A stretch of DNA of 32,256 bases from a virus. Position numbers and translations under genes: made by a program. The notes below the pieces were generated by a model. That model searched no databases, was not told the DNA's origin, and saw nothing but the letters and a program-made list of their open reading frames with translations. Shown piece after piece: positions 1 to 32,256 of the stretch; the first letter of the stretch is position 1; each line of letters begins with the position of its first letter. The stretch spans positions 1 through 32,256 of IMG/VR virus record IMGVR_UViG_3300032285_001673. One strand, given 5' to 3'.

Positions 1-370
1 TCAACGTGTCAACCCATGCGTTATAAGTTGCCGCTGTAGTCGTTCCGCCTCCAATGTTCAAAATAATCGTATCTTTCGCCGAAACAAGACTATTTGTAAC
101 GGTAAACGATACCGACGTATTTGAATTTAACGATGCAGCGTTCATCGTGATCTGACCAGCCGATTTGTTAATCGTGACGCCGGTTGTTTTGCTGGTTGCT
201 TGCGTTACTGTTCCCTGTCCAGCCGCTGAATAACCAATTTGTTCGCTTGCAAATGTGGTTGTAAATACTGCGGTTGAAGGAGTAGTGGCCCCGATCGGCG
301 TGTTGTCGATGGTGCCGCCGGAAATGGCTTGGTCTTGATAAGCAACGCCAATAGCGATCGAATTACTCAT
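1..370 (-). CDS. Beta-rich phage structural protein, 5' part (gene continues across the window ends)
   Basis: The first 123 codons of a gene that runs off the left edge. The ATG lies 18 nt beyond the DUF6321-like gene. The partial codon left at base 1 joins in frame with the open fragment at the right edge (32180-32256), giving a protein of about 148 residues. The sequence is rich in Thr, Ser, Ala, Gly and Asn, with no Cys, signal peptide or membrane segment. Near residues 17-38 it carries the pattern GG-T-I-D-N-T-P-I-G...F-T, which recurs in two other structural genes here. Such proteins are usually virion surface or fibre-associated, but the exact role is unknown. It lies just upstream of the packaging genes on the circular map. 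Confidence 0.75.
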   Translation of the reverse strand, partial: MSNSIAIGVAYQDQAISGGTIDNTPIGATTPSTAVFTTTFASEQIGYSAAGQGTVTQATSKTTGVTINKSAGQITMNAASLNSNTSVSFTVTNSLVSAKDTIILNIGGGTTTAATYNAWVDTL

Positions 371-388
371 GGTTCGGTCCTTTAATGA

Positions 389-661
389 TTAACAGTTCCA
401 ATTCTTTAGACTGGCCTTGGCTCGCTCGGCCGGTCCCTTCGCGTTTCGCACCACCCCTTCCATCCTGGCGCAGAACGATGCCTTGCGGCCGGCATCTGCT
501 TTCGTCTTTGGATTTGGTGCTGGTGGCTTCAGATTCGCATCGTTCTTGCGATTGTATTCTGCTCGACCTTTCGCTGTCATACCAGCGCCCTGGTCGGTCG
601 GATTGTACGTCTTGCCCTTGCCAGTGGTCTTGTGCGGGATGGGCTTGTCGTGCTTTTTCAT
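389..661 (-). CDS. Small basic DUF6321-like phage protein
   Basis: A 90-residue protein rich in Lys, Pro and Asn. The core reads GMTAKGRAEYNRK (residues 27-39), then LKPPAPNPK and a conserved-looking KASFCARMEG segment (about 60-69). This arrangement is what I recall of DUF6321, small basic proteins common in marine and freshwater phages and of unknown function. Its ATG overlaps the stop of the preceding gene as ATGA, so translation is probably coupled. There is no membrane segment or enzyme motif. A nucleic-acid-binding role would fit the charge but is not shown. Confidence 0.72.
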   Translation of the reverse strand: MKKHDKPIPHKTTGKGKTYNPTDQGAGMTAKGRAEYNRKNDANLKPPAPNPKTKADAGRKASFCARMEGVVRNAKGPAERAKASLKNWNC

Positions 662-819
662 TTTTTTTTCGCCGTCTTTGCAGACTGTCGAAACGCCTCG
701 GCGGTTGGTGCGCCCTTGCTGCCAGGCTTACGCATATGCTCGACGGGCTTGCCCTCGGCCTTTTCGCGCTTGATGCGTTCCTGCTTGGCGTGGATGTTGG
801 CGTACAAACCGGGTTTCAT
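658..819 (-). CDS. Small basic phage protein of unknown function
   Basis: The chosen start gives 53 residues beginning MKPGLYANIHAKQERIK; its ATG overlaps the stop of the GroES-like gene as ATGA. A longer reading extends 17 codons into that gene and was rejected because of the overlap. The protein is Lys-rich with a PGSKGAPTAEAF segment and an AKTAKKK tail. The MKPGLYANIHAK...MRKPGSKGAPT pattern is one I recognise from many virulent phages, usually as an uncharacterised small protein beside DUF6321-like genes, as here. Function is unknown. Confidence 0.7.
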   Translation of the reverse strand: MKPGLYANIHAKQERIKREKAEGKPVEHMRKPGSKGAPTAEAFRQSAKTAKKK

Positions 820-1073
820 CGATCCACCACGCAGGCCACGTCGGCTTCCTGGATGATCTGGTAATCGCAACCATCGACTTCGACCAGCGGCCAGTCAAGG
901 TAGGTTCCATTTCCGTACTTGACAAAATCGCCAATTGCGACCGATCGCACTCGAGGGCCGACCGAAATAACGGTGCCTTCGTTGAACTTTTCGTTGTTCT
1001 GAACGTGGATGACGCTCGACAGCTGACGAACGTTTGGTTGGACAACTACTCGGTCATGCAAAGGTCGGATCAC
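816..1073 (-). CDS. GroES-like co-chaperonin
   Basis: An 85-residue protein with the Cpn10 pattern: the N-terminal strand IRPLHDRVVVQP (residues 2-13), a short mobile-loop region (about 16-30), EGTVISVGP (32-40), then IGDFVKYGNGT (47-57) and the closing EVDGCDYQIIQEADVACVV. Host GroES is about 97 residues, so this is slightly short, mainly in the roof/loop area. GroES caps GroEL; phage versions such as T4 gp31 let the host chaperonin fold the coat protein. The start is GTG, about 8 nt after a GGAAG sequence, inside the end of the upstream gene. It sits in the accessory run before the virion genes, consistent with coat folding. Family assignment is firm; the target is inferred. Confidence 0.88.
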   Translation of the reverse strand: MIRPLHDRVVVQPNVRQLSSVIHVQNNEKFNEGTVISVGPRVRSVAIGDFVKYGNGTYLDWPLVEVDGCDYQIIQEADVACVVDR

Positions 1074-1257
1074 TTTTTTTTCTTCCAGGTTTGATTTCGT
1101 CGCGTTGATCAGTTACGGATAACGATTTGACCAGCTGGAATTCGCCGCACCAGTCAACCGGAAACTTATTCATCGTCTGCGGATAACGCCGGCAGCTGCC
1201 CATGATCGCGGCATCGCCACGGAAAAACAGGCAGTTCTTGCAGGCAATTTCAGACAT
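1054..1257 (-). CDS. Small Cys-containing phage protein, probable metal binder
   Basis: A 67-residue protein with Cys at 6, 9, 22 and 37 in the pattern CKNCLFFRG ... GSCRRYPQ ... DWCGEF. Proteins with this C-x2-C...C-R-R-Y-P...W-C-G-E-F pattern are common small phage hypotheticals; the four Cys suggest a bound metal or a structural knuckle. The last 25 residues are polar and probably unordered. Both ends overlap neighbours (8 nt with the upstream gene, 20 nt with the GroES-like gene), as in a tightly packed operon. No activity is known. Confidence 0.72.
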   Translation of the reverse strand: MSEIACKNCLFFRGDAAIMGSCRRYPQTMNKFPVDWCGEFQLVKSLSVTDQRDEIKPGRKKSDPTFA

Positions 1258-1432
1258 TGGGCAGTTCCCCGCGCTTAACGCCGTGGTTTAAGGCTTTAAC
1301 AAAATTCTCGGCCCACTGGTCTGTGTCTGCCTGATGCATCCGATTGCTGCGATGTTCAGCGGGCGTAATCGGCTGTTCCTCGGTAGATTGCGTCGGAAAT
1401 GGAACCGGATTTTTTTGCTCGTTCGAGTGCAT
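1250..1432 (-). CDS. Small polar protein of unknown function
   Basis: A 60-residue protein I do not recognise. The first 35 residues are rich in Pro, Gln, Glu and His and probably disordered; the rest (DQWAENFVKALNHGVKRGEL) could form a helix. The start is preceded by an AAGGGG ribosome-binding site at good spacing, even though it overlaps the end of the zeta-like gene by 77 nt, an unusually deep overlap for this phage. An internal Met 31 codons in would avoid it but lacks a clear ribosome-binding site. The stop overlaps the start of the next gene by 8 nt. Confidence 0.55.
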   Translation of the reverse strand: MHSNEQKNPVPFPTQSTEEQPITPAEHRSNRMHQADTDQWAENFVKALNHGVKRGELPNV

Positions 1433-2258
1433 CTCTTAAACCCCTTCTAACATCATTTTCATTGTGTTTAGGCAAGTTGTCAAGCCGGCTTAAAGCGGCA
1501 TTGCCAGGCCCTCGGCTATTGTCAATGACTCGGATTTGCACCTTGTCATTTTTTTTGTATTTCGCCATCAGCTGCTCGATCACCTGGCGCGAACCCAAAT
1601 GCGTCTTGGCGTGCTCGGACAGTGGCGCCGTGCGGCCCGTTCCGAGTTTTTCTTCCATCGACTTGGCTCGTTTGAGCGCACCGTTTTCGAGAGCCTCGAC
1701 CGGATCGCGGTAAGTGTAAAGAATCGAAACCCGGCGGTTGGCATCGAGCGCCTGGCGAATTTTTTTGTCTGCAGAATCAAAACTACCCATGTTGGTGTCG
1801 TACACCATTTCGGCCTTGGCCGCCTTTGGGTCGATCTTCTGCAGAATGTTCAAACCTGTGGTCTTGCCTGCACCCGTGCCGCCAGCCGTAAAAATGATAA
1901 CTGGCTCGCGGCCTTCTGGCGTCGGCTGCGCCAGGCGATCAGCATATAAACGTTTTACGAACTCGCTCGACGGCTCATGCACGTCGGCCGATTTTGTGCG
2001 ATCGGCTCGATAGTGTGGCGAAAGTTCGCGGGCTACGTCGGTATTGAGCGTGCGGCCCTCGTCTGACTCGGCCAGCTGCGCGTACTGCGAAACAAGACCA
2101 GGGTAATCATTGCGAAGGTTTGAGAAATATTCTTCCTCGATCGGATTCACAACCTGGTCCGTCATCTGACCCTGCGGCGCCAGCATCGCCAGCCGGTTGC
2201 CGGCCGGCATGGCTCGAGGCTGTTGCACCGCTGCCATCGCTGACAGCGGCGTCGCCAT
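1356..2258 (-). CDS. Zeta toxin-like P-loop kinase
   Basis: A 300-residue protein. Residues 1-35 are low-complexity (Ala, Met, Pro, Gln). Residues 80-115 hold the pre-kinase segment with VHEPSSEF. A Walker A loop, GGTGAGKTT, lies at 126-134 with K132 and T133 as likely nucleotide contacts, followed by a Y-D-T motif near 153-155 and YTYRDP near 181-186. This layout fits zeta-type kinases, which phosphorylate UDP-N-acetyl sugars or related nucleotides. Zeta-like domains are also known inside phage polyvalent proteins delivered with the DNA. No epsilon-like antitoxin is visible beside it, so a classical toxin-antitoxin pair is not supported. The ATG overlaps the upstream stop (TAATG), which decides this start over one 11 codons earlier. 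Substrate and role are unproven. Confidence 0.78.
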   Translation of the reverse strand: MATPLSAMAAVQQPRAMPAGNRLAMLAPQGQMTDQVVNPIEEEYFSNLRNDYPGLVSQYAQLAESDEGRTLNTDVARELSPHYRADRTKSADVHEPSSEFVKRLYADRLAQPTPEGREPVIIFTAGGTGAGKTTGLNILQKIDPKAAKAEMVYDTNMGSFDSADKKIRQALDANRRVSILYTYRDPVEALENGALKRAKSMEEKLGTGRTAPLSEHAKTHLGSRQVIEQLMAKYKKNDKVQIRVIDNSRGPGNAALSRLDNLPKHNENDVRRGLRDALERAKKSGSISDAIYRGTADYAR

Positions 2259-2479
2259 TACTTGTAGTCGCCGCGAACGTGGGTGTAGCAAACGCCTTTG
2301 CTGCGGCCGCCGTTAAACTGGTCGCTGCTCACTCGGTCGGCCATGCCCATGCCGATACCGTTGACCACTTTCTCGTGGCGGTTGCCGCTCGCGTCGGCTG
2401 CGTCGGCGCCCTTCGGCGCTTTTGCATTGCTACCGTAGCCATAACCCTTGGGTTGCATTTCTGCTGAATCGCGTTTCAT
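2258..2479 (-). CDS. Small Gly/Lys-rich protein of unknown function
   Basis: A 73-residue polar protein with a Gly-Tyr repeat (KGYGYGS), an Ala/Asp-rich stretch and a C-terminal CYTHVRGDYK. No domain is recognisable. An AAGGGG ribosome-binding site lies 7 nt before the ATG, and the stop is fused to the zeta-like kinase start as TAATG, so the two are probably translated together. Composition suggests it is largely unfolded. It may be a virion-associated or nucleic-acid-associated accessory, but nothing in the sequence proves this. Confidence 0.6.
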   Translation of the reverse strand: MKRDSAEMQPKGYGYGSNAKAPKGADAADASGNRHEKVVNGIGMGMADRVSSDQFNGGRSKGVCYTHVRGDYK

Positions 2480-2489
2480 GGTTTACCCC

Positions 2490-2852
2490 TTACTTGGTTA
2501 AAAATCGAAGTTTGTAAAGCGTTGAATTGATCAGGTCTGCAATCTCGTCGATCAAATTCTGCAGTTCCGTGTCCTGCGGCAGTTCATTGCGGGATTCTTC
2601 CACAAAATTCTTCAAATTGTTGAAGTATTCGACAGGTTCCTTCACGTTGTGAAAGTCCTGCGGCCAGGTCTTCAGCTGCTCGTAGCGCCCCATGTAGGCT
2701 TCGGCGAACGTATCAACCAGGTCGATGATTTCGTTGTAGTACTTGCGCAGCGCCTTGTGCCTCGAATAAGAATTCGTCGACAAGTGCATGAAATGCGCCA
2801 CGGTGCCGGAGTGCAACAGGGCGGCTACGAATTCGGCGGTTTCGTTTTCCAT
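2490..2852 (-). CDS. DUF5856-like helical protein
   Basis: A 120-residue, mostly alpha-helical acidic protein. It reads EFVAALLHSGTVAHFMHL near the N-terminus, then RHKALRKYYNEIIDLVDTFAEAY in the middle, and ends LIDEIADLINSTLYKLRFL. This closely matches my memory of DUF5856, a family found in many phages with H-x2-H...Y...E positions arranged like a ferritin-type four-helix bundle. Whether it binds metal is not established; His and Glu residues that could do so are present. No enzymatic role is known. It sits in the early accessory run between the VRR-NUC gene and the zeta-like kinase block. Confidence 0.75.
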   Translation of the reverse strand: MENETAEFVAALLHSGTVAHFMHLSTNSYSRHKALRKYYNEIIDLVDTFAEAYMGRYEQLKTWPQDFHNVKEPVEYFNNLKNFVEESRNELPQDTELQNLIDEIADLINSTLYKLRFLTK

Positions 2853-2889
2853 CGCGGGATCATAATCGTAAAGTTAAGAGTCCACAAGA

Positions 2890-3180
2890 TCAATATCGCA
2901 GCGTTCTGAGCGCGCGCAGCGCTGCCTCAACGTTATCGACCACGGCCAGCGGTCCACCGCGCCAGGCGCCGTGCCAAACCAGTTGCTGCTCGGTCAGTCG
3001 ACGCGCAGAGGGGATTTTGCTGCCGTCCTTAACCTCGAGCAACAGCGTCTTGCCGGCAAATCCAACGAGCAGATCGGGAACACCCTGGCCGACTGTCGCC
3101 AGGGATTGCACCGTGGCACCAGCTGCTCGCAGCGCCTCGACGATCTGAACCTGGTTGGCGTCGACTTTGGCCGCTCTCAT
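2890..3180 (-). CDS. VRR-NUC-type nuclease
   Basis: A 96-residue protein with the PD-(D/E)xK nuclease core: VGQGVPDLLVGF with D36, then LLLEVKDG with E49 and K51, and a later LTEQQLVWHGAW segment typical of phage VRR-NUC proteins. The N-terminal helix (DANQVQIVEALRAAG) is also typical. Family members act on structured or branched DNA, for example as resolvases, so debranching of replication or recombination intermediates before packaging is a reasonable role. The ATG overlaps the stop of the zinc-ribbon gene as ATGA. Family is confident; the exact substrate is inferred. Confidence 0.85.
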   Translation of the reverse strand: MRAAKVDANQVQIVEALRAAGATVQSLATVGQGVPDLLVGFAGKTLLLEVKDGSKIPSARRLTEQQLVWHGAWRGGPLAVVDNVEAALRALRTLRY

Positions 3181-3332
3181 GGCATTGGCCGTTTTGCAAA
3201 CCCACTCGGGCGGTTGCGCTCAAAACATGGCTTGCAAATCCACTTGTGACCTGGGCGCTTCAGAAACGGCACTTTATGCTCGCCTGGCTGCAATCGGCAT
3301 TGCTGGCAAGTCGGATTGGCAACGGGTTTCAT
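3177..3332 (-). CDS. Small zinc-ribbon protein
   Basis: A 51-residue basic protein with two Cys pairs, C9-x2-C12 and C33-x2-C36 (CQQC and CKPC), separated by about 20 residues, the spacing of a zinc ribbon. The region between contains a PGEHKVPF turn and an HKW motif. The C-terminus is rich in Arg, Pro and Lys. No strong ribosome-binding site is visible, but the gene fills the space between two others and its TGA is fused to the next ATG as ATGA. Probably a nucleic-acid or protein adaptor; function unknown. Confidence 0.68.
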   Translation of the reverse strand: MKPVANPTCQQCRLQPGEHKVPFLKRPGHKWICKPCFERNRPSGFAKRPMP

Positions 3333-3351
3333 TTGTCTCGACTTCTACCGT

Positions 3352-3624
3352 TCACGGGCGCTGTGGACAGCAATGACCGCACCGGGGACAGTCAATCACA
3401 TAAGGGGTGACATCGGGGGTGACATCGGGGGTCTTTGGTTGCGCCAGCCTACTTTCTAAGGCAAAGACCAAATCGTTAACATCTGAAGAATTTGGTCGCT
3501 CCCCCACGGTATAAGCCGCCAAATAATCCCAAGCCTTGTCCATTAGTTCGCGGTCAGTCATAGGGGCAGGCTCTTGCGTAATGTATTTGCGCCCGTTGGC
3601 ACCAATAACAATTCGGTCAGCCAC
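3352..3624 (-). CDS. Small protein with C-terminal Cys cluster
   Basis: The start taken is a GTG that overlaps the stop of the upstream gene and has an AAGGAG ribosome-binding site 7 nt before it, giving 90 residues; an ATG nine codons earlier lies within the upstream gene and is less well placed. Residues 22-62 look helical (TDRELMDKAWDYLAAYTVG, then DLVFALESRLAQ). A short TPDVTPDVTP repeat follows near 65-74, encoded by a tandem DNA repeat, and the protein ends in a Cys cluster (CPRCGHCCP, Cys 79, 82, 85, 86) that could bind a metal. Function unknown. Confidence 0.6.
   Translation of the reverse strand: MADRIVIGANGRKYITQEPAPMTDRELMDKAWDYLAAYTVGERPNSSDVNDLVFALESRLAQPKTPDVTPDVTPYVIDCPRCGHCCPQRP
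3404..3432. repeat. Tandem 12-bp repeat within a gene
   Basis: Two perfect tandem copies of GGGGTGACATCG plus a partial third (GGGGT). Because 12 is a multiple of three, the repeat stays in frame and gives the TPDV duplication in the encoded protein. It looks like a simple slippage expansion of a linker, not a regulatory array. Confidence 0.8.
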
Positions 3625-4024
3625 CGTTCTTCTCCTTGAGTTTGGCTTCAATTTGCCTCACAAAATCCAAAAGGATTGCTGTTGTGTGGTTTATGTTTTT
3701 TCCGTATCTGTGGTTGATAAATTCTTCTTCTTCAAGCACTTCTTCTTCCGTCAAACCGACCCACTTTTGCTGCTCACGCTCCGCAACTTGCCAATCTATT
3801 TCTTTCAATAAGTCTTCAACGGTGTCGCCATGCCCTGTCGCATAGCTGCGTTCCACCATCCATTGTGCAACCTTTTCCCGCTCATGCGCGGCAACAAGGG
3901 CGGCGAAGCGTTCAATGGCGGCGATGCCTACGATACTGTTTGACAGTAATTCCATTGCATTCTGGCCCCCATCAAAACCGGGGTCGGCCTCCACCGCCAT
4001 GCGGATGATGTCGTCGAGGTTCAT
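3617..4024 (-). CDS. Phage early-region protein of unknown function
   Basis: A 135-residue acidic protein. It opens MNLDDIIRMAVEADPGF and continues with IERFAALVAAHEREKVAQWM, a pattern I recognise from many small phage early proteins in betaproteobacteria; their function is not known. The C-terminal half is helical and charged (EREQQKW, LTEEEVLEEEEF, then IEAKLKEKNGG). The ATG overlaps the upstream stop as ATGA. It is placed right after the lambda P-like gene, so it is probably expressed with the replication genes. Confidence 0.7.
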   Translation of the reverse strand: MNLDDIIRMAVEADPGFDGGQNAMELLSNSIVGIAAIERFAALVAAHEREKVAQWMVERSYATGHGDTVEDLLKEIDWQVAEREQQKWVGLTEEEVLEEEEFINHRYGKNINHTTAILLDFVRQIEAKLKEKNGG

Positions 4025-4419
4025 TTGACACCTTTAAGCATTTTCAACCCAGCCAGCATTTCCGCAATCTGCTTTCGGGCTTCCTCGCCTCTGCTCTTTT
4101 CCTCGGCCAGTTCTGCCTGCGTTTTCTGCCTGGTGATTTGCGTGTTTGGTTTCTCAGGAATTGGCGGTCCCTCGCTCAACAGCTTCGCAAACTGCAGGGC
4201 CGACGGTGGGCGATCGGGGCTGATGTATTGCAGGGCGTAATCCATCTTTGGCCGGTAGGATAGTCCTGGCGAACAAACTTCCTTCCAGGTCTGGCGCACA
4301 ACCTCGGCATCGACGTTTGCCCAATGGTACTCAAACGCTGCGCCATAGATCGCGTGCATTCGCGCGAAGCAATACTCAAATCCCGAATCGGCATCGCAAA
4401 AATCATTTGGATTCCACAT
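4021..4419 (-). CDS. Lambda P-like replication protein (probable helicase loader)
   Basis: A 132-residue protein. Residues 18-82 read FARMHAIYGAAFEYHW ... QTWKEVCSPGL ... MDYALQYI ... RPPSALQFAKLL, the pattern of the lambda replication protein P family, in which a short helical domain ends in a P-P-S-x2-x-F motif. The rest (about 95-132) is a charged helix. Lambda P brings the host DnaB helicase to the initiator at the origin. The gene directly follows, and overlaps by 17 nt, the initiator gene, exactly as P follows O in lambda, and it has a GGAGG ribosome-binding site 6 nt before the ATG. It is shorter than lambda P (233 residues), so the loader role is likely but not certain. Confidence 0.65.
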   Translation of the reverse strand: MWNPNDFCDADSGFEYCFARMHAIYGAAFEYHWANVDAEVVRQTWKEVCSPGLSYRPKMDYALQYISPDRPPSALQFAKLLSEGPPIPEKPNTQITRQKTQAELAEEKSRGEEARKQIAEMLAGLKMLKGVK

Positions 4420-5149
4420 TCAAAACCTCCGTTTTTGGTAACCAAAATGCTTTGGGCTTTGGAACAGACAAACCACTCGTCAATTCTGCCATCTGATCGC
4501 GGCGCTGCTCTGATGCAACTTTTTTGGGCGCCTGCTGCCGCCTGACCCAGTTGCGCCAGGTGGCTTCCCAATCGGTCTTGACGCCCTTCTGGCCAGGCTG
4601 GGCAACCCAGTAATCGCGGAACTGCTCAAATGTCTCTTGCGGGTTAAGTTCCGGCCGAGTCTGGCTGCAGAACTCAACCCATGTTTGCGGAAATTCAAAG
4701 AGGTTGTGCAGGCGCGTCCCGCGCTGCATCTCTCTCTTTTTCTTTTGGTTAGTGGTTAGTGGTTGTTGGTTAGTGGTTAGTTGAACAGCAGTCGAACACT
4801 CGTTCAACACCTGTTCAACACCTGTTGAACTACTGTTCTTGCGTCGTTCAGCAGATGCTCGACCGGCGTTGGATTTCTTGTCCAAAAACGATCGGTAAGC
4901 ATCGATTTCCTGGTCGCAACGCGACTGATGCCAACCGTCATCTTTGAGCGTAAAAAAAGTTATCAACAGAAGTTCGACGTCTTCCTGGCTGGCCCCCAGC
5001 TGGAACGACAGAATCTTCGAGTTGTCCGGCAGCGGCCGCTCGCTGTCGTAGTACATCCAAAGCATTCGCAGGTAGGCCATGGTCTGGCCGTCAGTCATGC
5101 GAGCGGTGGCTTTGATAAAGTCACCAATATGGTGCTGGTAGTAGTGCAT
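4403..5149 (-). CDS. DUF1376-type replication initiator
   Basis: Start taken at the ATG preceded by an AAAGGGG ribosome-binding site, giving 248 residues beginning MHYYQHHIGDF; an ATG 23 codons earlier (5218) is possible but poorly supported. Residues 1-90 form the DUF1376 domain (MAYLRMLWMYYDSERPLP, FFTLKDDGWHQSRCDQEI), a winged-helix-like domain of phage replication proteins. Residues 100-134 are a Ser/Thr/Gln-rich linker whose DNA carries the repeat arrays. The C-terminal part ends FRDYWVAQPGQKG...DWEATWRNWVRRQQ, typical of phage O-like and DnaT-like proteins. Two domains joined by a linker that contains the origin is the layout of lambda O. The gene lies between the Cro-like and the P-like genes. 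Confidence 0.82.
   Translation of the reverse strand: MHYYQHHIGDFIKATARMTDGQTMAYLRMLWMYYDSERPLPDNSKILSFQLGASQEDVELLLITFFTLKDDGWHQSRCDQEIDAYRSFLDKKSNAGRASAERRKNSSSTGVEQVLNECSTAVQLTTNQQPLTTNQKKKREMQRGTRLHNLFEFPQTWVEFCSQTRPELNPQETFEQFRDYWVAQPGQKGVKTDWEATWRNWVRRQQAPKKVASEQRRDQMAELTSGLSVPKPKAFWLPKTEVLNVESK
4747..4781. repeat. Five tandem 7-bp repeats (GGTTAGT)
   Basis: Five head-to-tail heptamers: four exact GGTTAGT and one variant GGTTGTT (third copy, 4761-4767). It can also be read as a 21-bp duplication giving the peptide pair LTTNQ-QP-LTTNQ. The other strand is the A-rich motif ACTAACC. The block directly abuts the 11-bp-phased array and lies in the linker region of the replication initiator gene, so it may be part of the origin, for example an unwinding or primer-start element. 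That role is inferred. Confidence 0.8.
4780..4852. other. Putative replication origin: 11-bp-phased iteron array
   Basis: Seven related 7-mers begin exactly 11 bp apart, at 4780 GTTGAAC, 4791 GTCGAAC, 4802 GTTCAAC, 4813 GTTCAAC, 4824 GTTGAAC, 4835 GTTCTTG and 4846 GTTCAGC. GTTCAAC and GTTGAAC are reverse complements, so the sites alternate in orientation; the sixth is the weakest. Two copies form an exact 11-bp tandem repeat (GTTCAACACCT). One helical turn per site puts all sites on the same face of the helix, as expected for cooperative protein binding. Eleven is not a multiple of three, so the array cannot be explained as a peptide repeat. Its place inside the initiator gene matches the lambda origin within O. 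Confidence 0.7.
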
Positions 5150-5244
5150 CGATTCCCCTTTCCGTCCTTCCCAAGGAAACAACGGCAGGCGGGAAGGCTC
5201 GCTTTTCGGTTGGCTCATGACTTCCAACCTAGCCGTGTCTCACA

Positions 5245-5406
5245 TCAGTTTACCTTGAACCAGCCAGGGCGCAAGGTCATCAGCTGCCAAACCCTTGCCT
5301 GGGGTACCTGGTCGCCCCACTGGCTCACTGCTGCCCTGGTGATGCCCAACAGTTCGGCCAGGGCCTTGGCCGAGCCTGCAAGTTTGATCGCGTGGTTTTT
5401 GTCCAT
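5245..5406 (-). CDS. cro: Cro-like transcriptional repressor
   Basis: A 53-residue protein, first gene of the long leftward operon. It contains a single helix-turn-helix: AKALAELLGITRAAVSQWG (about residues 13-31), with TRAAVSQW as the recognition helix. The A-x2-LGI-x2-AAVSQW pattern and the following V-P position match the Cro proteins of the P22 type (61 residues) closely. Cro binds operators at the early promoters and turns them down. Here operator-like sites cover both divergent promoters just upstream. The -10 element of its promoter lies so close that the mRNA would begin at the AUG itself. The gene is followed by the initiator and P-like genes, as cro precedes O and P in lambdoid phages. 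No CI partner is found. Confidence 0.82.
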   Translation of the reverse strand: MDKNHAIKLAGSAKALAELLGITRAAVSQWGDQVPQARVWQLMTLRPGWFKVN

Positions 5407-5412
5407 CCTATG

Positions 5413-5441
5413 ATGTTAAGCGGTCTTGCTGCTGCCGTCAA
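5413..5441 (-). promoter_or_regulatory. Leftward early promoter (PR-like), apparently leaderless
   Basis: Read on the minus strand: TTGACG (5441-5436), a 17-bp spacer, then TAACAT (5418-5413). The expected start, 7 nt beyond the -10, falls on position 5406, the A of the cro ATG. There is no room for a leader or ribosome-binding site. The -10 shares the sequence GCTTAACAT with the opposing rightward promoter. It would drive cro, replication and probably the whole leftward set. Confidence 0.7.
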
Positions 5442-5452
5442 CCTGCCTTGCG
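5415..5452. promoter_or_regulatory. Operator pair over the leftward promoter
   Basis: Two 16-bp sites of the form half-site, 4 bp, inverted half-site, starting 22 bp apart. The first is GTTAAG-CGGT-CTTGCT at 5415-5430 and overlaps the -10. The second, weaker, is GTCAAC-CTGC-CTTGCG at 5437-5452 and overlaps the -35. Against GTTAAG-N4-CTTGAC they match 10 of 12 and 8 of 12 arm positions. Likely bound by the Cro-like dimer. Confidence 0.55.
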
Positions 5453-5481
5453 TGTGCGCGAAAGCAACAACGAAAAAAGTT

Positions 5482-5519
5482 GTTAAGATGGCTTGACAAG
5501 ATAGTTCAGGCGGCTTAAC
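5482..5519. promoter_or_regulatory. Operator pair over the rightward promoter
   Basis: Two 16-bp near-palindromes starting 22 bp apart: GTTAAG-ATGG-CTTGAC at 5482-5497, whose right arm overlaps the -35, and GTTCAG-GCGG-CTTAAC at 5504-5519, which overlaps the -10. Arms and spacing match the pair at the opposing promoter. Probable binding sites for the Cro-like repressor. Confidence 0.65.
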
Positions 5520-5521
5520 AT
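5493..5521 (+). promoter_or_regulatory. Rightward early promoter (PL-like)
   Basis: A perfect -35 TTGACA (5493-5498), a 17-bp spacer and -10 TAACAT (5516-5521, four of six consensus positions). The start would be near 5528, leaving a leader of about 43 nt before the first gene of the recombination operon. Both elements are covered by operator-like sites. Confidence 0.75.
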
Positions 5522-5570
5522 TCAGTCATGCCGTAGCGCATCGCAAGCGGTCTTTCGAAGGAAGTCAAAA

Positions 5571-5831
5571 ATGATCAAACTGATGAAACACTACGTTACC
5601 AACGGCGCCGTAAAGGCTCGGGTTTGGTACTCACGCAACCATTTAGTCGACGGTCGGGATTGCGTGACAATTTACGCCAAAGATTACGACGGCGCCCTGG
5701 GTCGCGTGTTTGCCAATCATGGCATTTACAAAAACGACACCGACACAATGACCGACTATTTTGATAAAGGGCTTGTGCGTGTTTTTGACGACAACCCACT
5801 GTGGTCCGCTGCTTGCGCCCGCGCCGCATAA
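5571..5831 (+). CDS. First gene of the rightward early operon, unknown function
   Basis: An 86-residue protein I do not recognise. It begins MIKLMKHYVTNGAVKARVWY, with alternating polar and non-polar residues suggesting beta strands, followed by RDCVTIYAKDYDGALGRVF and an acidic middle (NDTDTMTDYFDKG). It has an AAGGAAG ribosome-binding site. Its place directly behind the early promoter is where lambda keeps N, but it lacks the Arg-rich N-terminus of N proteins, so an antiterminator role is not supported. Host-takeover proteins are common at this place; nothing more can be said. Confidence 0.65.
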   Translation: MIKLMKHYVTNGAVKARVWYSRNHLVDGRDCVTIYAKDYDGALGRVFANHGIYKNDTDTMTDYFDKGLVRVFDDNPLWSAACARAA

Positions 5832-5841
5832 GGAGAACGAA

Positions 5842-6057
5842 ATGGCATTTACAAAAGCAATCGATATTTGGGCTTTGAACGATGATCAGGTAAAGGCTTT
5901 GCCGCCTGGTCAATGGGTAACAGCCGGCGGCAACCTTGGACGGTTCTACGGAATGAAAAAATCAGGATCGATCGTTGTTGCCTGGGCAAACAATGCTCGG
6001 AACAGCGGCAATTATTTTGAATACTGCAAAACTCTTTATGAATACGCAAGGAAATAA
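5842..6057 (+). CDS. Small early protein of unknown function
   Basis: Start chosen at the ATG behind AGGAGA, giving 71 residues; a reading 27 codons longer overlaps the previous gene and has no ribosome-binding site. The protein reads DIWALNDDQVKALPPGQWVTAGG, then GRFYGMKKSGSIVVAWANNARN and a C-terminal helix with YCKTLYEYARK. The QWV...G..GRF...GS.VVAW pattern suggests a small beta barrel-like fold, but I know no family for it. Spacing to both neighbours is very short (10 nt and 2 nt), so it belongs to the operon. Confidence 0.68.
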   Translation: MAFTKAIDIWALNDDQVKALPPGQWVTAGGNLGRFYGMKKSGSIVVAWANNARNSGNYFEYCKTLYEYARK

Positions 6058-6059
6058 AA

Positions 6060-6155
6060 ATGAACCGCGAACCCAGTGATGTTGAACTTATCATGTTGAC
6101 AATTCTCGTTGCACCGTTGCTTTACTTTGTAATCTGGATGGCGTTTTTACTGTAA
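6060..6155 (+). CDS. 31-residue single-span membrane peptide
   Basis: A very short gene with an AAGGA ribosome-binding site 7 nt before its ATG, 2 nt after the previous stop. The protein starts polar and acidic (MNREPSDVE) and continues with a hydrophobic stretch LIMLTILVAPLLYFVIWMAF of about 20 residues, enough for one membrane span, probably with the N-terminus outside the hydrophobic core. Early phage membrane peptides can block superinfection or disturb host membranes. Function is not known; the ribosome-binding site and operon spacing make it credible as a gene. Confidence 0.6.
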   Translation: MNREPSDVELIMLTILVAPLLYFVIWMAFLL

Positions 6156-6166
6156 GGAATTTTGAA

Positions 6167-6355
6167 ATGGATCAAGTCGCCACTTTTGTAAACCCAGAAC
6201 TCGGAATTTCTGTTTTGGTTACCAAAATTTCGAAAGGTTACGCAGTAACTTTTTTGGACACTGATGCGGAAAAAATTATTGCCAAAACAATTTACCCCCC
6301 TACTATGTTTAAGGAAGCAATGTCTTCTGCGAAAGCCTGGGCAAATATCCCTTGA
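6167..6355 (+). CDS. Small early protein of unknown function
   Basis: A 62-residue protein with a TAAGGA ribosome-binding site, 11 nt after the membrane peptide. The sequence alternates strands and turns (ATFVNPELGISVLVTKISKGYAVTF) and ends in a helix (FKEAMSSAKAWANIP). It is similar in general design to the 71-residue protein upstream but I see no clear homology. It is the last gene before a hairpin-type attenuator, so it closes the first part of the early operon. Function unknown. Confidence 0.65.
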   Translation: MDQVATFVNPELGISVLVTKISKGYAVTFLDTDAEKIIAKTIYPPTMFKEAMSSAKAWANIP

Positions 6356-6377
6356 ACGTAAAAGTTCCCATTGAGTT

Positions 6378-6408
6378 AGACGGTCCATATTCGCGGCCGT
6401 CTTTTGTT
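6378..6408 (+). terminator. Hairpin terminator or attenuator before the recombination genes
   Basis: AGACGG (6378-6383) pairs with CCGTCT (6397-6402); two more pairs (CC/GG) form past a one-base bulge, leaving an 8-nt loop, followed by TTTTGTT. It lies in the 76-nt gap between the small early genes and the Erf gene. With no obvious promoter after it, partial read-through is the likely way the recombination genes are expressed. Confidence 0.5.
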
Positions 6409-6431
6409 AAACGAATTAAATTGAGGATTTT

Positions 6432-7007
6432 ATGGAAAATTTTGCAAAAATTGCTGGCGCGTTGGTTAAGGCTCAAAAGGCTTTCGGCCCCGCGCTAAAG
6501 TCCAGCAGCAATCCACACTTTCGCAGCAAGTACGCAGACTTGTCTGCCTGCGTCGAGGCCGTCATCGACGCTCTTAACGACAATGGCATCGCGCTCACGC
6601 AGCAAGTACACCCTTGCGACAACGGCGTGATTGTGGAGACGGTCTTCATCCACGAAAGCGGCGCCACCATGTCTTGCGGCCAGCTGCACGTCCCAGCAAC
6701 TAAACAGGACGCGCAGGGTTACGGCAGCGCTTTGACCTACGCTCGTCGCTACTCGTTGATGGCTGCCTGCGGCATTGCGCCCGAGGATGACGATGGCAAC
6801 GCTGCGTCACGCAAGACGCAAACCGTTGACGTGACCGATTACGTTGCTTGCATCGAGGCCACCGAAAACAGCGAGGAACTGGCCAAGGTTTACCAGGAAG
6901 CAATCAAATACTGCGGCGCTGACCAGGCCGCGCAGGCCAAAGTAATCGCAGCCAAAAAATCCCGCATTGAACGCGCAAAAAAGGAACTGAAAAAAAATGA
7001 AACTTGA
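6432..7007 (+). CDS. erf: Erf-family single-strand annealing protein
   Basis: A 191-residue protein with the ERF family signature: SSNPHFRSKYADLSACVEAV (residues 25-44), NGIALTQQ (51-58), and GYGSALTYARRYSLMAACGIAPEDDDGNAA (about 96-125), the longest conserved block. Erf proteins anneal complementary single strands and circularise or recombine phage DNA after infection; P22 Erf (about 204 residues) is the type member. The C-terminal 60 residues are variable and Lys-rich, as in other members. It sits with a YqaJ-type exonuclease, forming the usual two-component phage recombination pair (annealer plus 5'-3' exonuclease). The ribosome-binding site is GAGGA. Confidence 0.9.
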   Translation: MENFAKIAGALVKAQKAFGPALKSSSNPHFRSKYADLSACVEAVIDALNDNGIALTQQVHPCDNGVIVETVFIHESGATMSCGQLHVPATKQDAQGYGSALTYARRYSLMAACGIAPEDDDGNAASRKTQTVDVTDYVACIEATENSEELAKVYQEAIKYCGADQAAQAKVIAAKKSRIERAKKELKKNET

Positions 7008-7161
7008 AATCACCACCGCAGAAATTAGGGAAGCAATCCTTGACTACTACAACAAAAAACTAGGGACGGAATTCAACGATGTTGACTTTTGTTACAACAC
7101 TCCAGTTCGCGCCTCGTTAATCAAACTTTTGCCGGAGTCAAACAATGACGAACCAAATTGA
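6997..7161 (+). CDS. Small protein overlapping the Erf and exonuclease genes
   Basis: A 54-residue acidic protein starting inside the last codons of Erf (AAAAAAATGA) and ending 17 nt into the exonuclease gene. It reads MKLEITTAEIREAILDYYNKK (helical), then GTEFNDVDFCYNTP and RASLIKLLPES. An AAGGA sequence in the end of Erf lies at acceptable distance before the ATG. Without it the gap between Erf and the nuclease would be 137 nt, long for this operon. Unrecognised; possibly translated only to couple its neighbours. Confidence 0.55.
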   Translation: MKLEITTAEIREAILDYYNKKLGTEFNDVDFCYNTPVRASLIKLLPESNNDEPN

Positions 7162-7786
7162 ACAACGAACGGAAGATTGGTTTGCCGATCGCCTGGGCAA
7201 AGTGACGGCCAGTCGCGTCGCTGACGTTATGGCGCGTACCAAGTCGGGCTACGGTGCCAGCCGCGACGCCTATATGGCGCAGCTGGTCGTCGAGCGAATT
7301 ACAGGCGAACGCGCAGATTCCTACACCAACGCAGCGATGCAATGGGGTATCGACCAGGAACCGTTCGCCAGGGCCGCATATGAGGCCGCCAGGGGCGTTT
7401 TGGTTGAGGAAGTAGGGTTTGTGCCTTGCCCGCACCTTGAAAACGCTGGCGCCTCTCCTGATGGGCTTGTAGGGTCTGACGGCCTGGTCGAGATCAAATG
7501 CCCCAACACGGCTACGCAAATCGAAATGCTGCTCGAAGAAACGATCCCTGCCAAATACCTGCTGCAAATGCAATTCCAAATGTCTTGCACGGGTCGACAG
7601 TGGTGCGATTTTGTGTCGTTCGATCCTCGGATGCCCGAAAACGCGCAGCTGTTCATCAAACGCATCGAGCGGGACAACGACAAGATCGACGAGATCGAAA
7701 CCGAGATTCTCAAATTCCTGCTCGAGGTCGACGCCAAGGTTCTGCAACTCAAGTCCATTGTTCTAAAACAAATCATCGGAGAATAA
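7145..7786 (+). CDS. YqaJ/lambda Exo-type recombination exonuclease
   Basis: A 213-residue protein of the YqaJ viral recombinase family. It begins with the family's RTEDWFADRLGKVTASR block (residues 8-24), continues with MQWGIDQEPFARAAYE (65-80) and has the catalytic core ASPDGLVG...GLVEIKCP, in which D106, E116 and K118 correspond to the metal-binding PD-(D/E)xK residues. A Q-M-Q-F-Q-M helix follows, also typical. Lambda Exo (226 residues) degrades the 5' strand of double-stranded ends as a ring-shaped trimer and hands the 3' tail to the annealing protein. Here that partner is the Erf protein encoded just upstream. Family assignment is firm. Confidence 0.9.
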   Translation: MTNQIEQRTEDWFADRLGKVTASRVADVMARTKSGYGASRDAYMAQLVVERITGERADSYTNAAMQWGIDQEPFARAAYEAARGVLVEEVGFVPCPHLENAGASPDGLVGSDGLVEIKCPNTATQIEMLLEETIPAKYLLQMQFQMSCTGRQWCDFVSFDPRMPENAQLFIKRIERDNDKIDEIETEILKFLLEVDAKVLQLKSIVLKQIIGE

Positions 7787-7787
7787 A

Positions 7788-8045
7788 ATGTCTCGAATTT
7801 CAAAAGAAATCAGCTGCATTGTTGGCCAGTACACAAACCGCGAGGGCGCCCAGAAAAACCGTTACCAGCGCATCGGCAGCATCATCGAAACCAAAAACGG
7901 ACCAATGCTCAAACTGGACGTCATCCCGCTGAAAGAGGGCGGTTGGGACGGTTGGGCCTATCTCAATGATCCACGCGATGACCAGGCGCAGCCAAAAGCA
8001 ACGCCCCGGCATTTTGTCCATGATGATGACGTTCCCGATTTTTGA
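7788..8045 (+). CDS. Small putative single-stranded DNA-binding protein
   Basis: An 85-residue protein, one base after the exonuclease stop. The first 60 residues read EISCIVGQYTNREGAQKNRYQRIGSIIETKNGPMLKLDVIPL, alternating strands as expected of a small OB-like beta barrel. The last ten residues, FVHDDDVPDF, resemble the acidic tip of bacterial SSB (DDDIPF), which docks recombination and replication enzymes. I know this as a common phage hypothetical beside recombination genes. Binding of ssDNA is inferred from fold-like pattern, tail and neighbours; no clear SSB sequence similarity is visible. Confidence 0.55.
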   Translation: MSRISKEISCIVGQYTNREGAQKNRYQRIGSIIETKNGPMLKLDVIPLKEGGWDGWAYLNDPRDDQAQPKATPRHFVHDDDVPDF

Positions 8046-8047
8046 TC

Positions 8048-8530
8048 ATGCTCGAGCAACTTAAAACCGATTGGCGCGCCACGATTGAGGGCCGTGGCGG
8101 CCATTGCCCGTGTTGCGGCAAGTGGGGGCGCATCAACCCTGCGACGATGAACGAAACCCGCGCCATGGCCCTGCTATGGCTCTCCCGCGCCCATTGCGAC
8201 GCAAACGGATGGGTGGACGTTCCCAAGGCTGCCCCTCGATGGTTAATGCGCGGCAAAACCCACACAACGCTGCAGCATTGGGCGTTGGTGGAAAGCGGAG
8301 CATCAAACGACACCGCCAAAAGCGGCAGCGGTTTGTGGCGTGTCACGGCAAAGGGTTTGCACTTTCTCTGTGGCACGATCAATGTCCCGCGCAAAGCGTT
8401 TATCTACAACAACATGGTTGAAGGATGGTCCGAGGAAACCACGTCGTTTAGGGATTGCTTTGGTCGCAAGTTTGACTACACTGAGGTAATGCAAGACAAC
8501 TTCAACCTCAATGTACTCAAGATTAAATGA
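8048..8530 (+). CDS. Conserved phage early protein with Cys motif, unknown function
   Basis: Taken from the ATG, 160 residues; a TTG two codons earlier, overlapping the upstream stop, is also possible, and neither has a strong ribosome-binding site. Residues 18-31 hold GHCPCCGKWGRINP, a probable metal knuckle (Cys 20, 22, 23). Then ETRAMALLWLSRAHCDANGWVDV and an APRWLM...TLQHWALVE segment look like a winged-helix arrangement, and a GLWRVTAKGLHFL block follows. I recognise the order of these motifs from hypothetical proteins in many phages, but no function is known. It is the last gene of the rightward operon, 42 nt before the terminator hairpin. Confidence 0.72.
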   Translation: MLEQLKTDWRATIEGRGGHCPCCGKWGRINPATMNETRAMALLWLSRAHCDANGWVDVPKAAPRWLMRGKTHTTLQHWALVESGASNDTAKSGSGLWRVTAKGLHFLCGTINVPRKAFIYNNMVEGWSEETTSFRDCFGRKFDYTEVMQDNFNLNVLKIK

Positions 8531-8571
8531 CTGCCCACCCTGCCGTTCCGATTGTCTCCAGGGACGGCTTT

Positions 8572-8617
8572 GCCCCAGGCGCGCTACCTTTTCGTGGCTG
8601 CGCTTGTGGGCTTTTTT
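8572..8617 (+). terminator. Intrinsic terminator of the rightward operon
   Basis: GCCCCAGGCGCG (8572-8583) pairs with TGCGCTTG and GGGC (8599-8611) through 12 pairs, two of them G-U, with one bulged T and a 15-nt loop, followed at once by TTTTTT (8612-8617). It lies in the 89-nt gap between two converging operons and ends three bases before the endolysin stop codon. A second, weaker stem (GCCGTTCC/GGGACGGC, 8542-8568) lies just before it. Confidence 0.7.
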
Positions 8618-8619
8618 CC

Positions 8620-9075
8620 TTAAGGCAGTTCGAAATGCGGTGCGTCGATAAACGGCCGCTGGTTTTGTTTGCGCCTGGTGTCGATGTAATGGTTCATCGC
8701 TGCTTCCATTGATCCAGACCATTTGGTGATGTCTGGAACGTTCCAGGCGCCGCCCCAACGCACTGCAACCTTTAGTTCCTCAGCAGCTGCGCGCATTGCC
8801 TGGGCAACGTCGTCATACAAATTCAGTTCCCAACAGGCTCGATTGTCGACGTAGGCTACCAGGTCCACCGCTTTGCCCAAGACGTGTTTGCCGCCGGTCT
8901 TTACCTGGCTGGCGCCGCTTGCAAATAGACGATCTTGTTCTGCCTGCGTGCGCAGTCCGCAAGTAACCCCAAAGTCAACGGTGCTGATCTGAATTGCGCG
9001 CTTAACAACGGCAATCAGATTTTCATCAACGCCTTGAAGTTTGGCTACCGATCGCTCAGACAGCGCAAATGTCAT
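8620..9075 (-). CDS. Endolysin, M15-type L-alanyl-D-glutamate peptidase
   Basis: A 151-residue protein of the peptidase M15 / VanY-like group. It has the zinc-site motifs GGKHVLGKAVDL (residues 62-73; H65 and D72) and a C-terminal DAPHFEL (H148), the H...D...H triad, plus the FGVTCGLRTQAEQDRLF block seen in phage T5-type endopeptidases. It cuts between L-Ala and D-Glu (or a nearby peptide bond) in peptidoglycan stem peptides. It has no signal peptide, so it needs a holin to reach the wall. Its ATG overlaps the stop of the small membrane gene as ATGA. It is the last leftward gene. Confidence 0.87.
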   Translation of the reverse strand: MTFALSERSVAKLQGVDENLIAVVKRAIQISTVDFGVTCGLRTQAEQDRLFASGASQVKTGGKHVLGKAVDLVAYVDNRACWELNLYDDVAQAMRAAAEELKVAVRWGGAWNVPDITKWSGSMEAAMNHYIDTRRKQNQRPFIDAPHFELP

Positions 9076-9239
9076 TTGTCTGGCGTCAATGCACCAATCA
9101 AACCAGCAACTCCGAGGCCGGCCGCAATGATTGCGTCAGCAACGCCAGGCGCTAACGGAATTCCCAACGCGGTCAACAACAACGTCAAACCGCGCCAGGT
9201 CGAAGGCTCTCTCAGTCGTTCAAGCAGATACGATTTCAT
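9072..9239 (-). CDS. Small membrane protein, probable holin
   Basis: A 55-residue protein directly before, and fused by ATGA to, the endolysin gene. The N-terminus is polar (MKSYLLERLREPSTW), followed by two hydrophobic segments, GLTLLLTALGIPLA (about 17-30) and DAIIAAGLGVAGLIGAL (about 35-51), and a charged tail TPDK. The REPSTWRGL...ALGI motif is one I know from many small holin-like phage proteins beside endolysins. Holins form membrane lesions that release the endolysin. Role is inferred from size, membrane segments and position. Confidence 0.7.
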   Translation of the reverse strand: MKSYLLERLREPSTWRGLTLLLTALGIPLAPGVADAIIAAGLGVAGLIGALTPDK

Positions 9240-9245
9240 AAATCC

Positions 9246-9476
9246 TCACTTGTGCCAAAAGTTTGCAAAATAACCCACTGCGCTCGAGGCCGCCGACACG
9301 ATCGCCATACCAGCCCAAAATCCACCCCGGCCCTGGTTGGCCAGGCCGACCAGCGTCTCCAGCTGGCCTTCCATCTTGTCGATTTTCTTTTCCATCACGT
9401 CAAACCGACGTTCGTACTCCTCGACGCGCTGCCAAAGAACGCCGTATTTTACCAAGTCGATTTCAGGGTTTGCCAT
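9246..9476 (-). CDS. Coiled-coil protein with one membrane span (lysis-associated)
   Basis: A 76-residue protein. Residues 10-47 form a charged heptad-like helix (VEEYERRFDVMEKKIDKMEGQLETLVGLA), followed by GFWAGMAIVSAASSAVGYFANF, a single C-terminal membrane span. This is the layout of XhlA-like lysis accessory proteins and of some holin partners. It lies 6 nt before the holin-like gene and 1 nt after the large ejection protein gene. A second holin/antiholin or a membrane anchor is plausible. It lacks a lipobox, so it is not an Rz1-type spanin. Confidence 0.6.
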   Translation of the reverse strand: MANPEIDLVKYGVLWQRVEEYERRFDVMEKKIDKMEGQLETLVGLANQGRGGFWAGMAIVSAASSAVGYFANFWHK

Positions 9477-9477
9477 T

Positions 9478-12102
9478 TCATTCTGTTCCTAATGTCGGTT
9501 CAGTGCGCTGCGCTTCCGCAGCTGATGCTGCCACTGGTTTCTTTTTGCGGCCTACTTTCGCCATGTCGCTAATTTTAGATCCGGCGCCAGGTTCTAGGGA
9601 TTCTCTTGCAAACTTACGTTCACGCGCTTGACCAATCAAACGCCTAGCTTCGCTGCCGGCAGGGTAGCCGATTGTTTTTAGACCAACCACATTCGCGGCG
9701 GTTTCAAGGCCGCCTGCTCCTTTTTCTGCCAGGTAACCAACCAGCGTATTGCTGTTGTTAACAAACGATCCTCGAGGCTGGAATTGAGTGTAGTTTGCAA
9801 CGTTGCCCAAAGTGCGCAGGTAAGTCTGGCCTTCTGGGGTAAAAATTTGTTGCAAATTATTTACGTCATCCAGTTTCTTTAATGCTTTGTTGTAGTTTGC
9901 TTGGCTAAAATTCCCTCTGCCTTCGACAATTCCGGCCCTATCACCTAACCAGTTAATGGTGCCAGCAGCCATATGCTGGTGACCTTCTGAACCGGACCCA
10001 AGCGTGTCGACCATAGTTCGAACGTTTTTGTTGTGTCCGTTAATAACAAATTTTTCTAAAAATTTGTCGGCCGGAATTGTATCGTTGACTGCGGCTCGAT
10101 ATGCTGGATCTTTACGCAATGCATCGAATCTTTCTTTTGCTAATGATCGCGCAGTATCGGCCAACGGTTTTAATGCAGCCGTTTCGCCAGTCATTGGCAA
10201 ATCTTCCAACGCTTGTCGTACCAAACTTGATGAGATTGCTGCGTTACCGTCACCGCTACGTTCCGCTTTGCGAATTTCTGCAGCCAGGTTTGTTCGCATT
10301 GCCTCAAACTGTTCAAACGTCATCGGTTCGCCAGATCGAAATCGGTCTAATTGTGATCGAATGCTTGCCGGCAAAAATTCGGTTTTTAATTTTTTGTGCA
10401 ACAAAGCATCAGCATTTTGTGCAAGTGTTGCGCCGTCAACTGGAAATTGGCCGCCATTTGCATTTTCTAAAGCCTTGTAAGCATCTCGAATTTGAGTATT
10501 TCGTGCCTCATCAAGTTTTAAGTACGAATCAATTATTGACTGACTAGAATCAATGGTTTTTGGAGAATAAACGTCAGGCGCAACCCTTTCACGAATTGCT
10601 GGAACATTATCAACCAACGCTTGATTTTGTTCTTGTATACGATAAGCAATTTCTGGGTTGCTGCCTCGTAGATTTTGTTCTCTTGAAAGTTGCACTAAAT
10701 CGCCAGTGGCTTGTCCTTGCAGCAATCGGACGGGAACCGGCAACGAATCCCCTTCAAGGTGGCGCAGGACCGTCGGCGTGTTTACTTTGTCCAACGGCAT
10801 CGATCCGTACAACTGCTGGAATTCAGGCGTCGCGTTTTCCAATGCTGCGCGAATCATCGTCGGATTCGAAGTTGCGGCCGCGCCAACACTGCCTCGAGTT
10901 GGTTGTGCATAGGGCGCCAGCTGCTGCGCCTCGGCTGCGGGCGGTGCAAACGTCGGTGCAGGCGGCCGCGTAGGCTTTACCGTGCCAGGCGCAACTGCCT
11001 CGACAACGCCACCTACTGCTCGCTGGATAGGCTCCGGCGTCAGGTATTTGACTGCTTCGCCGGCGTAACCTGCTTCGCGGCCGATCGCTTGGCCAACTTT
11101 AGATTTTGCAACCCCTTTGACTGCGCCAGGCACAAGAAATGTTGCCTGGTTAATCATGTTCTCGACGTCTGCTTTTGGCAGCGTGATGCCCATGCTGATC
11201 AGGCCGTGCTGGATTGCATCGATGCCCTCGTTGATATGCGTGCCGACGTATTCCATGGCTCGCCGGCTTGCCTCGCCTTGGTACTCTGGCGTTTTGGTAA
11301 TGCCCAAAGCAGTGCCAAGAATGTCTTTAGGGCTGGTTGTCTCGGCCTTGGCCTTGGCTGCTGCCGCTTCTGCCGGCATCTGCTGGCCATAGTACGCCCT
11401 GGCCAACGGATAGGCTGCTACGTCCAAACCCCCGGTCACCGCATTGAGTCCAGTATCGATTAGGCTGGCCGCCGATCGGCCGGTGCCGCGCAAAAATTCG
11501 CTGACCTTGCTGGCCACCTTGCCGCCAGTGGTTGGTGGCGGTGGCGCCGTCATAGCGGTCTGCACTGCGGCATCGAGGTTCGACAAATCCATGCCGCCCA
11601 TGGCTGGCTCAGGCGCGGCCGAAGCAGCTGCCGGTCTCGTGGTTGGCGCTGCCGGCTGTCGACCATAAACAACTTGCGGCCCATTTTCAAACTGCGTAAT
11701 GCCCGCGCTGATCTGGTGGCGCACGAGCGGATTCGATAAATCAATTTTGTCCGTTGGACTTAGGCCGGTTACTTTTGCAACATGGGCGATGTAGTTGCGA
11801 GTCGCTTCGGGACTATTGCCTGGTGCGTTGCCTGGCGACCAAGTGTTGATGACGCCTTCGATTGTGTCGATGCCGCGCTTGCCGTATCCCGCCAAGTTGC
11901 GATCGAGCGCCTGTAAACCTTCCTCCATCGACTGGTATTGGGCCATCTTGCCGCCAGGCATGAGCGCGCCTGGATTGTTGGCTCGCATTGGTGCCGGCAT
12001 CTGCTGCCGCGCTGCAGGCGCAGCTGCAGGCGCTCGACCAGGTTGCTCTGGCTTGCGACCAAACGCCTCGTCGACGGCTTTATCTAGGGCTTCTAATTCC
12101 AT
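9478..12102 (-). CDS. Large ejection protein with lytic transglycosylase-like domain
   Basis: An 874-residue virion protein. Residues 1-35 are Ala/Pro-rich. From 38 to about 140 it has MRANNPGALMPGG, SMEEGLQALDRNLAGY and TIEGVINTWSP...NYIAHVAKVTGL, the N-N-P-G domain of phage virion murein hydrolases. A second low-complexity region follows (140-200, Pro/Ala/Thr). The remaining 600 residues are mainly helical and lack cysteine, as in internal ejection proteins such as P22 gp16 or T7 gp16. This protein likely enters the cell wall with the DNA and opens a local path through peptidoglycan. AAGGA precedes the ATG. It is the third of three ejection-type genes. The transglycosylase call rests on motif recognition. 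Confidence 0.72.
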   Translation of the reverse strand: MELEALDKAVDEAFGRKPEQPGRAPAAAPAARQQMPAPMRANNPGALMPGGKMAQYQSMEEGLQALDRNLAGYGKRGIDTIEGVINTWSPGNAPGNSPEATRNYIAHVAKVTGLSPTDKIDLSNPLVRHQISAGITQFENGPQVVYGRQPAAPTTRPAAASAAPEPAMGGMDLSNLDAAVQTAMTAPPPPTTGGKVASKVSEFLRGTGRSAASLIDTGLNAVTGGLDVAAYPLARAYYGQQMPAEAAAAKAKAETTSPKDILGTALGITKTPEYQGEASRRAMEYVGTHINEGIDAIQHGLISMGITLPKADVENMINQATFLVPGAVKGVAKSKVGQAIGREAGYAGEAVKYLTPEPIQRAVGGVVEAVAPGTVKPTRPPAPTFAPPAAEAQQLAPYAQPTRGSVGAAATSNPTMIRAALENATPEFQQLYGSMPLDKVNTPTVLRHLEGDSLPVPVRLLQGQATGDLVQLSREQNLRGSNPEIAYRIQEQNQALVDNVPAIRERVAPDVYSPKTIDSSQSIIDSYLKLDEARNTQIRDAYKALENANGGQFPVDGATLAQNADALLHKKLKTEFLPASIRSQLDRFRSGEPMTFEQFEAMRTNLAAEIRKAERSGDGNAAISSSLVRQALEDLPMTGETAALKPLADTARSLAKERFDALRKDPAYRAAVNDTIPADKFLEKFVINGHNKNVRTMVDTLGSGSEGHQHMAAGTINWLGDRAGIVEGRGNFSQANYNKALKKLDDVNNLQQIFTPEGQTYLRTLGNVANYTQFQPRGSFVNNSNTLVGYLAEKGAGGLETAANVVGLKTIGYPAGSEARRLIGQARERKFARESLEPGAGSKISDMAKVGRKKKPVAASAAEAQRTEPTLGTE

Positions 12103-12104
12103 GA

Positions 12105-13847
12105 TTATCGTCCTTCGACCAAGCGTTTCACATCTTCAAGTTTGCGCTTGAGCGTTTGGTAACCCGGCGAATTCGGCCCGCCAACTTGGGTAACCACCTC
12201 CCTGATTGCTTCCTTGTCGTTGTTCCGCAACCCATCGTATAAACGCATGGCGTCGATTCCTTGCGGTCCTAACGTTTGGATCCAACGCTGCTGAAATTCT
12301 GTCGACGAAAATGGGTTCCTGGTGCGCTGAAATGAATTTTCGATGCCCTGGTTAAACAATTCGGTCGACGTTGCCAAGGCACGGTTGACTCGAGCAGTTG
12401 CTTTGATTGCTTGGGGCGTCCACTCGGTTGTTCCCGCCATTTGTCCGGCAATGCTTCGGGCTGCGTCTGTGCCGCCCAAACCCGACGAACCAGCCAGCTG
12501 CGCGGTCTGCAACGACATATAATGACCCAACTGATTTAGGTTGGTGGCGTTGTCGCTTGTGAACGGCAAAGCAGCGTATCCACCAGTCAACGCGCCAAGA
12601 AAATTAGCGCCTCGGCCAGTCAACGTTTCATCTGCCAGTTTGATAATTTGATTGTTATTAAACTGCTGCATCGGCACGGTCGCAGCATTCTGCCGAGTTG
12701 CATTCCGAAGTTGTTGCGCTGCGTCGAACGTTGCTTGCGATTCCCCACCGAGTCGCATCGGTGCGTTGGGCAACGGAGCATTTGCCTGCGGCGCCATTGG
12801 AACATTCGGCTGCGGTGCCATTGGAGCAGTTGGCGCAGGCGGTTGCTGGTACAAATCCGGCCTTGGTTCCGCTTGGCTTGTCCCAGGAATTACATTAGGC
12901 AGCGGCGTCATCGTTACTTGTTGAGGGCCTACTGGCAACGTTTGAGTGCCACCCATGCGCGGAGGATAGGTCATTGTCCCGGTCGGCTGCGGCGCTGCCA
13001 TGCCGCCCTGCATCGATACACCTTGCCCGCCTGGCATTTGTGCTGTTGATACGCCCGCTGGTATTGTCACCTGGCCGACAATTCGTCCGGTTGAATCCTT
13101 TACGTTTGCAATCGGATTGCCCGCCAGATCGGTGGCTCCGGTTGCTTCCATCATTGAACCTGGCGGCAATTCTGCACGCGCCAACGCTCCACCAACAGTT
13201 TGAGTGGGCGCCATGCCGCCAACGCTCGGTTGTGTAACGGTTGGCAAAATTTGCGCGCCGGTGCTAAGTGTTCCAGGCTGCGGTCCAAACTTGCTTTCTT
13301 GTTCACTGACCGGCAGCAATGTCTGTGCGCCCGTGATAGCCAGCTGCGACCAGTTAGTGTCTGGCGGCATGGTTTTCCATATTTTTTTGTAAGCATCTGA
13401 CAATTTACTTAAATCTTTATTGTCAGGATTGCTCGCAACCAAATCATCGAGGGCATTAAAATAACTGGTTCGGTCATTGATTCCTGCTTTTCCAAGGATG
13501 TTGAACACTTGGCCGACCATGCCGCGCTGCGATGCGGTCAAACCTTGCTTCGCAGCCAACGCCTGCGTTTGCGCGGTGGACAAATCAGAAACGTTTCGCA
13601 GAACCTCGCGGCCGGTCATGGGCGCCAGGGCCGGTACCTTCGCGTTGATTTTCTCCATGTCAATGCGACCTTCCGTCTGGAAGTTGTCGGGATTGCTAAA
13701 GAAATCCTGCAGGGCCACCCGTTCCTGGTTGGCTTGGTTTTCCTTCTGATAGGCGATTCCAGTGCGGCCAATGTTGATCAGGTCGGCCGCCTTGAATTCG
13801 ACCGGCTTAATCTGTTGCGAAGGAAACGAAGTAAAAAACTCTGCCAT
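12105..13847 (-). CDS. Internal virion (ejection) protein, Pro/Gln-rich centre
   Basis: A 580-residue protein. Residues 1-165 and 375-580 are helical and polar, while residues 180-370 are a long low-complexity linker rich in Pro, Gln, Met, Gly and Thr (for example PQPNVPMAPQANAPLPNAP). This two-helical-ends architecture is common in phage ejection proteins that have to unfold on the way out of the capsid. The gene sits where P22 carries gene 20. The start has an AAGGTG ribosome-binding site. No catalytic motif was seen. The assignment depends on position, size and composition more than on sequence similarity. Confidence 0.6.
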   Translation of the reverse strand: MAEFFTSFPSQQIKPVEFKAADLINIGRTGIAYQKENQANQERVALQDFFSNPDNFQTEGRIDMEKINAKVPALAPMTGREVLRNVSDLSTAQTQALAAKQGLTASQRGMVGQVFNILGKAGINDRTSYFNALDDLVASNPDNKDLSKLSDAYKKIWKTMPPDTNWSQLAITGAQTLLPVSEQESKFGPQPGTLSTGAQILPTVTQPSVGGMAPTQTVGGALARAELPPGSMMEATGATDLAGNPIANVKDSTGRIVGQVTIPAGVSTAQMPGGQGVSMQGGMAAPQPTGTMTYPPRMGGTQTLPVGPQQVTMTPLPNVIPGTSQAEPRPDLYQQPPAPTAPMAPQPNVPMAPQANAPLPNAPMRLGGESQATFDAAQQLRNATRQNAATVPMQQFNNNQIIKLADETLTGRGANFLGALTGGYAALPFTSDNATNLNQLGHYMSLQTAQLAGSSGLGGTDAARSIAGQMAGTTEWTPQAIKATARVNRALATSTELFNQGIENSFQRTRNPFSSTEFQQRWIQTLGPQGIDAMRLYDGLRNNDKEAIREVVTQVGGPNSPGYQTLKRKLEDVKRLVEGR

Positions 13848-13856
13848 GTCGTCACC

Positions 13857-14618
13857 TTATCCTAGTGATTTGGCCAGCATCGCAGCTTGCAGGAAGTTGT
13901 TACCGATGTTGGCGTAAGCGTTCGCCTGGCCAACCTGGCCGGCGCCATAGGCCGTCGCGCTGCCGATGCCTAGCTGGCCCGCTGCGTTGGCGAAGTTTGT
14001 GCCGGCTGCGTTTGTTGCGCTCTGGCCCGCCTGGCCAATCCCAGCGATGCCCGCCAAACGGTTGTAAATGTCACCTTGCTGCGCTCGATAGTTAGTTAGC
14101 GCGTCCTGGTAAGCGTTTTTGGCGTAGTTCTCGGCAAACGTAATGCCCGACTTCAACACGTTCGAGCCGCCGCCGCCGACGTTCGCCGTTTGCCGCGCAG
14201 CGCCCAAGCCCTGGTTCAGCATGAACTCATAATTGGGCGCCAGGTTGGCGTTCAGATCGGCATTCGTGAACATTCGCGTCAGCTGCCCGCTGCCGGTTCC
14301 CATTGTGGTCGGATTGCCAGCTGCGTCGTACTGCTGATATTGACCAGGCAGCATCGACTGCAGCGTGTTTAACGCCCCGTAGCCCGCGCCTCGATAGGGC
14401 GCCTGCTGCTGGTTGATGGTCTGAAAAATGTCACGCTGCAGGCCGGTCGCTTCATTTGCAGCGTTCATTTGTGCGTTGGCTGCAGTCTTGGCGGCTTGCC
14501 CTTGAGAATAAGAACCGCCAACCATTCCACCAATGCCGGCGCCAATCGCCGCGCCAGTCAACGTGCCAGCAACCCCATAACCAAGTCCTGCGCCAATTGC
14601 TGCTGCTACAAACGTCAT
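13857..14618 (-). CDS. DNA ejection protein with Gly-zipper N-terminus
   Basis: A 253-residue protein. The first 36 residues (AAAIGAGLGYGVAGTLTGAAIGAG...) are a Gly/Ala-rich, membrane-active Gly-zipper-like stretch; the rest is rich in Ala, Asn, Gln and Gly with a Tyr-rich middle (PGQYQQYDAAGN, APYRGAGYGALN). A GGGGSNVLKSG segment near 149-159 and repeated A-N-A/GQ patterns follow. Proteins of this kind are annotated in many podoviruses as DNA transfer or injection proteins, and it occupies the place of P22 gene 7. The ATG overlaps the upstream stop (ATGA). Role is inferred from layout and composition. Confidence 0.65.
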   Translation of the reverse strand: MTFVAAAIGAGLGYGVAGTLTGAAIGAGIGGMVGGSYSQGQAAKTAANAQMNAANEATGLQRDIFQTINQQQAPYRGAGYGALNTLQSMLPGQYQQYDAAGNPTTMGTGSGQLTRMFTNADLNANLAPNYEFMLNQGLGAARQTANVGGGGSNVLKSGITFAENYAKNAYQDALTNYRAQQGDIYNRLAGIAGIGQAGQSATNAAGTNFANAAGQLGIGSATAYGAGQVGQANAYANIGNNFLQAAMLAKSLG

Positions 14619-15079
14619 GTCGTTTCTCCCAATTTTTTCAGATCTGCAACGATCGACTTGAGTCGGTTGCCAGAATCAAACAACGCTGCGGCATCTGGCT
14701 CGACCAGATCAACCTCGATCTTATCCAGGTCGGTTTCATCCGTCTTGTGTATCGTGATGCCAATCGAGTCTTGCGTGGCCAGCGTCACGCGCTTGGTGCC
14801 AGGCTGGCATTCCACCACGTCGCCGGCTTGCAGCTTTCGCATTCCGGTTTCGGTCCAGGCGATTATCTCTCCCTTGGCGCACAAAAAAAAGTGCGGCTTT
14901 TTGTGAATTTTGCCAACGATCAACGTGCCGGCCGGCCGGTACACCCGACGACAGTACATTCCAGGGCTGAAAAAATGGTCGGTTTCGAGTTCAATCTGCG
15001 GCATTCTGACCATCTCGGCCTGCAGCCGTTCGATTTGCTCCTTGGTCGGAACGTTTGCGATAACGTCAAGTTCGTTCAA
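14615..15079 (-). CDS. Cupin-like virion-region protein with TTG start
   Basis: The start taken is a TTG that overlaps the TGA of the upstream gene (TTTTGA), with a GGGGG ribosome-binding site before it; this yields 154 residues. Longer readings overlap that gene by over 200 nt. The central part reads TDHFFSPGMYCRRVYRPAGTLIVGKIHKKPHFFLCAKGEIIAW, then LQAGDVVECQPGTKRVTLA, a typical cupin strand arrangement with an IHKKPH pair (cupin motif 1) and a G-D-V-V...P-G turn (motif 2). Cupins are beta barrels with many functions; here a structural role in the tail or ejection machine is most likely. Exact role unknown. Confidence 0.65.
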   Translation of the reverse strand: MNELDVIANVPTKEQIERLQAEMVRMPQIELETDHFFSPGMYCRRVYRPAGTLIVGKIHKKPHFFLCAKGEIIAWTETGMRKLQAGDVVECQPGTKRVTLATQDSIGITIHKTDETDLDKIEVDLVEPDAAALFDSGNRLKSIVADLKKLGETT

Positions 15080-15330
15080 AAGTTGCCCCCGCCGATGCCA
15101 GTCAGCGCTGTTAGCAGCGTAAACGTGCCAACTGCCGGTGTCACGTTGCCGATCACTGTGTTGTTGATCTGGCCGCCATTGATAATTGAGTAATTGATCG
15201 TTGTTGAAATAACGTTCGGATTTTGCAGCCAGATAATCCATTCCCGCGCTGGTCGCCCTGTTTGCGGGTCCAAAAACTCCGACTGCGGAAATCGGATGTT
15301 TGTAAAATTTTGCGTGTTGGGCGCGACCAT
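15076..15330 (-). CDS. Small structural protein with repeated IG-TP module
   Basis: An 84-residue protein translated from an ATG overlapping the stop of the gp10-like gene. Residues 1-37 read PQSEFLDPQTGRPAREWIIWLQNP, a motif I recognise from small phage virion proteins. Residues 51-75 carry GGQINNTVIGNVTPAVGTFTLLTA, the same module as in the 870-residue fibre and the gene at the window ends. It ends GGGNF, as does the 870-residue protein. Gene 26 (tail needle) would be expected near here in P22, but this protein is too short and lacks the needle coiled coil. Likely a virion component; function unknown. Confidence 0.65.
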   Translation of the reverse strand: MVAPNTQNFTNIRFPQSEFLDPQTGRPAREWIIWLQNPNVISTTINYSIINGGQINNTVIGNVTPAVGTFTLLTALTGIGGGNF

Positions 15331-16796
15331 CAGTTGTCACCTACTGACGCCTTTAGGTTTGCCGACACAATGACTGCTTTTACCGGATCGGTAATTGCAA
15401 CCTCAAAAATTCGATCTCTAGACCAACCTAGCCGGCGCCACATTGCGCGGTTTTGGTAGCGGCCAATACGGCCAATGCTGACCCAATGCTCGTTCGACCA
15501 AGTGGAACCGCCATCGTTTGACCAACGCAGCATTGCCTGCGGGTCGTTGCCTTGGCCAGTCGACAGGCCAACGCCAGGCTGGAATTGGATCTGGAATTCT
15601 TCGAAAAACTGTCGCTGCAAGTCACTGGTCAAATGAATTGCTCGCCGCAGCCGACGGATTTTGGCACCGTTGTCGGTGTACACCGTGTTATCTAACGCAT
15701 AAATTTTGCCGTTTTCGTAGTCGCCGACAAGGTTGTAGCCGGCAAAAAAAGCAGCGCAATTTGATCGATGCCGGTAGTAGCCGGTCAAGTCGTCCCAAGA
15801 TAACCACTTGTGCCATAGGCCAGTGGCCAGGTCAAACACCCAAGTCAGATCAATTTGAGGAAACGTCACCACATAAAACTCGTGGCCCTCAATCTGATAA
15901 GTGTATGCAACTGCGTCCGATACGTCGACGCCGACCAGGCTTTGCTCAACGGCGTGCGTTGACAATCTCTTGAACTGGTAGCCATTGATTGCGCCAATGA
16001 TCGACTGGCCTCGAGTGTCGCGGCTTACAAACATAAACGATTCGCCGAATCGCGCCACGGAATACGCTGCCGCGCACCCGTGTTGCATCGTGGTGCCTGA
16101 TACTCGTTGAAACGGAAACCCCGTGATGCCCTCAATTGTGTTGCCGACGTCAACCCAAACTTCAGTGGTAACTTCGCCGAGCAAATACACCTGGCGATGG
16201 TCAACGATCAACGTAATTAAAGTGTCTGGCGACCCGTCTTTTGACCCATAGTTTCCTGTCGTCGAGACAGCCAAGCCCAAGTCAGTCACAGCCCAGTTCT
16301 GCGTTCCTGGCTCGTTGTAGGCAATATAGTTATCGACCGTATCGCAGGCCGTGGCACCAGCCCATAATCCATCACCTAAGGGCAGTTGGACAAACGCTGA
16401 TGTGCCGGCAATCCAAATGTAACGATTCACGCCGTCGACAATGTACGCCGTCAATCCGTTGTTGGTTGTTACGTTGTCAGTAATTGCGACCGGACCCGTG
16501 GTTGTGGTCAATAAGCCAACTTGCGTCGCAACAAATGAGGTTGTGATCGAATAGACTCGGTTGCCAACCACTGCAATTAGGTATTGGCTGCCTGACAAAG
16601 CGCGCATCCCGCGCACTGGCGCCTGCCACAGTGCAAGTTTTTCGACCAGCCCTGGGGTAGGGTATAGCGCAACGATGCCGCGCTCGCCTGGTGACTTTGT
16701 AGGGTCTGTCTCAGGGTAGAAATTGATGCACTCTTGGGCATCCTGATATATCGAGGGCGCCTCATAGGACGCGCCGACAAACCCAAAGTCAGGCAT
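15330..16796 (-). CDS. P22 gp10-like packaged DNA stabilisation protein
   Basis: Start taken at the ATG fused to the stop of the gp4-like gene (TAATG), giving 488 residues, close to P22 gp10 (472). It begins [29 protein letters not shown] and continues APVRGMRALSGSQYLIAVVGNRVYSI, the typical opening of the family (beta strands plus GLxxL-like repeats). Long beta-rich repeats follow with many Trp and Tyr, matching a beta-propeller-like tail hub component. P22 gp10 closes the portal channel and joins gp4 to the tail needle. Here it directly follows the gp4-like gene, as in P22. Confident. Confidence 0.82.
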   Translation of the reverse strand: MPDFGFVGASYEAPSIYQDAQECINFYPETDPTKSPGERGIVALYPTPGLVEKLALWQAPVRGMRALSGSQYLIAVVGNRVYSITTSFVATQVGLLTTTTGPVAITDNVTTNNGLTAYIVDGVNRYIWIAGTSAFVQLPLGDGLWAGATACDTVDNYIAYNEPGTQNWAVTDLGLAVSTTGNYGSKDGSPDTLITLIVDHRQVYLLGEVTTEVWVDVGNTIEGITGFPFQRVSGTTMQHGCAAAYSVARFGESFMFVSRDTRGQSIIGAINGYQFKRLSTHAVEQSLVGVDVSDAVAYTYQIEGHEFYVVTFPQIDLTWVFDLATGLWHKWLSWDDLTGYYRHRSNCAAFFAGYNLVGDYENGKIYALDNTVYTDNGAKIRRLRRAIHLTSDLQRQFFEEFQIQFQPGVGLSTGQGNDPQAMLRWSNDGGSTWSNEHWVSIGRIGRYQNRAMWRRLGWSRDRIFEVAITDPVKAVIVSANLKASVGDN

Positions 16797-17770
16797 TAGC
16801 AGAACCCTCCGTCCATGATCCAGCCGGCGTCTTTGCTCTTGCCCCAAAGCAGCTGATCAGGGTAACGCGCCACCTGCGGCGGCCGCATATTCGTGCGCTT
16901 GATTGTCGACTTGCCCTGCGCTGCCAGCGCCTCGATCTTGGCCGCCATAAGCTGGTTGGTCTTGCCAAACATGGGCATAAGGCGCTCGGCCAGGCAGAAC
17001 CGCAAAGCGTTGACGTAGCCAGGCGGGAATTGAATCTCGTCGGTCAGGTTGGCGTACGCTTGGAATTGCGTGTAGGCAAACAAGTGCATCTCGCCCTGGG
17101 CAGGATTCGGCCAAACGTAAATCGTGCCGAGCAGTTCCGAGGGCTGGTAATACACTGCTTTCGGCCAGGGACCGTTCAAAGCCTTTAGGCCGATCATTTC
17201 GTACTGCTCGAGCGCAAACACCGTGACCGGGTAATCGAGGCCGCCACCGTAGATTGGAACACCGTTGCTGGTCGTTGTGACGCGCACAAACGCCGATTCG
17301 ATTGTCAGTGGCCGCTGGTAGTAACCGTTGATCGTCGTGCTGGCCACCGTCTGCGACTTGTTGACCAGGTAGGTCCCGCCCTCGTTGACGTTGCCGCCGG
17401 CGCCCGTTTCAAATGCAACGATTTTCGTGCCAGGCGTTACGCCGGTGCCAGTCAGCGTTTGGCCGATCGTGATCGCGCCTTTGGTGACCGAGTTCGCTAC
17501 AACAGTCAAAACCGTGCCAGCGATTGATCCCGTAAACGTCGATCCAACCTGGCCGCCAGGGCCGATCGTGTACTGGATCTGGTTTTGAACGACAGGAAAA
17601 ATGATTTCGGTTTTGTAGAAAACCATCATGTTCTCGTTAGACCATTGATCCAACATATCGTTCATCATGTCGAACCCGTCTTGAGCCTCGTCCGCTGTTG
17701 GCACTTCGCCAGCGGCCAAAGCGCCAATGTCTTTCATGGCGCGAGTAATAATGTCAAACGGGGTTGTCAT
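16796..17770 (-). CDS. P22 gp4-like tail adaptor with inserted domain
   Basis: Start taken at the ATG giving 324 residues; an in-frame ATG 23 codons earlier lies inside the upstream gene. The N-terminal part ([31 protein letters not shown]) and the later [16 protein letters not shown] and [17 protein letters not shown] match gp4, the first tail adaptor ring bound to the portal. P22 gp4 is about 166 residues. Residues 75-150 are extra: a Thr/Gly/Val-rich beta segment with [12 protein letters not shown] and SQTVASTTI, placed between YTIGPGGQ and [14 protein letters not shown], which are adjacent in the usual family. The inserted domain resembles phage surface modules. Confidence 0.82.
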
Positions 17771-17772
17771 TT

Positions 17773-18033
17773 TTAGCAATCCACGGCGTCTTTGAACGCA
17801 TCGATGGTTTTCAGATAAACGTAGGCTTGCGCGTCCCACCGCTCATCGTTGACCGGCACAAATTTGTATTCGTACTGTTCCATGCACGGATACAACTGTG
17901 CAATTTCTTGGTTTGGAAACACATCAACATAAATTGTTAAGCCATTTTTGTTTCCAACGATGTTGCCAACGCGCCAGTATGACGAAGGCAAATCAATGCC
18001 GGTTTTTGTTTTATATGCTTTTTTGAGGGCCAT
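17773..18033 (-). CDS. Small protein of unknown function next to the tailspike
   Basis: An 86-residue protein with a GAAAGGAAAC ribosome-binding site, 12 nt after the tailspike gene and 2 nt before the gp4-like gene. It reads [40 protein letters not shown], then [17 protein letters not shown] and ends in a helix (AFKDAVDC). It has alternating strands like many small beta-fold phage proteins. I know similar proteins from phage tail-fibre regions but no function. Possibly a fibre assembly or attachment partner; not established. Confidence 0.6.
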
Positions 18034-18045
18034 TTTTGTTTCCTT

Positions 18046-20331
18046 TCAATACCACAAGTATTCAAAACTTTGAACAAGAGTTGACGAACTGCCAGAAGCC
18101 ATTGCTAGTTGAATGTCATTACCAGATCGCGTGTAAGTTCTTGCTGGCGGTGAACCATATAAAGTTGTGCTGCTAAGAACAACGGGCGCTTTGTTGTATC
18201 CAGTTATAACCATGTCCATGTAACCCATACTTCCGTCATCACCGGCTACCAATAGCATGACCGGATTATTTGGGCTTGCGTTGAAAGAAGTCCAAATTGT
18301 TGTTGCGGAAGTTCCAACAATTGATTTTAATAAGCCCCGATACGTTCCTTTTGCGGCCGTAAGCGAATTGATTGAGTTAAAATCACCGGCGCTGTTGACT
18401 GACATTTTTCGGCTGCCGCCAGTTTGGAACCAAAAATCACCGTTTGGATGGTTGACGCCAGTTGTCCAAGTTGCTACGCCACCATCTTCATATTCCATAT
18501 AAACTGATGCGGAATCACGATATAACTTAAATGGATCAGACCTTCCCGCGTTGATAAGAATCTTGTTCACCATGTTGTCGACGATCGTGGTGTTGCACGA
18601 ATTGCCGAACATGGCGCAATTCGCACCAGTTGAACCATTGATGATGCCGTTGGTATTGTTGTTTGCGGTGTTTCCAGTAAATACTGAATCAGCAACGATC
18701 CCTTGGGTTAGCAAACCATAAGGATAATCACGAACATTATTTCCAATTACGGAAGCATCAATGATTGCACCGCCAGCGCCATTGTGAATCAAACGAATAG
18801 CGCACGCGCCTGGATCGCCAGAAGAATCCCAATTCTGCACAGTGTTTCCAATGATGCGTGGAGCATACATTACTTCGTTGTTATTATTTTCAATTCGAAT
18901 TGCATCGCCGGGAACATACAACAACGTGTTGTTTTCAATAATTGTGTTTCGGTTTGAACCGCCTCCTTGTTTACATAAGATCCCGTATCCCAACGAACCA
19001 ATAATTAGGTTGTTTCTGACCATGCAATAGTTGTTGTCGAACTCGATATAAACAACAATGTAGCCGTATGGATAAACCGTGCCGGCTTTATTGTTGTTAT
19101 ACAACAAACTATCTTCAAGGATCAGGTAGTTTCCAGCGTTGTAGAACGAAACCGCTTCAAAAAAAGAATTGCAAATTACACAGTTGCGAATCGTCGTGTG
19201 CGATACTGCCTCCAGACGAATGTTGATCTGATAAGCATCATCGGCACCTTTGGCTGCAATCACCATCGTTTTTCCAGACTCCTGCCCGGTAATGGTGTCG
19301 CCAATATTGAAAGTTCCGGTAATGGTTTTGGGTTCAAGCGAAACGCCCGAGTTTGTAAATGTGCCGCTTGCAATGGCGCTGCCGCCACTACTGCTGAGGA
19401 TAATTTCGCCACTCAAAAATGTGCCAGACAATGTTCCGGTTAACAACATATTGCCTTCCTGGCGAAGGTTTTTGTTGCCGTTGAATGTCAGATTTTCGAC
19501 CAAACAATTTGTGGCAGCATAACCTGAAAAACCCCCGTTAATAAGCGCTTCGCGTTCAGTGTAGTACGATACAAAATCCGGCTTGGTTAAACGATTGATT
19601 GTGCCACCGGCTGCACGAGCCAATGGATAATATGGATAAAGGGGATAACCCCAACCTAAAATATTGTCGATACTATCAGGGTGCGCCAAAAGAATGGATG
19701 CGTCACGATCTTCGCCCAAATAATGGATGTTGGACAGCATACTAATCGCGTATTTAACTGCATAAGTTCCGGCTGGAAAATACACAATACCGCCACCAGC
19801 ATCATGCACAGCTTGGACGGCATTTTCGATGGCTTGCCAATCATCGGTCGTGCCATCACCAGTTGCGCCAAAATCTTTTACGCTAACCCATTCGGTTAAT
19901 TTGTCGTGAACAGTACGTCCAATCGCGTTTGGCAACAATGTGCCGTTTCGCGCTTGTTTGAAACCAACCAGCGCATCGCCTTTGGCAATATTAGTTGTGT
20001 TTGCCAAATCATTAAAGACTAATGCTGCGTTGAAACTGTTAATGCCAATCAGGTTGTCGTAAGTTCCAAGCAAACTACCATCACTTGTTTTTAAGACAAA
20101 TTTGTAGGAAATTCCATCGGTAATCCAAATTTCACCAGTCGGAACACGTCCAGCAGAATCCAAAACTATAGGATTTGAATGTGCAATGTTGCCAGCCGAG
20201 GTAGTGTAAGTTGCTGTTAGCGTTGTGGTTCCAGCCAAGTAGGTATAGATTAAACCACCAGTCAGCGGAACGCCATCATTGTTAAATAGTTGCGCCGCTG
20301 CGCCAAGAGCTGGTGCAAGATTGACACTCAT
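18046..20331 (-). CDS. Tailspike with pectate-lyase-like beta-helix
   Basis: A 761-residue protein. Residues 1-100 form an N-terminal particle-binding module (SVNLAPALGAAAQLFNNDG...GGLIYTYLAGTTT...DSAGRVPTGEIWI), which joins tailspikes to podovirus tails. Then VKDFGATGDGTTDDWQAIENAV (151-172) and GGGIVYFPAGTY (179-190) mark a Pectate_lyase_3 beta-helix, with repeats of IRNCVI, VRNNLI, IIENNTLL and IIGNTV through about residue 550. Tailspikes of this fold bind and often cut host surface polysaccharide. Residues 295-366, rich in Ser, Thr and Gly (FNIGDTITGQ), look inserted between two rungs. The C-terminal 130 residues form a separate beta domain. The enzymatic specificity cannot be read from the sequence. 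Confidence 0.85.
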   Translation of the reverse strand: MSVNLAPALGAAAQLFNNDGVPLTGGLIYTYLAGTTTLTATYTTSAGNIAHSNPIVLDSAGRVPTGEIWITDGISYKFVLKTSDGSLLGTYDNLIGINSFNAALVFNDLANTTNIAKGDALVGFKQARNGTLLPNAIGRTVHDKLTEWVSVKDFGATGDGTTDDWQAIENAVQAVHDAGGGIVYFPAGTYAVKYAISMLSNIHYLGEDRDASILLAHPDSIDNILGWGYPLYPYYPLARAAGGTINRLTKPDFVSYYTEREALINGGFSGYAATNCLVENLTFNGNKNLRQEGNMLLTGTLSGTFLSGEIILSSSGGSAIASGTFTNSGVSLEPKTITGTFNIGDTITGQESGKTMVIAAKGADDAYQINIRLEAVSHTTIRNCVICNSFFEAVSFYNAGNYLILEDSLLYNNNKAGTVYPYGYIVVYIEFDNNYCMVRNNLIIGSLGYGILCKQGGGSNRNTIIENNTLLYVPGDAIRIENNNNEVMYAPRIIGNTVQNWDSSGDPGACAIRLIHNGAGGAIIDASVIGNNVRDYPYGLLTQGIVADSVFTGNTANNNTNGIINGSTGANCAMFGNSCNTTIVDNMVNKILINAGRSDPFKLYRDSASVYMEYEDGGVATWTTGVNHPNGDFWFQTGGSRKMSVNSAGDFNSINSLTAAKGTYRGLLKSIVGTSATTIWTSFNASPNNPVMLLVAGDDGSMGYMDMVITGYNKAPVVLSSTTLYGSPPARTYTRSGNDIQLAMASGSSSTLVQSFEYLWY

Positions 20332-20341
20332 TTTTTATCCT

Positions 20342-21643
20342 TTACATGGCTGAAATGATAAATGCAAGCAATTCTTCATACCTGATACCGCGCAATGTTT
20401 TTTGCACACCGCCTTCGACGGAATCGGGGTAAGTTTTTCTCACATTGACCATTCGTGTTTTTTTAATTTCCTGGCCGGTGGTAGCGTCAAATTCACCATC
20501 AAAGTAAATTTGTTCTTCGTCTTCCATGCGTTCCCACCAGGTATCGCTGCAAAACAATCCGTATTCGCTGGCGTTCAATCCATGCGCCTGGAATGTTTGT
20601 TCAATCTCTTGGGCAATCACGCCAAAGTGAATGCGGGCGCCATCACCTTTTTTCTGAACCGCCTCATTAAATTTGAATGCCTTAACTTTGGATTTGAGTT
20701 CCAAAGCAACGGTTTTTTCGATGTTTGACAAGTCCCGAATTTGCTGTTTTTCATTGGCGTCCGACGTATTAATCGTGCCGTTTCCGGCATAAACAGTTGA
20801 CCAACGATTTGATGCTTTACCCAATGTTCTTGCATTGTCAGCACTAGGATAAAAACCTGAAGTTGACATTTGGTATTGAAGCGTTCCGCTGCTAATATAA
20901 AAATCAACAGAGGAATCTTCATTGCATCGGATCATTTCGCTGCCATAAGCCGTCAACGACAAAGAACCGCCGCCTGGACAATAAATTCTACCGCTGGCTG
21001 AGTTTACTGAATTGTTAAAATAGTGAATTGCGCCTGAAGCGTTGGCCATATAACTATTCGCAACAACTGTTGTTCCAGTAATTGCTGCTGCAGTTGTTTG
21101 GCCAACGGTCACGCCGTTGATGGCGCTTGACCAGGTAGGGGCGCTGCTTCCGGCCGATTGCAATAATTGACCGGATGTTCCGGCAGCGGTGTAAGCATGG
21201 GCCGTTCCTGTTCCATAACCAACGCCACCTGATGTTGGCGTGTCTGTGCTGTTTGTGCCGCCGTTGGCGATTGGCAATGTGCCGCTGACGTGCGTGGTCA
21301 AACCCACTTTGCCCCAGGACGGCGCGACGTTAATTCCTCCTGAAATGAGAGCGTTGCCTGTTGCCACGTCGGCCAACTTGGCCAGCGTGCTGGTGGTATC
21401 GGCATATAACAAGTCGCCCACTGCGTAACTGGTAATTCCCGTGCCGCCAGCGTTTGCCGGCCGCACTTTCCAGCCAATCACCTGGATAGCGTTTGCGTTG
21501 TCTTTGTAAAACAGCTTGCCGTCGGTGATGTTGATGGCAAGTTCAGATCCTAGAGTGCTGTTGGTCAAGTTGCCAACAGCGGGCGCATTGCTTGCGGTGC
21601 TGCTACTGTATAACAGAATTGGGGTAAAGCCAGTCTGTGCCAT
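20342..21643 (-). CDS. Fibre protein with self-cleaving S74 chaperone domain
   Basis: A 433-residue protein. Residues 1-200 are Gly/Ser/Thr-rich beta repeats with GGTGITSYAVGDLLYAD and GGTNSTDTPTSGGVGYGTG. From S294 the intramolecular chaperone (peptidase S74) begins: SDANEKQQI with S294 as the nucleophile and K299 as its likely partner, followed by VKAFKFNEA and HFGVIAQEIEQ. These C-terminal domains guide folding of the trimeric fibre and then cut themselves off before residue 294. The final 90 residues complete the domain. The gene lies between the tailspike and the DUF7936-like gene. Role: host attachment fibre. Confident in the domain. Confidence 0.85.
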   Translation of the reverse strand: MAQTGFTPILLYSSSTASNAPAVGNLTNSTLGSELAINITDGKLFYKDNANAIQVIGWKVRPANAGGTGITSYAVGDLLYADTTSTLAKLADVATGNALISGGINVAPSWGKVGLTTHVSGTLPIANGGTNSTDTPTSGGVGYGTGTAHAYTAAGTSGQLLQSAGSSAPTWSSAINGVTVGQTTAAAITGTTVVANSYMANASGAIHYFNNSVNSASGRIYCPGGGSLSLTAYGSEMIRCNEDSSVDFYISSGTLQYQMSTSGFYPSADNARTLGKASNRWSTVYAGNGTINTSDANEKQQIRDLSNIEKTVALELKSKVKAFKFNEAVQKKGDGARIHFGVIAQEIEQTFQAHGLNASEYGLFCSDTWWERMEDEEQIYFDGEFDATTGQEIKKTRMVNVRKTYPDSVEGGVQKTLRGIRYEELLAFIISAM

Positions 21644-21646
21644 GTC

Positions 21647-22006
21647 TTAAATCTCCGGCGTAAACACCTGGGGCAGCCAGGGCATGACAACCTTGTTATT
21701 AGCACGCTCGGTCAGCGCCTGCAGCTGCTCCTCGAGGCGCCCCGTAATTTTGTGCGTTGAATCAATTCGCGTCGTGCCGTCCGGCAGCAAATAATTTGTC
21801 GGCTCGGACGCCTCGGCATCGATCCAGCTGATGACATTTTCCTCGGTTACGTCCACAAACGGAATAATCAGCACTGGTTCCTTGAAATGCCACCAACCTT
21901 CCGTCGAAACCTCGGTTTTGTCGGTTTTGACCGTTACCAGGTATTTCGCCTGGGTAATCAAACCATTGGTTGCTTCAATGTCCAGAATTCGCCACGCAAA
22001 ATTCAT
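21647..22006 (-). CDS. DUF7936-like fibre-associated protein
   Basis: A 119-residue protein between two fibre genes. It reads MNFAWRILDIEATNGLITQAKYLVT, then STEGWWHFKEPVLIIPFVDVTEENVISWID and finishes with KITGRLEEQLQAL. The pattern matches my memory of DUF7936, small proteins next to tail fibre genes in many environmental phages. It has no membrane segment. Possible roles are fibre assembly or a tip component; none is proved. Its ATG shares a base with the last codon of the 870-residue gene, so the two are translationally linked. Confidence 0.7.
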   Translation of the reverse strand: MNFAWRILDIEATNGLITQAKYLVTVKTDKTEVSTEGWWHFKEPVLIIPFVDVTEENVISWIDAEASEPTNYLLPDGTTRIDSTHKITGRLEEQLQALTERANNKVVMPWLPQVFTPEI

Positions 22007-24618
22007 CAGAAATTACCTCCACCTGTTCCACCTGTGACGGTCAGAACGCCGGTCGATGGGTTGAATTTGAGTTTAGTGCTGCTGACCTTAGCCGGCAAAT
22101 TGCCCGTGTTGGCCGTTACCCAAGTCGGATACATCTCTGCCGCAGTTGCAACGTCTTCAGTAATTGCTATGTTGGTAGCATTTGCGGCCGTGCCCGTGGT
22201 GTTTTGATTTAACGTTGGAAAATCCGCCGCAACTGCAATCGACAAAACGCCAGTCGTAGTCGTGTTTTTTACAATTCCCGTACCCAACGCGCCAAGGAAT
22301 TGAGCGCCTGACAACCCTGCGTCGGTTGTACCTTGAACAATAAATTTATTGCTAAACGCAACGTTTGCGCTGCCGTCGACGCTGTTGCCCGCCAATGTCC
22401 TGGCGGTCGTCCACTTGCCTGCACTGGTTGCCGTGGCTGCGTTGCCACCGATCGAAAGGCTCGAGGCCGTGCCTGTAAGGCTCGTTCCTGCCCCACTGAA
22501 TACCGTGGCAGATAACGTGCCGGTGCTTGGCACAAACGACAATTTTGTCGACGAAACCGTAACCGGATTATTGCCACTCGAGTTGGCCAGGATTGTGGGA
22601 TACCACGTTGCAGTTGACGACGTGTTATCGGTGGTTGCCACATTCGTGGCATTGGTCGCCGTGGTCGCCGTCGTGGCGCTGCCGGCGCTGCCGTCAATGT
22701 TGACGCCGGTCAGCGACTGACTCGCGCTCGAGCGGTTCAGCGCGATCGCCGTGGTGCCGATGTAAACCGTCGAGTTGCCCAAAACGCCCGAGGGAATCGT
22801 GCCGGACAGCTGGCCCGCAGGCAGGCTCGTCAGGTTTGCGCCCGATCCACTAAACCCGGTCGCGGTCAGTATCCCGGTCGACGGGTTAAATTGATACTTG
22901 GTCGATGCAACGTAGTTGGTTGTTAGGTTGCCCGTCGTTTGATTGGCAAATAGCGGGTACCTGGTTGCGTTGGTCGTCGTGTCGTCTGTGACCGTAGCGT
23001 AAGCAACTGGCGTTACCCAGGACGGCGCGCTCGTGCCGTTTGACTGCAGCACCTTGCCCGAATCGCCAGCGCTGGACGCGAGAAATGCCGTTGTGCCTGA
23101 TGCCGATTGGTACGGAATGCTCGCGGCCGCGCCGCCTGCCAGGTTGGTCGCAGTGCCGGTAATATTGATTGCCGCCGTGCCAGTCAAGTTTGTAACAACG
23201 CCGCTTGATGGCGTTCCCAAAGCCCCGCCATTGACCACAAAAGCGCCCGCGCTGCCCGTATTCACGCCCAAGGCTGTTACCACCCCGGTGCCGGTTGTAA
23301 TCGTGCTAGGCGCCGCGCCAGCCCCGCCGCCAACCATCAAAGCATTGGCCGCCAAAACCGCTGACGATGCCCAGGTCGTGGCGCTCGAAAAATAAGGAAT
23401 GCCGCCGCTTGTCCCCGCGATCGTCAGCGCTAACGTTCCCGACGATGTAATTGGAGAACCACCAACCGAAATGATGCCGCCGGTGAATGTTTGAGAAACC
23501 GATGTAACGGTTCCCACCGTGGGCGTTGCCCAGGAAGGAACGCCAGCTGCCAAAGTAAGAACCTGGCCATTTGATCCAGGCGCCAAAAATGTCGTGGTAT
23601 CGGCTGCGCTTTGGTAAGGAACCGAACCCGTCGCGCCATTAGCCAAGTTGGTGGCTTTTGTGGCCGTGCCAGCGTTGCCCGTTATCGATCCCGAAATCGG
23701 ATTCGTAACCGTTAAATTGGCCAGCGTTCCCAGGCCAGTAATCCCACCATACGAACCGGACAACCTGGCGCTGTCGATTGTGCCGCTGGTGATTTGCGTT
23801 GCGCCAATCGCAATGCTGACGTTGGCCGCAGCGGTCAGCTGGCCTTGAGCGTTGACGGTAAACGTTGCAACCTGCGATCCAGAACCGTAGGACGTTGCGG
23901 TTACCGTCGTGTTTGTGATGCTAAACGAGTTGCCCGTCAGCGTTAATCCGGTGCCTGCGGTGTATGTTCCGACGCCGCTAAACTGCGACCAAGGCATATT
24001 GGTAACCCCGATCGTGCCGACTCGAGCAGCAGTCGTCACCCAGCCGGTCGAGGCCAGCGTTGCGCCGTCTTCGATGAACGTAAACGCGCCTGGCACCTCG
24101 GACCAAACATTCATGTCGCTGCTGCGGCTCCAGCTGCTGCCGCTGGCAACGTAAATGCCGTTTTGTGCCTGGTTGGTCTGCGATTTGACCAGGATGCGAT
24201 CGCCGGCGGTGAGCGTTGACGTCCAGTCGCCGTTCGTCTGCACCGCCAGGCCAGATAACGTGATGTTGCCCGTCGTCGCATAAACGCAAGACGCCTTGAC
24301 GTCCAGCCCCTGAGCGACCGAATCGACGTAGGCTTTGTTGGCAATGTCCGTGTTTGCCGTCGGGCTTGTGGCCACCTGGCCGGTGGTTGCGTAAATGTTG
24401 GTGAAGTTGCCCGCAGCCGGTACGGTGCCGCCGATCACCGACGAATTGATCGTGCTGTTGGTGATCGTTACCCCATCGAGATTGGGGTTGGTCGGTGGCA
24501 AAAACGGCGTGCCGGCCGGTCCAATAAAGGTAATCAGCCCAAAAGTTGGCTCCGGCTCAAAGATCCCTTGAACCGGAACGATGTTCGTCGTTTGAGTAAC
24601 AGCGGTGCTGTTGGACAC
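22006..24618 (-). CDS. Large repetitive tail fibre-like protein
   Basis: An 870-residue protein dominated by Thr, Ser, Ala, Gly, Asn and Val in repeated beta motifs: GTATNATN, SGAGTSLTG, NPSTGILTATGFSGSG, NLAGGAAASIPYQSASGTT. Several units recur two or more times, for example a NPSTG...VTGTATN-type module, and VSSTKLSFVPSTGTL and VSSTKLKFNPSTGVL. Residues 47-75 hold the ITNSTINSSVIGGTVPAAGNFTN module seen in two other genes. The end is GGTGGGNF. Such proteins are trimeric phage fibres or capsid-surface fibres. The N-terminal 40 residues contain a Pro-rich LPPTNPNLDG stretch. Specific receptor and domain boundaries cannot be assigned by eye. Confidence 0.72.
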   Translation of the reverse strand: MSNSTAVTQTTNIVPVQGIFEPEPTFGLITFIGPAGTPFLPPTNPNLDGVTITNSTINSSVIGGTVPAAGNFTNIYATTGQVATSPTANTDIANKAYVDSVAQGLDVKASCVYATTGNITLSGLAVQTNGDWTSTLTAGDRILVKSQTNQAQNGIYVASGSSWSRSSDMNVWSEVPGAFTFIEDGATLASTGWVTTAARVGTIGVTNMPWSQFSGVGTYTAGTGLTLTGNSFSITNTTVTATSYGSGSQVATFTVNAQGQLTAAANVSIAIGATQITSGTIDSARLSGSYGGITGLGTLANLTVTNPISGSITGNAGTATKATNLANGATGSVPYQSAADTTTFLAPGSNGQVLTLAAGVPSWATPTVGTVTSVSQTFTGGIISVGGSPITSSGTLALTIAGTSGGIPYFSSATTWASSAVLAANALMVGGGAGAAPSTITTGTGVVTALGVNTGSAGAFVVNGGALGTPSSGVVTNLTGTAAINITGTATNLAGGAAASIPYQSASGTTAFLASSAGDSGKVLQSNGTSAPSWVTPVAYATVTDDTTTNATRYPLFANQTTGNLTTNYVASTKYQFNPSTGILTATGFSGSGANLTSLPAGQLSGTIPSGVLGNSTVYIGTTAIALNRSSASQSLTGVNIDGSAGSATTATTATNATNVATTDNTSSTATWYPTILANSSGNNPVTVSSTKLSFVPSTGTLSATVFSGAGTSLTGTASSLSIGGNAATATSAGKWTTARTLAGNSVDGSANVAFSNKFIVQGTTDAGLSGAQFLGALGTGIVKNTTTTGVLSIAVAADFPTLNQNTTGTAANATNIAITEDVATAAEMYPTWVTANTGNLPAKVSSTKLKFNPSTGVLTVTGGTGGGNF

Positions 24619-24626
24619 GTCGTCCC

Positions 24627-24968
24627 CTAGTCAGCTTGAACCGGCGTAATGTAAAGCGTGTTTGTGCCGCTGCTGATCGCCTTGAGATAAAACGGTCCTT
24701 TCGGGGCCGCAATCACTAACGGATAATTCATTGCGCCAGGCAAAACAAACGCCCCTGAATTTCCTGTACTAGCGATCGTTGGAGTGATCAGATTGGCCGA
24801 TGCTGGCGCCATCGTCACGGCCGCTTTGTCGGTCCCGGTGTTGAGCAAACAAACGTAATTTGTCTGATCGTTCGTTGTTGGCGTGATCAGCAGCGCCGAC
24901 GATGCTGAGGTGGTCAGATCGAGGGCATAGGTTGGCCCGCTTGGTCTGATTGCTTCAAGGTTGACCAT
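24627..24968 (-). CDS. Small beta-rich structural protein
   Basis: A 113-residue protein with an AAAGGAG ribosome-binding site 4 nt before its ATG. The sequence is Ala/Thr/Ser-rich with alternating hydrophobic residues (ALDLTTSASSALLITPTTND, KAAVTMAPASANLITPTI, SSGTNTLYITPV), typical of a small beta-sandwich virion protein. It lies between the coat-proximal gene and the long fibre, after a terminator and a TATAAT element. Likely a decoration or attachment protein; no family recognised. Confidence 0.6.
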   Translation of the reverse strand: MVNLEAIRPSGPTYALDLTTSASSALLITPTTNDQTNYVCLLNTGTDKAAVTMAPASANLITPTIASTGNSGAFVLPGAMNYPLVIAAPKGPFYLKAISSGTNTLYITPVQAD

Positions 24969-24990
24969 GATGCTCCTTTACGTTTTGCGA

Positions 24991-24996
24991 ATTATA
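24991..24996 (-). promoter_or_regulatory. Possible -10 element (TATAAT) before the adhesin cassette
   Basis: On the minus strand an exact TATAAT is followed by a start position near 24984 and the AAAGGAG ribosome-binding site of the next gene. No good -35 (TTGACA-like) lies 16-18 bp upstream, where the terminator stem sits. The position just after a terminator fits a promoter restarting transcription of the receptor-binding genes. Confidence 0.35.
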
Positions 24997-25009
24997 GGTT
25001 CCAAATGCG

Positions 25010-25041
25010 AAAAAGGGCAGCCCTTGTGAGGCCGCCCCTTT
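25010..25041 (-). terminator. Hairpin terminator after the capsid genes
   Basis: On the minus strand AAAGGG-G-CGGCC (25041-25030) pairs with GGCTGCCCTTT (25022-25012) over 11 pairs with one bulged G, a 7-nt loop, then a run of Ts ending at 25010. A second perfect 7-bp stem (TTCCTGC/GCAGGAA) lies at 25052-25070 around the preceding stop codon. It would set capsid genes apart from the fibre genes; partial read-through is likely. Confidence 0.65.
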
Positions 25042-25060
25042 CCTTTCCGATCTTTCCTGC

Positions 25061-25483
25061 TTAGGGCAGGAAGGTCAGATCGTAGCCGTAAATAAACACG
25101 TCTGCGGTAGCAGCTGCGCCCTGCGCCGTGGTGCAACGAATGTACAACGGCGTGCCGCTGATCGCATCCGTGCTGGTGGCAGCAGTCACAACAACCTTGC
25201 TTGTCGCACTGTTGCCAGTCAAAGCATAGGCCGACTTGACGGCTGTGCCAGTCGCGCCAGGGCCGGTGTAAACGGCCAGCTGCGCGGTGGTAAGGTTGAT
25301 CGAAGCGTTAGCCACGATGATGCTCTGAACGCTAACGCTACCTGCGACCAGGATGTTCGCAACGGTATCGGCAACGCTGTTGAGGTTCACCCCCTGGGCC
25401 GACGCAATCAGGCGCAGTGCCTGGTTGGTCGCCAGATTAGTTGGGTGCGTGGTGGTAGTCGAGGCTGGTCCGGGATTCGCCAT
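25061..25483 (-). CDS. Small capsid-adjacent beta protein
   Basis: A 140-residue protein directly behind the coat gene. It begins MANPGPASTTTTHPTNLATNQ, then helical ALRLIASAQGVNLNSVADTVANILV, and continues with beta-like SVQSIIVANASINLTTAQLAVYTGPG and VVVTAATSTDAI. It has neither Cys motif nor enzyme motif. Genes right after the coat protein in phages often encode decoration or head-stabilising proteins, so this is a reasonable guess. It ends just before the terminator hairpins. No family recognised. Confidence 0.6.
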   Translation of the reverse strand: MANPGPASTTTTHPTNLATNQALRLIASAQGVNLNSVADTVANILVAGSVSVQSIIVANASINLTTAQLAVYTGPGATGTAVKSAYALTGNSATSKVVVTAATSTDAISGTPLYIRCTTAQGAAATADVFIYGYDLTFLP

Positions 25484-25508
25484 GATTTAGATCCTTTCGG
25501 TTTAATGG

Positions 25509-26753
25509 TTAGGCTGCAACGCGGCAGGACAACTCTGAATAGAGCGGCGCCCATCCGTACAGAACATCCAAGCGGGTCGGGATAGAATCGTTATTGATTG
25601 TATATTGACGGACCACTCGAATCGACAGGCCCAGATCCTTGTCGCTTGCGCGGCCAGCAAAGTGGACCCCATCAGGCAACTCGAGATCAGCCGTTGCCAG
25701 CGTGAACGCATTGCGGTGCATGATGATGTTCTGCGGGCTAACGGTGCCGGTATTGTTGAACGGCGTCACGGCAGCGGTCGCGCTGGTGCTGGTCACGGTC
25801 ACGTTTTGAAATTGGCCGCCAGTGATGATCGCAGGCGACACAGTCACCAACGTGCCAGGCGTGGTCGCCACGGTCGTGGTCGCAGTAACCACGAAATTGC
25901 GAAGTTTGCCCGAACCGTAAGCGCTGCGGTTCTGCGGGTTGACGGCGTAAACGCCAGCAATCTGGATCACGTCGCCCTGGTTAAGAGTCAAACCAGACGA
26001 TGCCACGAGGGTAATCGTCGAGGTTTGCGCCCAGCCGGTGGCGATGCCGAACCCAGTTGCAGTCGTGTCGACCGTCAGGGTTTTGCCAGTGTAGGAACCA
26101 AAAGTCTGGTTCACAACGTTCTGATCCATGTACCAGTTCATCCCTGCGGAGTCGCGGCCCATCATGCCCTTGCGAAACTGGCTGCCGATCGCCTCAGCTG
26201 GAACAAACAGACCCTTAAGCGAATCAACGATCGTTGCACTGGTAAACGGCTCAATCACGCAAGAACGGCGACCGTCACGCGGTGCGCCCTCGGCATCGAG
26301 GTAAGCGCCAGCGGTCAGGTAAGTGATCAGACCAGTTGGAGGCACTCCGGCCGTTCCAACAATATTGGCGGTGTTGTTCTTGGCTAAAGTCAGACCGTCA
26401 AAGTCGATCTTATTTGCAATCGCGGCCACGGCCGGTTTGAGAATGCGGTCAGAAAATGCATCCAGGCTCAATGCCAGATCCTGGGTCGTAAACTGCGTGT
26501 CAACGTGAAATTGAGTCGACAACGTAACTGGCACGCTGGTTTCGTTGAAGTCTTCAACGTTCAGCGCAGGTCCGGTCGTACCAATGAAGCGGCCAGGACG
26601 GCGTACATTCAAAGTATTTCCGATTTTCGCACCCGTAACCGCGAATTGATCATCATATTCACGGGTGACTTCGTTGGTGAAGGTGAGTTCGTTTTCCAAG
26701 ACCATCAACGCCTCGTTGGTGATCTTGCTAATCGTGAGTAAATTATTGGCCAT
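25509..26753 (-). CDS. Major capsid protein, P22 coat type
   Basis: A 414-residue protein, close to P22 coat (430). It begins MANNLLTISKITNEALMVLENELTF and continues EYDDQFAVTGAKIGNTLNVRRPGRF, DFNETSVPVTLSTQFHVD and FTTQDLALSLDAFSDRIL, the N-terminal signature of P22 gp5-like coat proteins. Later it has an extra beta-rich region (residues 215-330: STITLVASSGL, IQIAGVYAVNPQNR, TPGTLVTVSPAII) in the position of the P22 insertion domain, and a C-terminal RVVRQYTINNDSIPTRLDVLYGWAPLYSEL. It makes the icosahedral shell with help of the scaffold encoded just upstream. Confident. Confidence 0.88.
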   Translation of the reverse strand: MANNLLTISKITNEALMVLENELTFTNEVTREYDDQFAVTGAKIGNTLNVRRPGRFIGTTGPALNVEDFNETSVPVTLSTQFHVDTQFTTQDLALSLDAFSDRILKPAVAAIANKIDFDGLTLAKNNTANIVGTAGVPPTGLITYLTAGAYLDAEGAPRDGRRSCVIEPFTSATIVDSLKGLFVPAEAIGSQFRKGMMGRDSAGMNWYMDQNVVNQTFGSYTGKTLTVDTTATGFGIATGWAQTSTITLVASSGLTLNQGDVIQIAGVYAVNPQNRSAYGSGKLRNFVVTATTTVATTPGTLVTVSPAIITGGQFQNVTVTSTSATAAVTPFNNTGTVSPQNIIMHRNAFTLATADLELPDGVHFAGRASDKDLGLSIRVVRQYTINNDSIPTRLDVLYGWAPLYSELSCRVAA

Positions 26754-26781
26754 TTTGGGTTCCTTTAGGAAAAATTAGGTT

Positions 26782-27741
26782 TCAGCGAATTTTCTTTGCT
26801 TGTCGAGCGGCTTTCCACTGCTGATAAGTCCCATGGAAATTGCCATCGCCGTCCAGGTTGTTATCTACAGTCGAAACAGCCCCACGAATGGGCGTAATCG
26901 GCGCTGGTGCTTTGCTTGATCTTGCCACAGTAGGTTTTTCATCCGGTTCGCTTGCCGCCGGCGCCTTGGCGCCTTTATCGAAGCGGGCTTCCAATCGCCC
27001 AATCTCTCGCAGCGCTGAAATGACGGTTTTTTTGCCCAATTCCTGGGCAAAATCAGGGTTTTCGGCCAAGTGATACAGGATTTGCGGTCCTACATCGCTA
27101 TCCATGATCGCATCGCGCACTGGGTCAGATACTGCCACTTCGCTCGATTGAATCATTTCGTCGAAATCCGGCATAGTTTTGCGTGCCTGGTCTACTCGCT
27201 TGGCCCAGCTCTGCTCGAACTGCTGCCGCGCTTCCTGGGCTTTACGCTCGCCTTCTGCACGGTCCCTTTCCATCAATTTCTTGTCAGCGGTATATTCGGC
27301 CAGCGCTTTCGCGTATTCGAACATATCGTTGAATTCCTCGGGCTTTGGCTCTGGCCCCAGGGCGTCCGGCTCGGCTTTTGCCGCCTTCGGCTGCGTCCTG
27401 GCTTCCAAATCCTTAAGCCTTGCTTCCAGGGCTTCCCTCGCTTCGCGTTCCTTGCGGGCTTCTTCCCGCGCGGCTTCCCGCTGCTTGGTTATCTCTGAAA
27501 ATCGGCGCTCGATCTTCGGGTTTGGTTTGCGTTCCTTCTGTTCTCCCTCTGTTGCGTCGCTCGATTCACTGTCGTGGTCGGTTTGATCGACGTCGACATC
27601 CGGCTCCGCTTGCGCCTGGTCAGGCTCTGCGGCCGCAGATTGCTTTGGCTCGTCTGCCAAACCCATTTTGCGAGCAGTAAATTCTGCGAGGTTTTGACTC
27701 GTCACTACATTAGCAGCAACGCGCTCTTGCACTTCTGACAT
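26782..27741 (-). CDS. Scaffolding protein
   Basis: A 319-residue acidic and charged protein with almost no hydrophobic core. Residues 30-75 are acidic and Pro-rich (AEPDQAQAEPDVDVDQTDHD), residues 78-130 form a strong Arg/Glu/Ala coiled coil (KQREAAREEARKEREAREAL), and the C-terminal part is basic (WKAARQAKKIR), matching the positive coat-binding tail of P22 gp8 (303 residues). Scaffold proteins guide coat assembly and leave before maturation. It sits between portal and coat as in P22. Confident in function from composition, size and position. Confidence 0.82.
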   Translation of the reverse strand: MSEVQERVAANVVTSQNLAEFTARKMGLADEPKQSAAAEPDQAQAEPDVDVDQTDHDSESSDATEGEQKERKPNPKIERRFSEITKQREAAREEARKEREAREALEARLKDLEARTQPKAAKAEPDALGPEPKPEEFNDMFEYAKALAEYTADKKLMERDRAEGERKAQEARQQFEQSWAKRVDQARKTMPDFDEMIQSSEVAVSDPVRDAIMDSDVGPQILYHLAENPDFAQELGKKTVISALREIGRLEARFDKGAKAPAASEPDEKPTVARSSKAPAPITPIRGAVSTVDNNLDGDGNFHGTYQQWKAARQAKKIR

Positions 27742-27762
27742 AGGATTACCCTACGAATAAAC

Positions 27763-27778
27763 CCAATGAACCCATTGG
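27763..27778. promoter_or_regulatory. 16-bp palindrome in the scaffold leader
   Basis: A perfect inverted repeat, CCAATG-AACC-CATTGG, between the putative promoter and the scaffold start. It has the same 6-4-6 design as the early operators but different arms, so it may bind another protein or form a small RNA hairpin. Function not shown. Confidence 0.45.
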
Positions 27779-27790
27779 TAGGCATTTCGC

Positions 27791-27819
27791 ATTGTCAATT
27801 TGCATTGCGTAATTGTCAA
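27791..27819 (-). promoter_or_regulatory. Possible promoter for scaffold and coat genes
   Basis: On the minus strand a perfect -35 TTGACA (27819-27814), a 17-bp spacer and GACAAT (27796-27791) as the -10, four of six consensus. The start would lie near 27784, in the 84-nt gap between portal and scaffold. A second TTGACA lies 21 bp downstream (27798-27793). An extra promoter here would raise scaffold and coat output. Confidence 0.5.
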
Positions 27820-27825
27820 CACGGT

Positions 27826-30042
27826 TTATTGAATAACATTCATTGGTTGGCCAGGCGCACCTGGTTGCTCAGGCATTGCAACCTGCTGCGGGACGGTCGG
27901 CGGTGCCATATTCGCCATGACGCCCTCGAGGCCATGCACAAACGGGCTTGATCCTTCGTGAATGTCGCTTGCAGCCACGTCGGCAAACGCATACTGCTCG
28001 GCATTCATCCTGGCAATCATGCGCGCCAGGTCGGCAGGCGACATCTGCGCCAATAGCAGCTTGACCACCGCCTCGATTTCGGTCTTGTTCTGACTGGTAA
28101 TCGCGCGGGTATTTTGGTCATTGACGCGCACCTCGGCCAACGTTTCGGTATTGTGCGCCTTGGCCATGGTCCGCATAAGTTCGCGTTTGGTTTCTCCGTC
28201 TTGCTTGATGGTTTCGACAGTTCCCTTGTACTTAATATCGAGACCCATTGCGGCCATCTGATTCTGTTGGTCTTGCACCGTTTTCTGCAGCTGCATCAGC
28301 ATCATCTGAACCTTCGGAGGAATGTCCGATTTCTCGTCAATCTGCGCCAGCGGGTTCATCGCTGCCAAACGGTCGGCAATAATGTCCGCGCCTGGAAAGT
28401 CCATGTTGCGAAACATCAGATCGCCAGCCACCTGGAACACTTCCTGGTTGCCCATGAGCGGCAGCATCGCCTCGATCGCCTGCTGGCGCTTGCTGTTATA
28501 ACCAGGCCCGGTATCCATCACCACGTCATACTGGCCGACCGTGACATTATTCAGCACTTCGCCGGTTGCTTGAATGTCATTGATCGTGATCATGTCGGGC
28601 TTGCCGTCGACGCCAATAATCCGTAAGACGCGCTGCGTGTCGTAGATTTTTGGGATTAGGTCGAGAATGATCTTTCCCGTCTGCTTAATGCTGCGGGTCA
28701 TGTTGTCGTAAAAGTGGAAATTGCTCAGATCCACCTGGTTCTGTTGGCCAAGCAACGCCTTGCCTGACATATTGCCTGGCAGCTGCTGCGATGGGTCAAA
28801 AATGCCCATCACGGTCTGCAGGTCGTTATTAACCTCGCTCGCCGCACTCATGATGCCAACGGGTGGCGGCTCCGGCTGCAGGCGCTGTGGTGGCGGCGCA
28901 GGCTCACCGTTGATGTCGCGCATCTTGTAGCGCAGCACTGGCATCGATTTGATGTTGGCCAGCGCCCATTCGTTCTCGTGGCCTTCGTCCTGGCCCTCAG
29001 CCATCACCCACTTGGCTTTGGGCGCCAGGGCAATCGATTCGGTCATCGACGTGCGCCAAAAGTTGTACATCCGTTGCGGGTCTTTAGCAAATCGCACCAG
29101 GCCGTATTTCTTGCGCTTGCCTTCGATCACCACCTGGGCGCCGTAGCACGGGATAACCGGAATCCAACGCCCTGGCCAGTCCTTTTCCTCAAGGATTTGC
29201 ATCGCGGTCAACTTGCACCACTTGACCTTGCGCCTCAAGGTTTTGCGTCGATCAACCTCGATGATGCCTGCTTCGTCCAGCACGGGTTTGGGCGGCAGCT
29301 TGTCGGCGTAAACCTTGGTGCCGTCGGAGAGCATCACCAGCTCGGCCCGCTCGTGCTCGATGTACCAATATTCGGCAATCCGAATGTCTTCCTTCATAAC
29401 CCATTCGGCGGTGTCGTCGCCGGTGGCTCTAGGCAGGAACCCAATGCCATCGTCGGCGTCTGGGTACATTTCCCGAAACCGATCTTTTGAAACTACGGTC
29501 GTGATCAAGCATTTCTCAGCGTCCGATCCATCCGGCGCCACGCTATTGGGGTCAAAGTAAACGCCAAACGGGTTGTCGACTGGCTCGATGTAGATTTCCT
29601 GGTCAAACGAGTCTTCGCGCACATAGTCGGTCACCACGCGCCAATAACCCCAGCCCATGCGAACGGCGTAGTCGAACGCCGTGTCGTAGGCCGTGTCTGC
29701 GTTGCTGTTAACCTCAATGTGCCTGGTAATGCCCTCGATCACCTGGGCAATCTTCAAATCGCCCTCGTTGTTGACTGGATGCACCTTGATGCGCGGGCGC
29801 TGCTGCCGCTGCTGGTTGGTCACCTGGCGAATGTACGGGTCCAGCTTATTGATGGTCAGGCAAGGGCGCGACTCGATGTTGCGGCTGTTCTGAATTTCGA
29901 CTGGCCACTGATCGCCGGCCGCGAATTTCAAATCCTGCAGCCCTTCCTGGCGATTGTTGCTGTCGGCTTCGCCAACCAACTTCAGGAATTTAATCGCGTC
30001 TTGAATGCGCGGGTCGCTTGATTGGTCTTGGTAATCTGACAT
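27826..30042 (-). CDS. Portal protein, P22 type
   Basis: A 738-residue protein, near P22 gp1 (725). The N-terminus reads DPRIQDAIKFLKLVGEADSNNRQEGLQDLKFAAGDQWP, followed by RPCLTINKLDPYIRQVTNQQRQQRP, DYAVRMGWGYWRVVTDY and PVDNPFGVYFDPNS, the recognisable core of P22-like portals. The rest has the wing and stem segments (MTESIALAPKAKWVMAEGQ, MGIFDPSQQLPGN) and a long C-terminal helical part with many Gln, Ala and Met, probably the barrel. The dodecameric ring sits at one vertex and is the DNA channel. It follows TerL by 12 nt. Confident. Confidence 0.88.
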   Translation of the reverse strand: MSDYQDQSSDPRIQDAIKFLKLVGEADSNNRQEGLQDLKFAAGDQWPVEIQNSRNIESRPCLTINKLDPYIRQVTNQQRQQRPRIKVHPVNNEGDLKIAQVIEGITRHIEVNSNADTAYDTAFDYAVRMGWGYWRVVTDYVREDSFDQEIYIEPVDNPFGVYFDPNSVAPDGSDAEKCLITTVVSKDRFREMYPDADDGIGFLPRATGDDTAEWVMKEDIRIAEYWYIEHERAELVMLSDGTKVYADKLPPKPVLDEAGIIEVDRRKTLRRKVKWCKLTAMQILEEKDWPGRWIPVIPCYGAQVVIEGKRKKYGLVRFAKDPQRMYNFWRTSMTESIALAPKAKWVMAEGQDEGHENEWALANIKSMPVLRYKMRDINGEPAPPPQRLQPEPPPVGIMSAASEVNNDLQTVMGIFDPSQQLPGNMSGKALLGQQNQVDLSNFHFYDNMTRSIKQTGKIILDLIPKIYDTQRVLRIIGVDGKPDMITINDIQATGEVLNNVTVGQYDVVMDTGPGYNSKRQQAIEAMLPLMGNQEVFQVAGDLMFRNMDFPGADIIADRLAAMNPLAQIDEKSDIPPKVQMMLMQLQKTVQDQQNQMAAMGLDIKYKGTVETIKQDGETKRELMRTMAKAHNTETLAEVRVNDQNTRAITSQNKTEIEAVVKLLLAQMSPADLARMIARMNAEQYAFADVAASDIHEGSSPFVHGLEGVMANMAPPTVPQQVAMPEQPGAPGQPMNVIQ

Positions 30043-30054
30043 TTGTTTCTTTCC

Positions 30055-31347
30055 TTAACCCATCCAGCCGCCCATATGGGCGCTTACAGGCCGTTTCCGA
30101 GGCTTTGCCGGTTCCTTGATCATCAACGCAATATAACGGAATGCGTCTGCGCCGTGGCTGTAATGGTCATGCAAAGGGTTTTTGCTAAACAACCCGGTTT
30201 CTGGGTCTACCTCGTAGCGGTAATGACGCAGGCAGTTCAGGCCGTCAGCGCAATTATCGCGGTCAAACCATAAATTAGGGAATATGGTTCGCGCAGCGTT
30301 GATCGAGTCCACAATCGGAACCCTCGGCATGATGCTCGTGCGAAACCCAGCTGCGCGCACAATTTCCTCGATGCTGCGCCCATTGGCCGCCAGCGTCTTG
30401 TTCTCGGCATCGTGCGGCAACCAGATCGTGTCGTAAACGTAACCAAAGGTCTGCAGCTGCGCCAGGTAACTGGTCATCGTGCGCTGGCTGCCTTCAAAGT
30501 ATTTGATCAACCTGGTTTCCATGCCAACAAATTGCACAAACCACCAGGCGGTGGCGTCCGACCATCCCAGGTCGCAAACCGCGTGAACCGGCTTGGCCGG
30601 ATCGTATGGCACCCTAGTAATCCGATCCTCTGCTTCGGCCCGCTGGATTTCGTTGGCGAAGATTGCGCCGTCGACTGTGCGCCTGCACATTCCTTCCCAA
30701 ACGTTGTTGTAGGCGTTCAGATCGCGTTCGCGCAGGGCGTCTTTCTCGGCCTTCAGCGTTTCAGGAAACCAGGGATTATCCGACCAGTTGATCTTGATCA
30801 GGATCGCATCGCGCGGTGGCTTGGCAACAAACCGCTGATAAGTCTCGTCGGTCTCGAGGTCCGGGTTAAACGACACCCAAATCTCGCTGCCTTGCTTGCG
30901 AATAGTCGGGATAAGGATATTCCAGGACAGCCGGCTGACTGTCTGTCCTTCCTCAACCCAACAAACGTCGACGCCCTCGAATGACTTGATATTCGTGGGG
31001 TTGTTCTTTAGGCCAATGAATGCGAACTCGGTGCCATTAGCGCCCCGAATCGAGTTCTGCGTAATCTCGTAAAACCCAAACAGGCCAAGCGCCTCGATCT
31101 GGTCCGACAACAGCTTGTGTACCGAATCCTTGATCGACGCCTGGAATTCCCTGGCGCACAAGATTCGCATCTGCTTCTTGGCGCCCAGGATTAACAGCGC
31201 TCGAGCGATCCCCCATGACTTCGCGCCACCTCGGCCGCCGTACAGAATTTTGTAGCGTGATTTCTTAAACAGCGGCTGCAGTTTGATCGGAAATTGCGCG
31301 CTCGCAACTGCCTGGTCAACTGTCGAGGGAATCTCTGCTGTTTCCAT
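30055..31347 (-). CDS. terL: Terminase large subunit
   Basis: A 430-residue packaging motor. The ATPase has Walker A GGRGGAKS (residues 37-44, K43) and Walker B VDVCWVEE (126-133, with E132/E133). A FNPD motif at 160-163 and INWSDNPW follow. The nuclease part shows D259 (CDLGWSDA), D313 (PHDAENK) and D401 (HSHGADAFRY), the metal-binding aspartates of the RNase H-like fold. It belongs to the PBSX/XtmB-like group of large terminases. It cuts concatemers and pumps DNA into the procapsid. The start overlaps the end of TerS by 32 nt. With a P22-type head, headful packaging is likely; this is inference. Confidence 0.92.
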   Translation of the reverse strand: METAEIPSTVDQAVASAQFPIKLQPLFKKSRYKILYGGRGGAKSWGIARALLILGAKKQMRILCAREFQASIKDSVHKLLSDQIEALGLFGFYEITQNSIRGANGTEFAFIGLKNNPTNIKSFEGVDVCWVEEGQTVSRLSWNILIPTIRKQGSEIWVSFNPDLETDETYQRFVAKPPRDAILIKINWSDNPWFPETLKAEKDALRERDLNAYNNVWEGMCRRTVDGAIFANEIQRAEAEDRITRVPYDPAKPVHAVCDLGWSDATAWWFVQFVGMETRLIKYFEGSQRTMTSYLAQLQTFGYVYDTIWLPHDAENKTLAANGRSIEEIVRAAGFRTSIMPRVPIVDSINAARTIFPNLWFDRDNCADGLNCLRHYRYEVDPETGLFSKNPLHDHYSHGADAFRYIALMIKEPAKPRKRPVSAHMGGWMG

Positions 31348-31873
31348 CTGGCATCACAAAACTGACTTGAATCGACGGGCTTTGCAATGGCGCGCCATCT
31401 TTCCCGGTAATTTCTTGCTCAATCTTATCGCGCCAGCCTAATACATTCTTCGCGGTAAATATCGCAAACGTGCTGTTGTATGCGTTGCCAATCGTGCCTT
31501 CGATTAGATTTGCTTCTTGCAAATCTTTTGCTTTTTTATAGGCGTCAGAAAATTCTGGATGCTTTAACTCGCCAGTTTCAAATACTTTAGCAGTTGCCCA
31601 ATCATGCAACGTTTGTTTTGTAACGCCAATGTTTGTTGCAAACCTTGCTAAAGTCGGAAATGTACCAGGCAAATTTTGCCGAATCTCATTGCCTTTAGCG
31701 TCATGCGTAATAACTTCTCTGATCGGCGGCTGACTGAAAAACTCAATCAGCATATCGGCGAACGACGGATCATAAACAGACGGTCGACCAACTGGTCGTT
31801 TGACAGGCGCAGCAACGCCCTGGCCAATAAGCGGCGCCACGGCTTGTTTCTTGGTTGCTGCTTTGTCCTTCAT
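31316..31873 (-). CDS. terS: Terminase small subunit
   Basis: A 185-residue protein with the conserved order GRPSVYDPSFADMLIEFFSQPP (28-49), TFPTLARFATNIGVTKQTLHDWA (helix-turn-helix, about 71-93), ELKHPEFSDAYKKAKDLQEANLIEGTIGNAYN (helices, 101-132) and FTAKNVLGWRDKIEQ (138-152), typical of phage DNA-recognition subunits. It recognises the packaging site and feeds DNA to TerL. In P22 the pac site lies within the small subunit gene, so one may be present here. The ATG overlaps the stop of the small basic gene upstream. Confident. Confidence 0.87.
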   Translation of the reverse strand: MKDKAATKKQAVAPLIGQGVAAPVKRPVGRPSVYDPSFADMLIEFFSQPPIREVITHDAKGNEIRQNLPGTFPTLARFATNIGVTKQTLHDWATAKVFETGELKHPEFSDAYKKAKDLQEANLIEGTIGNAYNSTFAIFTAKNVLGWRDKIEQEITGKDGAPLQSPSIQVSFVMPDGNSRDSLDS

Positions 31874-32028
31874 TTTTTCTTCGATGCTTTCTTCGCGGCC
31901 GACTTCTGCGCCTCGCGCTTCTCAGAGTACGCAATCGCCACTGCCTGCTTCACAGGCTTGCCGGCCTTAACCTCGGTCTTGATATTTTCCTTAAACGCCT
32001 TAGGCGTCATTGACTTGATCAGCGGCAT
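31870..32028 (-). CDS. Small basic protein upstream of TerS
   Basis: Start taken at the internal ATG giving 52 residues (MPLIKSMTPKAFKENIKTEV...), because a start 13 codons earlier would overlap the upstream gene by 68 nt instead of 29. The protein is Lys/Ala-rich with KAGKPVKQAVAIAYSEKREAQ and a KKASKKK tail. I recognise the MPLIKS...KQAVAIAY pattern from small proteins of many virulent phages (DUF6496-like); no function is known. Its stop overlaps the TerS start as ATGA. Confidence 0.68.
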   Translation of the reverse strand: MPLIKSMTPKAFKENIKTEVKAGKPVKQAVAIAYSEKREAQKSAAKKASKKK

Positions 32029-32176
32029 GATCGGCCCCCATGGCTTGAGATTCTTCCTCGGCAACAACGCGGGTATATTCCTGAATCGCCCCGCTAATTT
32101 GCAACAGCACTGCTTCGTGCTGCTTGGCCATCTCCTGCAATTTTTGGATGCGCTCTTTCATTTGGTCCGTAGTCAT
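32000..32176 (-). CDS. Small coiled-coil protein
   Basis: A 58-residue acidic protein. Residues 1-42 form an amphipathic helix (MKERIQKLQEMAKQHEAVLLQISGAIQEY) and the last 15 are polar. It starts directly after two consecutive stop codons (TAATAA) of the gene at the window end and overlaps the next gene by 29 nt. No strong ribosome-binding site is visible. Size and helix content are like those of small assembly or regulatory phage proteins. Function unknown. Confidence 0.55.
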   Translation of the reverse strand: MTTDQMKERIQKLQEMAKQHEAVLLQISGAIQEYTRVVAEEESQAMGADHAADQVNDA

Positions 32177-32179
32177 TTA

Positions 32180-32256
32180 TTACTGCCCATGAATGACGCA
32201 AAAATTCAACACCACTGCTTCACCCAGTGCGCCGCCAGAAATGTTTCTTAACGTCA
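32180..32256 (-). CDS. Beta-rich phage structural protein, 3' part (begins across the window end)
   Basis: The last 24 codons and stop of a gene that enters from the right edge. It reads TLRNISGGALGEAVVLNFCVIHGQ and ends in tandem TAATAA. The two bases left over at the right edge plus the one left over at the left edge make one codon, so the fragment continues the 123-codon fragment at 1-370 in the same frame. The TLRNISGG-x-L-x-EA-x-x-x-NF-x-VI ending is the usual C-terminus of proteins whose N-terminal part looks like the left fragment. See the left entry for role. Confidence 0.75.
   Translation of the reverse strand, partial: TLRNISGGALGEAVVLNFCVIHGQ

Follow-up and report, generated by a model that had tools for sequence, protein, structure and literature searches.

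The window, a 32,256-base IMG/VR virus record analysed over its full length, carries on its minus strand a DUF1376-type replication initiator gene of 248 amino acids (4403-5149), which was assigned using Pfam, PHROG and relatives and is read here from the ATG at 5149, with an in-frame TTG lying upstream at 5227; the relatives of the protein start with MHYYQHHIGDF. The original prediction had named the gene as an initiator of this type, and this is borne out by a match to Pfam PF07120 (DUF1376) at 3.9e-22 (78.8 bits against a curated cut-off of 30.1) and by PHROG matches to primosomal and replication-initiation families. Matches in BFVD were to DUF1376 and Lin1244/Lin1753-type phage proteins, one of them a named replication protein. 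The initiator stop codon is overlapped by a 132-aa gene on the same strand (4021-4419), for which no Pfam family was found. BLASTP weakly relates its product to the annotated replication protein P of L252 (25% identity, pair E 4e-10), and the next gene in relatives is annotated as DnaC, AAA ATPase or replication protein P; we regard the window gene as possibly encoding a helicase loader.

In an AlphaFold2 model of the initiator (mean pLDDT 77), the N-terminal domain has four helices plus a wing of two short strands, and is closed by a long helix (residues 76-106) that ends in the basic segment SNAGRASAERRK. The codons of this segment, placed with the help of the model and of relatives at the C-terminal end of the helix, occupy 4838-4873 on the minus strand, and we propose that the segment is the specificity determinant of the protein. 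Residues 108-137, which are encoded by the two repeat arrays described below, are predicted to be disordered (pLDDT below 50) and separate the N-terminal domain from a helical C-terminal domain. When the N-domain fold was compared with solved structures, the matches were to MarR/GntR/CggR-type winged helices and were weak (best E 0.09, none at E<=0.001), so that the winged-helix-like character of the modelled domain is suggestive, not significant; a sequence profile of the initiator yielded no matches among PDB chains.

The first array is made up of GTTSAAC-type 7-mers spread over 4780-4852. Read register by register on the plus strand, with no strand assigned to the sites themselves, exact copies stand at 4780-4786 (GTTGAAC, overlapping the start of the second, 7-bp array), 4802-4808 and 4813-4819 (both GTTCAAC) and 4824-4830 (GTTGAAC), while copies with one mismatch stand at 4791-4797 (GTCGAAC) and 4846-4852 (GTTCAGC, a degenerate iteron within the codons of the basic segment). 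The register at 4835 reads GTTCTTG on the plus strand, has three mismatches and is no site, which leaves four exact and two one-mismatch sites in seven registers, all exactly 11 bp apart. On the minus (coding) strand, the linker reads GCTGAACGACG CAAGAACAGTA GTTCAACAGGT GTTGAACAGGT GTTGAACGAGT GTTCGACTGCT GTTCAAC. Seven sites in alternating orientation had originally been described: the exact period stands, with at most one mismatch in six of the seven registers, but the site at 4835 is lost, and the central base runs G, G, C, C, G instead of alternating. Orientation is hardly meaningful here, because GTTCAAC and GTTGAAC are reverse complements of one another that differ only at the centre.

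A shuffled-codon control had been suggested together with the original prediction, and none of 1000 synonymous-codon shuffles of the initiator gene reached the array's score of 14 (mean 3.5, maximum 10). The maximum was 8 in 1000 resamplings that drew codons from the rest of the gene, and 6 in 1000 shuffles of codon order. Among periods of 8 to 24 in this array, all except 11 and 22 gave single sites only; the array is the best-scoring place in the 32-kb window, and tandem GTTSAAC pairs were found nowhere else in it. Cumulative GC skew was set aside as evidence of an origin, having no turning point at 4.8 kb, as was TTATCAACA (at about 4961-4969 in the initiator gene), which is one base from the classical DnaA box and whose codons are not conserved in the relatives compared. 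A perfect 12-bp tandem repeat (GGGGTGACATCG, 2.4 copies) is also present in the window at 3404-3432, within a minus-strand frame at 3352-3651.

Directly 3' of the iterons on the coding strand, and overlapping the last of them, lies a second array that was absent from the original prediction and that proves at least as important as the first. It consists of 5.1 copies of a 7-bp CTAACCA unit (TGGTTAG on the plus strand), identified by Tandem Repeats Finder at 4746-4781 and assigned to the minus strand. A periodic array of 5, 6 or 7 bp directly follows the iterons in 72 of 81 genes, and comparable periodicity was seen in none of 126 shuffled sequences and none of 116 sequences taken 400 bp downstream. 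In relatives this region is A-rich (0.48-0.53) and G-poor (0.06), with low mean duplex stability; in the window its stability is low, not extreme (z about 1.5 over 4746-4786). We propose that the CTAACCA array is an unwinding or single-strand entry element, and a role after recognition fits the finding, presented below, that the same type of second array serves several iteron classes.

Comparison of relatives allowed selection on the DNA to be separated from selection on the peptide. Across 48 relatives, synonymous codon identity at identical residues is 0.78 in the 11-bp array and 0.88 (median 1.00) in the 7-bp array, against 0.54 in the N domain and 0.52 in the C part (p 2.5e-10), and the array outscores every one of 200 synonymous shuffles in 33 of 53 non-redundant relatives. 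Relatives that kept the peptide and not the DNA period were to have spoken against the original prediction; the opposite is seen, with array and period persisting and synonymous codons frozen. The last exact site falls in codon frames 0, 1 and 2 in 49, 21 and 13, respectively, of 83 non-redundant genes drawn from the GTTSAAC pattern scan. Both arrays are conserved as DNA, and the linker appears to be under DNA rather than protein selection. It is exceedingly unlikely that the DNA pattern arises as a side effect of a repetitive, disordered, low-complexity linker peptide, as the predicted disorder of residues 108-137 might suggest, given that the period is no multiple of a codon, that synonymous codons are frozen, and that the same DNA is used in all three frames to give different peptides. 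The earlier argument that a peptide repeat is impossible with a period not divisible by three should be used with caution: in L038 and L097 the array has grown by 33 bp, a length divisible by both 11 and 3 that adds 11 residues and resembles the growth of a peptide repeat. Tandem sites are present in the records of 19 of 22 relatives, clustered at one place in each, and the reversed motif occurs in none of the same 22.

To determine how widespread such arrays are, we scanned 2.9 million viral contigs for three exact GTTSAAC sites at 11 bp, which gave at least 120 matches. Among the 120 matches listed, which are no random sample, 104 pass a strict test, falling in the linker of phage initiator genes and in open frames that encode an AGxxSA-type helix immediately before the array, and 112 have such a helix by a looser test; the N domains of the array-bearing genes include both DUF1376 and Lin1244_N. 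As controls, a spacing of 10 bp gave 6 matches (none strict), the permuted motif TGTSACA at 11 bp gave 55 (none strict), and a spacing of 12 bp gave 107 (8 strict), mostly VEP/QPV tetrapeptide repeats. The 10-bp spacing and TGTSACA took the place of the reversed motif CAASTTG, which was rejected as a neutral control because it partly marks an apparent other initiator class. No 11-bp array was found in the TP901-1 rep gene, and searches of plasmids added little.

Several observations made along the way concern further motifs. CAASTTG at 11 bp occurs in the replication-like genes L214, L217, L222, L224, L225, L234 and L236 (...QLDNNLITTCEQDVALEKSREREEK; SNLLATCYQVASTEQNRTEQTRADTDTD), in which short-period arrays follow, and these may form a further iteron class. 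TGTSACA at 11 bp was seen in L548, L551, L557, L573 and L576, in frames that run on into DKDKE or AEAEADAE repeats and are possibly another iteron class. GTTSAAC at 12 bp, not 11, is present in the initiator-like genes L451, L461, L470, L477, L497, L511 and L524, which have a GKLSAxKRKS or GKASAEAR segment.

DUF1376 genes that lack GTTSAAC have other arrays at the same spot. AACCC at 11 bp, predicted to mark GGRP(K/R)K initiators, gave at least 120 scan matches; among the 120 listed, 65 have a GGRP-like segment just upstream by a loose test that lets through a few that look spurious, and several of the remaining listed matches lie in other replication-like genes. When genes were sampled solely by the similarity of their N domains, AACCC arrays were found in those with a GGRP segment, whereas GTTSAAC was found in those whose N domain is 50-60% similar but whose segment is AGKASA. 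We then compared 60 non-redundant genes, with segment classes defined by our own regular expressions. Two or more phased GTTSAAC sites are found in 27 of 33 AGxxSA genes and in 0 of 11 GGRP genes (Fisher 1.6e-6), while phased AACCC is found in 0 of 33 and 9 of 11, respectively (Fisher 7.8e-8), both values overstating independence in that the test treats related genes as independent. In some DUF1376 genes neither a GTTSAAC nor an AACCC array is clearly present. The type of array changes hand in hand with the basic segment that shortly precedes it in the protein, and since both features switch within one N-domain group, this argues against mere descent.

The same co-variation bears on whether the array is bound by DnaA, IHF or a comparable host protein, with the phage initiator being no direct reader of it. 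Host factors play a part at the origins of many phages and plasmids, but here the array changes with the basic segment of the initiator among proteins whose N domains retain 50-60% similarity, a single motif is shared by genes of the DUF1376 and Lin1244_N types, and the sites are, in our comparison, unlike the usual DnaA box TTATNCACA; we hold this explanation to be quite improbable.

Additional classes extend the pattern. A third pairs SAxxRW with GCGAACGC (L248, L381, L430, L085) and a fourth pairs a basic segment with GTCACGCGTGAC (L086, L429), each in few genes. The RepA genes of the actinophages Brujita (L239:955-1821), Denise (L598:601-1473), PFR1 (L599:601-1446), Phrann (L600:595-1479) and Charlie (L601:595-1488) have TCGCGA- or CGGCGC-like sites, in most cases with a phase of 10-11 bp. 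TCGCGA is repeated at exactly 11 bp in Phrann (four sites) and PFR1 (three sites), and at 15, 11 and 10 bp in Brujita, and in the actinophage RepA linker an 8-bp GGAACAGG tandem array comes after the TCGCGA sites. Judged from their sequence, these linker arrays are probable intragenic origins.

Either side of the array, N and C domains swap independently, as if the array were a module junction: relative to the window type, C-terminal domains have been exchanged at the array in L036-L038, and likewise N domains in L030. Such exchanges would also be expected if the array were a recombination seam, kept by the mosaic exchange of initiator modules and not for binding. Exchange alone, however, would not hold sites in exact 11-bp phase while their spacers vary, nor would it give different arrays matched to different basic segments, and synonymous-site selection is strong across the family, which makes a seam very unlikely. 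We lean towards a reading in which phage replicons of a widespread class carry, within the initiator gene, a specificity cassette that consists of a short basic segment closing the N domain, the 11-bp iterons it reads, which start only a few codons further on, and a short-period opener, and that is exchanged as a whole between initiators whose N and C domains differ. The recognition code would then be readable from sequence alone, with AGxxSA-GTTSAAC, GGRPKK-AACCC, SAxxRW-GCGAACGC and actinophage RepA-TCGCGA as the proposed pairs.

Intragenic phage origins are already known, and lambda, which keeps its iterons inside O, had been the precedent cited in the original prediction; the window array does occupy the corresponding place in its own initiator gene. 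In ori-lambda and the origins of Stx phages (gene O, Pfam PF04492), as here, iterons lie in the middle of the initiator gene with an A-rich tract on their 3' side, and ori-lambda shares with the window the order of N domain, iterons, A-rich tract and C domain, with the helicase loader gene coming next in lambda and a possible one in the window. In Stx phages two extra iterons add 13 residues to the O linker (PMC7466680), much as growth of the array adds linker residues in the genes studied here. The systems differ in that lambda iterons are 18-19 bp inverted repeats spaced at 20-24 bp, whereas those of the window are 7-mers at exactly 11 bp, and in that no short period like that of the second array was seen in the lambda A-rich tract. 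No homology was detected between the window initiator and lambda O by BLASTP (E 1.2) or hhalign (probability 0.2%). Since neither iteron type nor protein homology links the two, we have filed the candidate origin as one that would work like ori-lambda and would stand outside the lambda O family.

Taken with the persistence of array and period, the frozen synonymous codons and the lambda-O-like position, this comparison makes it very probable that, as originally predicted, the initiator gene contains its own replication origin, of which the array forms the iteron block. Phased arrays of short palindromic sites would also suit cooperative repressors, and initiators commonly autoregulate, so that the array might instead be an operator for the initiator or a phage repressor, controlling the early operon or the gene itself, with replication starting elsewhere. 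This appears improbable, as the array sits mid-gene, over 300 bp into the coding sequence and away from a promoter, as an operator has no need of the second short-period array that so commonly follows, and as position and order are those of ori-lambda.

If the array is indeed an origin, initiator subunits would bind the GTTSAAC sites, one per helical turn, and, because the period equals one turn, all bound subunits would lie on the same side of the helix, where they would wrap or stack. The bound initiator could then strain or capture the adjacent A-rich, G-poor CTAACCA array, leading to its opening, after which the initiator C-terminal domain and the downstream P-like protein might bring in the replicative helicase.

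Origins of other replicons resemble the window in part. In iteron plasmids of the P1, F and R6K type, direct repeats bound by the initiator stand beside an unwinding element; these repeats are longer and, as a rule, are located outside rep. The oriL of SPP1 lies inside gene 38, which encodes the replisome organizer gp38, and combines direct repeats with an AT-rich unwinding element (PMC6316719), being an origin within the gene for its own origin-binding protein, as is proposed for the window. In the mycobacteriophages Miko, Rachaly and Jeeves, repA together with its flanks is enough for replication, in the case of Miko repA with 171 bp of upstream sequence (Wetzel et al. 2020, PMC7157519). A stop codon in repA abolishes replication; the origin was presumed to lie within or next to repA, and no repeats were found in the region (PMC7157519). 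Both initiator and iteron of these RepA origins differ from those of the window, and the arrays in the RepA-annotated genes of other actinophages fit the supposition of an origin in or beside repA.

A search of mostly open-access literature found no description of 11-bp phased 7-mer iterons, of a short-period second array or of matching between basic segment and iteron, nor of any DUF1376-type origin, in agreement with the original statement that no 11-bp-phased origin is known to be described for this type. Origins have been mapped for few temperate phages. The same two-part layout, written in different words for each initiator, recurs across initiator families in many unrelated phages, which would make start sites predictable; if our reading is right, origins could be read from initiator genes in a large number of phages, actinophages among them. 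The pairing of basic segments with iterons would supply ready-made material for working out a DNA recognition code and would account for selection on the linker acting on DNA and not on protein, and iteron type could serve to classify origin-binding incompatibility, satellites and plasmid-prophages.

Two annotated sequences are of related interest. The Rac prophage gene ydaU of E. coli K-12 (DUF1376, L087:10120-10977) contains SAAGKASVQARR and, after it, degenerate GTTCAAA/GTTGAAG sites spaced at 12 bp as well as a short GATACAGATAAAG array; an active origin, oriJ, has been reported in Rac (PMC3945230). The public record of Vibrio phage 1.183.O has a CRISPR spacer (ncRNA) annotated in the linker array of a DUF1376 gene (L246:2370-2399), a feature that is more likely to be misread origin repeats.

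Follow-up and report, generated by a model that had tools for sequence, protein, structure and literature searches.

The intergenic stretch described here probably controls the early genes of a P22-type podovirus that has lost its CI repressor, and in which a 53-residue Cro protein would turn down both early operons. The window, which is the whole stretch of DNA analysed (the linear, 32,256-base virus record IMGVR_UViG_3300032285_001673), carries genes for a P22-type portal, coat, scaffold, head-closure and terminase on its minus strand. In particular, the cro-like gene (5245-5406, minus strand) is the first gene of a leftward early operon, and a primosomal-type replication protein (DUF1376; 4403-5217, minus strand) is the second. 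The rightward early operon begins with a gene at 5571-5831 (plus strand), whose sole match is weak (phrog_18717), and includes an Erf-type single-stranded DNA annealing protein (6432-7007, plus strand; PF04404, E = 2.1e-22; phrog_2324) and a YqaJ-type exonuclease (7145-7786, plus strand; PF09588, E = 2.2e-27). The start codons of cro and of the rightward operon are separated by 164 bp of intergenic DNA. Two features of a lysis-lysogeny switch are present, as cro leads into replication genes and predicted operators lie over the early promoters.

Elsewhere on the minus strand, an open reading frame of 311 residues (1356-2291) encodes a kinase domain of the Zeta-toxin type (PF06414, E = 3e-14), and the stretch at 2490-2852 matches DUF5856 and a PHROG named starvation-inducible transcriptional regulator.

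Divergent promoters and putative operators

On sequence grounds, both early promoters are real. The cro promoter (5413-5441, minus strand) has a -35 element TTGACG (5441-5436) and a -10 element TAACAT (5418-5413), with an expected start at 5406; the rightward early promoter (5493-5521, plus strand) has a -35 element TTGACA (5493-5498) and a -10 element TAACAT (5516-5521), with an expected start at about 5528. Both are sigma70-type, scoring 9/12 and 10/12 against the consensus, respectively, and the spacer is 17 bp in each. The original prediction had described back-to-back early promoters with an identical -10 element under a Cro-like protein; its coordinates are right, and this part of it is well supported. 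It had also described a nearly symmetric control region, a symmetry that stems in part from the identical -10 elements and equal spacers of the promoters.

Four operators had been proposed, two per promoter and 22 bp apart. Scored against GTTAAG-N4-CTTAAC over 12 positions, the site over the rightward -35 (GTTAAGATGGCTTGAC, 5482-5497) and the site over the rightward -10 (GTTCAGGCGGCTTAAC, 5504-5519) each have one mismatch, the site over the cro -10 (GTTAAGCGGTCTTGCT, 5415-5430) has three, and the site over the cro -35 (5437-5452) has five. The 5482 and 5504 sites are the only ones in the 32,256 bp with at most one mismatch, and in none of 5000 dinucleotide-shuffled versions of the 164-bp intergenic stretch was a pair of such sites found; two palindromes with any common arm were found in 1 of 1000 shuffles. 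Four sites with up to five mismatches are present in 18% of the intergenic shuffles, and about 1% of all positions in the window score no worse than 5437.

In each site, the CTTRAC half is itself a promoter element (-35 cTTGACa, -10 ctTAACat), a confound that the prediction overlooked. The 22-bp spacing of the sites is a consequence of the 17-bp promoter spacer, and only the other half-sites therefore count as independent evidence. These halves are strong on the right side (GTTAAG and GTTCAG) and weak by themselves on the cro side (AGCAAG and CGCAAG), where the 5415 site of the window is weakly palindromic. Three putative operators, not four, are supported by the sequence comparison; the arrangement of two per promoter at 22 bp stands for the rightward side of this genome only, and fails on the leftward side, where 5437 was rejected as a chance-level match that is not conserved. 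The 22-bp spacing was likewise rejected as a sign of cooperative binding, both for the promoter-spacer confound and for the 36-37 bp found in relatives.

Site conservation across relatives

A scan of IMG/VR yielded 66 loci with the Cro gene, the first 50 of which are close relatives; removing near-identical regions left 25 sequences including the window, and hence 24 non-redundant relatives. The 5415 and 5504 sites are retained in most of these 24. At the cro -10 site, the core AAG-N4-CTT is exact in 23 of the 25 sequences with 12 different spacers, and such fixed arms around a free spacer are the mark of a dyad operator. The core of the rightward -10 site has at most one mismatch in most relatives, and the palindrome is complete in L011 and L050; in the L040/L041 group, a clear rightward site is missing. 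Measured from the rightward -10 site, the third one lies at 22 bp in the window and in L029, at 23 bp in the near-identical L001, and at 36-37 bp (about 3.5 turns) in most other relatives, where it falls outside any promoter element. This shift between 22 and 36-37 bp counts against a clear role for the third site, which may act through coverage of the -35 in the window and perhaps differently at 36-37 bp. Apart from a strong pair of L042's own at its cro promoter, 21-22 bp apart, no counterpart of 5437 is present at that place in the 24 non-redundant relatives, and it is retained only in the nearest relative, L001.

Further, in L031 and L033 a TGTAAG half replaces GTTAAG in all three sites, and both -10 elements change too; this joint change suggests that a single protein reads all three sites. 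L032 has the recognition helix of L031 with GTTAAG sites, so the code between protein and site is loose, and strict covariation of operator and recognition helix was rejected on the same evidence. As a separate observation, CTAGGTACTTTCCCTAAT occurs without change in two otherwise dissimilar phages, in each case between the divergent genes: L050 (about -75 to -55 upstream of cro) and L079 (about 280-305).

A probably leaderless cro mRNA

The distance from the end of the cro -10 element to the ATG is 6 nt in 19 of the 25 sequences, 7 nt in five and 5 nt in one, and none of the 25 has a Shine-Dalgarno sequence before cro. With this distance and no Shine-Dalgarno, the transcript should begin at the AUG. 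The start that had been predicted, 5406, coincides with the A of the cro ATG and so points to a leaderless message, a conclusion that the prediction did not draw; judging from these distances, the cro mRNA is probably leaderless. The cro mRNA of phage PY54 was shown by RACE to be leaderless (PMC4488713), as predicted here. PY54 differs from the window in other respects: it is a temperate telomere phage with CI, whereas the window has no detectable CI; PY54 Cro occupies one operator only and is not autorepressing (PMC4488713), whereas three sites are predicted and self-repression is proposed here.

Relation to P22 Cro

The 53-residue protein is a P22-type Cro, scoring 50.1 bits against PF14549 P22_Cro (E = 2.3e-13; curated cut-off 30.2), and the nearest solved structure by sequence match is P22 Cro (1RZS, E = 5.7e-5). 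It also exceeds the cut-off of PF15943 YdaS, with a weaker score of 35 bits. The P22 record (AY121863) contains GTTAAGTCATCTTAAA and TTTAAGTGTTCTTTAA, sites of this type, upstream of cro; the pattern GTTAAG-N4-CTTAAA is present in this region. P22 and the window have in common a Cro from one Pfam family that includes the segment AAVSQW, sites of the TTAAG-N4-CTTAA operator type (one P22 site being GTTAAGTCATCTTAAA), and a cro gene that leads into replication genes. In contrast, P22 encodes its CI (c2) opposite cro and has OR and OL as distinct regions, whereas the window has no CI between its promoters and its two early promoters are back to back; the window's Cro is also shorter (53 versus 61 residues). 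The P22 erf gene sits in the other early operon, like the erf of the window.

Lysogeny genes

Two other features of a lysis-lysogeny switch, a CI-type repressor opposite cro and an integrase, were not found in the window. In particular, profiles for tyrosine integrase (PF00589), serine recombinase/resolvase (PF00239) and the S24 (CI-type) repressor gave no match in the window or in its long relatives, and within the window HTH_3 picks out Cro alone. Among the relatives, a second, weak HTH_3 match is present in the 42-kb record behind L044. As a positive control, four more distant temperate relatives score for both integrase and S24 repressor, with a distance of 96-122 bp between the start of the S24 gene and cro. 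As the window is linear and may be incomplete, the evidence for an absence of lysogeny genes is strong without being final.

Circular genomes extend the comparison. MW202520 and MW202674 have cro opposed to an erf operon with TAAG-type sites between them; no S24 repressor was found in either, and no tyrosine integrase was found by profile in MW202674 or in the annotation of MW202520. Moreover, the circular MW202674 and MW202462 have no match to integrase, resolvase or S24 repressor. MW202674 and MW202520 are uncultured podoviruses with a P22-type portal (63% identical), and differ from the window in showing two sites only and a more distant Cro. A literature search found no study on the regulation of either genome, and none of a Cro-only phage within a coverage that excluded most subscription journals. 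Two candidate cultured cases were rejected, MEP301, which has the erf gene, and P26218, which has a P22-type portal, as neither has a P22_Cro match; a prophage source was also set aside, with one distant match only among the matches listed from the genome collection.

Alternative explanations

The repeats could be imagined to arise from promoters alone. Twin promoters with the same -10 element and the same 17-bp spacer would by themselves yield CTTAAC/CTTGAC repeats and a 22-bp spacing; one half of every site is indeed a promoter element, the spacing equals that of the promoters, and 5437 is accounted for. The same account leaves unexplained the non-promoter halves GTTAAG and GTTCAG, the failure of all 5000 shuffles to produce two such sites, the AAG-N4-CTT core kept in 23 of 25 sequences around free spacers, and a third site that in most relatives is found at a distance of 36-37 bp, clear of the promoter elements. 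We consider it improbable that there are no operators. It is improbable to an even greater degree that a host regulator reads the sites and that the Cro-like protein is otherwise employed, for example as a relative of YdaS-like toxins: the protein does exceed the YdaS cut-off, but with 35 bits versus 50 bits for P22_Cro, the same type of site is present at P22 cro, and the sites and the cro gene travel together across relatives.

A normal lysis-lysogeny switch, its CI-type repressor gene lying at another genomic position or absent from the record, is unlikely, although it is the least remote of these three alternatives. In its favour, more distantly related Cro proteins belong to temperate viruses that have CI opposite cro, and a linear record may lack part of its genome. 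However, CI would be expected between the promoters, where the stretch is complete and only 164 bp long; the window, its long relatives, MW202674 and MW202462 contain no detectable integrase, resolvase or S24 repressor, and HTH_3 matches only Cro in the window.

Proposed circuit

The reading that we prefer is that CI (P22 c2) was lost from the immunity region, which would have left the cro and recombination promoters back to back. The cro promoter, upstream of the replication genes, would be PR-like, and the recombination promoter, upstream of erf and yqaJ, would be PL-like; both would be fired by host RNA polymerase after infection. The 53-residue Cro would be made from its leaderless mRNA, and we infer that a Cro dimer would bind the TAAG-N4-CTTA sites over each -10 element (5415 and 5504) and also the third site, which covers the rightward -35 in this genome (5482). 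As Cro builds up, both operons would be turned down, its own operon with the replication functions and that of Erf/YqaJ recombination. With the usual lysogeny repressor and integrase missing, Cro seems to have been kept for lytic growth alone. P22-type Cro and its operator set are the known part of the circuit, and the CI-less, collapsed immunity region is the variant part.

With somewhat less confidence, the balance tilts towards a broader reading: a widespread P22-like aquatic clade would have given up CI and integrase, leaving Cro as the sole repressor of both early operons, with back-to-back promoters over shared operators and a leaderless cro, as a minimal self-limiting circuit for obligate lysis. 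In lambda biology, the purpose of Cro beyond opposing CI is an old question. A clade in which Cro and its operators have outlasted CI and integrase suggests that lytic growth benefits from the damping of early genes as such. The clade offers a two-promoter, three-site circuit for testing this lytic role, and the relatives provide a natural series in which each Cro comes with its own operators; the interest of the system, which we regard as moderate, lies in this isolation of Cro's lytic role.

Rightward leader

A hairpin is predicted at the 5′ end of the rightward leader (5531-5550, plus strand), with 93% of cells paired; across 13 sequences, one stem pair is G-C in seven and C-G in six. The hairpin is kept in relatives, where it is often followed by TCTTTT, and it could serve in mRNA-end protection, attenuation or protein binding. 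The predicted start of the rightward mRNA (5528-5536, plus strand) reads ATG CCG TAG, and ATG CCS followed by TAG, TAA or TGA is found at the same place in 9 of 13 relatives in the leader alignment; this motif may be a by-product of the hairpin. Finally, an AAG-N4-CTT match at 5540-5557 (AAGACCGCTT) has the same ten core bases as the 5415 site and overlaps the 3′ arm of the hairpin; because its CTT becomes CGT in relatives with a CCC/GGG stem, this match is probably a coincidence.
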